Assembly: GCA_937858155.1 (NCBI GenBank)
Contig: CALLYM010000211.1
Span: 1 to 39,099 of the forward strand
Reading direction: 5' to 3'
DNA: 39,099 bases
Source: an uncultured Phycisphaerales bacterium
Lineage (GTDB): Bacteria; Planctomycetota; Phycisphaerae; Phycisphaerales; UBA1924
In this document: positions 1 to 39,099 of the stretch, one piece after another
How positions within the stretch are numbered: position 1 is the first letter of the stretch
Layout: each line of letters opens with the position of its first letter
Translations under genes and position numbers: made by a program
The notes under the pieces: generated by a model
What the model was told of the DNA's origin: nothing
Seen by the model: only the letters and a program-made list of their open reading frames with translations
Databases searched by the model: none

Positions 1-497
1 AACGCGTAGCTCAGGATCTGGGGATCGACATCGTACTGGCAGACGTGTTGCCTGGCGGCAAGTCCGACGAGGTCATCAAGCTGCAGTCGCAGGGCCTCAA
101 GGTCGGCATGGTGGGCGACGGCATCAATGACGCACCGGCGCTGGCCCAGGCCGATGTCGGCTTCGCGATCGGAGCCGGCACCGATGTCGCCATCGAGAGC
201 GCCGACATCGTGCTCATGCACAGCGACCCCTACGACGTCGTGCGCGCGACCGCCATCGCCCGGGCTACCCTGCGCAAGATGCACCAGAACCTCGGTTGGG
301 CCGTGGGTTACAACGTCCTGGCCTTCCCGCTCGCGGCCGGTGTTTTCTATCCGTTCGTGCTGTCGCCGGAAATCGCCGCCCTATCGATGTCGGGAAGTTC
401 GGTGATCGTGGCCCTCAATGCCTTGCTTCTCAAACGCCTTCCACTGGCGGACGTTGCCGCCTCCCCTCGCATCCAGTCCAAGGAGTCCACGCCATGA
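1..497 (+). CDS. copA: Cu+-exporting P1B-type ATPase, C-terminal part (5' end outside window)
   Basis: The frame is open from base 3 and is cut by the window edge, so only the end of the P-domain and the last two membrane helices remain. The P-domain hinge [10 protein letters not shown] and the following [14 protein letters not shown] block are intact. The last helices carry YN (in [11 protein letters not shown]) and MSGSS followed by [10 protein letters not shown] in the seventh and MxxSS in the eighth helix are the ion-site residues of P1B-1 pumps, so Cu+ (or Ag+) export across the inner membrane is the expected role. The stop overlaps the next start as ATGA at 494-497, which suggests translational coupling to the secreted protein that follows. 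The type is near certain; the metal is inferred from the helix motifs. Confidence 0.9.
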
Positions 498-754
498 ATC
501 CCGCGACGCATCTTTCCCACCCAAGGGCCCGAGGCATGTATCCCCGCCGCTGGTATGCCGCGCTGGCCATGGCTGCTCTGTTCGCCTTCGCATTGCCGGG
601 TGTCGCCTCGGCGAGTGAAGGCGGATTCCGTCACAACGTACTGATGCGCGGCCAAGTGTTGGAGAAGCAGAACGAAACGCTCGTCGTCTGCGTCGGACAG
701 GCCGACGGCGCCCAGGTCGGGCAGGTGCTGGATGTGATCCGGCACAAGCGCGGC
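494..754 (+). CDS. Secreted protein of unknown function, N-terminal fragment fused in frame to an ABC ATPase
   Basis: ATG at 494 is preceded by AGGAG at 481-485 at good spacing; a second in-frame ATG lies at 536. The first roughly 45 residues form a signal peptide: a basic stretch, a hydrophobic run ([15 protein letters not shown]) and an ASA-S cleavage site. About 40 residues of mature protein follow ([20 protein letters not shown] and onward), apparently a small beta-rich domain I do not recognise. Being coupled to copA, a periplasmic role in metal handling is possible but unproven. The open frame then runs without a break into the second nucleotide-binding domain of a sugar ABC ATPase and stops at 1486. 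No natural protein family has that architecture, so I treat this as a truncated gene at a contig junction near 745-765. The exact end is uncertain. Confidence 0.55.
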
Positions 755-1486
755 CTCAATGCCGGAAAGGCGGTGAAGGACGTCACCTTCGAGGTCAGGA
801 AGGGCGAGATCCTTGGTTTCGCAGGACTGATGGGCGCGGGCCGGACGGAGGTGGCACGGGCGATTTTCGGGGCGGACAAGCTCGACAGCGGCGAGATCGA
901 GGTGCACGGCAAGCGCGCCAAGATCAAGACGCCGACCGATGCCGTGAGGCTAGGCCTTGCCTATCTGAGCGAGGACCGCAAGCAGTTCGGCATCGTCACC
1001 CGCATGTCGGTGCGCGACAACATCACCATGCCGTCCTGGTCACGCTTCGCCTCGGCTGGGTTCTGGATGCGCGATCGCGATCTTGCCAAGACAGCGGCGA
1101 AGTACGTCGATCTCCTCAAGGTCAAGACGCCTTCGGTCGATCAGGAGACCCGCCTGCTTTCCGGCGGCAATCAGCAGAAGGTCGTGATCTCCAAATGGCT
1201 GTTGCGCAACTGCGACGTGCTCTTCTTCGACGAGCCGACGCGCGGCATCGACGTGGGCGCCAAGGCCGAGATCTACAGGCTGCTGCAGGGCCTCGCCGAT
1301 GAGGGCAAGGCCATCGTGGTCATTTCCTCGGAGCTCGAGGAGATTCTGCGCCTGTCACGGCGCATCCTCGTCATGTGCGAGGGCCGCATCACCGGCGAGA
1401 TTGACGGCACTGCGGCGACGCAGGAAGCCATCATGCATCTCGCAACTCAACGTCAGGTCAATCAGGGCCAAGCCGAGGCAGCATAG
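755..1486 (+). CDS. Sugar ABC transporter ATP-binding protein (RbsA/MglA type), C-terminal half only
   Basis: Only the second nucleotide-binding domain of a normally about 500-residue tandem ATPase is present. It begins at [20 protein letters not shown]. The Walker A loop is the degenerate GLMGAGRTE form (no GKS/T) typical of the second domain in CUT2 carbohydrate importers. The signature [15 protein letters not shown], the Walker B region [14 protein letters not shown] and a switch segment ISSELEEI, with Ser where His is usual, all follow. The first domain, with the canonical Walker A, is missing and is replaced by an unrelated signal-peptide protein in the same frame. The stop lies 9 bases before the permease start at 1496. 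The family call is secure. The truncation is more likely an assembly junction than a real fusion. Confidence 0.85.
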
Positions 1487-1495
1487 GAACTCGTG

Positions 1496-2497
1496 ATGTC
1501 GATCGCCGCAACCGCGCCTGCCGAACGCAAAGGCCTTTTCACTGCTGCCACGCTGCAGAAGATCCTGCCGTTCGCGGTGCTGCTGATCCTCTTCTCCTTC
1601 TTCTCGATCTTCGCACCGTATTTCTTCCAGGGCAGCAACTTCATCGCCATCATGGTGGCGACCTACGTCAACGGCGTTCTGGCCTGCGCTTGCACCTTCG
1701 TCATCATTTCGGGCGGCATCGATTTGTCGGTCGGCACGCTGATGACATTTACGGCCGTGATGTCCGGCGTGTTCATAACCAATCTCGGTCTGCCCATGCC
1801 GATTGGCATTGTCGGCGCCCTGCTTTCGGGTGCGGCCGCCGGTGCGCTGTCCGGCACCTTCATTGCCAAGATGAAACTCCCGCCCTTCATCGCCACGCTC
1901 GGCATGATGCAGATGGCGCGCGGCTCCTCGCTGCTGATCGCCCAGGAAAAGCCCATCTATTTCACCGAGACGCCGAGCTACACGTTCATCGCCTACGACA
2001 GCACGCTGAACTACCTGTTCCCGGCGCTGCCGAAGATCCCCAACGGTGTGATTCTGATGTTCCTGGTGGCCATCATTTCGGCACTGGTTCTCAACCGCAC
2101 GATTTTCGGCCGCTATGTCTTCGCTCTCGGGAGCAACGAGGAGGCGGCGCGTCTTTCGGGCATGAACGTCGATTTCTGGAAGATCTGCACCTACGCCTTC
2201 TCCGGCCTCATCTGCGGCGTCGCCGGCCTCTTGATCTCGTCTCGCCTGCAGCAGGCGCGTCCCGACCTCGGCTTCGGCTACGAGCTCGAGGCGATCGCGG
2301 CTACCGTCATCGGCGGCACGTCGCTGTCGGGTGGGCGCGGATCGATCCTCGGCTCGATCATCGGCGCCTTCATCCTGAGCGTGCTGCTCAACGGGCTGCG
2401 CATCATGGGGGCGCCTGAGGATTACAAGATCGTGGTCACCGGCGCGGTCATCATTCTGGCCGTTTGGGTGGATTCACTACTTCGCAAGCGCGCCTGA
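1496..2497 (+). CDS. Sugar ABC transporter permease (RbsC family)
   Basis: This is the membrane component of a CUT2 importer, 333 residues, with about eight or more hydrophobic segments. Hallmarks are SGGIDLSVGTLM in the second third of the N-terminal half and GGTSLSGGRGSILGSIIGAF near the end, both standard for the BPD_transp_2 family. A GTG at 1493 lies directly before the ATG at 1496; I prefer ATG because the usual RbsC-type N-terminus begins there, but the Shine-Dalgarno is weak (GGAA in the preceding stop region). The gene sits between the ATPase remnant and the binding protein at 2595, giving the common order ATPase, permease, binding protein. The sugar cannot be told from sequence. Confidence 0.92.
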   Translation: MSIAATAPAERKGLFTAATLQKILPFAVLLILFSFFSIFAPYFFQGSNFIAIMVATYVNGVLACACTFVIISGGIDLSVGTLMTFTAVMSGVFITNLGLPMPIGIVGALLSGAAAGALSGTFIAKMKLPPFIATLGMMQMARGSSLLIAQEKPIYFTETPSYTFIAYDSTLNYLFPALPKIPNGVILMFLVAIISALVLNRTIFGRYVFALGSNEEAARLSGMNVDFWKICTYAFSGLICGVAGLLISSRLQQARPDLGFGYELEAIAATVIGGTSLSGGRGSILGSIIGAFILSVLLNGLRIMGAPEDYKIVVTGAVIILAVWVDSLLRKRA

Positions 2498-2514
2498 CCG
2501 GCTGCTTGCAAGAC

Positions 2515-2549
2515 ACCAGAACCTGCCCCGGTCTCCATCGGGTTCTGGT
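2515..2549 (+). other. Intercistronic stem-loop between permease and binding-protein genes
   Basis: ACCAGAACC at 2515-2523 is the exact reverse complement of GGTTCTGGT at 2541-2549, with a 17-base loop. No T-run follows, so it is not an intrinsic terminator. Hairpins between genes of binding-protein-dependent importers often set differential mRNA stability. That role is inferred here. Confidence 0.45.
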
Positions 2550-2594
2550 CCTCGAACCTGGGACCATCGACGTAGACAGGGAGGACTACCCTTC

Positions 2595-3530
2595 ATGAAG
2601 AAGTTGCTTGCGGCTGCCGCCGTTCTCGGCGTTGCCACGGCGTTCCCGGTGGCGTCCTACGCCGGCGACGCGCCGTATTTCCCGATCATTGCCAAAGGCT
2701 TCAGCCACCAGTTCTGGCAGGCCGTGAAGGCCGGCGCCGAGCAGGCCGCCAAGGAGGATGGCGTCACCATCACCTTCGAAGGCCCGGCGACCGAAGCCGA
2801 GGTCGACAAGCAGATCGACATTCTCAACGCCGCCTTCGCCAAGAAGCCGGCCGGCCTGGGCTTTGCCGCCCTCGACACCAAGGCCGAGGACGCCGCCCTG
2901 AAGCAGTTCGCCGATGCCAAGATCCCCATCGTCGCCTTCGACTCGGGCGTCGCCAACGACATGCCGCTGTCGACCTGCACCACCGACAACGTCAATGCTG
3001 CCGGCGCTGCCGCCGACAAGCTTGCAGAGGCCATCGGTGACTCCGGCGAGGTGGCGGCGGAAATCCACGATCAGACCTCGGCAACGGGCATTGGTCGTCG
3101 TGACGGCTTCCTGAACCGGCTGAAGGACAAGCATCCGAACATCAAGGTCGTCGACGTGAAATACGCCAACGACTCGCTGAAGGCGGCTGACGACATCAAG
3201 GCGACCATTGCCGCGCACCCGAATCTGAAGGGCATCTTCGCCTCGAACGAAGGCTCGGCCATCGGCCTTGCCGTCGCCCTCAAGGAGACAGGCGCCAAGA
3301 TCGTCGGCGTCGGCTACGACTCGGGCAAGAAGCAGAAGGATGCCATCATGGATGGCACTCTCATCGGCTCGATCACCCAGAACCCCGTCGGCATCGGCCA
3401 GTGCGCCGTGCACTCGCTGTCCAAGGCTCTGAAGGGCGAGACGCTGCCGAAGATCCAGGACACCGGCTTCTACTGGTACGACAAGTCCAACATGGCCGAT
3501 CCCAAGATCGCCGCGGTCCTCTACGACTGA
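2595..3530 (+). CDS. Periplasmic sugar-binding protein of ABC importer 1
   Basis: A 311-residue class I solute-binding protein (Peripla_BP_4, RbsB-like). ATG at 2595 has GGGAGG about ten bases upstream. The signal peptide MKKLLAAAAVLGVATAF ends at SYA-GD. The mature part has the two-lobed pattern: PIIAKGFSHQFWQAVKAGAE for the first lobe, GFAALDTKAEDAALKQF for the second strand-helix unit, FASNEGSAIGLAVAL and VGVGYDSGKKQKDAI in the second lobe, and GSITQNPVGIGQCAV near the end. It delivers a carbohydrate or similar ligand to the permease at 1496. It is the last gene of its operon; a strong terminator follows 25 bases after the stop. Ligand identity is open. Confidence 0.92.
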   Translation: MKKLLAAAAVLGVATAFPVASYAGDAPYFPIIAKGFSHQFWQAVKAGAEQAAKEDGVTITFEGPATEAEVDKQIDILNAAFAKKPAGLGFAALDTKAEDAALKQFADAKIPIVAFDSGVANDMPLSTCTTDNVNAAGAAADKLAEAIGDSGEVAAEIHDQTSATGIGRRDGFLNRLKDKHPNIKVVDVKYANDSLKAADDIKATIAAHPNLKGIFASNEGSAIGLAVALKETGAKIVGVGYDSGKKQKDAIMDGTLIGSITQNPVGIGQCAVHSLSKALKGETLPKIQDTGFYWYDKSNMADPKIAAVLYD

Positions 3531-3554
3531 TCGGAGGCGTGTCTGAAGAATGCG

Positions 3555-3584
3555 AAGAGGCCCCCACGCGGGGCCTCTTTTTTT
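3555..3584 (+). terminator. Rho-independent terminator of ABC importer 1 operon
   Basis: A 10-bp GC-rich stem (arms 3555-3564 and 3570-3579, core GAGGCCCC/GGGGCCTC) closes a 5-base loop and runs into seven T residues at 3578-3584. It lies between the binding-protein stop and the end of the convergent methyltransferase gene at 3609. Confidence 0.88.
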
Positions 3585-3608
3585 GCCCGATCGTCCTATG
3601 CTGGCGCC

Positions 3609-4937
3609 TCAGGCGGCCATGCGACGGCCGCGGCCGTTGAAATCATGCACGGCATCGATCATGGCGACGATGTTCTTGACCGGCGTCTCGGCCTGCACAT
3701 TGTGGATAGCATCGAATACGAATCCGCCGCCCTCGGAGAAGATGCGGCAGCGCTCGAGCACCTGCTCGCGCACCTCGGCCGGGATCCCGAAGGGCAGCAC
3801 GTGCTGCGTATCCACGCCCCCGCCCCAGAACGTGAGACGGCCCTTGTACTTGTCCTTCAGGAACTGCGGATCCATGCCCTTGGCCGAGCACTGCACGGGG
3901 TTGATGATGTCGACGCCGGCATCGATGAGGGACTCGAAGAACCGCTCCGAGGAACCGCAGCTGTGCTTGAAGATTTTCCAGCTCGTGTTGGCGTGGATCC
4001 AGCGGCACAGCTCAGCATAATGCGGCTTCCACAGCTCATCGAAGGTCTTCACCGAGCAGAACGCCGAGGTCTGGGTGCCGAAGTCGGTGCCGCACAGGAA
4101 CAGGACATCGATCGCTTCGCCGACGCGCTGGTGGATGCGGGTGAGGTTGCCGATGCCGACCTCGACGACGTGCTCGAAGATCTTGTGCACAACGTCCGGC
4201 CGGCTGCTGGTGAGCATGTACCACTCGGCCACGTCGCGCACGCCGCGCGGCTCGATCAAGTCCTGCCCCGGCACCGCCGAGATATCGCCGAGGGCCGTGT
4301 TCACCAGCGTCGCGAACACGGCGTACTCGCCGGTGTCGGCGGCACGCACGTCCTCCTCAATCTGGCCGAGCTCCCTGTCCGTCAGAGGCGTGAACTGATC
4401 GAAGTTCTCGGACGGATCGATATGGTCGAGATCGACGTCGGGCTTGCGGATGATCGAATCGAAGAAGTGAAAACCCTTCGGCATGCGTCCGCTAGGGCGC
4501 GCGCTCGTGTCGCCTTTCGGATAGATCAGCGTGTCGCCGTTCTCCGGGTCGACAATGGTGCGGAACTCCTCGGAAACCAGCACCTCGAGCCCGTTGAAGC
4601 TCCACGGCCGCCAGTCGCGGTTCTCGAAGCCGAACATGGTCTTGCGGGCCAGCGCCGGGGTCACGTCGGCGCCGATCGCCTCGCGCAGATCGTCCTCGAT
4701 CAGCCCGAGCATCTGGTAGGGCTCCCAGACCTTCACCAGCCGCTTCTCGAGCTTGTAGTGATCGCGCAGCGCGGCGACGCAGCTGACGTGCATGCCGGTG
4801 ACGGCGCAGGCGCCGAAATCCATGGGGACGCGGTCGGGAGTACGGTGGTTGATGGCATCCAGCACCCGCTTGCGCTTGGGGCCGATGCGCTTCTCGGCCG
4901 GGGCCTTGGGCGCTGCAGTCGCGGTCACGTTGGTCAT
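3609..4937 (-). CDS. Uroporphyrinogen decarboxylase-family corrinoid methyltransferase (MtaA/CmuA-like)
   Basis: The 442-residue protein is a URO-D/MtaA-fold TIM barrel. Such proteins move a methyl group between a corrinoid protein and a thiol or other acceptor through a Zn site (His-X-Cys...Cys in MtaA). Here IFKHSCGSSERFFESLIDAG supplies the His-X-Cys pair, and INPVQCSAKGMDP and LTFWGGGVDTQHVL match the later barrel strands. N-terminal landmarks are RVLDAINHRTPDRVPMDFG. The ATG at 4937 has GGAGG at good spacing. The gene lies 17 bases after a stand-alone corrinoid protein on the same strand, the split form of the domains fused in CmuA. It is longer than HemE (about 350) and lacks the conserved HemE N-terminus, so porphyrin decarboxylation is unlikely. 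The methyl donor and acceptor are unknown. Confidence 0.87.
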   Translation of the reverse strand: MTNVTATAAPKAPAEKRIGPKRKRVLDAINHRTPDRVPMDFGACAVTGMHVSCVAALRDHYKLEKRLVKVWEPYQMLGLIEDDLREAIGADVTPALARKTMFGFENRDWRPWSFNGLEVLVSEEFRTIVDPENGDTLIYPKGDTSARPSGRMPKGFHFFDSIIRKPDVDLDHIDPSENFDQFTPLTDRELGQIEEDVRAADTGEYAVFATLVNTALGDISAVPGQDLIEPRGVRDVAEWYMLTSSRPDVVHKIFEHVVEVGIGNLTRIHQRVGEAIDVLFLCGTDFGTQTSAFCSVKTFDELWKPHYAELCRWIHANTSWKIFKHSCGSSERFFESLIDAGVDIINPVQCSAKGMDPQFLKDKYKGRLTFWGGGVDTQHVLPFGIPAEVREQVLERCRIFSEGGGFVFDAIHNVQAETPVKNIVAMIDAVHDFNGRGRRMAA

Positions 4938-4954
4938 TCCTGCCTCCCCGTTTC

Positions 4955-5605
4955 TCAGTTTGTCGCGCCGAGTCCGCCGACCATCTGCCGCGCCAACGCC
5001 ACCGCGTCCGTCGCCGTGGCACCGTAGCCGTCGGCGCCGATCTGCCTGGCATAGCTCTCGTTGACCGGGGCGCCGCCGACGAGGATCTTCACCAGATCGC
5101 GCAGGCCCGCCTTCTCGATGGCGTCGATGGTCGCCTTCATCGAGGTCATGGTCACCGTCAGGAGCGCCGACAGGCAGATGATCTGCGGGTTGTGCTGCTT
5201 GACGGCGTCGACGAACCTTTGCGGCGGCACGTCGGTGCCGAGATCGTGCACCTTGAAACCCGCGCCTTCGAGCATGGAGAGGACCAGGTTCTTGCCGATG
5301 TCGTGCAGGTCACCCTTGACGGTGCCCATGACCACGATGCCGGCGGGCTTCATGGAGGTCTGCGCCAGGAGCGGCCTGAGCGGCTCCATGGCGGCCTTCA
5401 TGGCTCGGCCCGACAGCATGAGCTGGGGAACGAAGATCTGCTCCTCCTGGTAGAGCTGCCCGACCTCGTCCATCGCCGGGATCATGGTCTCGGCGATGAT
5501 TTTGAGGGGATCGCCGCCGCTAGCGAGCTCGGCATCGACGGCGGCTCGCGCCGCGGGAGCCTGGCCATCCACGATGGCGTCGTACAGCTTCTCGGACAGT
5601 GCCAT
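4955..5605 (-). CDS. Corrinoid (B12-binding) methyl-carrier protein, MtaC/MttC type
   Basis: A 216-residue two-domain corrinoid protein. The N-terminal helical cap (B12-binding_2, about residues 1-85) contains IPAMDEVGQLYQEEQIFVPQ. The Rossmann-like B12 domain follows with GTVKGDLHDIGKNLV, which holds the D-x-H-x-x-G motif whose His is the lower cobalt ligand, then SALLTVTM and GGAPVNESYARQIGADGYG for the nucleotide loop. I chose the ATG at 5605 over the upstream start at 5623 because GGGAGGA precedes it at normal distance and MALSEKLYDAIVDG is the usual family start. It should shuttle a methyl group to the methyltransferase encoded 17 bases downstream. No substrate-specific MtaB/MttB partner and no corrinoid reactivase are in the window. 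Confidence 0.92.
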   Translation of the reverse strand: MALSEKLYDAIVDGQAPAARAAVDAELASGGDPLKIIAETMIPAMDEVGQLYQEEQIFVPQLMLSGRAMKAAMEPLRPLLAQTSMKPAGIVVMGTVKGDLHDIGKNLVLSMLEGAGFKVHDLGTDVPPQRFVDAVKQHNPQIICLSALLTVTMTSMKATIDAIEKAGLRDLVKILVGGAPVNESYARQIGADGYGATATDAVALARQMVGGLGATN

Positions 5606-5679
5606 GCCTGTGGTCCTCCCCACTTCTCATGTCCGCGGCAGTGTCTGGCGCTTCAGTGCTCGTCACATTGACATAGATC

Positions 5680-5708
5680 AGAATAGCTCTCATGATACGT
5701 CATTTAAA
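5680..5708 (-). promoter_or_regulatory. Possible promoter for the corrinoid protein-methyltransferase pair
   Basis: In the AT-richer 126-base gap upstream of the corrinoid gene, the minus strand reads TTTAAA (5703-5708), 17 bases, then TATTCT (5680-5685), each matching four of six consensus positions. Transcription would start near 5673. The match is moderate and untested. Confidence 0.35.
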
Positions 5709-5731
5709 CGCATCAATCGCCTCACGTTGCG

Positions 5732-6574
5732 TCACAAAGCGATCGCTTGCCTTGTCCACCTGATCGATGCCTCCAGGTCGCTGCCGATGTCCTTGCAGGC
5801 GTGCACGCTGGCAGCGAAGGGCTCGAAGGAGAGCGGGCCGGCGTAGCCCGCCCTCAGCAGCGCGTTGATCTGTCCTGCGTTGTCGATGCGGTCACCGGCA
5901 TCGATCAGCACCCGATGCGGGTCGCGCATGCTCGAGGCATCGACTTTGGGATCGCTCACGCCCGAGATGTGCACGAGCCCCGTGCGCTCGGCGAAGAGCG
6001 CCGGATCACCCGCCACGTGATGATGGAAGGTGTCGTGCACCAGCTTGAATCGCTTGCCCTCGCCCACGTCGTCGATGGCCTCGATGGCCCGCGCCTTCGA
6101 GCGCAGCGAGCACTCCTCGAACCCGAGCGGCTCGACGTAGCCGAGGATGCCGTTGTCGGCGAGGATCGGGGCGAGCCCCTTCAGCGCGGCACGCAGCCCG
6201 CGTGCGGTCTCGGCCGCCGTCGGGCGGAATCCGCGATCGTTGACGGGCACCAGGACCAGGGCCTCAGCCCCGCACGCCCGGCACTCGCGCGCGCAGGCGG
6301 CCGCCTCCCTGGCACGGGCCTCGCCCCAGTCGTTGAACCGCTGCAGGCCGTTGATCGAGAGGATGCGGATGCCGCGGCGGCGCGCCTCCGCCCCGATGGC
6401 ATCGGGCGACAGCCCCTTCGGGGCCCGCACCATGGTTTCAGTCCCGGCAAGGTCGTTGCGCACCTCGATGGCGGAGAGGCCCAGCCTTGCGGCGAGATCC
6501 AGGAGCCCTGCCACAGGGAGGCTCGGTGCCACCATGTGATTGAGCGCGAAATCGATCCCTGTGGGCTTCGACAT
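5732..6574 (-). CDS. Sugar phosphate isomerase/epimerase-like TIM-barrel protein
   Basis: The 280-residue protein belongs to the AP-endonuclease 2-like (xylose isomerase-type) TIM barrels, the fold of IolE, IolI and hydroxypyruvate isomerase. Recognisable strands are LSAIEVRNDL, IRILSINGLQRF, ALVLVPVNDRG and ILGYVEPLGFEECSL (a metal-ligand Glu), then FKLVHDTFHHH, LVHISGVSDPK and GPLSFEPFA, which supply the usual Glu/His/Asp/Glu divalent-metal site. It most likely isomerises, epimerises or dehydrates a sugar or inositol derivative in the cytoplasm. It lies between the LacI regulator and the corrinoid pair, all on the same strand, which suggests a shared catabolic route. The precise reaction cannot be told. 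Confidence 0.8.
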   Translation of the reverse strand: MSKPTGIDFALNHMVAPSLPVAGLLDLAARLGLSAIEVRNDLAGTETMVRAPKGLSPDAIGAEARRRGIRILSINGLQRFNDWGEARAREAAACARECRACGAEALVLVPVNDRGFRPTAAETARGLRAALKGLAPILADNGILGYVEPLGFEECSLRSKARAIEAIDDVGEGKRFKLVHDTFHHHVAGDPALFAERTGLVHISGVSDPKVDASSMRDPHRVLIDAGDRIDNAGQINALLRAGYAGPLSFEPFAASVHACKDIGSDLEASIRWTRQAIAL

Positions 6575-6690
6575 GGCCGTACGTCTCCATGATGCGGGTA
6601 CGTCGCGGCTAATATCCCGAGCGTCCGCCTGTCAATGCGGTGAGCGCCGCGAATGATCGGATTCTCGCAAAACCCATCAGCACCATCCGG

Positions 6691-7731
6691 CTAGACATTC
6701 GCCGACACGTACAGCTCCGCCGGCAGCTGGATCATGGTCGGTCCGACCTCGGCATCGGCCTTGCCGCGAGCGATGGCCGCTGCCATGGCCGCGACCGCAC
6801 GCTGGGCGAGGGCAGCGGTCGGCGTGGCGATCACAAGATCGACGATGCCGTCGATCAGTGCCGCTCTCGTCTCCACGGTCAGCTCGTTGCAGACCACGAT
6901 CAGCTCCGCCCCGCCGGCCTCCTCGCGCAGCGCGGCGATCATGCCCGCCATGCCTCCGCCCGCCATGTAGATGCCGACCAGGTCGCTACGCTTGCCGAGC
7001 AGCTCCGCCGTCGCCTCATGCGCCAGCCGCGGGTCATCGAGGTTGACCAGCGGCTCGAGGGGTCGGAAGTCCTTGGCATGCTCGCGCAGGTAGGTGCGGA
7101 AGGCGATCTCGGACAGCTCCTGGCCGAGATAGCGGTGCGTGCCGACGAGAATGCCGATGGGCCCCGGGCGGGGTGCCAGGCGAGAGAACGTCCAGGCCGC
7201 CAGCCGCCCGCGCTTGAGGTTGTCGAGGCCGAGATAGCCGGCGCGCGAGGGCGCCGTCAGATCGCTGATCAGCGTGAACACGGGCACGCCCTTGCGTGCC
7301 AGCGCCTCGACCGCCTCGGTGACGTGCGGGTGCTCGACCGCCACCACGGCCACCGCATCGACGAGGGCTCCCGTCTCGGCGATCCGGGCTGCGATCTTCG
7401 AGGGCACCAGCTCGTCCATGAACTCGAGCACCGGAACGCCGCGCATCAGCGGCGAGGCCTTGGTGGCGGCGACCAGATCGAGCCCCAGCTGCCTGTAGAA
7501 GGGATCGTCCCGCTTCTGCAGCAGGAACCCGAGACGCCGCTGCGGCAGCGTGCGTCCGATCCGCTCCTCGATCAGCGTGGTGGCATAGAAGCCGATGCGC
7601 TCGGCCGCCTGCAGCACCCGGTCGGCTGTCGCCTCGCGCACCGGGTTGCGCCGGTTGAGCACCCGATCGACGGTGGCGACGCTGACGCCGGCAGCTGTGG
7701 CGACATCGGCAATGGTGGGACGCTTGGCCAT
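6691..7731 (-). CDS. LacI-family transcriptional regulator
   Basis: A 346-residue repressor. Residues 5-50 form the LacI helix-turn-helix and hinge: PTIADVATAAGVSVATVDRV, then LNRRNPVREATADRVLQAAE. A periplasmic-binding-protein-like effector domain follows (RLGFLLQKRDDPFYRQLGLD, PVFTLISDL, YLGLDNLKRGRLAAW, GIYMAGGGMAGMIAAL). It sits between the isomerase gene on its own strand and the divergent binding-protein gene at 7977, and is the natural candidate to control both. The intergenic region carries a 20-base inverted repeat within a predicted promoter (7805-7832). The effector is probably the imported sugar or a phosphorylated derivative. Confidence 0.92.
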   Translation of the reverse strand: MAKRPTIADVATAAGVSVATVDRVLNRRNPVREATADRVLQAAERIGFYATTLIEERIGRTLPQRRLGFLLQKRDDPFYRQLGLDLVAATKASPLMRGVPVLEFMDELVPSKIAARIAETGALVDAVAVVAVEHPHVTEAVEALARKGVPVFTLISDLTAPSRAGYLGLDNLKRGRLAAWTFSRLAPRPGPIGILVGTHRYLGQELSEIAFRTYLREHAKDFRPLEPLVNLDDPRLAHEATAELLGKRSDLVGIYMAGGGMAGMIAALREEAGGAELIVVCNELTVETRAALIDGIVDLVIATPTAALAQRAVAAMAAAIARGKADAEVGPTMIQLPAELYVSANV

Positions 7732-7804
7732 GGCACCCGCTGGAAGATGTCCTCACTGACGATGTCGCCTCTTGAGAGTTTTTGCAAGATTTGGGCATCT
7801 CACG

Positions 7805-7832
7805 TTGACTGGGACTCGGCCCAGTCTACGCT
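7805..7832 (+). promoter_or_regulatory. Predicted promoter with LacI-type operator for ABC importer 2
   Basis: TTGACT (7805-7810) and TACGCT (7827-7832) are 16 bases apart and upstream of the binding-protein gene. Overlapping them is a perfect inverted repeat, GACTGGG (7807-7813), six bases, CCCAGTC (7820-7826). An operator between -35 and -10 is the classic position for steric repression. The regulator encoded next door is of the matching family. Binding is inferred. Confidence 0.5.
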
Positions 7833-7976
7833 CGCTTCCGCGCTCGTCAGAGAAGGGGCGGTGGCGCTCGTGGTGCCGCCGGATCGCTCTGACGGGGCGC
7901 CCAGGCCAGGAGTCCTGGGCCACTAGGGAAAATTGGACATCGGGTGCATCGGCCCGAGCCACGGAGGAAACGTCAC

Positions 7977-8921
7977 ATGAAGAAATCGCTGCTTGCCGTC
8001 GTCATTGCGTCGACGTTGGCCGCATCGCCCGCCTACGCTACCAAGATCGGCGTCTCGATGGCCCTGTTCGACGACAACTTCCTCACCGTGCTGCGTAACG
8101 GCATCATCGCCCAGGGCAAGGACATGGGCGTCGAGGTGCAGGTGCTGGACGCCGGCAACGACGTCGCCAAGCAGCTCGACCAGATCAAGAACTTCGCTGC
8201 CAACAAGGTCGACGCCATCATCGTCAACCCGGTCGACACCTCGGCCACGCAGGCGATGTCGGACGCCGCCGCTGCCGCCAAGGTGCCGCTCGTCTACGTC
8301 AACCGGCAGCCGATCAACGTCGACACGCTGCCCGACAACCAGGCCTTCGTCGCCTCCAACGAGGCGGACTCGGGCACCCTCGAGACCAAGCAGATCTGCA
8401 AGCTGCTCGCCGCCAAGGGCCTGAAGGAGGCCAACATCTACGTGCTCGAGGGCGAGCTCTCGAACCAGGCGGCCGTGCAGCGGACGAAGGACATTCACGA
8501 CGTCATGGCGGGCCCCGACTGCGGCGTGAAGCTCAATATCCTCGCCGAGCAGACCGGCAACTGGAAGCGCGAGGAAGGCCAGAACCTGATGACCAACTGG
8601 CTCTCCACCGGCAAGCCCTTCGACGCCGTCATCTCCAACAATGACGAGATGGCCATCGGCGTCATTCAGGCCCTCAAGGCCGCCGGCAAGAAGCCGTCCG
8701 ACACGCCTGTCGGCGGCGTCGACGCCACCCAGGACGCTCTCGCCGCCATGCAGGCCGGCGACCTCGCCGCCACCGTGTTCCAGAACGCGGCCGGACAAGG
8801 CAAGGGCTCGCTCGAGGCCGCCATCAAGCTCTCCAAGGGCGAGAAGGTGGACAAGAAGGTCTACATCCCCTTCGAGCTGGTGACGCCTGAGAACATCGGC
8901 AACTACCTGAAGAAGAACTGA
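7977..8921 (+). CDS. Periplasmic sugar-binding protein of ABC importer 2
   Basis: A 314-residue class I binding protein of the RbsB/Peripla_BP_4 group, not closely similar to the one at 2595. ATG at 7977 follows GGAGGAAA at 7963-7970; an in-frame ATG at 7944 would put the signal peptide too far inside. The leader is MKKSLLAVVIASTLAASPAYA. Lobe motifs are GVSMALFDDNFLTVLRNGII, DAIIVNPVDTSA, VYVNRQPI, AVISNNDEMAIGVIQALKAA and GVDATQDALAAM. Ligand contacts in this family include the NRQP and NND positions. The second importer continues with a permease at 9106 that is cut off. Its own promoter and probable operator lie upstream at 7805-7832. Confidence 0.92.
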   Translation: MKKSLLAVVIASTLAASPAYATKIGVSMALFDDNFLTVLRNGIIAQGKDMGVEVQVLDAGNDVAKQLDQIKNFAANKVDAIIVNPVDTSATQAMSDAAAAAKVPLVYVNRQPINVDTLPDNQAFVASNEADSGTLETKQICKLLAAKGLKEANIYVLEGELSNQAAVQRTKDIHDVMAGPDCGVKLNILAEQTGNWKREEGQNLMTNWLSTGKPFDAVISNNDEMAIGVIQALKAAGKKPSDTPVGGVDATQDALAAMQAGDLAATVFQNAAGQGKGSLEAAIKLSKGEKVDKKVYIPFELVTPENIGNYLKKN

Positions 8922-8933
8922 TTGATCGGCTTG

Positions 8934-8961
8934 GGAAGGGCGGCGTCAGGGCCGCCCTTCC
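8934..8961 (+). other. Strong intercistronic hairpin after binding-protein gene 2
   Basis: An 11-bp perfect stem (GGAAGGGCGGC at 8934-8944, GCCGCCCTTCC at 8951-8961) with a six-base loop begins 12 bases after the stop codon. No T-run follows. It may protect the abundant binding-protein message or partially attenuate permease expression. Confidence 0.6.
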
Positions 8962-9105
8962 TGTGTCTGCGGTCGCCCTGCCGCGGTCGGCCTCAGCATG
9001 TCGGGCACGTTTGGCGTTGGACGCGGGCGTTGGCTCGTGCACAGTGGCTGCAGCGGCGAGCGCCTGCCTCATGCCTCGACGACAGCACTCGACGGGGAGT
9101 GAAAC

Positions 9106-9411
9106 GTGCCTGACAGCAAGCTGGGAGTGGGCGGCGTCGGCTTCGATGCCAGCAAGCGGGATTGGCCGCCGGAGGCCAACGTTCTCGTCGCCCTTATCCT
9201 GATCACCGCCGTCTTCGAGATCCTGGGCCGGATTTTCATCGGCGACAGCTTCCTGTTCAACACCCGCTCCGACGTCTCCGGGCTGTTCAACAACCAGCGC
9301 CTGCAAGTGATCATCCTGCAGGTGTCCATCGTCGGCATCATCGCCATCGGCGTCACCCAGGTGATCATCTCCGGCGGTATCGACCTGTCCTCCGGCTCCA
9401 TCGTCGGCGCC
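9106..9411 (+). CDS. Sugar ABC transporter permease 2, N-terminal part (truncated at junction)
   Basis: A GTG start at 9106 is supported by GGGGAG at 9094-9099. About 102 residues fit a CUT2 (RbsC-like) permease: a soluble lead (DWPPEANVLVALILITAVFE), a second hydrophobic stretch (VIILQVSIVGIIAIGVTQVI) and the family motif SGGIDLSSGSIVGAT. Directly after this motif, where another four or more helices should come, the frame turns into Pro/Arg/Ser-rich sequence (TPPAPSTPRAPSRTPS) without family character, and the gene content changes to a different bacterial group. I therefore end the gene at about 9411 and treat the frame's continuation to 9795 as non-genic. Loss of the rest is best explained by a contig junction. 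Confidence 0.8.
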
Positions 9412-9511
9412 ACGACGCCGCCCGCGCCGTCGACACCGCGAGCACCGTCGCGAACACCGTCGCGAGCGACGCTCGCGGCAGGCTCACACCGATCGCTCGC
9501 GGTCCGACCAT
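9412..9511 (-). CDS. Possible secreted protein, signal-peptide fragment only
   Basis: On the minus strand an ATG at 9511 opens a frame starting MVGPRAIGVSLPRASLATVF and continuing through a hydrophobic stretch to STARAA, which looks like a signal peptide with an A-x-A cleavage site. It lies 64 bases downstream of the export lipoprotein gene on the same strand, as the next operon member would. The sequence is lost at the junction near 9411, so the family cannot be named. A weak purine-rich stretch (GAGGTCAAGG) precedes the start. The call is tentative because GC-rich sequence readily yields such frames. Confidence 0.4.
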
Positions 9512-9575
9512 TCTCGAACCTTGACCTCGAATCGCCCCGCGCGCCAGCGACGGCAACGGCCGCGCGCCGCGACGA

Positions 9576-10202
9576 TCAGTACAGCCGCTCGGGCACCTCG
9601 ATGATGTCGCCGGGTCGCACGGGCACGTTCGGCTGCTCGCCGTTCGAGATCGCCTTCACGTCGATCTCGTCCGTCGACTGCATCCCGTCGGAGCCGGTGC
9701 GCGTGAGGCGCACCGCGGTGCGCTTCGCCAGGTCCGTGAAGCCGCCGGCCGCCGCGATCGCCTCGACGATCGTCATGTTCGAGACGAAGGGATAATTGCC
9801 GGGCTTCTGCACCTTGCCCGTGACGGTGATCTTCCGCGAGATCTGCTCCTTCACGAGGATGGAGACCTGGGGATGCTTGAGGTACTTCTCGGCGAGGCGC
9901 TTGGCGATCTCGGCGGCGGCCTGGTGCGGGTCGAGCCCCTCCAGCTTCATCTGCCCGATGAGCGGGTAGTCGATCGTCCCGTCGGAGGAGAGGCGGTAGG
10001 GGCCGGAGAGATCGGCCTCGCCGAAGACGCGCACCTCGAAGAGATCGCCGGGCCCGAGCGCCAGCTCGTCGATCTGCACGCCCCGCTGCGGCTCGCCCGT
10101 CGAGCGGCGCACGTGCGTCGTCGTCGGACATCCCCCGAGGAGCGCCAGCGCCACGAGCGCCGGGCCCAGTCGCCAACGCCGGCTCCATCGCCCGCGTCGC
10201 AT
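9576..10202 (-). CDS. Polysaccharide export lipoprotein, short Wza/OPX type
   Basis: The 208-residue lipoprotein has a lipobox (LVALALLGGC), so it should be anchored to the outer membrane. It has one Poly_export domain (LALGPGDLFEVRVFGEADLS, GTIDYPLIGQMKLEGL, ILVKEQISRKITVTG) and one SLBB-like domain (GKVQKPGNYPF, VEAIAAAGGFTDLA, VRPGDIIEVPE). It then stops; the C-terminal amphipathic helix that forms the outer-membrane pore in E. coli Wza (about 380 residues) is absent. ATG at 10202 lies seven bases past the stop of the beta-barrel gene. A short OPX protein paired with a dedicated barrel is the arrangement described for Myxococcota, where the barrel provides the membrane channel. The exported polymer is unknown. 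Confidence 0.85.
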   Translation of the reverse strand: MRRGRWSRRWRLGPALVALALLGGCPTTTHVRRSTGEPQRGVQIDELALGPGDLFEVRVFGEADLSGPYRLSSDGTIDYPLIGQMKLEGLDPHQAAAEIAKRLAEKYLKHPQVSILVKEQISRKITVTGKVQKPGNYPFVSNMTIVEAIAAAGGFTDLAKRTAVRLTRTGSDGMQSTDEIDVKAISNGEQPNVPVRPGDIIEVPERLY

Positions 10203-10209
10203 CGCTCGC

Positions 10210-11631
10210 CTAATAGGCCAGCGCGAGGCGCAGCCAGACGTCGTTGCGGAGGTAGTCGCAGGGCAGCGCATTCACCACGCCCGCGCCGCTCTGCAGACGG
10301 CAATTGGAGAAGTCCTTCGCGAGGTCATCCCCAATGCTGATGATCAAATAATCCTTGATCGGCAGGTCGATCCCGACGTGCAGCGCGAGGATGTTGTCGA
10401 CGCGGCCATTGAGCAGGCTGTCGGCGGTGAGGTTGCCCTCGTACTGGCGGCGCTCCCAGGCGAACTTGATATTGCCGACGAGGCGCCAGATCTGCTGGTT
10501 GTAATTGATATAGGCGGTGTCGAGCATGTAGTACGTGCCGATCAGCGCCTGTGAGAAATCGTGACGGAACCCGAGGGCGAGGATGGTCGTCGCGCCCGGG
10601 CGCCATTCGAGCTCGGCGAGCCCGATCGGCAGGTTGTACGAGGGGCTGTTCGGGTAGCTCGCGTTCGACTGCGTGAAGCTGTTGCCGTAGCCGACGTTCA
10701 GGTTGACCGAGAGCTTGGGCGTGATGAGGCCGATGAGGCCGGCCACGGCGCGGAACGGATACGCGGGCGGCGGCGTGTTCGGCGAAGTCCCGCCCCAGAC
10801 GTAGTTGTTCGTCGTCTCGGAGATGTTGATGTACACGCCCGTCTTCGGGAAGAAGTTCCAGCGGAGGCGGAGCTGGAAGTCGTTCCAGAGGAGGCTCTTC
10901 GCCGTGAGCACCGGCGAGCTCTCGTAGTAGCTGATGCCGAGCGTGTACTGCAGCGTGGCCTCGAGGCGCCCGCCGCCGGGACGGTAGCGGATGCGGAGGC
11001 CGAGCTGGTTCTGGTCATTGTTGATGTTCTGCGCCTGCGCGCCGACGAAGGCCGCGCGCACGAGCGCATACGGCGGCTCCGACGTGCGGACGAAGTTGTC
11101 GAAGAGATCGACGGTCCACTCGCCGAAGGGGAAGATCGAGAGGAGCAGGCCGCCCTCGGCGCCGATCGTGTAGTGCTGATTCAGCGTCGGGTCCGTCGAG
11201 AGCAGGAAGCGGAGCGGCAGGCCGAGGTGGAGGCGGAAGTCGAGCGCGTGGGGCTCGTTGCCGCCGCGCTGGACGGGGTTGGTGGCGATGTCCAGCGTCG
11301 GGCGGAACGAGAGATAGGCGGCGCCGCGCGCGGGATCGCAGCGGTTCGGATCCGTCGGCAGGCCGACGGCGCTGCAGCCCGTCGTGTCGCCCGACGAATA
11401 GAACACGTTGCTGTCGTAGCCGGCGCCGAGGGAGGCGCCGAGGTGCAGGACCAGCGAGTCGCTGATCTTGAAGCCCGGGCCTTCCGCGCGGGCGGGGCCG
11501 GCAGCGAGGAGCGAGGAGACGGCGGCAACGACGGCAGCCACGAAGCGGGCCCGCTTGCCGGGCGCCTTTTCGGACACATGGCCGGGTACGAGGATTCCCG
11601 GCCTGCCGTTCGGCTGTGAGGAGGAGGGCAC
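10210..11631 (-). CDS. Outer-membrane beta-barrel protein paired with the export lipoprotein
   Basis: A 473-residue protein with a signal peptide (basic KAPGKRARF, hydrophobic VAAVVAAVSSLLAA, cleavage near ARA-EG). Amphipathic beta strands with alternating aromatic residues follow (HLGASLGAGYDSNVFYSS, LQYTLGISYYESS, IYINISETTNNYVWGG, ALGFRHDFSQALIGTYYM), ending in LRLALAY, an outer-membrane barrel C-terminus with terminal aromatic. The start is uncertain: GTG at 11631 gives the longest frame, and an in-frame GTG at 11577 would give a tighter signal peptide. It is encoded immediately before the short Wza-type lipoprotein, so it may be the Wzp-like porin for polysaccharide passage. I infer this from topology and neighbour, not from a diagnostic motif. 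Confidence 0.75.
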   Translation of the reverse strand: MPSSSQPNGRPGILVPGHVSEKAPGKRARFVAAVVAAVSSLLAAGPARAEGPGFKISDSLVLHLGASLGAGYDSNVFYSSGDTTGCSAVGLPTDPNRCDPARGAAYLSFRPTLDIATNPVQRGGNEPHALDFRLHLGLPLRFLLSTDPTLNQHYTIGAEGGLLLSIFPFGEWTVDLFDNFVRTSEPPYALVRAAFVGAQAQNINNDQNQLGLRIRYRPGGGRLEATLQYTLGISYYESSPVLTAKSLLWNDFQLRLRWNFFPKTGVYINISETTNNYVWGGTSPNTPPPAYPFRAVAGLIGLITPKLSVNLNVGYGNSFTQSNASYPNSPSYNLPIGLAELEWRPGATTILALGFRHDFSQALIGTYYMLDTAYINYNQQIWRLVGNIKFAWERRQYEGNLTADSLLNGRVDNILALHVGIDLPIKDYLIISIGDDLAKDFSNCRLQSGAGVVNALPCDYLRNDVWLRLALAY

Positions 11632-11664
11632 GATGAAGTATTCGTTGAGGGGCGCGTTGGCGAT

Positions 11665-12201
11665 TTAGAAGGCGGTGGCGAGCGGCGGCCGCGTCGTGTC
11701 GACAGGCGGCAGCGGGAAGGCGGTGAAGTCCTTCTGCGGGATGCTCGGATCGATCTCCTCCGAACGCTGCACACCACCGACGTAGCTCAGGTCGTCGCCC
11801 ACGCAGTTGCGGGCCTCGGTGCCGAGGACGAGCACCTTCTGGAAGAGGATCGAGACGCGCTGGTACTCGTGACGGCGACCGTCGTCGTCGCCCTTGCCCA
11901 TCGCCTCGTTGAGGTTGCCCATCGCGGTGTCGGCGACGGCCATGTGGCCCTTCACCTGCACCATCTTGTCGTTCACGCAATTGAGCTTGATGACGTCCTT
12001 CTGCTTCTTCGCCTGCTCCTGAAGCTGCGCGATGTCGCGCACGGTCTCCTGCATCTTCGACACGCTGTCCTTCGCACGCGACAACATGTCCGACGAGGAG
12101 AGGTTCGTGTCGGGCGTGGCGTCGGGCGCTGCCAGCGCGGCGGTGGCGCAGAGCGCGAGCCCGATGGCAGGGAGCGAGATGCGGAAACGGACGGTCTTCA
12201 T
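11665..12201 (-). CDS. Secreted coiled-coil protein of unknown function
   Basis: A 178-residue protein. ATG at 12201 is preceded by an AAAGGG-type Shine-Dalgarno. The leader ISLPAIGLALCATAALAA should direct export. The mature protein has a heptad-like helical stretch (SRAKDSVSKMQETVRDIAQL, then QEQAKKQKDVIKLNCVNDK). Two Cys residues (LNCVND and ARNCVGD) are spaced for a disulfide, and the tail is Pro-rich (FTAFPLPPVDTTRPP). I do not recognise a named family. It is the first gene after a strong promoter at 12258-12287 and 33 bases before the beta-barrel gene, so a periplasmic accessory role in the export system is a fair guess only. Confidence 0.7.
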   Translation of the reverse strand: MKTVRFRISLPAIGLALCATAALAAPDATPDTNLSSSDMLSRAKDSVSKMQETVRDIAQLQEQAKKQKDVIKLNCVNDKMVQVKGHMAVADTAMGNLNEAMGKGDDDGRRHEYQRVSILFQKVLVLGTEARNCVGDDLSYVGGVQRSEEIDPSIPQKDFTAFPLPPVDTTRPPLATAF

Positions 12202-12257
12202 CGATAAGCCCTTTCGAGGCGCCACGAGCGCGCCGACTCCGGCCCGTCGAGTCGCGC

Positions 12258-12287
12258 AGTATAGAAACCCGAATTCGCGCGTGTCAA
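12258..12287 (-). promoter_or_regulatory. Sigma-70-like promoter for the export operon
   Basis: On the minus strand TTGACA (12282-12287, perfect consensus) is followed after 18 bases by TATACT (12258-12263, five of six). Transcription would begin near 12251, about 50 bases before the ATG at 12201. It is the best consensus promoter seen in the window. Confidence 0.65.
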
Positions 12288-12443
12288 CTCTTCCGCCATG
12301 GAGGCTTTGTGCGGTTTTCTTGATGCGCCGACGAGCATTCGGGTTTGGCCTGGTGCCTCGTTGAGTATGTGTCGCGGCGTCGGAGGATCGTTCAGATCGG
12401 GGCCGCGGACAGGGCGGAGGGCGATCAGCGGGCGGGAAATGGG

Positions 12444-12700
12444 CTACTTCGACGCCTGGAAGATGAACGGATAGGAGAAGTGCACCTCGCCGCCGTCGGG
12501 GGCCGGGAAGCGCCAGCTCTTCACGATCGAGGTGATGCAGGTGTTCACCTCGTCGTCGTGGAGGGTGTCGGCGCCGATGTCGGCCCCGGTGACCTTGCCG
12601 ACGGCGCTGACGGTGAACTGGAGCTCGACCTTGCCGGAGAGGTTGGGGTTGCGCTTGAGGGCGCGCTCGTAGCACGCGATGATCGCGCCCTTGCGGCGGC
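12444..12700 (-). CDS. AgmX/PglI-like protein, C-terminal TonB-like domain (5' part lost at junction)
   Basis: About 85 residues survive. They read as the C-terminal domain of myxobacterial AgmX/PglI-type and related energy-transducer proteins: RRKGAIIACYERALKRNPNL, SGKVELQFTVSAVGKVTGAD, a Cys in VNTCITSIVKSWRFPAPDGG, and the ending VHFSYPFIFQASK. The paired Cys (ACYERAL and NTCITS) and the WRFPxPxGG motif are family hallmarks. Such domains usually end long proteins with Pro/Ala-rich or zinc-ribbon/FHA N-terminal regions, all missing here. The frame's apparent start (MPTSLL) comes from the far side of a sequence change at about 12700-12710. It is likely periplasmic. Its presence supports a Myxococcota origin for this piece. 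Confidence 0.75.
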
Positions 12701-12710
12701 GGAGGAGAGA

Positions 12711-13085
12711 TGTCGGCAATATCTCGAACCTTCACCACACCGAGCTGAATACGCTTATCCGGAAAGACCCTCGCTCCCCCGAACCAGCCCTGCTGATTTT
12801 CTTGCGGAGCGCCGGAGACGACAGTACCTGGGACGGGCCGAAACTCCAGCGGGTACTCGGGCGTCGGCGATGTGAAGTAGTTGTTCGGTACAGGGTCCGA
12901 GAGCTTGCAGCGCGCATCGAGAGTCGCGTTGCAATCGAACCCATGGCCGTGCCCTGGCAAGTAGGAGATTCGGGTATGGTCGACAAATGCACGTATCGAC
13001 TGGCCTTCGCTGTCGTAGTAGCCGTAGTACGTGTCCGTCGTGCGCGGCAAGAACCGGTCGGTGCTGACGGCGTCCAGATCGTGCC
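12711..13085 (-). CDS. Unrecognised protein fragment between two junctions
   Basis: An open minus-strand frame of about 120 residues has normal amino-acid composition, unlike the shadow frames around it: RTTDTYYGYYDSEGQSIRAF, ISYLPGHGHGFDCNATLDAR, NNYFTSPTPEYPLEFRPVPG, ENQQGWFGGARVFPDKRIQL. It is rich in Tyr, Asn and Gly and has two Cys, like an extracellular protein. Local GC is lower (about 52-63% per 60 bases by my count) than on either side. Both ends are cut: downstream it meets the AgmX-like domain on the same strand in another frame, and upstream it meets the DUF2959 gene on the opposite strand. I cannot assign a family. Confidence 0.4.
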
Positions 13086-13104
13086 TCGTGATGCGGGGCA
13101 GGCC

Positions 13105-13689
13105 CAGCAGCAGCGGGGTCTCGAACAGCAGCGCGAGCAGCTCGTCGCGCGCGTGCAGGACACGAAGGAAGCCCAGCAGGACGCCAAGAAAGAGTTCCAG
13201 TCCGCGCTCGACCAGTTCCTGGCCATCACGGGCAAGCACGGCAAGTTCACGGACCTGGAGTCCAAGTACCACAAGCTCCAGGGCGAGTACGAGGACGCCA
13301 AGGACGCGGCCGACACCGTCCACAAGCGCATCGCCAGCGTCGAAGACGTCAGCTCCGCGCTGTTCAAAGAATGGCGGGGCGAGTTGAACCAGTACGAGAG
13401 CCCGGCGATGCGGTCCAACAGCGAGCGCCTGCTGCGTGACACCGAACGCAAGTACGACCAGCTGCACGACGCCATGAAAGCCGCCGAGGCAATGATGGAC
13501 CCTGTGCTGTCCGCCTTCCGCGACCAGACGCTCTTCCTGAAGCACAACCTCAACGCCCAGGCGATCGCCAGCCTGCAGGACGACGCGACCCAGATTCAGG
13601 GGGATGTCGCCCGCCTGATCCAGGACATGCAGAAGTCGATTGACGAGGCGACCGCCTTTATCGATCAGATGAACAAGCAGGGTGCTTAA
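13105..13689 (+). CDS. DUF2959 family protein, 5' end truncated
   Basis: Roughly 195 residues match DUF2959 along their length: QLVARVQDTKEAQQDAKKEF, DLESKYHKLQGEYEDAKDAA, RIASVEDVSSALFKEWRGEL, then RRY-type KYDQLHDAMKAAEAMMDPVL and FRDQTLFLKHNLNAQAIASL. The whole is a long alpha-helical coiled coil. Family members normally begin with a short lipoprotein or signal sequence ending in a YYxxxExxGxxKRE-like segment. Here that start is missing, and the frame instead runs upstream into unrelated sequence near 13080-13110. The function of the family is unknown. Secretion is expected but the signal cannot be seen. The gene is followed closely by a secreted planctomycete-type hydrolase, so it probably belongs to that genome piece. 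Confidence 0.75.
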   Translation, partial: QQQRGLEQQREQLVARVQDTKEAQQDAKKEFQSALDQFLAITGKHGKFTDLESKYHKLQGEYEDAKDAADTVHKRIASVEDVSSALFKEWRGELNQYESPAMRSNSERLLRDTERKYDQLHDAMKAAEAMMDPVLSAFRDQTLFLKHNLNAQAIASLQDDATQIQGDVARLIQDMQKSIDEATAFIDQMNKQGA

Positions 13690-13809
13690 GTGGGTGGCAG
13701 TACGTATGCCCAGGGCGCAAATTCGGGTGGTTCCGAGCGTCCTTCCGCGTGGTTATCCGGAACTTTGCTTGCACTTGCCGCGGATTGTGGCATGATTGTG
13801 CCAGACCCT

Positions 13810-15096
13810 ATGCGCGCCGCCCGCCTCATCCCTGCCCTTGCGTGCCTGGCCGCCGCTTCCACGGCGAACGCCGACCTGTGCCGAAACCTGCCCCAGGCAT
13901 ACGCGGACACTCGCCTTGCGATGGAGAACGGCGCGGGCAGCATCGTCTGCCTGGGCGACTCGCTCACGTTCCGCCCCGGTGCGCTCTACGACGGGCTGCG
14001 GCACCTCATCATCAACCGATACGGCGATGGCGGCGTCGGTTACCGCGGCTGCTCGATCTGGAGTGGTGCGCTCTTGAGCAACACAGCGTGGCTGCGCGGC
14101 GTGATCAACAGCGACTCAAGCCCGTACTACTCGCTCGACGGCATGTGGGCCTCGCACGCGGACAGCGTGCCGGGCTGGATCGAGATCACGGCGTACAACC
14201 CGGTCGTGTCCCTTCACTACGCGGCGCAGGTGGGGGGCGGGTCGTTCATCGTGCGGTACCCCGACGGAACGTTCGAACGCATCCAGACCTACAGCCCGGT
14301 GCCGCAGGTCCGCACGCTCACCATCACCATGCCCCCGGGCTCACCCCCGAATTCTCGCGTGAGGTTTGAGCCCCAGCCGGGCGGAACGGTCACCTTCCTG
14401 GGTTGGGAGAACCGCACGCAGAACGCCGCACCCCGCGTCCACCGCGTCGCCAATGGCGGATGGGGCATTAACACCTACCTGCGTCGGAACTGGACGTTCG
14501 ACCAGCAGATGGTGCAGTTGCAGCCGTCGCTTATCTTGGTCATGCTGGGGCAGAACGACGCGTACGAGACGCGGGCCTCTTTCGGCGCGAAGATGATCCA
14601 GCTGGTCGACCGCCTGCGGGCGGCCGTGCCCGCGGCCGAGATTGTGCTGATTTCCTCCTACGACGCTAACGCGCCGTGGAACGCGGTGACGGCGGCGGGC
14701 ATGGAGGACGCGGCCATCGCGAGGAACACGGGGTTCATCGACCTGTTCCACGCCGGCGGCACCCACGCGTTCTTCGCGCAGCAGGGCTACCTCGACGTGG
14801 ACGGCGTGCACTGGCTGCCCGCGGGCGGCGACTACGTCGCCGACCTTGTGCTGGGCGCACTGGAGAGTGGGGGCGGAAACCTGTTGCCCTGCAGCGACGT
14901 GGACTTCAATAACGACGGGCTCTTCCCCGACGTCGCCGACATCGACGCGCTGCTCGGCGTGTTCAGCGGCGGACCCTGTCCGTCCGACGATGGCTGGTGC
15001 GACTCCATCGACTTCAACCGTGACGGCCTGTTTCCTGACACGCAGGACATCGACGACTTCCTGAGCGTGTTCAGCGGCGGCGTGTGCGGGGGATAA
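13810..15096 (+). CDS. Secreted SGNH/GDSL hydrolase with two C-terminal dockerin-like repeats
   Basis: I start at ATG 13810, which opens directly into a signal peptide (MRAARLIPALACLAAASTAN, cleavage near ANA-DL); ATG 13792 is possible and the frame is open upstream. The catalytic domain shows CLGDSLTF (nucleophile Ser, block I), VMLGQNDAYE (block III) and VDGVHWLPAGGDYV (Asp and His, block V), so it should be an extracellular esterase or carbohydrate deacetylase. The last 80 residues hold two EF-hand-like units, DVDFNNDGLFPDVADIDALL and SIDFNRDGLFPDTQDIDDFL, each ending VFSGG and flanked by Cys. The same modules end two other secreted proteins here (33092-34471, 34679-36637). It converges with the next gene, three bases apart. 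Confidence 0.85.
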   Translation: MRAARLIPALACLAAASTANADLCRNLPQAYADTRLAMENGAGSIVCLGDSLTFRPGALYDGLRHLIINRYGDGGVGYRGCSIWSGALLSNTAWLRGVINSDSSPYYSLDGMWASHADSVPGWIEITAYNPVVSLHYAAQVGGGSFIVRYPDGTFERIQTYSPVPQVRTLTITMPPGSPPNSRVRFEPQPGGTVTFLGWENRTQNAAPRVHRVANGGWGINTYLRRNWTFDQQMVQLQPSLILVMLGQNDAYETRASFGAKMIQLVDRLRAAVPAAEIVLISSYDANAPWNAVTAAGMEDAAIARNTGFIDLFHAGGTHAFFAQQGYLDVDGVHWLPAGGDYVADLVLGALESGGGNLLPCSDVDFNNDGLFPDVADIDALLGVFSGGPCPSDDGWCDSIDFNRDGLFPDTQDIDDFLSVFSGGVCGG

Positions 15097-15099
15097 GGA

Positions 15100-16182
15100 T
15101 TACCAGCGGGCATAGTTCATCGGATGTTGGACGCGGAACCGCGCGATCACGGGCAGATGGTCCGAGCCTGTTGACGTACCCACCCGGGCGGATTCGCACC
15201 AGAGGTCGCGCGAGTGCATCACGTGGTCAATGCGGATGCCGGGTGCCCACTGCAGCAGGGTGCGGTCGCACCACGTGCAGCGGCGGCCGAGCATATTCGC
15301 ATCCAGCGCGTCGGTCATTCCTGACTCTCGCAGAGCGGCCATGTGCTGGCTGGAGTTGGTGGCGTTGAAGTCCCCCGCGAAAATCGCGGGGCCACGGGAA
15401 GCACGGGCTTGATCGCACAGCCAGGCAAACTGGTGGCGTTGATCGCGGTAGAGGCCAACAGAGCCCGGCGCGTCTGTATGGACGTTGGAGATGGTGACGG
15501 GCTCGTCATGCAGCAGCACCCGCACTGAAATCTGCGGTCCGTTCCCGGGCGCGTGGGCGCCAAGCGCGGTACAAACCGAGGTTGTAATCGTCGGTTGATC
15601 GAGGAAGGGAAGTTTGGAGTAGATCGCCTGACCGTACGAGCCGTCTTTGTAAGCGTGCACCTCGTACGGGTACTCCGCCACAAGGGCGCGCGAGAGAGCA
15701 GCGTGGTGGGTGGGGGTATATTCCTGGAAGAGGATGATGTCGGGGTCGGCGTCCTTGATCTGGGCGAGAGTGCGCGTCATGTCCGTGTTGATGAAGAGCA
15801 AGTTGTGCGAGAAGATCGTCAGGGTCTCGTCCAACACACCATCAGGCGCGAGCGACGGCGGACGCACGCACGCGGGAACAACCGCGATCAATCCGCTCAC
15901 CCCGGCCAGCACAGCAAGACGCCGCGCCCGGCACCAAAGACCAAGCAGGCAGGCGGCAAGCAGCGCGAGTCCGGCGTGGAACGTGAACGTGCGCGCCATG
16001 AACGCCACAAACGACCACGCAGTGAAGGCGCGGCCGGCATCTTCAAGGCGGCCAGGTGTGATCCAAGCCGCAAGCAGAACGAGCACGCACAGCGCAACGC
16101 CAAGCCAAAGGATGGCGGAGACCGCGGTCCGGACGCTGCCACGGGGGCGTGACTTGTCGTTGAATGCGTCCTTCGATCCCAC
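15100..16182 (-). CDS. Membrane-anchored endonuclease/exonuclease/phosphatase (EEP) family protein
   Basis: A 360-residue protein. The N-terminal 110 residues hold three hydrophobic helices (AVSAILWLGVALCVLVLLAA, FHAGLALLAACLLGL, LAVLAGVSGLIAVVPA). The rest is an EEP metal-dependent hydrolase domain with the expected catalytic order: SHNLLF (Asn), ILFQEYTPTHH (metal-binding Glu), SNVHTDAPG (His), FAGDFNATN (Asp/Asn), IRIDHVMHS (Asp-His) and GSDHLPVIARF (terminal Asp-His). The active domain should lie on the outer face of the membrane, as in EEP proteins with three N-terminal helices. The substrate (phosphodiester, nucleic acid or lipid phosphate) cannot be told. ATG at 16182 gives the intact topology. 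Confidence 0.85.
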   Translation of the reverse strand: MGSKDAFNDKSRPRGSVRTAVSAILWLGVALCVLVLLAAWITPGRLEDAGRAFTAWSFVAFMARTFTFHAGLALLAACLLGLWCRARRLAVLAGVSGLIAVVPACVRPPSLAPDGVLDETLTIFSHNLLFINTDMTRTLAQIKDADPDIILFQEYTPTHHAALSRALVAEYPYEVHAYKDGSYGQAIYSKLPFLDQPTITTSVCTALGAHAPGNGPQISVRVLLHDEPVTISNVHTDAPGSVGLYRDQRHQFAWLCDQARASRGPAIFAGDFNATNSSQHMAALRESGMTDALDANMLGRRCTWCDRTLLQWAPGIRIDHVMHSRDLWCESARVGTSTGSDHLPVIARFRVQHPMNYARW

Positions 16183-16262
16183 GGCTGGGCATCTACGCGG
16201 GTGGCACTGCAGCGGTTCGGTGCCCGCCGTTCAGATCATGCGGATCCGCCGCACGCTCTCGA

Positions 16263-17385
16263 TCAGGCGCGGGCGAGTTTTTCCCGCTCCGCCCGCCGCC
16301 GCTTGAGTTCCGCGTCGATGAAGTCCGCAATATCGCCCCGCAGCACGGCCTCGTAGTCGCGGTTCTCGTAGCCAGTGCGGTGATCCTTCACGCGGTTATC
16401 GTAAAAGACATAGCTGCGGATCTGGCTGCCCCAGCCCTGCTCCAGGCTGCCGCCCGTGGCCTTGGCGACCTCGGCCTCGCGCCGGTCGTCCTCGATCTGC
16501 TGGAGCTTGGCCTGCAGCACGGTCATGGCTTGCTTGCGGTTCTGCGGCTGGTCGCGGTAAGTGCTGGCCGTCACCTGGATGCCGGTCGGGATGTGCAGCA
16601 CGCGGATGGCGGTGGCGACCTTGTTGACGTTCTGACCGCCGGGCCCTCTGGCGCGGACGAAAGCCTCGACCACCACGTCCTTTTCGGGGATGGTGATGTC
16701 GGTCTCCTCGAACTCGGGCACGACGTCGATCGTCGCGAACGAAGTCTGGCGCTTGCCCTGCGCGTTGAAGGGGCTGACGCGGGCCAGGCGGTGCGTTCCG
16801 CGCTCGCACTTGAGGTAGCCGAAGGCGTACGGCCCCTTGATGTGCAGCGTCACGCTGTCGATGCCGACCTCGGCACCGAAGCCCTTGTCAACTTCCTCCA
16901 TCGTGAACCCCATCTTCTCGCAGTAGAAGATGTACATCCGCAGCAGCATGTCGGCCCAGTCGTTGGCCTCGGTGCCGCCCACGCCCGCCGAGATGCTGAG
17001 GAAGCAGTTGCGGAAGTCGTGGGGGTCGCTGAGCAGGCTCTGCAGCTCGATCTTGTCCATCCGCGCGCGGATGGTGTAGAGCATCCCGTCCGCCTCGGCG
17101 AGGAGGTCCTTGTCATTGGACTCCTTGGACATCTCGTACGCCAGCTTGGCGTCCTCGAAGTCCTTCATCGCCTGAGCGAGGGGCTCGCACTGGGCCTTGA
17201 GGAGCTTGGACTCGTCGACGATTCTCCGCGCCTGCCCCTGGTTGTTCCAGAAACCGTCCGAGGACATCTGGTCCTCAAGTTCCTTGCGGCGCTTGGTCTT
17301 GAAGTCGTAGTTAAAGAGAGTCGCGGATCGCTGATATCCGCGCCTCGATCTCGCTGATGATGGGTTGGTGGGCGTCAAAGTGCAT
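16263..17385 (-). CDS. prfB: Peptide chain release factor 2, expressed through a +1 frameshift
   Basis: RF2 terminates translation at UGA and UAA. ATG at 17385 opens a 24-codon frame (MHFDAHQPIISEIEARISAI and onward) that ends at TAA 17311-17313. The +1 frame resumes with NYDFKTKRRKELEDQMSSDG and runs to 16263, matching RF2 in length (about 370 residues). The stop-codon recognition motif SPF is in RVSPFNAQGKRQ and the peptidyl-hydrolysis motif GGQ in RARGPGGQNVNK. The recoding site is CTT-TAA-C, not the usual CTT-TGA-C, and I see no AGGGGG-like element just upstream. An alternative start in the long frame at 17390 would give an N-terminus unrelated to RF2, so I reject it. Confidence 0.92.
17310..17316 (-). 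promoter_or_regulatory. prfB: Programmed +1 frameshift site of prfB (CTT TAA C)
   Basis: Read on the minus strand, CTT (17314-17316), TAA (17311-17313), C (17310). The P-site Leu tRNA would slip from CUU to UUU and decoding continues at AAC, giving the protein sequence SL-NYDF in place of the E. coli YL-DYD. The site is in the conserved position, after codon 24. UAA is read by RF1 as well as RF2, so feedback on RF2 should be weaker than with UGA. Confidence 0.8.
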
Positions 17386-17504
17386 GGCACAGCATAGCAG
17401 CGAAGTTCCGCCTAGTCCTACCCCATCTTTGTTCTTCTTCCCTCCGCGTACCTCCGCGCCCTCCACGTTCACTCTTCTCCGCGCGATGGGCGTTACGCTG
17501 CGCT

Positions 17505-18194
17505 GTGTCCGACACAGCACACCCACCCCGCACCCGCTGGCCTTGGCGAGCGATTATCGCCATGACGCTCGTTGCCCTCGCCGCGGCGTGGCTCGCGCTG
17601 TCCCGCTTCCGCGCCGAACCCGCGTGGTGGACCGCCTCGAACCCCGCCGACCCCCGTGTCGTCCGCAACGCCGAAGAAGTCGAGGGTGCTGCGATGGCCC
17701 AATTGACGGCGGTGCGGAGCGATCAGGCGTCCTGGTCTGTCTCACTGCAACAGATGGACGCCTGCGACTGGCTCAGCGCCCGACTTCCCGTGTGGCTCCG
17801 GAGCCAGGGAAGGTCTATGCCCAGTGAGGTGCGAGCCGTGCGCGTCGCGTTTGCCACCGAGGGCGTCTATGTCGGCGCAAAGATCGAGGGCATGGGCGGG
17901 CGTGTGGTATGGGTGCTGGTGCAGCCGCGCGTGGACGAGCGTGGTCTGTGGCTGCCCGCGAGCAGGGCAGGCGTCGGGCGGGCCGAGGTGCCGCTGGCGA
18001 CCGCCCTCTCCGCTGCAGCGCTGCCGCGGGAACTCGCTTCCTCGCCCGACGCCGTCGGTGTTCTCGCGATCCTGAAGGGCGAGGCACCGGCGATGTCCCG
18101 TCCTGAAACTCAGGTCGATTCTTCCCGCCGCGTGCGACTCGAGTCGCTCACCAGCGGGCACGGCGTACTTGAAGTGGGCGCGAGGACAGAGTGA
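17505..18194 (+). CDS. Single-pass membrane protein of unknown function
   Basis: A 229-residue protein with a GTG start at 17505 and no clear Shine-Dalgarno. A short basic cytoplasmic lead (MSDTAHPPRTRWPWR) precedes one hydrophobic helix (AIIAMTLVALAAAWLALSRF). About 190 residues of probably extracytoplasmic domain follow, with alternating beta patterns (VRAVRVAFATEGVYVGAKIE, GRVVWVLVQPRVDERGLWLP). I recognise no family or catalytic motif. It diverges from prfB across 119 bases and converges on the PhoH gene. Codon use matches its neighbours, so it is probably a real lineage-specific gene. Confidence 0.65.
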   Translation: MSDTAHPPRTRWPWRAIIAMTLVALAAAWLALSRFRAEPAWWTASNPADPRVVRNAEEVEGAAMAQLTAVRSDQASWSVSLQQMDACDWLSARLPVWLRSQGRSMPSEVRAVRVAFATEGVYVGAKIEGMGGRVVWVLVQPRVDERGLWLPASRAGVGRAEVPLATALSAAALPRELASSPDAVGVLAILKGEAPAMSRPETQVDSSRRVRLESLTSGHGVLEVGARTE

Positions 18195-18244
18195 CGACAA
18201 CCGAAGACGCGCGTCTCGGTCGTGCAGAGCGGGTTTTCATCACC

Positions 18245-19933
18245 CTACAGCCTGCTCGCCGCCAGACTCGCCAACTCGCTGCGCTCGCTCTTCGCCAGGG
18301 TCACATGCGCGAACAGCCGCACGCCCTTCATCTTCTCGATCGCGTACGCGAGCCCGTTGCTGCTCGTGTCCAGGTACGGGTTGTCGATCTGACCGATATC
18401 GCCCGTCAGCACCAACTTCGTCCCCTCGCCGATGCGGCTCACGATGGTCTTCACCTCGTGGGGCGTCAGGTTCTGGGCCTCGTCCACGATCATGAACTGG
18501 TGCGGGATGCTGCGCCCTCGGATATACGTGAGCGGCTCCAGCACCAGCTTGCCGTCAGCCATCAGCTTCGTGATGCGTTGCTCAGCCGTGTGGCTCTCCG
18601 CCTGGGGGCTGCCGCCGCCGCGTGTGCTCAGCAGGTACGACAGGTTGTCGAAAATCGGCTGCATCCACGCGCCAAGCTTTTCGTCCTTGTCGCCGGGGAG
18701 GTAACCGATGTCGCGCCCCAGGGGCATGATGGGCCTGGCCACCAGCAGCTTGTCGTAGCGCTCTTCGGCGAACACCTTGGTCATGCCCGCCGCGAGCGCC
18801 AGCAGGGTCTTGCCCGTGCCCGCGCTGCCCAGCAGCGTGACGAGCTTGATGTCCTCGTCCAGCAGCACGTCGAGTGCCATGGTCTGCTGCACGTTGCGGG
18901 CCATGATCCCGAATACCGGCTTGCGCGGGCCGGTCACGGGGATCACATGATCCGTGTCCGCAAGCCTGCGGGCCAGCCCCGTGTGGTTGTCGTCGTCCCG
19001 GTCCTTCAGCACGATGAACTGGTTGGGCTGCACCAGTGTTTCCACCGGAACGCCCGCGATTTCCGCTGCCAGGCTCTCGATGCTCGCCTCGTCGGTCGCG
19101 CCCGCCTCCACGGCCATCTGCTCGCGCAGCGGCTGGGCGAGACGCTCCAGGGACAGCAGGCGGTCGCGGTACAGCTCATCGATCAGGCCCGTCTCCACCG
19201 TCGCGTTGAGGAAACCCGTATAGAGGCGGTCGGCGTCCACCTTCTGGTTGGCGAAGTCCTCGGTCTTGATGCCGAGCGCATCGCTCTTGATGCGGGCCGC
19301 AAGGTCCTTGGTCACGAACACCACAGGCTCGCCCGCCTTGTGCAGGTGGTAGGCCACCGCGATGATGCGGTTGTCCGGCGCGTCCGCGTCGATCCCCTGG
19401 GGGCGCGCGTACTCCGTGACATCAATCTTGACCGTGCCGGTCTTGCCGCCCGGCCCGGTGCTGAACGCCCCGCGGCTGGGCGCGGGCAGATCGCCCCAGC
19501 TGATGGGCTCGCTCAGCTTGCCAAGCGCCCTCAGGCGGTCCAGATTGCGGATGCACGCCCGGGCGTTGCGGCCCAGGTCGTCGTCCTTCCGCTTCATCTT
19601 GTCGAGTTCTTCGATGACCGTGAAGGGGATGACGACGTGGTGCTCCTTGAACACAAAGAGCGCGTCCGGGTTGTGCAGCAGGATGTTGGTGTCGAGCACG
19701 AACGTCTTGACCGTCGTGTCCGTCGTTGCCCCGCTGCTCGTGGCCCGCGCCCCGCTGGGCGCGGCCTGCTGCGTCGCGGTGTGCTTGCCGGTCTGCTTGG
19801 TCGCCCTGCTCTGCTTCGCCGTCTCCTGCGAGATTCCGTTCCCCTGGTGAGTGCCGCTGCCCTTGCCCTTGCTCGGTGCCGGCTCCGCCTGCACGGTTCT
19901 GACCATCTTTCCCCTTCCGGGTTTCTGTGCCAT
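18245..19933 (-). CDS. PhoH-family ATPase with N-terminal PIN domain (PhoH2 type)
   Basis: A 562-residue protein. After an unusual low-complexity N-terminal 65 residues rich in Gln, Thr, Ser and Lys comes a PIN domain (TFVLDTNILLHNPDALFVF, VIEELDKMKR, APDNRIIAVAYHL, VVFVTKDLAARI) with the acidic residues of a Mg-dependent RNase. The C-terminal half is a PhoH P-loop ATPase: Walker A LLGSAGTGKTLLALAAG, RPIMPLGRDIGYLPG, Walker B FMIVDEAQNLTPHEVKTI and sensor LVLTGDIGQIDNPYLD. PIN-PhoH proteins couple an RNA helicase activity with ribonuclease and often have toxin-antitoxin ancestry. No antitoxin gene is adjacent here. I chose ATG 19933 (MAQKPGRGKMVRTV); ATG at 19906 is possible. Confidence 0.9.
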   Translation of the reverse strand: MAQKPGRGKMVRTVQAEPAPSKGKGSGTHQGNGISQETAKQSRATKQTGKHTATQQAAPSGARATSSGATTDTTVKTFVLDTNILLHNPDALFVFKEHHVVIPFTVIEELDKMKRKDDDLGRNARACIRNLDRLRALGKLSEPISWGDLPAPSRGAFSTGPGGKTGTVKIDVTEYARPQGIDADAPDNRIIAVAYHLHKAGEPVVFVTKDLAARIKSDALGIKTEDFANQKVDADRLYTGFLNATVETGLIDELYRDRLLSLERLAQPLREQMAVEAGATDEASIESLAAEIAGVPVETLVQPNQFIVLKDRDDDNHTGLARRLADTDHVIPVTGPRKPVFGIMARNVQQTMALDVLLDEDIKLVTLLGSAGTGKTLLALAAGMTKVFAEERYDKLLVARPIMPLGRDIGYLPGDKDEKLGAWMQPIFDNLSYLLSTRGGGSPQAESHTAEQRITKLMADGKLVLEPLTYIRGRSIPHQFMIVDEAQNLTPHEVKTIVSRIGEGTKLVLTGDIGQIDNPYLDTSSNGLAYAIEKMKGVRLFAHVTLAKSERSELASLAASRL

Positions 19934-20129
19934 GGGTGGCTTGGACTCTTCTCTTTGGCCGGGGCGTTGACGGCGGGCGGGCTGGCTATCCACGCACAGA
20001 GGATCGACCAACCCGACGCTTCCCTCGCCCTCGAGGTCTACGGACCAGTGAGGATATCGGTTCCCCACGCACCAAGGGCGCAAACTTCACGCACCCCACA
20101 CCCGTTTGGGCGAAGGATTTGCGCTCTTT

Positions 20130-20651
20130 TCATACCGCGACTGCCAGCACGAGTGCCACCCCTGCTCCCACGCACACCACCGTCTTCGCGAAGATCGCCA
20201 GCAAACGCCCGACTGCGGCCCCAGCCCCAACCTTCCCTGCGTCTTTCCAATCTTTCTTCATCGCCCACCGCTCGACGCTGATGGCTGCCACGGCTGCTCC
20301 CAGCGCCCCGCCGACGATGGACCCCAGCGGGGGTAAGAACGGGATCCCCAGTATCGCGCCAACCAGCGATCCTCCGATGGATGCCCAGGCCGCCTGCTTG
20401 CTCGCGCCCGCCTTCGACGCTCCGAGCGCCGATGCGCCCGCCTCGCAGGCTTCGCCAATCCCGGCAACCACCACGAGAATAATCACTACCCACCATGGCA
20501 CCATGTCAGGCCGAGCGATGGCGAGGGACAACCCGGTGAGCACCACCAGCCAGGCACCGGGCAGAGTCAGAACAGTGAGCACGACGCCCGCCAGAGCCGC
20601 CACACCAGCGATCGCCAGCACCAGCCAGTCCTGCCAGGCGGAAGGGTCCAT
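20130..20651 (-). CDS. DUF456 membrane protein
   Basis: A 173-residue, highly hydrophobic Gly/Ala-rich protein with about four to five membrane segments. The pattern matches DUF456: WLVLAIAGVAALAGVVLTVL, then LPGAWLVVLTGLSLAIA, a central GIGEACEAGASALGASKAGA loop, GGSLVGAILGIPFLPPLGSI and VGGALGAAVAA. Its function is unknown in all lineages. It lies 21 bases downstream of the gene at 20673 on the same strand, so the two may be co-transcribed. A 196-base gap to the PhoH gene probably holds the PhoH promoter; I see no convincing consensus there. Confidence 0.8.
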   Translation of the reverse strand: MDPSAWQDWLVLAIAGVAALAGVVLTVLTLPGAWLVVLTGLSLAIARPDMVPWWVVIILVVVAGIGEACEAGASALGASKAGASKQAAWASIGGSLVGAILGIPFLPPLGSIVGGALGAAVAAISVERWAMKKDWKDAGKVGAGAAVGRLLAIFAKTVVCVGAGVALVLAVAV

Positions 20652-20672
20652 GAAAAACGGTACGCCGGACCG

Positions 20673-21566
20673 CTAGTCCTTCCCGGCCACCCGCTCCATC
20701 TTCAGCACCCACTCCTCAAGGGGCACCCACCTCAGCAGGTCCAACTCCAACGCCTTGCCCGGCAGTTGCGGGTGATCGGGTCGGATGCGGAGCGTGATGA
20801 ACACCTTGTCCCACTTGCTCTTGTCGAACTCGGAGATGTCGCCGGGCGCGACCGCTTCGCCCGTGGGGAGCGTCAGCGTGCTCGTCGCGTGTTCAAACCG
20901 GTACACCCGTGACCGCACGCGTAGAACAGTTAGGATGAGGTATGGCCCAAGGAGGAAGCCAAAGGCTACAAAGAGCCACTGAGAAGGAAGGTCGTACCAC
21001 GAGAGGGGTGAGTAAGGCGGCGGCTTCCCCTTGTCGTCGAGCTTTGTCCATGTTGTTCTCAGCTGGTTCAGGCGTTCGCCGGCGGACGGCACCTCCAGGG
21101 CCTTGCCCGCCTCATGACGGAAGTCGGTGCGGGGGAACCGGGTGTTCTCCGCCTTGAGCCGCCCTATCGAGGCCAACTGCTCGAGCCACTTGAATTGGTT
21201 TGTTTCGACAGGGGTCATCTGACCGCCGTCGCCGCTCTTTGCTTTGAGCCTGGTGAACACCTCTTGCGGGTTTTCAACGCTCGCGGAGGTGTTGGTGACA
21301 GAGCCCGCGCTGCGCGCGAGTTCGTCCAGGTATTGGAACTCAAAGCACTCGGCCGCGCGCGCGCCGCGGTTTGGATACACAACCATCGCGTCGATCAGTC
21401 CCCAGACACCAATGCCCAGGCAGAGCACAATGTAAATGACCATGTTGCGCAGCCACTTGGGATTGGGCCGCGTGACGGTGATCGACGGGTCCGGCTCGGA
21501 TGGTGGGGCAGGAGCAGGCTCGGCGTCTGGTACCTGCGTCGGGGTCGAGGCGTCTTCGTGCGTCAT
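20673..21566 (-). CDS. Two-helix membrane protein of unknown function
   Basis: A 297-residue protein starting at ATG 21566, chosen because the upstream part of the frame lacks protein character. A Pro/Asp/Glu-rich N-terminus precedes a first helix (MVIYIVLCLGIGVWGLIDAM). About 120 polar residues follow (YLDELARSAGSVTNTSASVE, FKWLEQLASIGRLKAENTRF), then a second helix (QWLFVAFGFLLGPYLILTVL). The cytoplasmic C-terminal domain has a PH-like beta pattern (VYRFEHATSTLTLPTGEAVA, then ISEFDKSKWDKVFITLRIRP, LLRWVPLEEWVLKMERVAGK). No family is recognised. It is in a same-strand run with the small gene at 21598 and DUF456. Confidence 0.7.
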   Translation of the reverse strand: MTHEDASTPTQVPDAEPAPAPPSEPDPSITVTRPNPKWLRNMVIYIVLCLGIGVWGLIDAMVVYPNRGARAAECFEFQYLDELARSAGSVTNTSASVENPQEVFTRLKAKSGDGGQMTPVETNQFKWLEQLASIGRLKAENTRFPRTDFRHEAGKALEVPSAGERLNQLRTTWTKLDDKGKPPPYSPLSWYDLPSQWLFVAFGFLLGPYLILTVLRVRSRVYRFEHATSTLTLPTGEAVAPGDISEFDKSKWDKVFITLRIRPDHPQLPGKALELDLLRWVPLEEWVLKMERVAGKD

Positions 21567-21597
21567 GCCATGTGCCCTGTGTGTGCGTCCGTGCCGA

Positions 21598-21825
21598 TCA
21601 GTCCACGCGCTCGAGCGCGACATCCCACCACTTTTTCGCCAGCTCCTGACCGTTGCCGCGTGCGAGCAGCTTGCCGAACCCGCCCTCGTCCGACCGCCGC
21701 AGCGGGATGCGCGGGTACTCACGCCCCGACGCGAGCGCCTCGGTGAGCCACGCAGAGTGCGCGTTGCGCATCATCTCGCCCACCGAGAGCCCCAGCCCCT
21801 GCCCAAAGAGACGCTCAAAGAACAT
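21598..21825 (-). CDS. Small conserved-looking protein, 75 residues
   Basis: A compact frame from ATG 21825, with no membrane helix or signal. It is mixed and charged, with motifs such as MFFERLFGQGLGLSVGEMMR, NAHSAWLTEALASGREYPRI and a Trp-rich end KKWWDVALERVD. It occupies the gap between the pseudo-ALDH gene and the membrane protein at 20673, 31 bases before the latter's start, on the same strand. No family is recognised. Its amino-acid composition is that of a real soluble protein and no opposing frame is more convincing. Confidence 0.6.
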   Translation of the reverse strand: MFFERLFGQGLGLSVGEMMRNAHSAWLTEALASGREYPRIPLRRSDEGGFGKLLARGNGQELAKKWWDVALERVD

Positions 21826-21883
21826 GCGCCCATGGTATGGTCTGCCTGCCGCCCCCGCACGGGCTCATGCGTTCCTGCACCGC

Positions 21884-23467
21884 TCAAGCCGCCTGCTTCC
21901 CCGTCCCCCATACCGCCCGGACGGCGCTCGGCATCTGAGCGCTCCGTGCCAGCACTTCGGCCGAGGGCGTCGGCGTGACCGCGCCGGCCAGGGCCCGGTC
22001 GTTCTCGGAAACGGGTGTGCCCGGGAGCATCGAGACGCCGCTGGGGAGGACCTTGCCCAGCCCGTGCCGCTTCGCGCGTCCTGCCTCGTACCACCAGCCG
22101 AGCAGGCGTGCGGCCCAGTCGATTTTCCACTGTGGAATTGCGGCGGCATACCGCGCCGCGTCGTGACGGCCTGTCGTGAGTGTGACGGGGCGGGTCATCG
22201 CCAGAAGGCCCTCTTCACCGCCAACCACGCCCATACCGCCCGCGGACGCGTGGCCCACGCCGGGGTGCGTCGTCGGCGCCCCGCAGTCGTTGACAACGAC
22301 CGCAGACACGTGCAGGCGCGACGCCAGGCTGGCCGCCGTGCCCACCTTCTTCGTGAAGATGCTCACGCTGGCGTGCTGGTCGCAGCGGTTGTGGATCGCG
22401 AGGGCCTCCTCGACGTTCGCACACTTCACGATGGCCGCGAGGGGCCCGAAGTGCTTGCCCTCGACCACCTCCATCCCCGCCTCGCAGTCGATGAGGGCGG
22501 TGACGCGGAAACGCGTGGTGGATTCTTCGCGAGGGATGTTGCTTCCAAGCTTTGGCGGCATGGGTGTGAGGAGCCCCGCATCGCGCGCGCCGCGCCCGAG
22601 GGCCTTGCTCACCAGTTCCCGGCACCGGGCCGACGACGCCTCGTCGATCAGGTCCACTTCACCCGCCTTGCTCGCCAGGCGGATGAGCTCCTTGATGAAC
22701 TTTTCGTACGCCTTGTCGAGCACCAGCACGCGGCGGGGCGAGATGCCCGTCTGCCCGCCGTGGAGGTTGAGCGCACCCCACACCGCACGCGCGGCCTTGC
22801 GCGCGTCCGCGTCCTCAAGCACGAAGACGCTGTCGCGCCCGTTGAGGGTCATCACCGCGGGGGTCATCGTCTTGACCGTGGTCTGCGCGATCCTCTCGCC
22901 CGTCTCGGCCGAGCCCGTGAACATCACGTGGTCAAACGGCTGCGTCTGTAGCATGTTCGCCGCGGCCTCCCGGGCCGCCCCCGTCCAGGAAAGCACGCCC
23001 GGCGGCAGGCCCGCCTCCACCGCCAGTTCGAGCAGCCGCGTGTGGGTCTTGGGGCACTTCTCGCTGGGCTTCACCACCACGCTGTTGCCGGCCGCCAGCG
23101 CGTGCGCAATCTGCATGCCCAGGCCCAGGAGCGGGTTGGACCAGCAGGCGATGATGCCCACCCGCCCCAGCGCCACCCGGCGCTCCACCGCCCGCACGCC
23201 GTACTTCCACCACGGACCGCCAGGCACCTCACGGTCGCGCAGCAGCCGCCCGGACGCGTCCTCCAGCCACGCGAGCCCGGCCAAGAGCGGCGCTACCTCC
23301 GTGAACAGCGTCTCCCCGCGCGGACGGTGGACCTCATTTTCAACCAACGAGCACAACTGCCGCTCGTTGGCGGCGATCAGCCTGCGGAACCGCACGACCC
23401 ATGAGAGGCGTGCGTCCAGGGACGTGGAGGACCAGGTGGAGCGTTCGTTGCGTGAAGTAAGCGGCAT
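21884..23467 (-). CDS. Aldehyde dehydrogenase-fold protein lacking catalytic Cys and Glu (probable pseudoenzyme)
   Basis: The 527-residue protein follows the ALDH fold: VALGRVGIIACWSNPLLGLG (cofactor strand), ALAAGNSVVVKPSEKCPKTH, MFTGSAETGERIAQTTVKTM, DSVFVLEDADARKAARAVWG, FGPLAAIVKC and the late Asn-rich segment SAVVVNDCGAP. The two catalytic residues are gone. The usual ELGGK reads TLNGR (Glu to Thr), and GQxC reads GGQTGISPRRV (Cys to Gly). Oxidation through a thioester is therefore not possible, so a structural, binding or regulatory role is likelier. A C-terminal extension of about 90 residues (ALLGWWYEAGRAKRHGLGKV region) is extra. It diverges from ndh; no Shine-Dalgarno is seen at ATG 23467. 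Confidence 0.85.
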   Translation of the reverse strand: MPLTSRNERSTWSSTSLDARLSWVVRFRRLIAANERQLCSLVENEVHRPRGETLFTEVAPLLAGLAWLEDASGRLLRDREVPGGPWWKYGVRAVERRVALGRVGIIACWSNPLLGLGMQIAHALAAGNSVVVKPSEKCPKTHTRLLELAVEAGLPPGVLSWTGAAREAAANMLQTQPFDHVMFTGSAETGERIAQTTVKTMTPAVMTLNGRDSVFVLEDADARKAARAVWGALNLHGGQTGISPRRVLVLDKAYEKFIKELIRLASKAGEVDLIDEASSARCRELVSKALGRGARDAGLLTPMPPKLGSNIPREESTTRFRVTALIDCEAGMEVVEGKHFGPLAAIVKCANVEEALAIHNRCDQHASVSIFTKKVGTAASLASRLHVSAVVVNDCGAPTTHPGVGHASAGGMGVVGGEEGLLAMTRPVTLTTGRHDAARYAAAIPQWKIDWAARLLGWWYEAGRAKRHGLGKVLPSGVSMLPGTPVSENDRALAGAVTPTPSAEVLARSAQMPSAVRAVWGTGKQAA

Positions 23468-23641
23468 GATGGGGTCAATCTACGAACCAATTAGGCCCTC
23501 AATGGTGCCAACCCCATCCAAACCACCCAAACCGCGCGAACCTGCGACGAGAGCGCAAGGCGTGCGGGGTGCAAGGGGTTGGAGCGTGGGTTATCCGCTC
23601 CCCTGCTCGCCGTCCTTCCAGTTCCGTTTGTACCATCCGTG

Positions 23642-24949
23642 ATGCCTGTACAGGCGAGAAAGCGGGTGCTCATCGTCGGCGGCGGTTTCGCCGGCCTCGC
23701 CTGCGCCAAGGCCCTCCGCCGTGCGCCCGTCGAGGTGACGCTGGTCGACCGCCGCAACCACCACGTCTTCCAGCCACTGCTGTACCAGGTCGCCACCGCC
23801 GCGTTGTCGCCAGCACAGATCGCCGCCCCCATCCGGTCTGTGCTGGGAAAGCAGGTGAACACCCGGGTGCTGCTGGGCGAAGCAGTCCGAGTAGACCCGG
23901 ATCGCAAGCTCCTTTCCCTGGACCACGGCGATGAACTGCTGTTCGACTACCTGGTCCTCGCCGCGGGCGCGACCCACTCCTACTTCGGCCATGAGGACTG
24001 GGCCCCGCACGCCCCCGGCCTCAAGAGCATCGAGGATGCACTCGAAATCCGCCGTCGGTTCCTGCTCGCGTTTGAAGAGGCCGAACGCACCACCGACCCC
24101 GCTCTGCGTGGGGCGCTGCTCACCTTCGTCATCGTCGGCGCGGGCCCGACTGGCGTTGAACTCGCCGGGGCGTTCAAGGAAATCGCCCTCACCACCATCC
24201 GCCGCGACTTCCGCCGCATCGACACCCGCGACACACGCGTGATCCTCGTCGAGGCCATGGACCGCGTGCTGCCCGGCGGCTTCCCCGCGGCGCTTTCGGA
24301 CCGCGCGCTCCGCGACCTGCGCGAAATGGGCGTCGATGTCCGACTCTCGACCCGCGTCACGCACATCGACCCGCAAGGCGTCACGCTCGACGCGGGCGGA
24401 GCCCCGTCGCGCATCGCCGCCCGCAACGTGCTCTGGGCCGCGGGGGTGCGTGCGAGCGGCATCGCCGCGTCACTGGGTGTCGAGCTCGACCGCGCGGGCC
24501 GCGTCCTCGTGCAGCCGGACTTATCCGTCCCCGGCCACCCATCCATCTTCGTCACGGGCGACCTTGCGAACATCAAGGACCACCAGGGCAACCAGGTGCC
24601 CGGCATGGCCCCTGGCGCCATGCAGATGGGCGCGTTCGTTGGCAGGCTCGTCGCATCGGAGGTGGCTTCGAGTGAGAGGAGCCCGACGCCCGCCCGCCCC
24701 GCGTTCCGCTACGTGGACAAGGGCACCCTTGCCACCATCGGTCGCGCCCGCGCCGTCGCCCACATCCTGGGCGGCAACTATGGCGGCTTCCCCGCCTGGC
24801 TCTTCTGGGTACTCCTGCACATCGCGTACCTGATCTCGTTCCGGGCCAAGGTGCTCGTGTTCGTGGACTGGATCTGGTCCTACGCAACGTTTGGGCGCGG
24901 GGCGAGACTGATCACCGGCGGCACGGCTCGCACTACCCTCCCCTCATGA
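23642..24949 (+). CDS. ndh: Type II NADH dehydrogenase (NAD(P)/FAD-dependent oxidoreductase)
   Basis: A 435-residue peripheral membrane flavoprotein that passes electrons from NADH to quinone without pumping protons. The FAD-binding GxGxxG is in RVLIVGGGFAGLACAKALRR, the quinone-region motif in FQPLLYQVATAALSPAQIA, and the NADH-binding motif in TFVIVGAGPTGVELAGAFKE. The C-terminal FAD contact is IFVTGDLANI, followed by VPGMAPGAMQMG. A hydrophobic C-terminal stretch (WLFWVLLHIAYLISFRAKVL) serves as membrane anchor. I start at ATG 23642; upstream residues in the frame lack family match. The stop overlaps the kbl start as ATGA, so the two genes are translationally coupled. Confidence 0.92.
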   Translation: MPVQARKRVLIVGGGFAGLACAKALRRAPVEVTLVDRRNHHVFQPLLYQVATAALSPAQIAAPIRSVLGKQVNTRVLLGEAVRVDPDRKLLSLDHGDELLFDYLVLAAGATHSYFGHEDWAPHAPGLKSIEDALEIRRRFLLAFEEAERTTDPALRGALLTFVIVGAGPTGVELAGAFKEIALTTIRRDFRRIDTRDTRVILVEAMDRVLPGGFPAALSDRALRDLREMGVDVRLSTRVTHIDPQGVTLDAGGAPSRIAARNVLWAAGVRASGIAASLGVELDRAGRVLVQPDLSVPGHPSIFVTGDLANIKDHQGNQVPGMAPGAMQMGAFVGRLVASEVASSERSPTPARPAFRYVDKGTLATIGRARAVAHILGGNYGGFPAWLFWVLLHIAYLISFRAKVLVFVDWIWSYATFGRGARLITGGTARTTLPS

Positions 24950-26175
24950 CCACCCCCTTCACCGCCCGCACCACCTCCCTCTTCTCCTCCCTGCGCGACC
25001 AGGGCCTCTGGAAGGAACTCCAGACCATCGAAGGCCCGATGGACTCCGAGATCACGCTGAATCGCAACGGAAAAAAGCAAAAGGTTCTTTGCTTCTGCTC
25101 CAACAACTACCTGGGCCTCGCCAACCACCCCGAAGTCATCGAAGCCGGCACCAAAGCCCTCCGCGACTACGGCGCAGGCACCGCCAGCGTCCGCTTCATC
25201 TGCGGCACCTTCTCTCCCCACTGGGAACTCGAACGCGAAGTCGCCCGCTACATGGGGACCGAAGCCTCCTACTCCTTCGTCTCCGCGTGGACCGCCAACG
25301 AGGCCGTCTTCCCCACGCTCTGCGAGCCCGGCGACATCATCATCAGCGACGAACTCAACCACGCCTGCATCATCGACAGCATCCGCCTCGCAACGACGGT
25401 CAAGAAGGGCGTGCACAAGGGCGTCTACAAGAACAACGTCCTCGAAGGCGAAAAGTCCCTCCGCGCAGCCCTCGAAGCCGCACGCGCCAACAAGGAAGTC
25501 ACCGGCCAGATCTGGGTCGTCACCGACGGCGTCTTCAGCATGGAAGGCTCCATCGCCGACCTGCCCAAGATGCGGAAACTCTGCGACGAATTCAACGCCC
25601 TCCTCGTCGTGGACGACAGCCACGGCCACGGCGTCATGGGCACGCTCGGCCGCGGCACCCACGAGCACTGGGGGATGGTCGACCGCGGCACGCACAAGGG
25701 CCGCGTCGACATCTTCACCGGCACCCTCGGCAAAGCCCTCGGCGGCGGCGCGGGCGGCTTCGTCGCCGCGTCTCAGCAAGTCATCGACCTCCTCATCCAG
25801 CGCGGCCGCCCCACGCTCTTCAGCAACGCCCTCCCCGTCACCATCGCCGCGAGCGCCAAGAAGGCGATCGAAATCACCCTCCGCGAGCCCCAGCGCGTCC
25901 AGCGCCTGCGCGACAACGTCCAGTACGCCCGCACCAAACTCAAAGCCGCCGGCTTCGACGTCCTCCCCAGCCCGACCGCCATCTGCCCCATCATCGTCCA
26001 CGACACCGCCAAGGCCATTGCCATGAGCAAACGCCTCCTGGACCTGGGCGTCTTCGTCATTGGCTTCGGCTACCCGGTCGTCCCCGAAGGCCACGCCCGC
26101 CTCCGCTGCCAGATCTCCGCAGCGCACACGACGCAGCACATTGACACGCTGGTGGACGCGCTCCGGAAGTTGTAG
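24946..26175 (+). CDS. kbl: Glycine C-acetyltransferase (2-amino-3-ketobutyrate CoA ligase)
   Basis: A 409-residue PLP enzyme of the alpha-oxoamine synthase group. It cleaves 2-amino-3-oxobutyrate with CoA to glycine and acetyl-CoA in threonine breakdown. Landmarks are CSNNYLGLANHPEVIEAG, TASVRFICGTFSPHWELE (the Kbl-type version of this segment), VVDDSHGHGVMG with the cofactor Asp/His, and the PLP lysine in TGTLGKALGGGAGGF. The SVRFICGT segment favours Kbl over BioF or HemA. Length fits (about 400). Its partner threonine dehydrogenase (tdh) is not adjacent; instead it overlaps ndh by four bases. Coupling to an NADH oxidase could help reoxidise NADH from threonine oxidation, which is inference. 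Confidence 0.9.
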   Translation: MTTPFTARTTSLFSSLRDQGLWKELQTIEGPMDSEITLNRNGKKQKVLCFCSNNYLGLANHPEVIEAGTKALRDYGAGTASVRFICGTFSPHWELEREVARYMGTEASYSFVSAWTANEAVFPTLCEPGDIIISDELNHACIIDSIRLATTVKKGVHKGVYKNNVLEGEKSLRAALEAARANKEVTGQIWVVTDGVFSMEGSIADLPKMRKLCDEFNALLVVDDSHGHGVMGTLGRGTHEHWGMVDRGTHKGRVDIFTGTLGKALGGGAGGFVAASQQVIDLLIQRGRPTLFSNALPVTIAASAKKAIEITLREPQRVQRLRDNVQYARTKLKAAGFDVLPSPTAICPIIVHDTAKAIAMSKRLLDLGVFVIGFGYPVVPEGHARLRCQISAAHTTQHIDTLVDALRKL

Positions 26176-26192
26176 GCGATGGGAGTCACCAC

Positions 26193-26642
26193 ATGCCGGA
26201 CGTTGTGCTCGTTGGTTTCAGTTGTGCATACCACCGGGGTGTTCGTCGCTTGTCACCAGATCGTGCAGACATCACCTCGCCTTGGGTGAAGTGGTCCAAT
26301 GTGGCACGCCCTACATTCACCGCCGAAGTGGGCGAGCACATGCTGTGGGCGGCGAATTGGTGGTGTCGGCACCGCCGCGCTCGGTTGCTGCGACTTGCGG
26401 TCACACCGATTCTGTGTGTCATGATCGCCGACACGATGAGCCCGTGGTCTCGTGCCGAGTCACTCGGCAATGCTGTGCGCGTCGTCGCGTTACGCCGTGC
26501 AAAGAGGTCGGGGACGTGGCACGGAAGACGCTTGTCGTCCGGTCGTGGGTGTATGGTCGAGTGGCTGGAAAGGGATGTTGCGGCGTACAACGCCGTACTC
26601 GATGCTGATGCCCCAGTGGCGGTCTTGGTGTGGAATGCTTGA
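26193..26642 (+). CDS. Doubtful hypothetical ORF in a lower-GC gap
   Basis: A 149-residue frame starting MPDVVLVGFSCAYHRGVRRL and ending AVLDADAPVAVLVWNA. It has Trp-rich segments (WAANWWCRHRRARLLRLAV, DTMSPWSRAES) and no family I recognise. GC here is somewhat below the flanks, and the next feature downstream is a broken ORF6N gene, so the stretch 26176-26910 may be an acquired and decaying patch. A longer opposing frame (26186-26806) is low-complexity and overlaps the ORF6N remnant, so it is the weaker candidate. There is no Shine-Dalgarno at ATG 26193. The gene may not be real. Confidence 0.3.
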   Translation: MPDVVLVGFSCAYHRGVRRLSPDRADITSPWVKWSNVARPTFTAEVGEHMLWAANWWCRHRRARLLRLAVTPILCVMIADTMSPWSRAESLGNAVRVVALRRAKRSGTWHGRRLSSGRGCMVEWLERDVAAYNAVLDADAPVAVLVWNA

Positions 26643-26659
26643 ACGGAGGGAAGTTCGTC

Positions 26660-26910
26660 ATGCAGGGAACAGGAAAACGCGGCAACAGATCTGTCATCCC
26701 CACGGAGCGCATCCAGTCTTCCATCATTCTCCTGCGCGGCGAGAAAGTGCTGCTGGACACCGACCTCGCGGTTCTCTACGGTGTGGAGACCAAAGTACTG
26801 CTCCAAGCGGTTCGCCGAAATATTGACCGCTTCCCCGACGACTTCATGTTCCAGCTGACGCCCGAGGAGGCGGAGGCTTTGAGGTCACAAACTGTGACCA
26901 CAAGTTCCGC
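26660..26910 (+). pseudogene. ORF6N-domain protein, truncated after the N-terminal domain
   Basis: ATG 26660 has a strong Shine-Dalgarno (GGAGGG at 26645-26650). Residues 10-84 are a clear ORF6N domain: IQSSIILLRGEKVLLDTDLA, LYGVETKVLLQAVRRNIDRF and PDDFMFQLTPEEAEALRSQ. ORF6N proteins are phage- and plasmid-borne DNA-binding proteins that continue for another 80 or more residues from a TSSWGGRRYLPYAFTEQG-like segment. Here the sequence reaches TVTTSS at about 26908 and then turns into Pro/Thr/Arg-rich frame-shadow of the next gene (ending at 26980). The start is well preserved, so the loss may be recent. It is a remnant of a mobile-element gene. Confidence 0.75.
26883..26899. repeat. 17-bp perfect palindromic site between the ORF6N remnant and C39-like gene
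   Basis: GGTCACA (26883-26889), AAC, TGTGACC (26893-26899). It sits at the point where the ORF6N homology ends and 18 bases before the ATG at 26917. It could be an operator for the downstream gene or chance within the codons for LRSQTVT. Confidence 0.45.
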
Positions 26911-26916
26911 TCACCG

Positions 26917-27567
26917 ATGCGCACCGACTCCAACACCCCCGCCCCCAGTCCGACGCGCCGCACCACACGCCGGCGTGTGATCTTCTACACCGTGTCGTCG
27001 CTCGTGGTTGCTGTGCTGATACTCCTGCTCCTCCCCTTCTGCGCCGGCCCCCCATCCTACTACTCCGACAAGTACGGCCGTTCCGACGTGCCCATGCACC
27101 CATCGAAGACGCCCGCAACGTTCGCGCCAGTCAAGCAAACCGAGCCCCACACCTGCGGCTACTGCAGTATCGCCGCCATCTACAACGCCTACGGGCTCGA
27201 TCACGGCGCCGCGGGCCTGCGCTTCCGCCTCGGGACCGATGTCCTGCTCAACCAACTCGTAGAGTCATCCAGCGGCACCATCCCACCCGACATGACCCGC
27301 GTGCTCGAACAGGACGGCTTTATCACGCAGACAATCACGTCCACGAACGACCAGATGGCCGCACGCACGCTGGCTCATCTGCGGGCTGGCCACCCGGCTT
27401 TGGCGGTGATCAAGGTGAAGGGCCTGCACTGGATCGTGCTGACAAGTGAATCCGATGGTCAACTGACGATCTGTGATTCACTCCACGATGAGTTGTACAC
27501 AAAGCCCGCCGACGCCTACTTGAAGGACGAGGTCTACGGCGTAATGCTGGTGAAGCCCGCCGAGTAG
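26917..27567 (+). CDS. Membrane-anchored C39-like cysteine peptidase
   Basis: A 216-residue protein: a short basic N-terminus (PTRRTTRRR), one hydrophobic helix (VIFYTVSSLVVAVLILLLLP), then a papain-fold C39-like domain. The segment VKQTEPHTCGYCSIAAIYNA carries the oxyanion Gln and nucleophile Cys, AVIKVKGLHWIVLTS the His, and LTICDSLHDEL the Asp. These fit peptidase family C39 or a related bacteriocin-processing-like domain, here facing the outside. No ABC exporter or leader-peptide gene is nearby, so maturation of a secreted peptide is not indicated. It may cleave cell-surface proteins. ATG 26917 has no Shine-Dalgarno. It converges on moxR with three bases between stops. Confidence 0.75.
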   Translation: MRTDSNTPAPSPTRRTTRRRVIFYTVSSLVVAVLILLLLPFCAGPPSYYSDKYGRSDVPMHPSKTPATFAPVKQTEPHTCGYCSIAAIYNAYGLDHGAAGLRFRLGTDVLLNQLVESSSGTIPPDMTRVLEQDGFITQTITSTNDQMAARTLAHLRAGHPALAVIKVKGLHWIVLTSESDGQLTICDSLHDELYTKPADAYLKDEVYGVMLVKPAE

Positions 27568-27570
27568 CCC

Positions 27571-28656
27571 CTACCGCATCGCCTCCTTCAACGTCCTCTT
27601 CTCCACCGGCGTCATCCCATCCACGGGCACCCCTGCCAGCAAGTCCGCCACCACATGGTCCGTCGCCACCTGGTCCGCCTCCGCGTTGAAGTTCAGCATC
27701 AACCGGTGCCGCAACACCGGCGTCGCGACCGCCTTCACGTGCTCGGGCGTCACGTGCGTGCTGCCCGTGAGCAACGCCTGCGCCTTCGCCGCGAGCACGA
27801 GGTACTCGCTCGCACGGGGCCCGGCGCCCCACGCGAGGTAGTCCTTCACCTTCTCCGGCCTCGTCAAGCCAAGGTCCATCGGCTCCTTCACGCGCGTCGC
27901 CCGCACCAGCCGCAACGCGTAGGAAATCACATGGTCCGGCACCGGCATCTGCCGCACCACTTCCTGCACCCGCACAATCGCCGCCTCGTCCATCACCGGC
28001 TGGATGCTCGACGCCACGCGGTTGTTCTGCCGCCGCACGATCTCCATCTCCTCCTGCATCGTGGGATAGGTGATGTGGATCTGGAACATGAAGCGGTCCA
28101 GCTGCGCTTCGGGCAGCGGGTACGTGCCCTCCTGTTCGATCGGGTTCTGCGTGGCGAGCACAAAGAACGGGCTGGGCAGCGCGTGCCGCTGACCGCCCAC
28201 CGTCACTTGGCGCTCCTGCATCGCTTCCAGCAGCGCCGCTTGCGTCTTGGGGGGCGTACGGTTGATCTCGTCGGCCAGAATGATGTTCGCGAACACCGGC
28301 CCGGGCACGAACCGCAGACCGCGGTGCCCCGTCGCCTTGTCCTCCTGGATTACTTCCGTGCCAGTGATGTCCGCCGGCATGAGGTCCGGTGTGAACTGGA
28401 TGCGTGAGAACTGGAGGTTCAGCGCCTTCGCGATCGTGCTGATGAGCAGCGTCTTCGCCAGCCCCGGAACGCCCACAACGACGGCGTGCCCGCGGCAGAA
28501 AATCGCCATCATCATCTGCGTGACCACGTCGTCCTGGCCCACGATGGTCTTGTGGATCTCTTCCCGCAGCTTCGCGTACGCGGCCTGCACGTCCCGCACC
28601 GCGTCCAGGGTCGCTCCGGGTGCGTCGTCAGGAGAACGGAGCGGCTGGTTGGTCAT
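27571..28656 (-). CDS. MoxR-family AAA+ ATPase
   Basis: A 361-residue chaperone-like ATPase. Start ATG 28656 (MTNQPLRSPDDAPGATLDAV). It has IVGQDDVVTQMMMAIFCRGH, the Walker A GVPGLAKTLLISTIAKAL, the MoxR signature IQFTPDLMPADITGTEVI, Walker B NIILADEINRTPPKTQAALL, sensor 1 FFVLATQNPIEQEGTYPLPE and the arginine finger region QLDRFMFQI. The C-terminal lid domain is full length. MoxR ATPases usually work with VWA-domain (DUF58/CoxE-like) partners to mature metal enzymes or secreted complexes. No such partner follows, because the gene ends in convergence with the C39-like gene. It lies 93 bases downstream of purB on the same strand. Confidence 0.92.
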   Translation of the reverse strand: MTNQPLRSPDDAPGATLDAVRDVQAAYAKLREEIHKTIVGQDDVVTQMMMAIFCRGHAVVVGVPGLAKTLLISTIAKALNLQFSRIQFTPDLMPADITGTEVIQEDKATGHRGLRFVPGPVFANIILADEINRTPPKTQAALLEAMQERQVTVGGQRHALPSPFFVLATQNPIEQEGTYPLPEAQLDRFMFQIHITYPTMQEEMEIVRRQNNRVASSIQPVMDEAAIVRVQEVVRQMPVPDHVISYALRLVRATRVKEPMDLGLTRPEKVKDYLAWGAGPRASEYLVLAAKAQALLTGSTHVTPEHVKAVATPVLRHRLMLNFNAEADQVATDHVVADLLAGVPVDGMTPVEKRTLKEAMR

Positions 28657-28749
28657 AGGGGATGATACGGGCAGGGTGCGGAAGGGTTCGCCGGTGATAT
28701 CGGCCGTTTGCGCCCCGCGCTTGTGCCCCACCCGCCCGTTCGCGTGCAC

Positions 28750-30396
28750 TCACACCCGTGGCCCGCTCGTGCCCAGGTTCGCCAGCGCGTCCTTGTACTG
28801 CTCGCGCAGCGGCTCCACGACCTCCTTGATGAACCGCTCCGTCTGCTCCACGCTCCGCCCAACATACTTCATGGGGTCCAGCAGGCCGTCCCAGTCCAAC
28901 TCCTCCAGCAGCAGCCCGCCGCGCTTCGCAGACCAGAAGTTCTTGTCGCCCTTCAGGCGCTCCAGCAGGTCGTTGTCCAAACCTTCGTGCTTCACCCTGT
29001 GCCCCGCGGCCCGCGCGTGCACGCGAATCAACTCGTGGTAGTGCTGGCGGTCGCCGCCCAACTTCACGCAAGCCATCATGATGTTCTCGGTGGCCATGAA
29101 CGGCAACTCGGCCATGAGGTTCTTCCTGACCATGGCTTCGTGGATGATGAGGCCGCTCGCGACGTTGTGCATGAGGTCGAGCGCGCCGTCGAGGGCGAGG
29201 AAGGCCTCGGGGAGGGAGAGGCGGCGGTTGGAGGAATCATCGAGCGTGCGCTCGAGCCACTGGGTGGCGGCGGTGTCGTAGGCGTTGCCGACGAGGTTCA
29301 TGACAAACCGCGTGAGGCCGCAGATGCGCTCGCAGCGCATGGGGTTGCGCTTGTACGGCATCGCGCTGCTGCCAATCTGCTTGTCCTCGAAGGGCTCGTC
29401 GATCTCCTTGCGGTTGCAGAGGAGGCGGATGTCGGTGGCGATCTTGTGGAGGACGGAGGCGGTGGAGGCCAAATCAGCGAGGATAAAGGTGTCGATGACG
29501 CGGGGGTAGGTTTGGCCCGACAACTCGTGCACGAACAAACGGAAGTCTTGTCGATCGCGTGATGCGTGGAGGTACTTGAAGTCGGGCCATTCGTTCGTAA
29601 CGTTCTCAATGAAACCCAATTCCAGATCGTCTACTTTCGATGAGTCGCCACCGAGAAGTGACAAGTAGCTGGCTTGAGTACCCGTTGCGCCTCGAAGGCC
29701 TCGGATCGATCTGACAGCAGTTCGTGTGCCCATTAGCCGTTCCAAGCACAGAGAGAGGTCGTACGCCCAACCGGCGATTCTTCTGCCAACGGTGACGGGT
29801 TGCGCTGGTTGATAGTGGGTAAAGCCGAGTGTGGGCAGCATTTTCCACTCAATCGCTTGAACGCCGAGTGACTCTCCGGCTCGCCCGATTTTTGCGGCGA
29901 TCTGCTCGATCGCTTCTCGAATGATCATCAGGTCCGCGTTACACACCACATCCTGACTCGTCATCCCCAGATGGATGATCCCCTTCGCCTTCGGGCACGA
30001 GTCCCCCAGCGCATGCACATGGGCCATGACATCATGCCGCAGCTCGCGCTCGTACTTCTCCGCGAGCCTGATCTCCTCGTCCGCGATGCCACCCGGCCTG
30101 TTCACCACCGCGCGGAGTTCCTCGACCTGCTCCCTCGTGACCAGTTCTCTTGGTATTGGATGAGGTCTGGGTGGCACAGGCGTCCCGCCTGTGCTTGGGC
30201 CTCCACTTGCTTTCTGCTCAGGCGGGACGCCTGAGCCACACATACCACCAGCGGTCAGCTCATGCTGCGCCTCCGCCACCGCCAGCCAAATCCTCCGCCA
30301 CGTGTTGAACTTGTGCCGCGCCGACCACAGCCGCAGCATCTCCGGGCTGGCGTTCCGCGTGGCGAGGGGGCTCGTGTATGTGTCGTAGGCGGACAT
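28750..30396 (-). CDS. purB: Adenylosuccinate lyase with an in-frame palindromic-repeat insertion
   Basis: The 548-residue fumarase-superfamily enzyme catalyses two steps of purine synthesis (SAICAR and adenylosuccinate cleavage). Signature segments are IHLGMTSQDVVCNADLMIIR, TLGFTHYQPAQPVTVGRRIA, the flexible-loop motif GSSAMPYKRNPMRCERICGL and ERTLDDSSNRRLSLPEAFLA. ATG 30396 begins MSAYDTYTSPLATRNASPEM, the normal start. About residues 53-77 (CGSGVPPEQKASGG and TGGTPVPPR) are not native; they are the translation of a REPIN-like element at 30171-30239 that keeps the frame, in a loop after the first helices. The middle part, coded by about 29520-29940, has lower GC (about 55%) than the ends (63-65%), suggesting a mosaic allele. 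Confidence 0.93.
   Translation of the reverse strand: MSAYDTYTSPLATRNASPEMLRLWSARHKFNTWRRIWLAVAEAQHELTAGGMCGSGVPPEQKASGGPSTGGTPVPPRPHPIPRELVTREQVEELRAVVNRPGGIADEEIRLAEKYERELRHDVMAHVHALGDSCPKAKGIIHLGMTSQDVVCNADLMIIREAIEQIAAKIGRAGESLGVQAIEWKMLPTLGFTHYQPAQPVTVGRRIAGWAYDLSLCLERLMGTRTAVRSIRGLRGATGTQASYLSLLGGDSSKVDDLELGFIENVTNEWPDFKYLHASRDRQDFRLFVHELSGQTYPRVIDTFILADLASTASVLHKIATDIRLLCNRKEIDEPFEDKQIGSSAMPYKRNPMRCERICGLTRFVMNLVGNAYDTAATQWLERTLDDSSNRRLSLPEAFLALDGALDLMHNVASGLIIHEAMVRKNLMAELPFMATENIMMACVKLGGDRQHYHELIRVHARAAGHRVKHEGLDNDLLERLKGDKNFWSAKRGGLLLEELDWDGLLDPMKYVGRSVEQTERFIKEVVEPLREQYKDALANLGTSGPRV
30171..30239. repeat. REPIN-like inverted pair of 24-base palindromic units inside purB
   Basis: Two 24-base units, 30171-30194 and 30216-30239, lie in opposite orientation with 21 bases between. 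Each is itself a hairpin with 9-bp arms and a 3-base loop: GCACAGGCG-TCC-CGCCTGTGC at 30174-30194 and GCTCAGGCG-GGA-CGCCTGAGC at 30216-30236. After reverse-complementing the second, the units differ at only two positions, and those two are compensating changes that keep the stem paired. No further copy and no RAYT transposase gene was found in this window. Confidence 0.8.
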
Positions 30397-30427
30397 GCAG
30401 CCCAAGCGTAAGCGCGGGCCTGCGCAC

Positions 30428-30988
30428 TCACCTCCGCCGCCGCATCGCCGCCGCCGCCCCGATCCCCACCGCCCCCAGCACCCCCGGCGTGGGCGCGGGC
30501 GTGAACGTCACAAAGAACGGCGCGCTCGTCGTCATCTGGTTGCTCGCATCGCGGAACTGGAACACCGCGAACGACTCCTCGCCCGGGTTCCCCTGCGTGA
30601 TATTCCACAGCGGCAGGTAGTGGATCACCGGCGCCCCAAGCACCATCTCCTCGCCCGCCACCATCGGGTTCACGCCGTTGTACACCCGCATGTTCGCCGA
30701 GGTCGCCAGCAGCACGCAGCGGATATCCACGTTGCCCGGCAGCATGAACAGGTCTTCGCCCGGGTCGTCTGCTTCCAGGCTCGCCAGCGCCACCGTGGCT
30801 CCCGCGTAGCCGGAGATCCCGGGGAAGACCGACTCCGGCAGCTCAAACGGCATGATGTCGTGCGTGTGCATCACGAGCTGATTGGTGGACGAACGCCCCA
30901 CCATCACCTCTTCGTGCGCGAACGCCCCCCCGCACAGCGCACCCAGCGCGCCGCAGGCCACCATCAAACGCATCGGCTTGAGCGACAT
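30428..30988 (-). CDS. Secreted protein with PEP-CTERM-like C-terminal sorting signal
   Basis: A 186-residue protein. I use ATG 30988 because GAGAGG is nine bases upstream; ATG 30997 would sit directly on it. The signal peptide is MRLMVACGALGALCGGAFA-H. The mature part is beta-rich and without known motif (VALASLEADDPGEDLFMLPG, SANMRVYNGVNPMVAGEEMV, ESFAVFQFRDASNQMTTSA). The tail is PAPTPGVLGAVGIGAAAAM followed by RRRR: a Pro-rich motif, hydrophobic helix and Arg cluster, the layout of exosortase/PEP-CTERM-type sorting signals, in a variant form common in planctomycetes. It would be cut and anchored at the surface. No exosortase gene is in the window. Confidence 0.75.
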   Translation of the reverse strand: MSLKPMRLMVACGALGALCGGAFAHEEVMVGRSSTNQLVMHTHDIMPFELPESVFPGISGYAGATVALASLEADDPGEDLFMLPGNVDIRCVLLATSANMRVYNGVNPMVAGEEMVLGAPVIHYLPLWNITQGNPGEESFAVFQFRDASNQMTTSAPFFVTFTPAPTPGVLGAVGIGAAAAMRRRR

Positions 30989-31025
30989 CACTTTCATCCT
31001 CTCGAAAGTGCCGCTCTCTCCTCCC

Positions 31026-31041
31026 ATTGCTCGCGAACAAT
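31026..31041. promoter_or_regulatory. 16-bp near-palindrome in a divergent promoter region
   Basis: ATTGCTCGCGAACAAT is a palindrome except for one base pair (ATTG-C/T-TCGCGA-A/G-CAAT). It lies between the divergent sorting-signal protein (start 30988) and permease (start 31130), where an operator could act on both. No clear -35/-10 pair could be assigned. Confidence 0.3.
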
Positions 31042-31129
31042 GTACAACACGGATGTCACTCCGCCCACCCGATCTTGCCCAATATTGTCGTGAAATGGCC
31101 GCCCAGCGGGCGTGGTAGACTGCCCGCTG

Positions 31130-32521
31130 ATGCCCGACCAGAACCCTCCCACCCCAACTTTGGCCGGACCAACGTCCGCAAACCCCGCACGCGCCGACCT
31201 GCCCCGCGTCGTCGGCTTCCTCGGCGCTTCGGGCGTCATGATCGGGGTCATGATCGGCTCGGGCATCTTCCGCACGCCCCCGGAAATCGCCAAGCACCTC
31301 GCCTCCCCCACGCTCATCCTCCTCGCCAGGGTGCTGGGCGGGGCCCTCTCCCTCGCCGGCGCGCTCACCTACACCGAGCTCGCCACCATGTTCCCGCAGT
31401 CCGGCGGCATCTACGTCTTCCTCCGCGAGGGCTACGGCCGCGCAACCGCCTTCGTCTTCGGCTGGACCTACATGCTCGTCACCAAGCCCGCCGCCGCCGC
31501 GGGCATCGCCTTCGTAAGCGCCGAGAACATCAACCTCCTGCTGGGCACGCACTGGAACGTTCGGATCACGACCAGCGTCATCCTCGCCGTGCTCACCGGC
31601 CTCAACATCCTGGGCGTCCGCAGCAGCACCCGCCTGGGAGTGGTCCTCACCGCGCTCAAGCTGCTCGCCCTCCTCGCGATCGTCGTCCTGGGCCTGATGC
31701 ACGCACTTGACGTGGTGCACCTCGGTGATACAAGGCCCTTGCCACACTGGCCTGCTTCGAGTGACCCCCCTCGCTCGCTCTGGTCCGCCATCGCCCCTGT
31801 CATGGCCGCCGTCATGTGGACCTACGACGGCTGGTCCGATGTCGGCGCCATCGCGGGCGAGGTGAAAACACCCAGCCGCACCCTGCCCCGCCTCTTCGCG
31901 ATCAACACCCTCGCCGTCACAGCGCTCTACGTCGGGGTCAACGCGATCTACCTCTTCCTCGTCCCGCTGGACACCATGCGCGGCATGGACAACATCGCCC
32001 CGCACGCTCTCGGCCTCTTGCTGGGCAGTGCGGGCGCCACCGCCGTGACTGTCATCATCATCCTCTCCACCGTCGGCTCCTCCCACGCGTCCGTCATGAC
32101 CGGCGCCCGCGTCTCCTTCGCCCAGGCCCGAGACGGCCTGCTCTTTGGGTTCCTGGGCAAAGTCCACCCGCGATTCCAAACTCCCTATGTCTCTCTCCTG
32201 GTGCAACTGGCCCTCTCGCTCCTCGCCGTCTGGCTCCTGGGCACCTTCAGCAAACTCGCCGACAGCTTCGTCTTCACGATGTGGATCTTCTACGGGCTCG
32301 CGGGCCTCGCGATCTTCCTCCTCCGCGCCCGCCGCCCCGCCGCCGAGCGCCCCTTCCGCTGCCCCGGCTACCCCGTCGTCCCCGCGCTCTTCGTCCTGAG
32401 CGCCCTGGCGATGACCGTGCTCGCGATCGCCGACAACCCGTGGGTCTGTGCGGCATGGATCCGCGTCATCCTGCTGGGATTCCCGGTGTTCGGGGCGTGG
32501 GACACGCTCCGTAGAAACTAA
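31130..32521 (+). CDS. APC-family amino acid permease
   Basis: A 463-residue, 12-helix transporter of the amino acid-polyamine-organocation superfamily. The first helix carries the unwound substrate-binding motif GVMIGVMIGSGIFRTPPEIA. Helix 3 and loop carry YTELATMFPQSGGIYVFLRE, and helix 6 has MWTYDGWSDVGAIAGEVKTP, close to LAT/SteT-type exchangers. ATG 31130 is preceded by no strong Shine-Dalgarno; an ATG at 31112 is in frame but adds only six residues. It should import or exchange neutral amino acids across the cytoplasmic membrane. The substrate is not determinable here. Confidence 0.9.
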   Translation: MPDQNPPTPTLAGPTSANPARADLPRVVGFLGASGVMIGVMIGSGIFRTPPEIAKHLASPTLILLARVLGGALSLAGALTYTELATMFPQSGGIYVFLREGYGRATAFVFGWTYMLVTKPAAAAGIAFVSAENINLLLGTHWNVRITTSVILAVLTGLNILGVRSSTRLGVVLTALKLLALLAIVVLGLMHALDVVHLGDTRPLPHWPASSDPPRSLWSAIAPVMAAVMWTYDGWSDVGAIAGEVKTPSRTLPRLFAINTLAVTALYVGVNAIYLFLVPLDTMRGMDNIAPHALGLLLGSAGATAVTVIIILSTVGSSHASVMTGARVSFAQARDGLLFGFLGKVHPRFQTPYVSLLVQLALSLLAVWLLGTFSKLADSFVFTMWIFYGLAGLAIFLLRARRPAAERPFRCPGYPVVPALFVLSALAMTVLAIADNPWVCAAWIRVILLGFPVFGAWDTLRRN

Positions 32522-32589
32522 AATGGCGCCCCAGAAAACCGCCGATCCTTTCAGAACCCGAACACCAGAGTGTCCTCCTCACTTGGCAC

Positions 32590-32617
32590 TTGCCACAAGC
32601 CTGTTTCCCGCTACGAT
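32590..32617 (+). promoter_or_regulatory. rplU: Predicted promoter of rplU
   Basis: TTGCCA (32590-32595), 16 bases, TACGAT (32612-32617). Transcription would start near 32624, so the hairpin at 32627-32644 would be at the very 5' end of the mRNA. Confidence 0.45.
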
Positions 32618-32626
32618 CCCCACCCT

Positions 32627-32651
32627 GCCCGGACTGTTCCGGGCCGTTTTT
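32627..32651 (+). promoter_or_regulatory. rplU: Terminator-like hairpin in the rplU leader
   Basis: GCCCGGA (32627-32633), tetraloop CTGT, TCCGGGC (32638-32644), then CG and five T residues (32647-32651), ending 16 bases before the rplU ATG. There is no room for a promoter between it and the ATG, so it either attenuates rplU or is a 5'-end stability element. It could also serve as the terminator of the permease gene. Confidence 0.5.
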
Positions 32652-32667
32652 CACGGTTGGAGCCACC

Positions 32668-32994
32668 ATGTACGCCATCATCGAAGAGTCCGGCGGTCAG
32701 CGCAAGGTTGTCACGGGCGATGAAATCCTCATCGACCTGCACGGCGAGGGCCAGACCCAGGCCTGCACGACCATCACCTTCGACCGCGTCCTGGTCGTCG
32801 GCAAGGAAGGCGGCTCCGCCAAGATCGGCCAGCCCTACGTCAGCGGCGCGTCCGTCAAGGGCGAGGTCCTCGAAGGCGTCGTCAAGGGCGAGAAGGTCTT
32901 CATCCAGAAGTTCGGCCCCAAGAAGGCCTGGAAGAAGAAGACCGGCCACCGTCAGCGCTACACCAAGGTCAAGGTCACGGCCATCACCGGCTGA
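32668..32994 (+). CDS. rplU: 50S ribosomal protein bL21
   Basis: A 108-residue protein with the bL21 pattern: MYAIIEESGGQRKVVTGDEI, the central FDRVLVVGKEGGSAKIGQPY, the second half VKGEVLEGVVKGEKVFIQKF and the basic rRNA-binding end KKAWKKKTGHRQRYTKVKVT. It binds 23S rRNA during early large-subunit assembly. ATG 32668 follows GGAG at normal spacing; the frame's earlier ATG (32590) lies in the leader. In most bacteria rpmA (bL27) follows directly. Here a strong terminator at 33019-33048 follows and the next gene is on the other strand, so the usual rplU-rpmA pair is split. Confidence 0.96.
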   Translation: MYAIIEESGGQRKVVTGDEILIDLHGEGQTQACTTITFDRVLVVGKEGGSAKIGQPYVSGASVKGEVLEGVVKGEKVFIQKFGPKKAWKKKTGHRQRYTKVKVTAITG

Positions 32995-33018
32995 ACGGAC
33001 AACCCACACGCCAGAAGA

Positions 33019-33048
33019 AAAGACCCCTCCGATCTCGGAGGGGTCTTT
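33019..33048 (+). terminator. Rho-independent terminator of rplU
   Basis: A 14-bp stem, AAAGACCCCTCCGA (33019-33032) with TCGGAGGGGTCTTT (33035-33048), around a two-base TC turn. The A-rich start and T-rich end of the stem allow use in both directions, so it may also end the convergent gene whose stop is at 33092. Confidence 0.85.
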
Positions 33049-33091
33049 GCATTCTGCAGGGCGTCACACCCTCGGGGTGCAGGTCGGCGGC

Positions 33092-34471
33092 CTACTGGCA
33101 CGCCCCCCCGCTGAAGGTGTTCAGGAACGTGTCGATGTCTTGTGTATCCGGGAACAACCCGTCGTTGTTGAAGTCGATGTCGCCGCAGTTGGGCGCGTTG
33201 GAACACACGCCCCCGGCAAAGACGCTGAGGAAGTCGTCGATGTCCATGGTGTCCGGGAACAGCGAATCGTGGTTGAAGTCGATGGGATCGCAGACCATGG
33301 TGTTGTGCAGCGGCGCATTGTTGTGCCCGGTGATGAACACAAGCGCGGAGTTGGAGAAACGCGTGGCACAGAAGTTGGTCATGCGCACGGAGTAGAACCC
33401 CTCGTCCGACGCCCGCAGATGATTGATGCGGAGGTGGTTGGAATCCGTCCCGCTGATGCCGTTGCCGTCGACCATGTCGACCCCGTCCTTCATCCAGACA
33501 TAGACCAGGGGTGTCACATCATCACCGTGCGCCTGAACGCGGAGGTCAACGCGTGAGTCGGCGTCCTGCGTGACGCTCTCCGGCTGGCTCACGACGACCG
33601 GCGGGCCGTGCGGGCAGGAGAGGTCCTGGGGATTGGCGAGGGACGAGGTCATGACGTTGCCCAGCATGACGCCGGGCGTGTCGGGGTGGAAAGGGTCCGC
33701 GTCCTGCAGGTTCTGGAAGTACTCCGCCGTGAAGACGACGCTCTGCTCCTCCTCGAACTCGATGAGGTCGTGGCTGAGAGTGACGGACTGCAGAGGGTTC
33801 AGCGGGAACGGCGCCGTGTCGATCTGCACGCTTGTGGTCACCACCGGGTTGGTCGGCATCAGGTCCTCAAGCGTGACAGGCGACGCGGTGACCTGCGCAC
33901 GACGCTTGATCCAGATCTTCTGCGCCGGGTCGTTGTTCGTCACCGTGAGCGTGACGCCACCGTGACCGGTTGAACCAGGAGTAACGCCCGCGCTGATCGT
34001 CGGCAGGAGGGGCTGGGTCGCCGGCGACGTGCCCCCGCCTGCGGGGTTCGGAACCTGCCCGTTCACCGTCGCGATGTGCCCGTCACGGTACCAGCGCACG
34101 TGCACCGGGTAATAGGTGATCGGCGGGCCGTAGTAGTACGCCGTGCGGGTGCTGACGCCAAAGTGCTCGACAGAGCTCACGCCGGTGCGGTGCTGAGGGT
34201 TGCGGTAGTCGACGATCGTGGACGTCCCATCCGGGGACAACGTGACGGTCGGGGCACCATAGTTGCCGTTCGTGTAAGTATGGATGATGTCCGAAGGCTG
34301 CGCGCCCTCGAGCTCAATCTCCATTTCATCGCAGTCGTAATCGCAGTGGTTGGTGCAGTCAAAGTTGGACATGCTGCCCGTGATCGTGTACCCCGTCTGG
34401 GCGAGTGCACCCTGGGTGATCATCGTGGCGATAGCAGCGACCAAAAGGGCCTGGACGGACGAGCGGTTCAT
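33092..34471 (-). CDS. Secreted Ig-like protein with two C-terminal dockerin-like repeats
   Basis: A 459-residue protein. ATG 34471 has AAAGGA upstream and opens a signal peptide (VQALLVAAIATMITQGALAQ). The first 250 residues are beta-rich and unrecognised (YTITGSMSNFDCTNHCDYDC has three Cys). An immunoglobulin-like domain follows (PVVVSQPESVTQDADSRVDL, YVWMKDGVDMVDGNGISGTD, LRASDEGFYSVRMTNFC). The C-terminus has two EF-hand-like units, PIDFNHDSLFPDTMDIDDFL and DIDFNNDGLFPDTQDIDTFL, each ending FAGG/FSGG plus Cys. It is extracellular and probably surface-assembled. It ends 44 bases from the rplU terminator and is followed upstream by another dockerin-bearing gene in the same direction. Confidence 0.82.
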   Translation of the reverse strand: MNRSSVQALLVAAIATMITQGALAQTGYTITGSMSNFDCTNHCDYDCDEMEIELEGAQPSDIIHTYTNGNYGAPTVTLSPDGTSTIVDYRNPQHRTGVSSVEHFGVSTRTAYYYGPPITYYPVHVRWYRDGHIATVNGQVPNPAGGGTSPATQPLLPTISAGVTPGSTGHGGVTLTVTNNDPAQKIWIKRRAQVTASPVTLEDLMPTNPVVTTSVQIDTAPFPLNPLQSVTLSHDLIEFEEEQSVVFTAEYFQNLQDADPFHPDTPGVMLGNVMTSSLANPQDLSCPHGPPVVVSQPESVTQDADSRVDLRVQAHGDDVTPLVYVWMKDGVDMVDGNGISGTDSNHLRINHLRASDEGFYSVRMTNFCATRFSNSALVFITGHNNAPLHNTMVCDPIDFNHDSLFPDTMDIDDFLSVFAGGVCSNAPNCGDIDFNNDGLFPDTQDIDTFLNTFSGGACQ

Positions 34472-34583
34472 TCTGCATTCCTTTCCCGAGCGGGCACCCC
34501 ACACACGTCGGAAGCCCTTGCCGGAGCATTCCCACGGGGCTGCATGCGAGGGATGTCACCGCGGGGTGTCGCGGAACCGCGAA

Positions 34584-34633
34584 AATCACGACAATTCCCC
34601 GGCGGGCGCGCTAATCACGGCGATTCCCCGCCG
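34584..34633. repeat. Imperfect direct repeat upstream of a dockerin-protein gene
   Basis: A 21-base motif at 34584-34604 (AATCACGACAATTCCCCGGCG) recurs at 34613-34633 with a few changes (AATCACGGCGATTCCCCGCCG), 29 bases start to start. It lies in the 207-base gap between two same-strand secreted-protein genes, upstream of the 34471 start, where a regulator could bind two sites. No promoter consensus was confident. Confidence 0.4.
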
Positions 34634-34678
34634 CCCAGTGCCCGCCGAATGGGAGAATCCAACCCGACCCCGCGACTC

Positions 34679-36637
34679 TCAGAGGCACGCCCCGCCGCTG
34701 AAAGCACTCAGCAGCGAATCAATGTCCAGCGTGTCCGGGAAGAGCCCGTCGTTGTTGAAGTCCAGGTCATTACAGCCCGGCACGGGCGTGGTCGAGCACG
34801 CCCCGCCGCTGAACACGGACAGAAAGTCATCGATGTCCAGCGTGTCCGGGAAGAGCCCGTCGTTGTTGAAGTCGATGCTGTCGCAGCAGACCAGCACCGA
34901 CAGCGCCGCGTTGCTCGACACCACGCTTCCCAGCGCGTTGGACACGACGCAGTTGTAATCGCCCGCGACATCCCCGGGCAGCACCGGGCTGATCGTGAGC
35001 GTGGCGCCGGTCGCTCCGCTGATGTTCCCCCCGTTGATCAGGTTCGTCGTCCCGCGCCGCCACTGGTACGCCAGCGGTCCCACGCCCGCCGCCTCGACGC
35101 TGAACGAGGCCGAAACATCCGAGCACAACTCCTGCGGGCTGGGGTGCACGGACACGCCGGGTGCCGTCGCGGCGACCGACGAGTTCCCGTTCGCCACCAC
35201 CTCGAGCGAGTACGCCCCGCCGGGCATCGACGCGGGCAAGCGGTATTCCGTCGTCAGCACGCGCCCGCCGGTCATGATGCTCGTGTCGCTCCAGTTGAAG
35301 GTCCGCGCGAAGTAGGTGCTCCCGTTGCTGTGCCGCAGCCTCACAATCGGGTAATTGGAATTCATCTGCTGGTCGTCGCCGTACGACGCGCCCTCGGAGA
35401 TGCCATTCAGGCCCGTCCCGCTCAGGTGGAACGACCCATCCCCGTTGACCGTGATCGACTGCACCGCCGGCCTGCCCATCGGCAGCGGGCTGCCGGAGGG
35501 CGAGTAGACGTAGAGGTCCGTCCCCATGTGCGAAAGCAGCACCGTCCCGTCCGGAAGGTCCAGCATGCAGCAGGTGTACACCGCGTGAGCAAAGTTCCCC
35601 GCGGGCGTCGGCGCCGCGCTGAACGCGTTCGCGACCGGGTCATACTCCAGGAACGTCGTGGGGGTGGGGAAGTGCTGCCCGCTGGTGGGCACGGGGCTCA
35701 CCGCGCACAGCACATTGCCCGTCACCATCACCGCCGCCGGCGCGTCGGGCTGGCCGCGCGCCCCGGGGATGACCGGCCCCGCCGTCCATGTCCCGGGAGC
35801 GGTGGTGCCCGTCGGTGTGTACAGAGCCGTCGCGCCCGTCGCGCCGATGTAGAACGCCTTCCCCGTGTGGAGCATCACCGCCGCGCCGATCTCATGACCG
35901 AAAGGATCGTACAGGCTCGCGGGAACCACACCGTCGTTGATCCACTGGTTGAGCGACGGGCTGTACCGCTCGCTGAACGTCCCGAACGGGTCGATCGTGA
36001 GGATCGTGTCGTCCGGCAGCTTCACCCACGTCGACTCGTTCTGGTGCGCGCCGCGGAAGTACAAGGGCCCCGCGGCCCACGTGTTTGTCCCGGGGTTGTA
36101 GACCAGCGGCTCCCCCGCCGCCCGCGGCATCACGGGCGAGATCAGCACCCGCCCGTCGGGCAGGATCTCGCTCATCGCGTCGAAGAACTGCTGGGTGAAC
36201 GAGGGAAACACCGGGGAAGTCGCCGCGGGGTTGAGCAGCGTGGCCGGGGGGTTAACCGCCGTCCACGTGTTCGTGAGCGGGTTGTACACCTCCGCCCTCG
36301 CCTTGCCCGTCCCGTACTCGCCCCCCGCGACAAAAACCCGCCCGTCCTTCAGCACCTGCGCCGAGTAGTACAGCCGCGTGTCGATCATCGACGCCATCGC
36401 CGACCACGTCCCGTTGCGGTAGTTCCCCGTGCTGTCGGGGGTCAGCCGGTACCACTGGTTCCCGATCGAGGCCCCGCCGTTGACCGAGCACATCACCGTG
36501 CCGTCCGAAAGCTGGAGCATCAGGTTGATGTTGGTCGGCGCCGCGTGGGTCAGCGTCGCCCAGGTCCCGCCGTGTGCCGCATGAATCATCGCAGCCGACA
36601 CGCCCGCCGCGAACGCACACCCTTGGAAAAAACGCAT
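34679..36637 (-). CDS. Secreted galactose-oxidase-like kelch protein with E-set, Ig-like and dockerin-like modules
   Basis: A 652-residue protein from ATG 36637 (GGAG seven bases upstream; signal MRFFQGCAFAAGVSAAMIHA). Residues about 30-370 are kelch-type blades (NTWTAVNPPATLLNPAATSP, EVYNPLTNTW, DGRVLISPVMPRAAGEPLVY, TFLEYDPVANAFSAAP). A galactose oxidase-like C-terminal E-set domain (DUF1929) follows (GLNGISEGASYGDDQQMNSN, YPIVRLRHSNGSTYFARTF), then an Ig-like domain (YQWRRGTTNLINGGNISGAT). Two dockerin-like units (SIDFNNDGLFPDTLDIDDFL, DLDFNNDGLFPDTLDIDSLL) close it. Copper-oxidase catalysis is not supported, since the Tyr-Cys cofactor residues cannot be placed. The two terminal units share a 41-base identical stretch 111 bases apart. 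Confidence 0.85.
   Translation of the reverse strand: MRFFQGCAFAAGVSAAMIHAAHGGTWATLTHAAPTNINLMLQLSDGTVMCSVNGGASIGNQWYRLTPDSTGNYRNGTWSAMASMIDTRLYYSAQVLKDGRVFVAGGEYGTGKARAEVYNPLTNTWTAVNPPATLLNPAATSPVFPSFTQQFFDAMSEILPDGRVLISPVMPRAAGEPLVYNPGTNTWAAGPLYFRGAHQNESTWVKLPDDTILTIDPFGTFSERYSPSLNQWINDGVVPASLYDPFGHEIGAAVMLHTGKAFYIGATGATALYTPTGTTAPGTWTAGPVIPGARGQPDAPAAVMVTGNVLCAVSPVPTSGQHFPTPTTFLEYDPVANAFSAAPTPAGNFAHAVYTCCMLDLPDGTVLLSHMGTDLYVYSPSGSPLPMGRPAVQSITVNGDGSFHLSGTGLNGISEGASYGDDQQMNSNYPIVRLRHSNGSTYFARTFNWSDTSIMTGGRVLTTEYRLPASMPGGAYSLEVVANGNSSVAATAPGVSVHPSPQELCSDVSASFSVEAAGVGPLAYQWRRGTTNLINGGNISGATGATLTISPVLPGDVAGDYNCVVSNALGSVVSSNAALSVLVCCDSIDFNNDGLFPDTLDIDDFLSVFSGGACSTTPVPGCNDLDFNNDGLFPDTLDIDSLLSAFSGGACL
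34722..34873. repeat. 111-bp-spaced duplication encoding tandem dockerin-like units
   Basis: The 41 bases at 34722-34762 are identical to 34833-34873, and a second shared block (CGCCCCGCCGCTGAA) precedes each. Identity in synonymous positions points to recent duplication or gene conversion between the two units of one protein. Confidence 0.75.
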
Positions 36638-36812
36638 CACACACTCCTCAAGCAACCGAGCGCCGCCACCCGAACAAGGAATTGAAAGTACCTCTTGCGC
36701 AGCATCAGGCTACCCGAACGGGCACCCCCTGTAAAGGTCCGTTCCGCTCCTTTACTTCCACCCACCAAGCGGCGATTCAGAAACCGCTCCCGCCCGCTTC
36801 CGAATAACCGAT

Positions 36813-37292
36813 ATGCCCTACGACACCCCCCTCCAGCGAGACCGCGCCATCCAACGCCTCGTCTGGATGGCAAGGTTCCTCGACAACGCCATCATGGTCC
36901 CGGGCATCAAGTTCCGCGTGGGCTACGACGCCATCATCGGCCTCGTGCCCGTCGCAGGCGACATCGTCACCACCACCATGTCGCTCTACGTCGTCTACGA
37001 GGCCCACCGCCTGGGCTGCAAGGGCACGACCATCGCCAAGATGATCGGCAACGTCGCCATCGACTTCCTCATCAGCGAGGTGCCCGCGCTCGGCGACGTC
37101 GCCGACTTCTTCTTCAAGAGCAACACCAGGAACCTCGCGCTCCTCGGCCGCGAGCTGGGGATCGAGGACCTCGCCAACGCCGGCACAGGGAAAGTCAAGC
37201 AGACCGCCGCGGGTGACCAGGCCGCCGCGCCGACCGCCGAGAGCGCCAACACCGAGCCCCGCAAGCACGTCACCAACCTCGCCGCGTGCTGA
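36813..37292 (+). CDS. DUF4112 membrane protein
   Basis: A 159-residue protein with the DUF4112 pattern: RLVWMARFLDNAIMVPGIKF, RVGYDAIIGLVPVAGDIVTT, TMSLYVVYEAHRLGCKGTTI, then IGNVAIDFLISEVPALGDVA and DFFFKSNTRNLALL. It has two moderately hydrophobic hairpin segments, each with a conserved Pro-Gly-Asp turn. An Ala/Thr-rich polar tail of about 40 residues follows. The function of the family is unknown. Its stop TGA (37290-37292) abuts the stop of the opposing gene (37293-37295): the palindrome TGATCA serves both, so the two transcripts must overlap. Confidence 0.85.
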   Translation: MPYDTPLQRDRAIQRLVWMARFLDNAIMVPGIKFRVGYDAIIGLVPVAGDIVTTTMSLYVVYEAHRLGCKGTTIAKMIGNVAIDFLISEVPALGDVADFFFKSNTRNLALLGRELGIEDLANAGTGKVKQTAAGDQAAAPTAESANTEPRKHVTNLAAC

Positions 37293-38375
37293 TCACACAA
37301 CGCCGGCAAGCGCCAGCGGATTCCCCTGGTACGTGACGCCGCACCCCCGCAGCAACGCGAACTCCGGCAACGCAAGCATCCGCGACACGATCGCCACCAC
37401 CCGCGCGTCCGGGTACGCCTGGTGCCACTGAACATCGATCCGCCCCGGCGAAAGCACCGCCGCGAGCGCGTCCCCGGCGTAGTTGTCCTCGTACGAAATC
37501 CCCTCGGCCTTCACGCTGCTGTGCGCCTGGTTCGCGGGGAACACCACCGCCCCCCGCTCGTTGAACACCATGTGCGCCGAAAAGTGGGGCACCGCCCCGA
37601 GCGACGCAAGGAACTCCGTGCCCAGCACCACGAACTCCGGAGCCAGGGGCTCGGGCAGTGGGGGCGAGTGGAGCATGGGCGAGTGGAGCATGGGCGAGTG
37701 GAGCGTGGGCGAAGCGGACGACCGCGCCGATCCGCCCAGCGGCCCCTCCCGCTGCGCAAGCATCGCCCTCTCCATCGCATCACGCACCGTCATGGCGTGC
37801 TCGTCGCTGCACCGGAACCCGGCGTCAAACACAGACTCCACGACCTCCCCCTTGGCCCCGCGCTTCCCCACGATCAGCCGCTTCCAGAACGGCCCCACGC
37901 GCTGGATGACGAACGAGTCCGCGTCCTCCCACGCCACGAACACCGTGTCGATGTTCGTCTCGCCCGCCTTCATCGTGTATGGCAGGCGCGCGATGCCATC
38001 GCGCGTGAACGCAAACCGCTCGTACGCCTTCCGCTCCCGCTGGCTCGTCGAGAGCAGCCACACCAGGCAGCCGACGATGGTCAGGGCCCACGCCAGCGCA
38101 ACCCACGGGTGCCGGAATACCACAAAGGTCCACGAGAAGTAGAACGCACCCGAGAGCACCAGCATCGCCCCCCACACCAGCCGCCGGATCGGAGACGTGT
38201 TCTTCGTCATGTGCCGCGGGATGCCCGCGACAATGAGCGTGCCCGCCTCAAACCACAGCCCGCACTCCGGGCACGCGTTGGGGGGCGCGAGCCCCTCAAG
38301 GTTGTACCCGCAGCGCAAACAAAAAGGCGCGTGCTGCACGAACGATGGTTCAGGCAGCACGCGCGCTTGGCTCAC
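37293..38375 (-). CDS. Zinc-ribbon membrane protein of unknown function
   Basis: A 360-residue protein. I chose GTG 38375 because CCGGAG lies eight bases upstream and the longer frame has no ribosome site. Residues 15-40 form a zinc ribbon, CLRCGYNLEGLAPPNACPEC. Two helices follow (LVWGAMLVLSGAFYFSWTFV and WVALAWALTIVGCLVWLLS), then a large cytoplasmic domain with a PH-like beta pattern (YERFAFTRDGIARLPYTMKA, VFVAWEDADSFVIQRVGPFW). A pentapeptide repeat HSPML is coded by a 15-bp minisatellite at 37662-37712. The CxRCGYxLxGL ribbon is frequent in planctomycete membrane proteins. The function is unknown. It lies 16 bases downstream of the DUF5684 gene on the same strand. Confidence 0.75.
   Translation of the reverse strand: MSQARVLPEPSFVQHAPFCLRCGYNLEGLAPPNACPECGLWFEAGTLIVAGIPRHMTKNTSPIRRLVWGAMLVLSGAFYFSWTFVVFRHPWVALAWALTIVGCLVWLLSTSQRERKAYERFAFTRDGIARLPYTMKAGETNIDTVFVAWEDADSFVIQRVGPFWKRLIVGKRGAKGEVVESVFDAGFRCSDEHAMTVRDAMERAMLAQREGPLGGSARSSASPTLHSPMLHSPMLHSPPLPEPLAPEFVVLGTEFLASLGAVPHFSAHMVFNERGAVVFPANQAHSSVKAEGISYEDNYAGDALAAVLSPGRIDVQWHQAYPDARVVAIVSRMLALPEFALLRGCGVTYQGNPLALAGVV
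37662..37712. repeat. 15-bp minisatellite (3.4 copies) in coding sequence
   Basis: GGGCGAGTGGAGCAT at 37662-37676 and 37677-37691 is exact; the third copy at 37692-37706 has one change; GGGCGA follows. As a multiple of three it adds or removes the pentapeptide HSPML without a frameshift, so copy number may vary between strains. Confidence 0.85.
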
Positions 38376-38391
38376 GACGTCACTCCGGCGA

Positions 38392-38814
38392 TCACGCCCC
38401 CGCGGACGGACCTTGGTACTGCGCAGGCCCGAAGCCCAGGATCGGGATGAAGACAAACGGCAGCAGGATCAGGCCGATGGCAAACGCCGAAGACTTGCCG
38501 AAGGACTTGGCAAGGTCCAGGCAGATAATGATCGAAATGATGATGCTCACCAACGGGATGAACATCAGCAGCATCCACCACCACGGCCGACCAACGATCT
38601 TGGTGAAGATGTAGAGGTTGTAGATGGGGACGATCGCCGCCCAGCCCGGCTGACCCGCCTTCGCGAACGTCTTCCACATCCCGACGATTACCGCGACAAT
38701 GGCGGCGATATAGATAAGGAAAAGAACGAGCATGATGCCGCCGGCCGCCGCGGCCCCCGCCCCGCCACCGCCGCTGCCCTGGTAATTCTGTGCAAGTGTG
38801 AAGAACTGGTTCAA
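38392..38814 (-). CDS. DUF5684 membrane protein (TTG start)
   Basis: A 140-residue protein. The start is decided by AGGAGA seven bases before TTG 38814, giving (M)NQFFTLAQNYQ; the frame upstream has no protein character and ATG 38883 has no ribosome site. It has a Gly/Ala-rich lead and three hydrophobic segments (IMLVLFLIYIAAIVAVIVGM, WWWMLLMFIPLVSIIISIII, FAIGLILLPFVFIPILGFG). The DUF5684 hallmarks are KAGQPGWAAIVPIYNLYIFT and CLDLAKSFGKSSAF. Its role is unknown; such proteins are often encoded beside signal-peptidase or zinc-ribbon proteins, as here with the gene at 37293. Confidence 0.85.
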   Translation of the reverse strand: MNQFFTLAQNYQGSGGGGAGAAAAGGIMLVLFLIYIAAIVAVIVGMWKTFAKAGQPGWAAIVPIYNLYIFTKIVGRPWWWMLLMFIPLVSIIISIIICLDLAKSFGKSSAFAIGLILLPFVFIPILGFGPAQYQGPSAGA

Positions 38815-38999
38815 CGCGCGTCTCCTGTATGGAAGCGACCCGCCCGAAGCACCCTCCCAAAGGGGCGGCAGGCATGCCATCAATGTACCTCAAGGACGAT
38901 GCCCCTGCAAGGTGGTGGTAGGATCGGTGTTTGAGACCGATTTTCCAAAGAAATGAAGGACGAAGCAAGCCAAGCACAGGCGTGAGCAGCCTGAGTTTC

Positions 39000-39099
39000 T
39001 CAAGAGCCCCACGCCCCGCCCTTCTTCTGGTTCCGCAGGATGTAGACAAGGAGTCCGACGACCGCGCCCACCCCCGCGCCGATGATCCCGCCCCGAAAC
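39000..39099 (-). CDS. Glycine-rich single-helix protein, C-terminal end (cut by window edge)
   Basis: The minus frame enters from beyond the window and reads RGGIIGAGVGAVVGLLVYIL, then RNQKKGGAWGS and a TGA stop at 39000-39002. A Gly-zipper-like membrane helix with a short basic tail is visible and nothing more can be said. The gene is upstream of, and on the same strand as, the DUF5684 gene, about 185 bases away. Confidence 0.55.
   Translation of the reverse strand, partial: FRGGIIGAGVGAVVGLLVYILRNQKKGGAWGS

Follow-up and report, generated by a model that had tools for sequence, protein, structure and literature searches.

Aldehyde dehydrogenases of the AldH type belong to staphyloxanthin-type and squalene-route pathways to C30 carotenoids. 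The C30-carotenoid pathway, as outlined in PMC10448405, consists of HpnCDE leading to squalene, followed by CrtN, CrtP, the aldehyde dehydrogenase AldH, the glycosyltransferase CrtQ, and the acyltransferase CrtO. The function of the Planococcus AldH was demonstrated in E. coli, according to the summary given in PMC7764019, and C30 carotenoids formed via squalene are described from a planctomycete in PMC12078418. Forms without the usual residues are also on record in the aldehyde dehydrogenase (ALDH) superfamily, human ALDH16A1 being described as an ALDH pseudoenzyme that lacks the catalytic triad (PMC10650815).

The window analyzed here, a stretch of 39,099 nucleotides from an uncultured Phycisphaerales bacterium, encodes an ALDH that shares features with both systems. 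Its orthologs accompany CrtI-family, acyltransferase, and glycosyltransferase genes, the enzyme kinds named together with AldH in the outline of PMC10448405; the link between these orthologs and the C30-carotenoid AldH rests on gene content and not on sequence kinship. The window copy differs from such an enzyme in that it is without the Asn, Glu, and Cys of the active site and in that the other pathway genes were not found in its genome. It has in common with ALDH16A1, as that protein is described, an ALDH domain without the catalytic triad, a likeness of description; unlike ALDH16A1, it is a single-lineage ortholog of active-looking enzymes that appears to have been orphaned by pathway loss. 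Since inactive ALDHs such as ALDH16A1 are already known, the kind is not new; what makes this case interesting is its connection with a lost pathway. In a literature search of openly licensed PubMed Central texts, no inactive carotenoid AldH appeared in the titles and abstract openings of the papers listed, which is not proof of absence.

The active ancestor and the original context are hard to recover for many pseudoenzymes. In the window case, triad-bearing orthologs survive in the same genus, the apparently lost pathway can be named, and the loss of residues coincides with the absence of the pathway, so that it becomes testable what keeps a protein once its chemistry is unneeded. The case also carries a caution: judged by its ALDH annotation alone, this genome would be credited with a step of carotenoid synthesis, although a search for carotenoid genes in it found none.

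A full-length aldehyde dehydrogenase without the catalytic residues

The gene is an intact minus-strand open reading frame (ORF) of 527 codons running from ATG to TGA (Table 1). The protein matches the Pfam Aldedh profile over residues 8 to 427 (profile positions 41 to 458 of 461; 2.9e-67), and the match scores 227.7 bits (curated cut-off, 23), which places it in the ALDH superfamily. Its best solved relative by sequence is GapN, the non-phosphorylating GAPDH (3prl), with which it shares the ALDH domain over window residues 9 to 427; GapN keeps ELGGK and GQRC, whereas the window protein does not. Alignment with the solved ALDHs 3prl and 9ihb, and likewise with the orthologs, showed that GQxC reads GQTG (Gly241) and that ELGGK reads TLNGR (Thr207). 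Two further changes had escaped the sequence-only reading: Ser110 replaces the oxyanion-hole Asn, which lies in WNYP in the orthologs, and Asn236, before GQ, is replaced by His. The catalytic positions are named here by what we take to be their roles in ALDHs, and their conservation was computed in this study. With Gly241, Thr207, and Ser110 in place of the Cys nucleophile, the Glu base, and the oxyanion Asn, the protein does not have the makeup of a catalytic ALDH; its catalytic motifs are missing by sequence, as in an ALDH pseudoenzyme. In comparison with the orthologs, VKPSE (Lys133), FTGS, and HFGP are intact. A single-sequence AlphaFold2 model of the window protein was uninformative on the fold (mean pLDDT, 37.2).

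Table 1. Features of the window at and around the ALDH gene (positions are those of the window).
Feature	Position	Strand	Basis or remark
ALDH-fold pseudoenzyme, ortholog of C30-carotenoid-associated aldehyde dehydrogenase (AldH type)	21884..23467	-	Pfam Aldedh 2.9e-67; 100/100 nesting in genus
Oxyanion-hole Asn position, residue 110	23138..23140	-	TCC Ser; Asn in 114/114 orthologs
General-base Glu position, residue 207	22847..22849	-	ACC Thr; Glu in 114/114 orthologs
Catalytic Cys position, residue 241	22745..22747	-	GGC Gly; Cys in 114/114 orthologs
C-terminal extension, about residues 432-527; its helix region is related to the one in the genus mates	21884..22174	-	Sequence comparison
Divergent NADH dehydrogenase-2 (NDH2)-like gene	23579..24949	+	Occupies position of CrtI-family gene (crtP by inference) of G083 and G301
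75-aa ORF, 58 bp downstream of ALDH	21598..21825	-	Homolog after carotenoid glycosyltransferase in G301, G167, G262, and G260
Protein of ~297 aa, no Pfam match, probable membrane protein by eye	20673..21566	-	Homolog after operon in G167, G262, and G260

The sequence-only reading had described a full-length ALDH with an intact frame, retained cofactor-binding motifs, and altered GQxC and ELGGK motifs, and all of this agrees with the comparisons above. Its description of the C-terminal extension as added did not hold. An extension is also present in the three genus mates and in many family members and carries a related aromatic helix (GWWYEAG in the window protein; RWWYGAG and GWWYGAG in two of the mates), and the extension is therefore not an addition of the window copy. 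Nothing in the analysis points in particular to the NAD-sensing function that had been suggested.

The plus strand contains stops in the register of the ALDH ORF. A frame of 488 amino acids is open on that strand, antisense to the ALDH and without a Pfam match (window 22176 to 23642); antisense ORFs of similar size also lie over several orthologs, and the frame is probably an effect of GC-rich DNA. The window has a GC content of 0.655, and because DNA of this kind holds a 488-amino-acid open frame on the plus strand, the open ALDH frame alone is weak evidence.

Orthologs and phylogeny

At the order level, 301 genomes sampled evenly from a larger set were searched, and 102 had a match at 1e-60; at the family level, 60 of 163 genomes had one at 1e-50. 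Each of the four genus genomes examined has one close ALDH match. The loci of the order, genus, and family searches were pooled with the neighborhood stretches into 114 orthologs, excluding the window, where kinship means best match plus common motifs and 33 of the 114 were placed in a tree with the window. Asn, Glu, and Cys are kept in all 114, including the 3/3 other genus members. The alignment has 113 rows that could be scored at all three catalytic positions, of which 113/113 are normal, and the remaining ortholog (L029) was read from its full ORF. The sequence-only reading had asked whether the Thr and Gly were conserved in orthologs and had set beforehand that normal orthologs with the window copy as the outlier would speak against it; this is the pattern that was found, with Glu and Cys in 114/114. 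A conserved family of pseudo-ALDHs was rejected, as the triad is present in every ortholog. The inactive form occurs in one genome and is shared by no relative examined, and conservation of the inactive state therefore cannot be shown.

The window sequence departs from the orthologs at 14/58 near-invariant columns, compared with a maximum of 3 for any other correctly aligned row, in a count that includes the L029 row (cut to the wrong domain); the count over 67 columns and the drift simulations given below exclude that row. In the tree, the window ALDH is nested in a genus clade of four with 100/100 support, as sister to G083 (91/86), and so groups with genus ALDHs whose genomes have the pathway genes. 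Its end branch measures 0.77, versus 0.28 for L008, 0.25 for L037, and 0.48 for L009, the genus mates. A scan of the genome collection with the window protein gave 40 pattern stretches and no relatives.

Two other explanations of the altered residues can be weighed against these comparisons. An error of sequencing, assembly, or binning might be suspected in a source genome as fragmented as this one (296 contigs), but many codons are altered independently and in frame, by one to three bases each and with no compensated frameshift, the codon-position GC matches that of the mates and neighbors, and the gene falls in its genus clade at 100/100; an artifact is scarcely credible. The protein might also still be an enzyme, one whose chemistry has shifted or is new. 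Position 108, in the oxyanion loop, is Thr in 111/113 orthologs and Cys in the window protein, where it could serve as a displaced nucleophile; the cofactor motifs are kept, and there are pseudoenzymes in which catalytic residues are known to have migrated (PMC10211241). Such an enzyme would nevertheless have to work with the base Glu and the oxyanion Asn lost as well, and Cys108 may be a chance change. We regard displaced chemistry as improbable.

Carotenoid gene context of the orthologs

CrtI-family ORFs were present in 16 of 20 ortholog neighborhoods, with the acyltransferase family in 13 and the glycosyltransferase family in 13. The commonest order was a divergent CrtI-family gene, the ALDH, a second CrtI-family gene (TIGR02734, 4.3e-114), an acyltransferase (PF01553, 1.6e-6), and a glycosyltransferase (PF00535, with HpnB/CruG-like matches only below the cut-off). 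Under the scheme of PMC10448405, crtN and crtP would be the two CrtI-family genes, and hpnC and hpnD would be the SQS_PSY pair; this gene content suggests a carotenoid role for the ALDH orthologs. Within the family, CrtI-family genes were found in 59/59 other ALDH-bearing genomes, in 55 of them with a spacing of at most 3 kb, and in at least 4 of 103 genomes without the ALDH; at most the best 8 candidates per genome were scored (the best 8 of 16 for the window genome), so the zeros in this comparison are soft. G053, G152, G224, and G305 have CrtI-family matches without this ALDH at the thresholds used and may hold partial pathways or fragments. In G152 and G305, the matches are short and fall below the cut-off.

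Pathway genes not found in the window genome

When all 12 candidates of the window genome were scored, none was a CrtI-family gene, and scoring of all candidates likewise gave no SQS_PSY gene, no HpnE over the cut-off, no glycosyltransferase, and no acyltransferase. Each of the three mates has two CrtI-family genes, two SQS_PSY genes, and one each of HpnE, the glycosyltransferase, and the acyltransferase, where two of the three acyltransferase matches read through one stop. The count is thus 0/7 pathway genes found in the window genome and 7/7 in each of the 3 mates, and among the ALDH bearers of the family, the window genome alone is without any CrtI-family gene found. Weaker, short HpnE matches occur at the start of the model in every genus genome.

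It could be proposed that the pathway is present but unassembled, with the inactive ALDH acting as a partner subunit and its chemistry carried out by another ALDH. The window genome is 82.8% complete in 296 contigs, so that the absence of any single gene is weak evidence, and it contains six other ALDH matches, all at 30% identity or less. Against this, all seven genes were not found although they are dispersed in the mates, over three places in G301, four in G083, and six in G298, and the 8/8 ALDH-bearing genomes of the family that are at most 82% complete have CrtI-family genes (G318, G319, G324, G328, G329, G333, G342, and G345). In addition, a different gene occupies the divergent CrtI-family position next to the ALDH, and searches of the window for remnants of crtN, the acyltransferase, and the glycosyltransferase (from L064) and of crtP (from L051) revealed none, the best E value being 0.73. 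We therefore consider a hidden pathway very unlikely.

Uneven loss of constraint

With 113 orthologs as the reference, departures at near-invariant columns number 13/26 in the three catalytic loops versus 5/41 elsewhere (p = 0.0014), for loop limits that were first drawn after the departures had been seen. The loop excess has the same direction at thresholds of 70, 80, 90, and 97% (p, 0.001 to 0.008). The departing residues at 99 and 214 are not specific to the window, the same change being present in the sister L008. None of the three mates showed a loop excess passing 0.05 at the thresholds used, and L037 ran in the opposite direction at 70%.

In a plain branch model, omega = 1 across the window branch was rejected (LRT, 85). 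When omega was left free on that branch, it did not differ from that of the other branches (LRT, 1.1). Synonymous sites are saturated, which leaves both omega and the branch lengths ill defined, the window branch lying at the bound of 20 in the plain omega model and in the first tail model, with lengths of up to 200 in the second. Because silent sites were saturated in the plain model, we turned to a site-class model and ran it on control branches as well. This three-class codon model, fitted to 428 codons of nine sequences, allowed the window branch a neutral tail, which came to 0.79 substitutions per codon in the catalytic loops and 0.08 in the rest of the gene (LRT of 16.1 over a tail common to both), as estimated for one genome on a terminal branch that mixes periods before and after the loss. 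When the loops were set as the motifs plus or minus 6 residues and the branch bound was raised, the tail was 0.70 versus 0.06 (LRT, 14.7), and the value of 0.06 outside the loops was indistinguishable from zero (LRT, 1.2). On the control branches L008, L009, and L037, the catalytic-loop tail was at its lower bound. For L037, the remainder of the gene has a tail of 0.08 (LRT against no tail, 4.6), and a small tail outside the loops is therefore not special to the window.

These results bear most directly on the possibility that the gene is a relic in early decay, drifting as a whole after pathway loss, with its frame intact through recency and because few stops arise in GC-rich DNA. The pathway genes not found in the window genome and a window branch longer than those of the mates would both be expected of such a relic, and when whole-gene drift to the observed 18/67 changed columns was simulated, between 2.5 and 28% of runs remained free of stops (16.5 to 54% at half of the observed change; six settings, 200 runs each). 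The departures are concentrated in the loops, however, and the codon model leaves little or no neutral tail outside them; moreover, under an assumed rate of 1 indel per 20 substitutions, the frame would stay intact in <0.1% of cases at the observed change. Early decay is accordingly unlikely in our judgment, although it deserves to be kept in view. The sequence-only reading had concluded from the intact frame and the retained segments that the gene was not decaying. Simple decay does fit poorly with the uneven changes and the codon model, but the open frame alone is a weak argument in GC-rich DNA.

A possible route to non-catalytic retention

We favor non-catalytic retention over early decay, at roughly three to one, and give a probability of about 60% to the reading that the window ALDH is an orphaned C30-carotenoid AldH, the remainder of its pathway lost, its catalysis lost in one lineage, and the protein retained in a non-catalytic capacity. 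This reading joins the orthology with the carotenoid-associated ALDHs, the loss of residues in one genome, the pathway genes that were not found, and the uneven loss of constraint, all of which were observed; that the orthologs act on carotenoids, that activity was lost, in which order the changes came, and that a new role arose are inferences drawn from them. The lineage would first have lost the rest of the C30-carotenoid pathway and left behind the aldehyde dehydrogenase, the step from carotenoid aldehyde to acid. With the substrate gone, constraint on catalysis would have ended, and the loops with the oxyanion Asn, the base Glu, and the nucleophile Cys may then have changed, the cofactor-site motifs and the core presumably staying under purifying selection. 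As those motifs and the core appear constrained, the protein most likely persists non-catalytically, for instance as a partner that serves structure or assembly or that binds a dinucleotide. A more demanding form of this proposal is that a biosynthetic enzyme became a non-catalytic protein after loss of its whole pathway and was selected for a new role, with triad-bearing orthologs in three sampled sister species; we put this exaptation of a pathway orphan at even odds.

Genes around the ALDH

Homologs of both genes downstream of the window ALDH (Table 1) stand together at the end of the carotenoid operon in 3/20 neighborhoods (G167, G262, and G260). The window locus resembles what would be left of an operon that had shed crtN, the acyltransferase, and the glycosyltransferase. 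We infer this step of operon gene loss instead of reading it from the locus because the homolog of the membrane-protein gene sits elsewhere in the three genus mates. On the other side of the ALDH and divergent from it, the NDH2-like gene is followed by a class I/II aminotransferase gene, the two overlapping at their ends (window 23579 to 26175, plus strand).

Follow-up and report, generated by a model that had tools for sequence, protein, structure and literature searches.

How a palindromic mobile repeat comes to lie in frame inside a purine gene, and what could have placed it there, is the question raised by the purB locus of an uncultured Phycisphaerales bacterium. The window analysed is a contig stretch of 39,099 nucleotides from a metagenome-assembled genome (MAG) of 3.79 Mb, 82.8% complete, in 296 contigs (G000). 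An earlier note, made from the sequence alone, had described two 24-base inverted palindromic units within purB, differing by compensating stem changes, and had interpreted them as a REPIN-like element domesticated as a peptide. The host ORF scores 337 bits with the TIGR00928 purB profile (cut-off 326) and keeps the catalytic signature GSSAMPYKRNP; its essentiality in this bacterium is assumed. The features of the locus are as follows.

28750-30405, minus strand: purB, adenylosuccinate lyase, host gene, an ORF of 551 aa with TIGR00928, Lyase_1 and ADSL_C matches
30142-30255, minus strand: REP-derived loop, PurB residues 51-88, in place of an ancestral turn of 3-8 residues between two helices
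30164-30246, no strand assigned: REPIN of 83 nt from repeat and fold analysis, with two 31-nt inverted arms and the GTGG tags outward
30171-30194, plus strand: REP unit 1, GTGG plus hairpin GCACAGGCG-TCC-CGCCTGTGC, read in purB as TGGTPVPP
30195-30215, no strand assigned: spacer of 21 nt separating both REP units
30216-30239, minus strand: REP unit 2, GTGG plus hairpin GCTCAGGCG-TCC-CGCCTGAGC, read in purB as CGSGVPPE

Both units, GTGGCACAGGCGTCCCGCCTGTGC (unit 1, plus strand) and GTGGCTCAGGCGTCCCGCCTGAGC (unit 2, minus strand), form a perfect 9-bp stem with a 3-nt loop, and their stems differ only in one compensating A-T/T-A pair, as the earlier note had it. The location given there was also right, although the full inverted repeat extends slightly beyond the proposed span of 30166-30243: its arms (30164-30194 and 30216-30246) are 87% complementary and lie 21 nt apart. 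The folding energy of the REPIN strand is -30.7 kcal/mol compared to -13.9 in shuffles (z = -7.2). The purB frame continues through the region, which is translated as ...TAGGMCGSGVPPEQKASGGPSTGGTPVPPRPHPIPREL..., so that a Gly/Pro-rich loop is indeed encoded, with TGGTPVPP inside the loop and not at its end. The net gain at this turn is 35 residues (105 nt) with respect to the GLP of the same-genus genome G012, and 30 residues (90 nt) with respect to the TKEAASPL of G106, also of the same genus.

A 23-nt pattern, GTGGCWCAGGCGTCCCGCCTGWG, searched with up to three mismatches, produced 14 matches in the genome and none for the reversed control, demonstrating that the purB units are not a product of chance. 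The core 9-mer GCGTCCCGC alone was discarded as a probe, being uninformative (163 matches versus 218 for the reversed control). Fourteen units make a small population compared with typical REP populations, and 11 of them lie in frame within genes. Genic and intergenic copies were told apart by the surrounding frames and a GC-codon-position test, which performed well for most of this genome, misjudged purB (where homology decides) and did not separate the two kinds in the genome G006. The hosts are methionyl-tRNA synthetase (MetRS, two sites), NAD-dependent DNA ligase (LigA), PurB (two units), valyl-tRNA synthetase (ValRS, two units), deoxyribose-phosphate aldolase (DeoC) and an FGE-sulfatase-type protein, together with an ATPase-like 836-aa frame and a homogentisate-dioxygenase-like protein, both identified by reading only, with no NCBIfam match. 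The REP consensus has no stop codon in any of its six reading frames, and 10 of the 11 genic copies are translated in just two of these, as TGGTPVPP or GGTGVPPV-type peptides (binomial p ~1e-4, assuming independent copies, which the PurB pair and the pair flanking the transposase described below may not be). This bias is as expected if selection at the protein level filters insertions. The suspicion that similar Gly-Pro-Val-Pro peptides share this origin held for the GGTPVPP and GGTGVPPV peptides of this genome, which are REP-derived.

The only clean REPIN doublet of the genome is that of purB, the remaining copies being single. Since the two REPs of MetRS (contig C42) face inward around approximately 100 nt of native MetRS sequence, they are probably two separate single-REP insertions. 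In DeoC (contig C84) the REP peptide GMGGTGVAAV immediately precedes the strand that carries FIKTSTG, the motif of the Schiff-base lysine. An IS200-like transposase adjoins an apparently intergenic REP on contig C47, and contig C253 encodes a stand-alone RAYT-like protein of 230 aa without this REP. Outside this genome, a distant member of the class (G220) contains 97 copies of this REP core, some of them in local clusters (its contigs C8 and C10).

The history of the insertion was followed in the family, where PurB was detected in 113 of 120 sampled genomes and aligned for 87. Relatives have a turn of 3-8 residues at this site, reading HELGLPVTKEQ without insert or, in a second natural form, HELTKEAASPLVTKEQ. 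G012 and G106 have the short turn; in the third genome of the genus, G079, a single degenerate REP unit of the purB type is present. Inserts of at least 8 residues were found at this turn in 20 of the 87 aligned genomes, and in approximately 14 of these 20 the DNA of the insert is a strong hairpin. The repeats involved belong to different REP families: GTGGCACAGG, the type described here, in G000, G018 and G079; GTGGCCCGGCTGTCCCAGCCGG in G080; ACGAGCCCCTCGCGCAAGCGAGGGG or sequences close to it in G055, G116, G109, G033 and G084; a variant in G105; and GAGCCCCGAGCGCAAGCTCGGGG in G098, G103 and G100. These repeat types are themselves dispersed in their own host genomes, with 45 matches in G109, 31 in G116, 24 in G055, 17 in G084, 7 in G103, 5 in G105 and 4 in G098, and none for the controls.

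On a quick PurB tree from which the loop was left out, and in which many forks are weak, the REP state needs 13 changes by parsimony, and sister genomes differ in the presence of the insert (G100 versus G067, G105 versus G006, G080 versus G107, and G109 versus G023 and G083). The short-turn relatives, the tree and these sister pairs rule out an ancestral loop; the insert is lineage-specific, and the peptide is not common to the PurB proteins of the class. No target-site duplication could be precisely defined, the sisters with and without insert being too divergent around the site. One PurB turn has been colonised repeatedly by unrelated REP families, which is new as far as the open literature shows.

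At the position of the insert, human ADSL has a turn of four residues (57-60 in 5nx8). An AlphaFold2 model of PurB built with 40 sequences had a mean pLDDT of 88.9 and matched the ADSL fold in Foldseek; pLDDT dropped to approximately 50-71 at residues 51-90 and exceeded 94 in the flanking helices (29-51 and 91-101). The low-confidence segment lies between intact helices, so that the insert is a linker that is tolerated and probably disordered, in agreement with the proposal of a loop that accommodates the insertion; the catalytic motifs are preserved.

Could this be a normal variable loop in which GC-rich codons form palindromes by chance, with no mobile element involved? PurB does have other variable loops: at sites B and C the length differs widely within the family, reaching up to ~60 residues, and palindromes are almost absent. 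The hairpin excess is, however, concentrated at the REP-bearing turn, where z-scores range from about -2 to -8, against values near zero for most inserts at sites B and C. As the dispersed copies of the purB repeat had already refuted chance palindromes, and the repeats of other genomes at this turn belong to genome-wide families of 4-45 copies and sisters differ in its presence, we consider this explanation extremely improbable. The converse idea, that all variable PurB loops derive from REPs, was ruled out with sites B and C as internal control, their palindrome excess being almost nil. Domestication, in which the loop would be useful (partner binding, regulation of PurB) or the hairpin would act in the mRNA, could draw on the recurrence of REPs at this loop in some 14 of 87 genomes, which might reflect selection favouring a hairpin or flexible linker there. 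Against it, the insert is lineage-specific, unrelated in sequence between genomes and missing in most relatives, and the structure model shows no fold for it; domestication is thus unlikely. With no conservation in relatives, unrelated REPs at the same loop and no sign of a gained function, the domestication claimed in the earlier note is not supported, and the purB REPIN is regarded as a tolerated passenger.

What allows RAYTs, transposases that are single-copy and long-lived, to persist, and what the host gains from them, is a standing question. A RAYT-type transposase was found in the genome, in frame inside valS.

C283:10857-11270: RAYT (HUH/Y1 transposase) on contig C283, with REPs at 10774 (plus) and 11340 (minus)

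The flanking REPs form a GCAC/GCTC pair identical to that of purB, and no other Y1 transposase of the genome has this REP on either side of it as a pair. It sits in an open frame of 1436 codons, a single 1138-aa stretch of which exceeds both curated cut-offs, that of valS (666 > 612) and that of REP_Tyr_transpos NF047646 (84.2 > 80), and Pfam places tRNA-synt_1 on either side of Y1_Tnp. The insertion point falls between residues 363 and 379 of the T. thermophilus ValRS. In the MAG, which is 82.8% complete, no ValRS other than this ORF exceeds the curated cut-off of the TIGR00422 profile. That profile substituted for the ValRS segment of the ORF itself, which proved too insert-rich as a query (relatives in only 7 of 150 genomes). 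A Pfam scan of the nested ValRS, RdgB and Hsp70 ORFs detected host domains and Y1_Tnp only, with no intein or Hint domain. We propose that ValRS is made as a single chain bearing a transposase domain in one loop. The purB element thus has the GTRG-class tag and hairpin, the inverted pair with tags outward, the short spacer, the dispersed population and the cognate RAYT flanked by the same REP that characterize REPINs, in line with the REPIN-like nature proposed in the earlier note; it departs from them in location, extragenic sites being typical of REPs, if not strictly defining, and 11 of 14 units here being in frame within genes.

Relatives of the valS-nested RAYT were present in 61 of 150 family genomes, and at least 66 of the 67 RAYT loci examined are in frame within housekeeping genes, a fraction that is not unbiased for RAYTs since a nested query was used as seed and favours nested relatives. 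The hosts of the 66, assigned by conserved motifs on both sides, are ValRS (28), RdgB (19), LeuRS (16, at two sites), Hsp70, MiaA and Kbl (one each), with Pfam backing examples of ValRS, RdgB (Ham1) and Hsp70, and MiaA and Kbl identified by motif reading; the remaining locus has no host assignment because of Ns. The first His of the HUH motif is preserved in 67 of 67 loci, the second in 66 of 67, and the catalytic Tyr (YxxxNP motif) in 65 of 66. Pairwise dN/dS values, for pairs with unsaturated dS, are mostly 0.1-0.3, which points to purifying selection on the nested RAYTs. The host gene follows the RAYT tree (10 changes versus 33 when shuffled), so that nests are mostly inherited, with a few jumps. 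No ATG, GTG or TTG exists within 25 codons upstream of the core in 35 of the 66 nested RAYTs, and a start preceded by a 4-mer resembling Shine-Dalgarno was seen in no more than four; translation fused with the host is therefore the simplest reading. Head-out GTRG hairpins flank the RAYTs of subfamily A in 29 of 40 cases upstream and 28 of 40 downstream, and those of subfamily B in 13 of 26 and 14 of 26, where approximately one or fewer was expected. On the other hand, the genome G006 holds 53 copies of the REP type of G000, yet no RAYT of the valS-nested clade, so REP copy number and presence of this clade are not simply coupled.

Across a class-wide sample, a profile of 16 RAYT sequences matched in 153 of 298 genomes. 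Nested RAYTs were found in other families within IleRS, PurH, ValRS (two sites), LeuRS, a DinG/YoaA-type helicase and a DUF1156 protein, as well as joined to the C-terminus of ThiE. The IleRS-nested copy exceeds the NF047646 cut-off (94.5 > 80), and the remaining scanned nested copies score 60-78, below it. Stand-alone RAYTs are present too, mostly with lower scores on the 16-sequence profile.

Our reading of the locus, to which we assign a probability of roughly 0.78, is that a REPIN occupies a permissive turn of PurB as a disordered loop, and that its likely mobiliser is the REP-flanked RAYT nested in valS. By analogy with known RAYT/REP systems, the RAYT would most likely recognise the GTRG tag of single-stranded REP hairpins, here candidate GTGGCACAGGCG hairpins, cut REP-tagged single-stranded units at them and join these into single-stranded target DNA. 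Being GC-rich and mostly free of stops, repeats in the right phase would lengthen a protein instead of breaking its frame, and in-frame insertions in loops of essential proteins would survive selection. Such insertions should be hard to delete, only precise loss being harmless and imprecise loss killing the host. Units bearing a RAYT in ValRS, LeuRS, IleRS, PurH or RdgB would thereby gain expression and protection, the chimeric enzymes presumably being active, and RAYT-less pairs such as the purB REPIN would be passengers.

A different origin of the purB repeat has to be weighed, namely its placement by another RAYT, by recombination or by gene conversion, the valS-nested RAYT being a functionless relic. 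The stand-alone RAYT-like gene of 230 aa and the IS200-like gene near a REP offer candidates within the genome, and the many REPs of G006 exist without this RAYT; but the RAYT in valS is alone in having this REP pair around it, its catalytic residues are intact and nested RAYTs are under purifying selection, so that we regard such an origin as doubtful, if a more serious competitor than domestication. As many of the genomes are fragmented MAGs, the long RAYT-containing frames might also be suspected of being assembly or frame artefacts. This is barely credible, given that the identical valS site recurs in independent genera and that the reading frame is conserved and stop-free, with dN/dS well below 1. 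Moreover, assembly error is unlikely in G067, a genome in one contig whose RAYT-nested valS is its only ValRS over the cut-off. Beyond mobilisation of the purB REPIN by the valS-nested RAYT, we somewhat favour a broader proposal: Phycisphaerae RAYTs may have a nested lifestyle, in which essential enzymes (ValRS, LeuRS, IleRS, PurH, RdgB and others) contain the REP-RAYT-REP unit as one of their domains, in frame. The unit would have no stop codon and mostly no recognisable start of its own, and it would be maintained by purifying selection, inherited with the host gene and now and then move into another essential gene, with REPINs that lack a RAYT settling in loops of other genes such as purB. 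This would amount to intein-like persistence without splicing.

Nesting in indispensable genes, if true, would explain the persistence of RAYTs, imprecise loss being lethal to the host. Aminoacyl-tRNA synthetases are reported to be essential in the planctomycete Planctopirus limnophila (PMC10632474). Nested RAYTs and REPs would also represent dozens of natural experiments on which loops of aminoacyl-tRNA synthetases and purine enzymes can take up a domain of 150 residues or a disordered linker of 30. They carry a warning as well, since RAYT-host fusions may be thrown out or wrongly named in surveys and by annotation pipelines: a 2018 survey of HuH endonucleases set aside TnpA proteins of unexpected length, taking them for fusions or errors (PMC6006769), which may be why nested RAYTs went unnoticed. 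The literature searched, mainly open-access with few subscription journals or preprints, contained nothing relevant on transposases nested in tRNA synthetases, and complete RAYTs in frame inside essential genes are new as far as the open literature shows.

Palindromic elements inside protein genes of Rickettsia were reportedly first described by Ogata and colleagues. The Rickettsia elements RPE-1, RPE-4 and RPE-6 resemble the present case in that palindromes inserted in frame become translated segments of housekeeping proteins, but they have been placed in the CGTC class (PMC3733652), their tag and sequence differing from the GTGG repeats found here, and no transposase nested in essential genes has been reported for them. 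With the REPIN and GTAG-type REP systems and their RAYTs (Bertels and Rainey 2011, PMC3116915; Di Nocera 2013, PMC3733652) our elements share the GTRG tag with a short hairpin, the inverted head-out pairs and a cognate RAYT flanked by the same REPs. A GTGG tag variant is on record for the GTAG-20 repeats of Opitutus terrae, and so are REPs inside ORFs, many in DNA-repair genes and some in tRNA-synthetase genes (PMC3733652); the purB REPIN alone is a further case of such intragenic REPs. In contrast to known REPIN systems, the population is small (14 units) and mostly intragenic instead of extragenic, and the RAYT gene itself lies in frame within an essential gene. Inteins with homing endonucleases are likewise in-frame mobile passengers with a nuclease inside essential conserved genes; here, unlike inteins, there is no Hint or intein domain and so no known splicing, and the passenger is a HUH/Y1 transposase that would stay in its loop. 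Finally, REPs have been recorded within tnpA-REP genes (PMC6006769), in frame and in flexible parts of the protein as in PurB, but there a REP lies within the transposase, whereas here the whole REP-transposase-REP unit lies within another gene.
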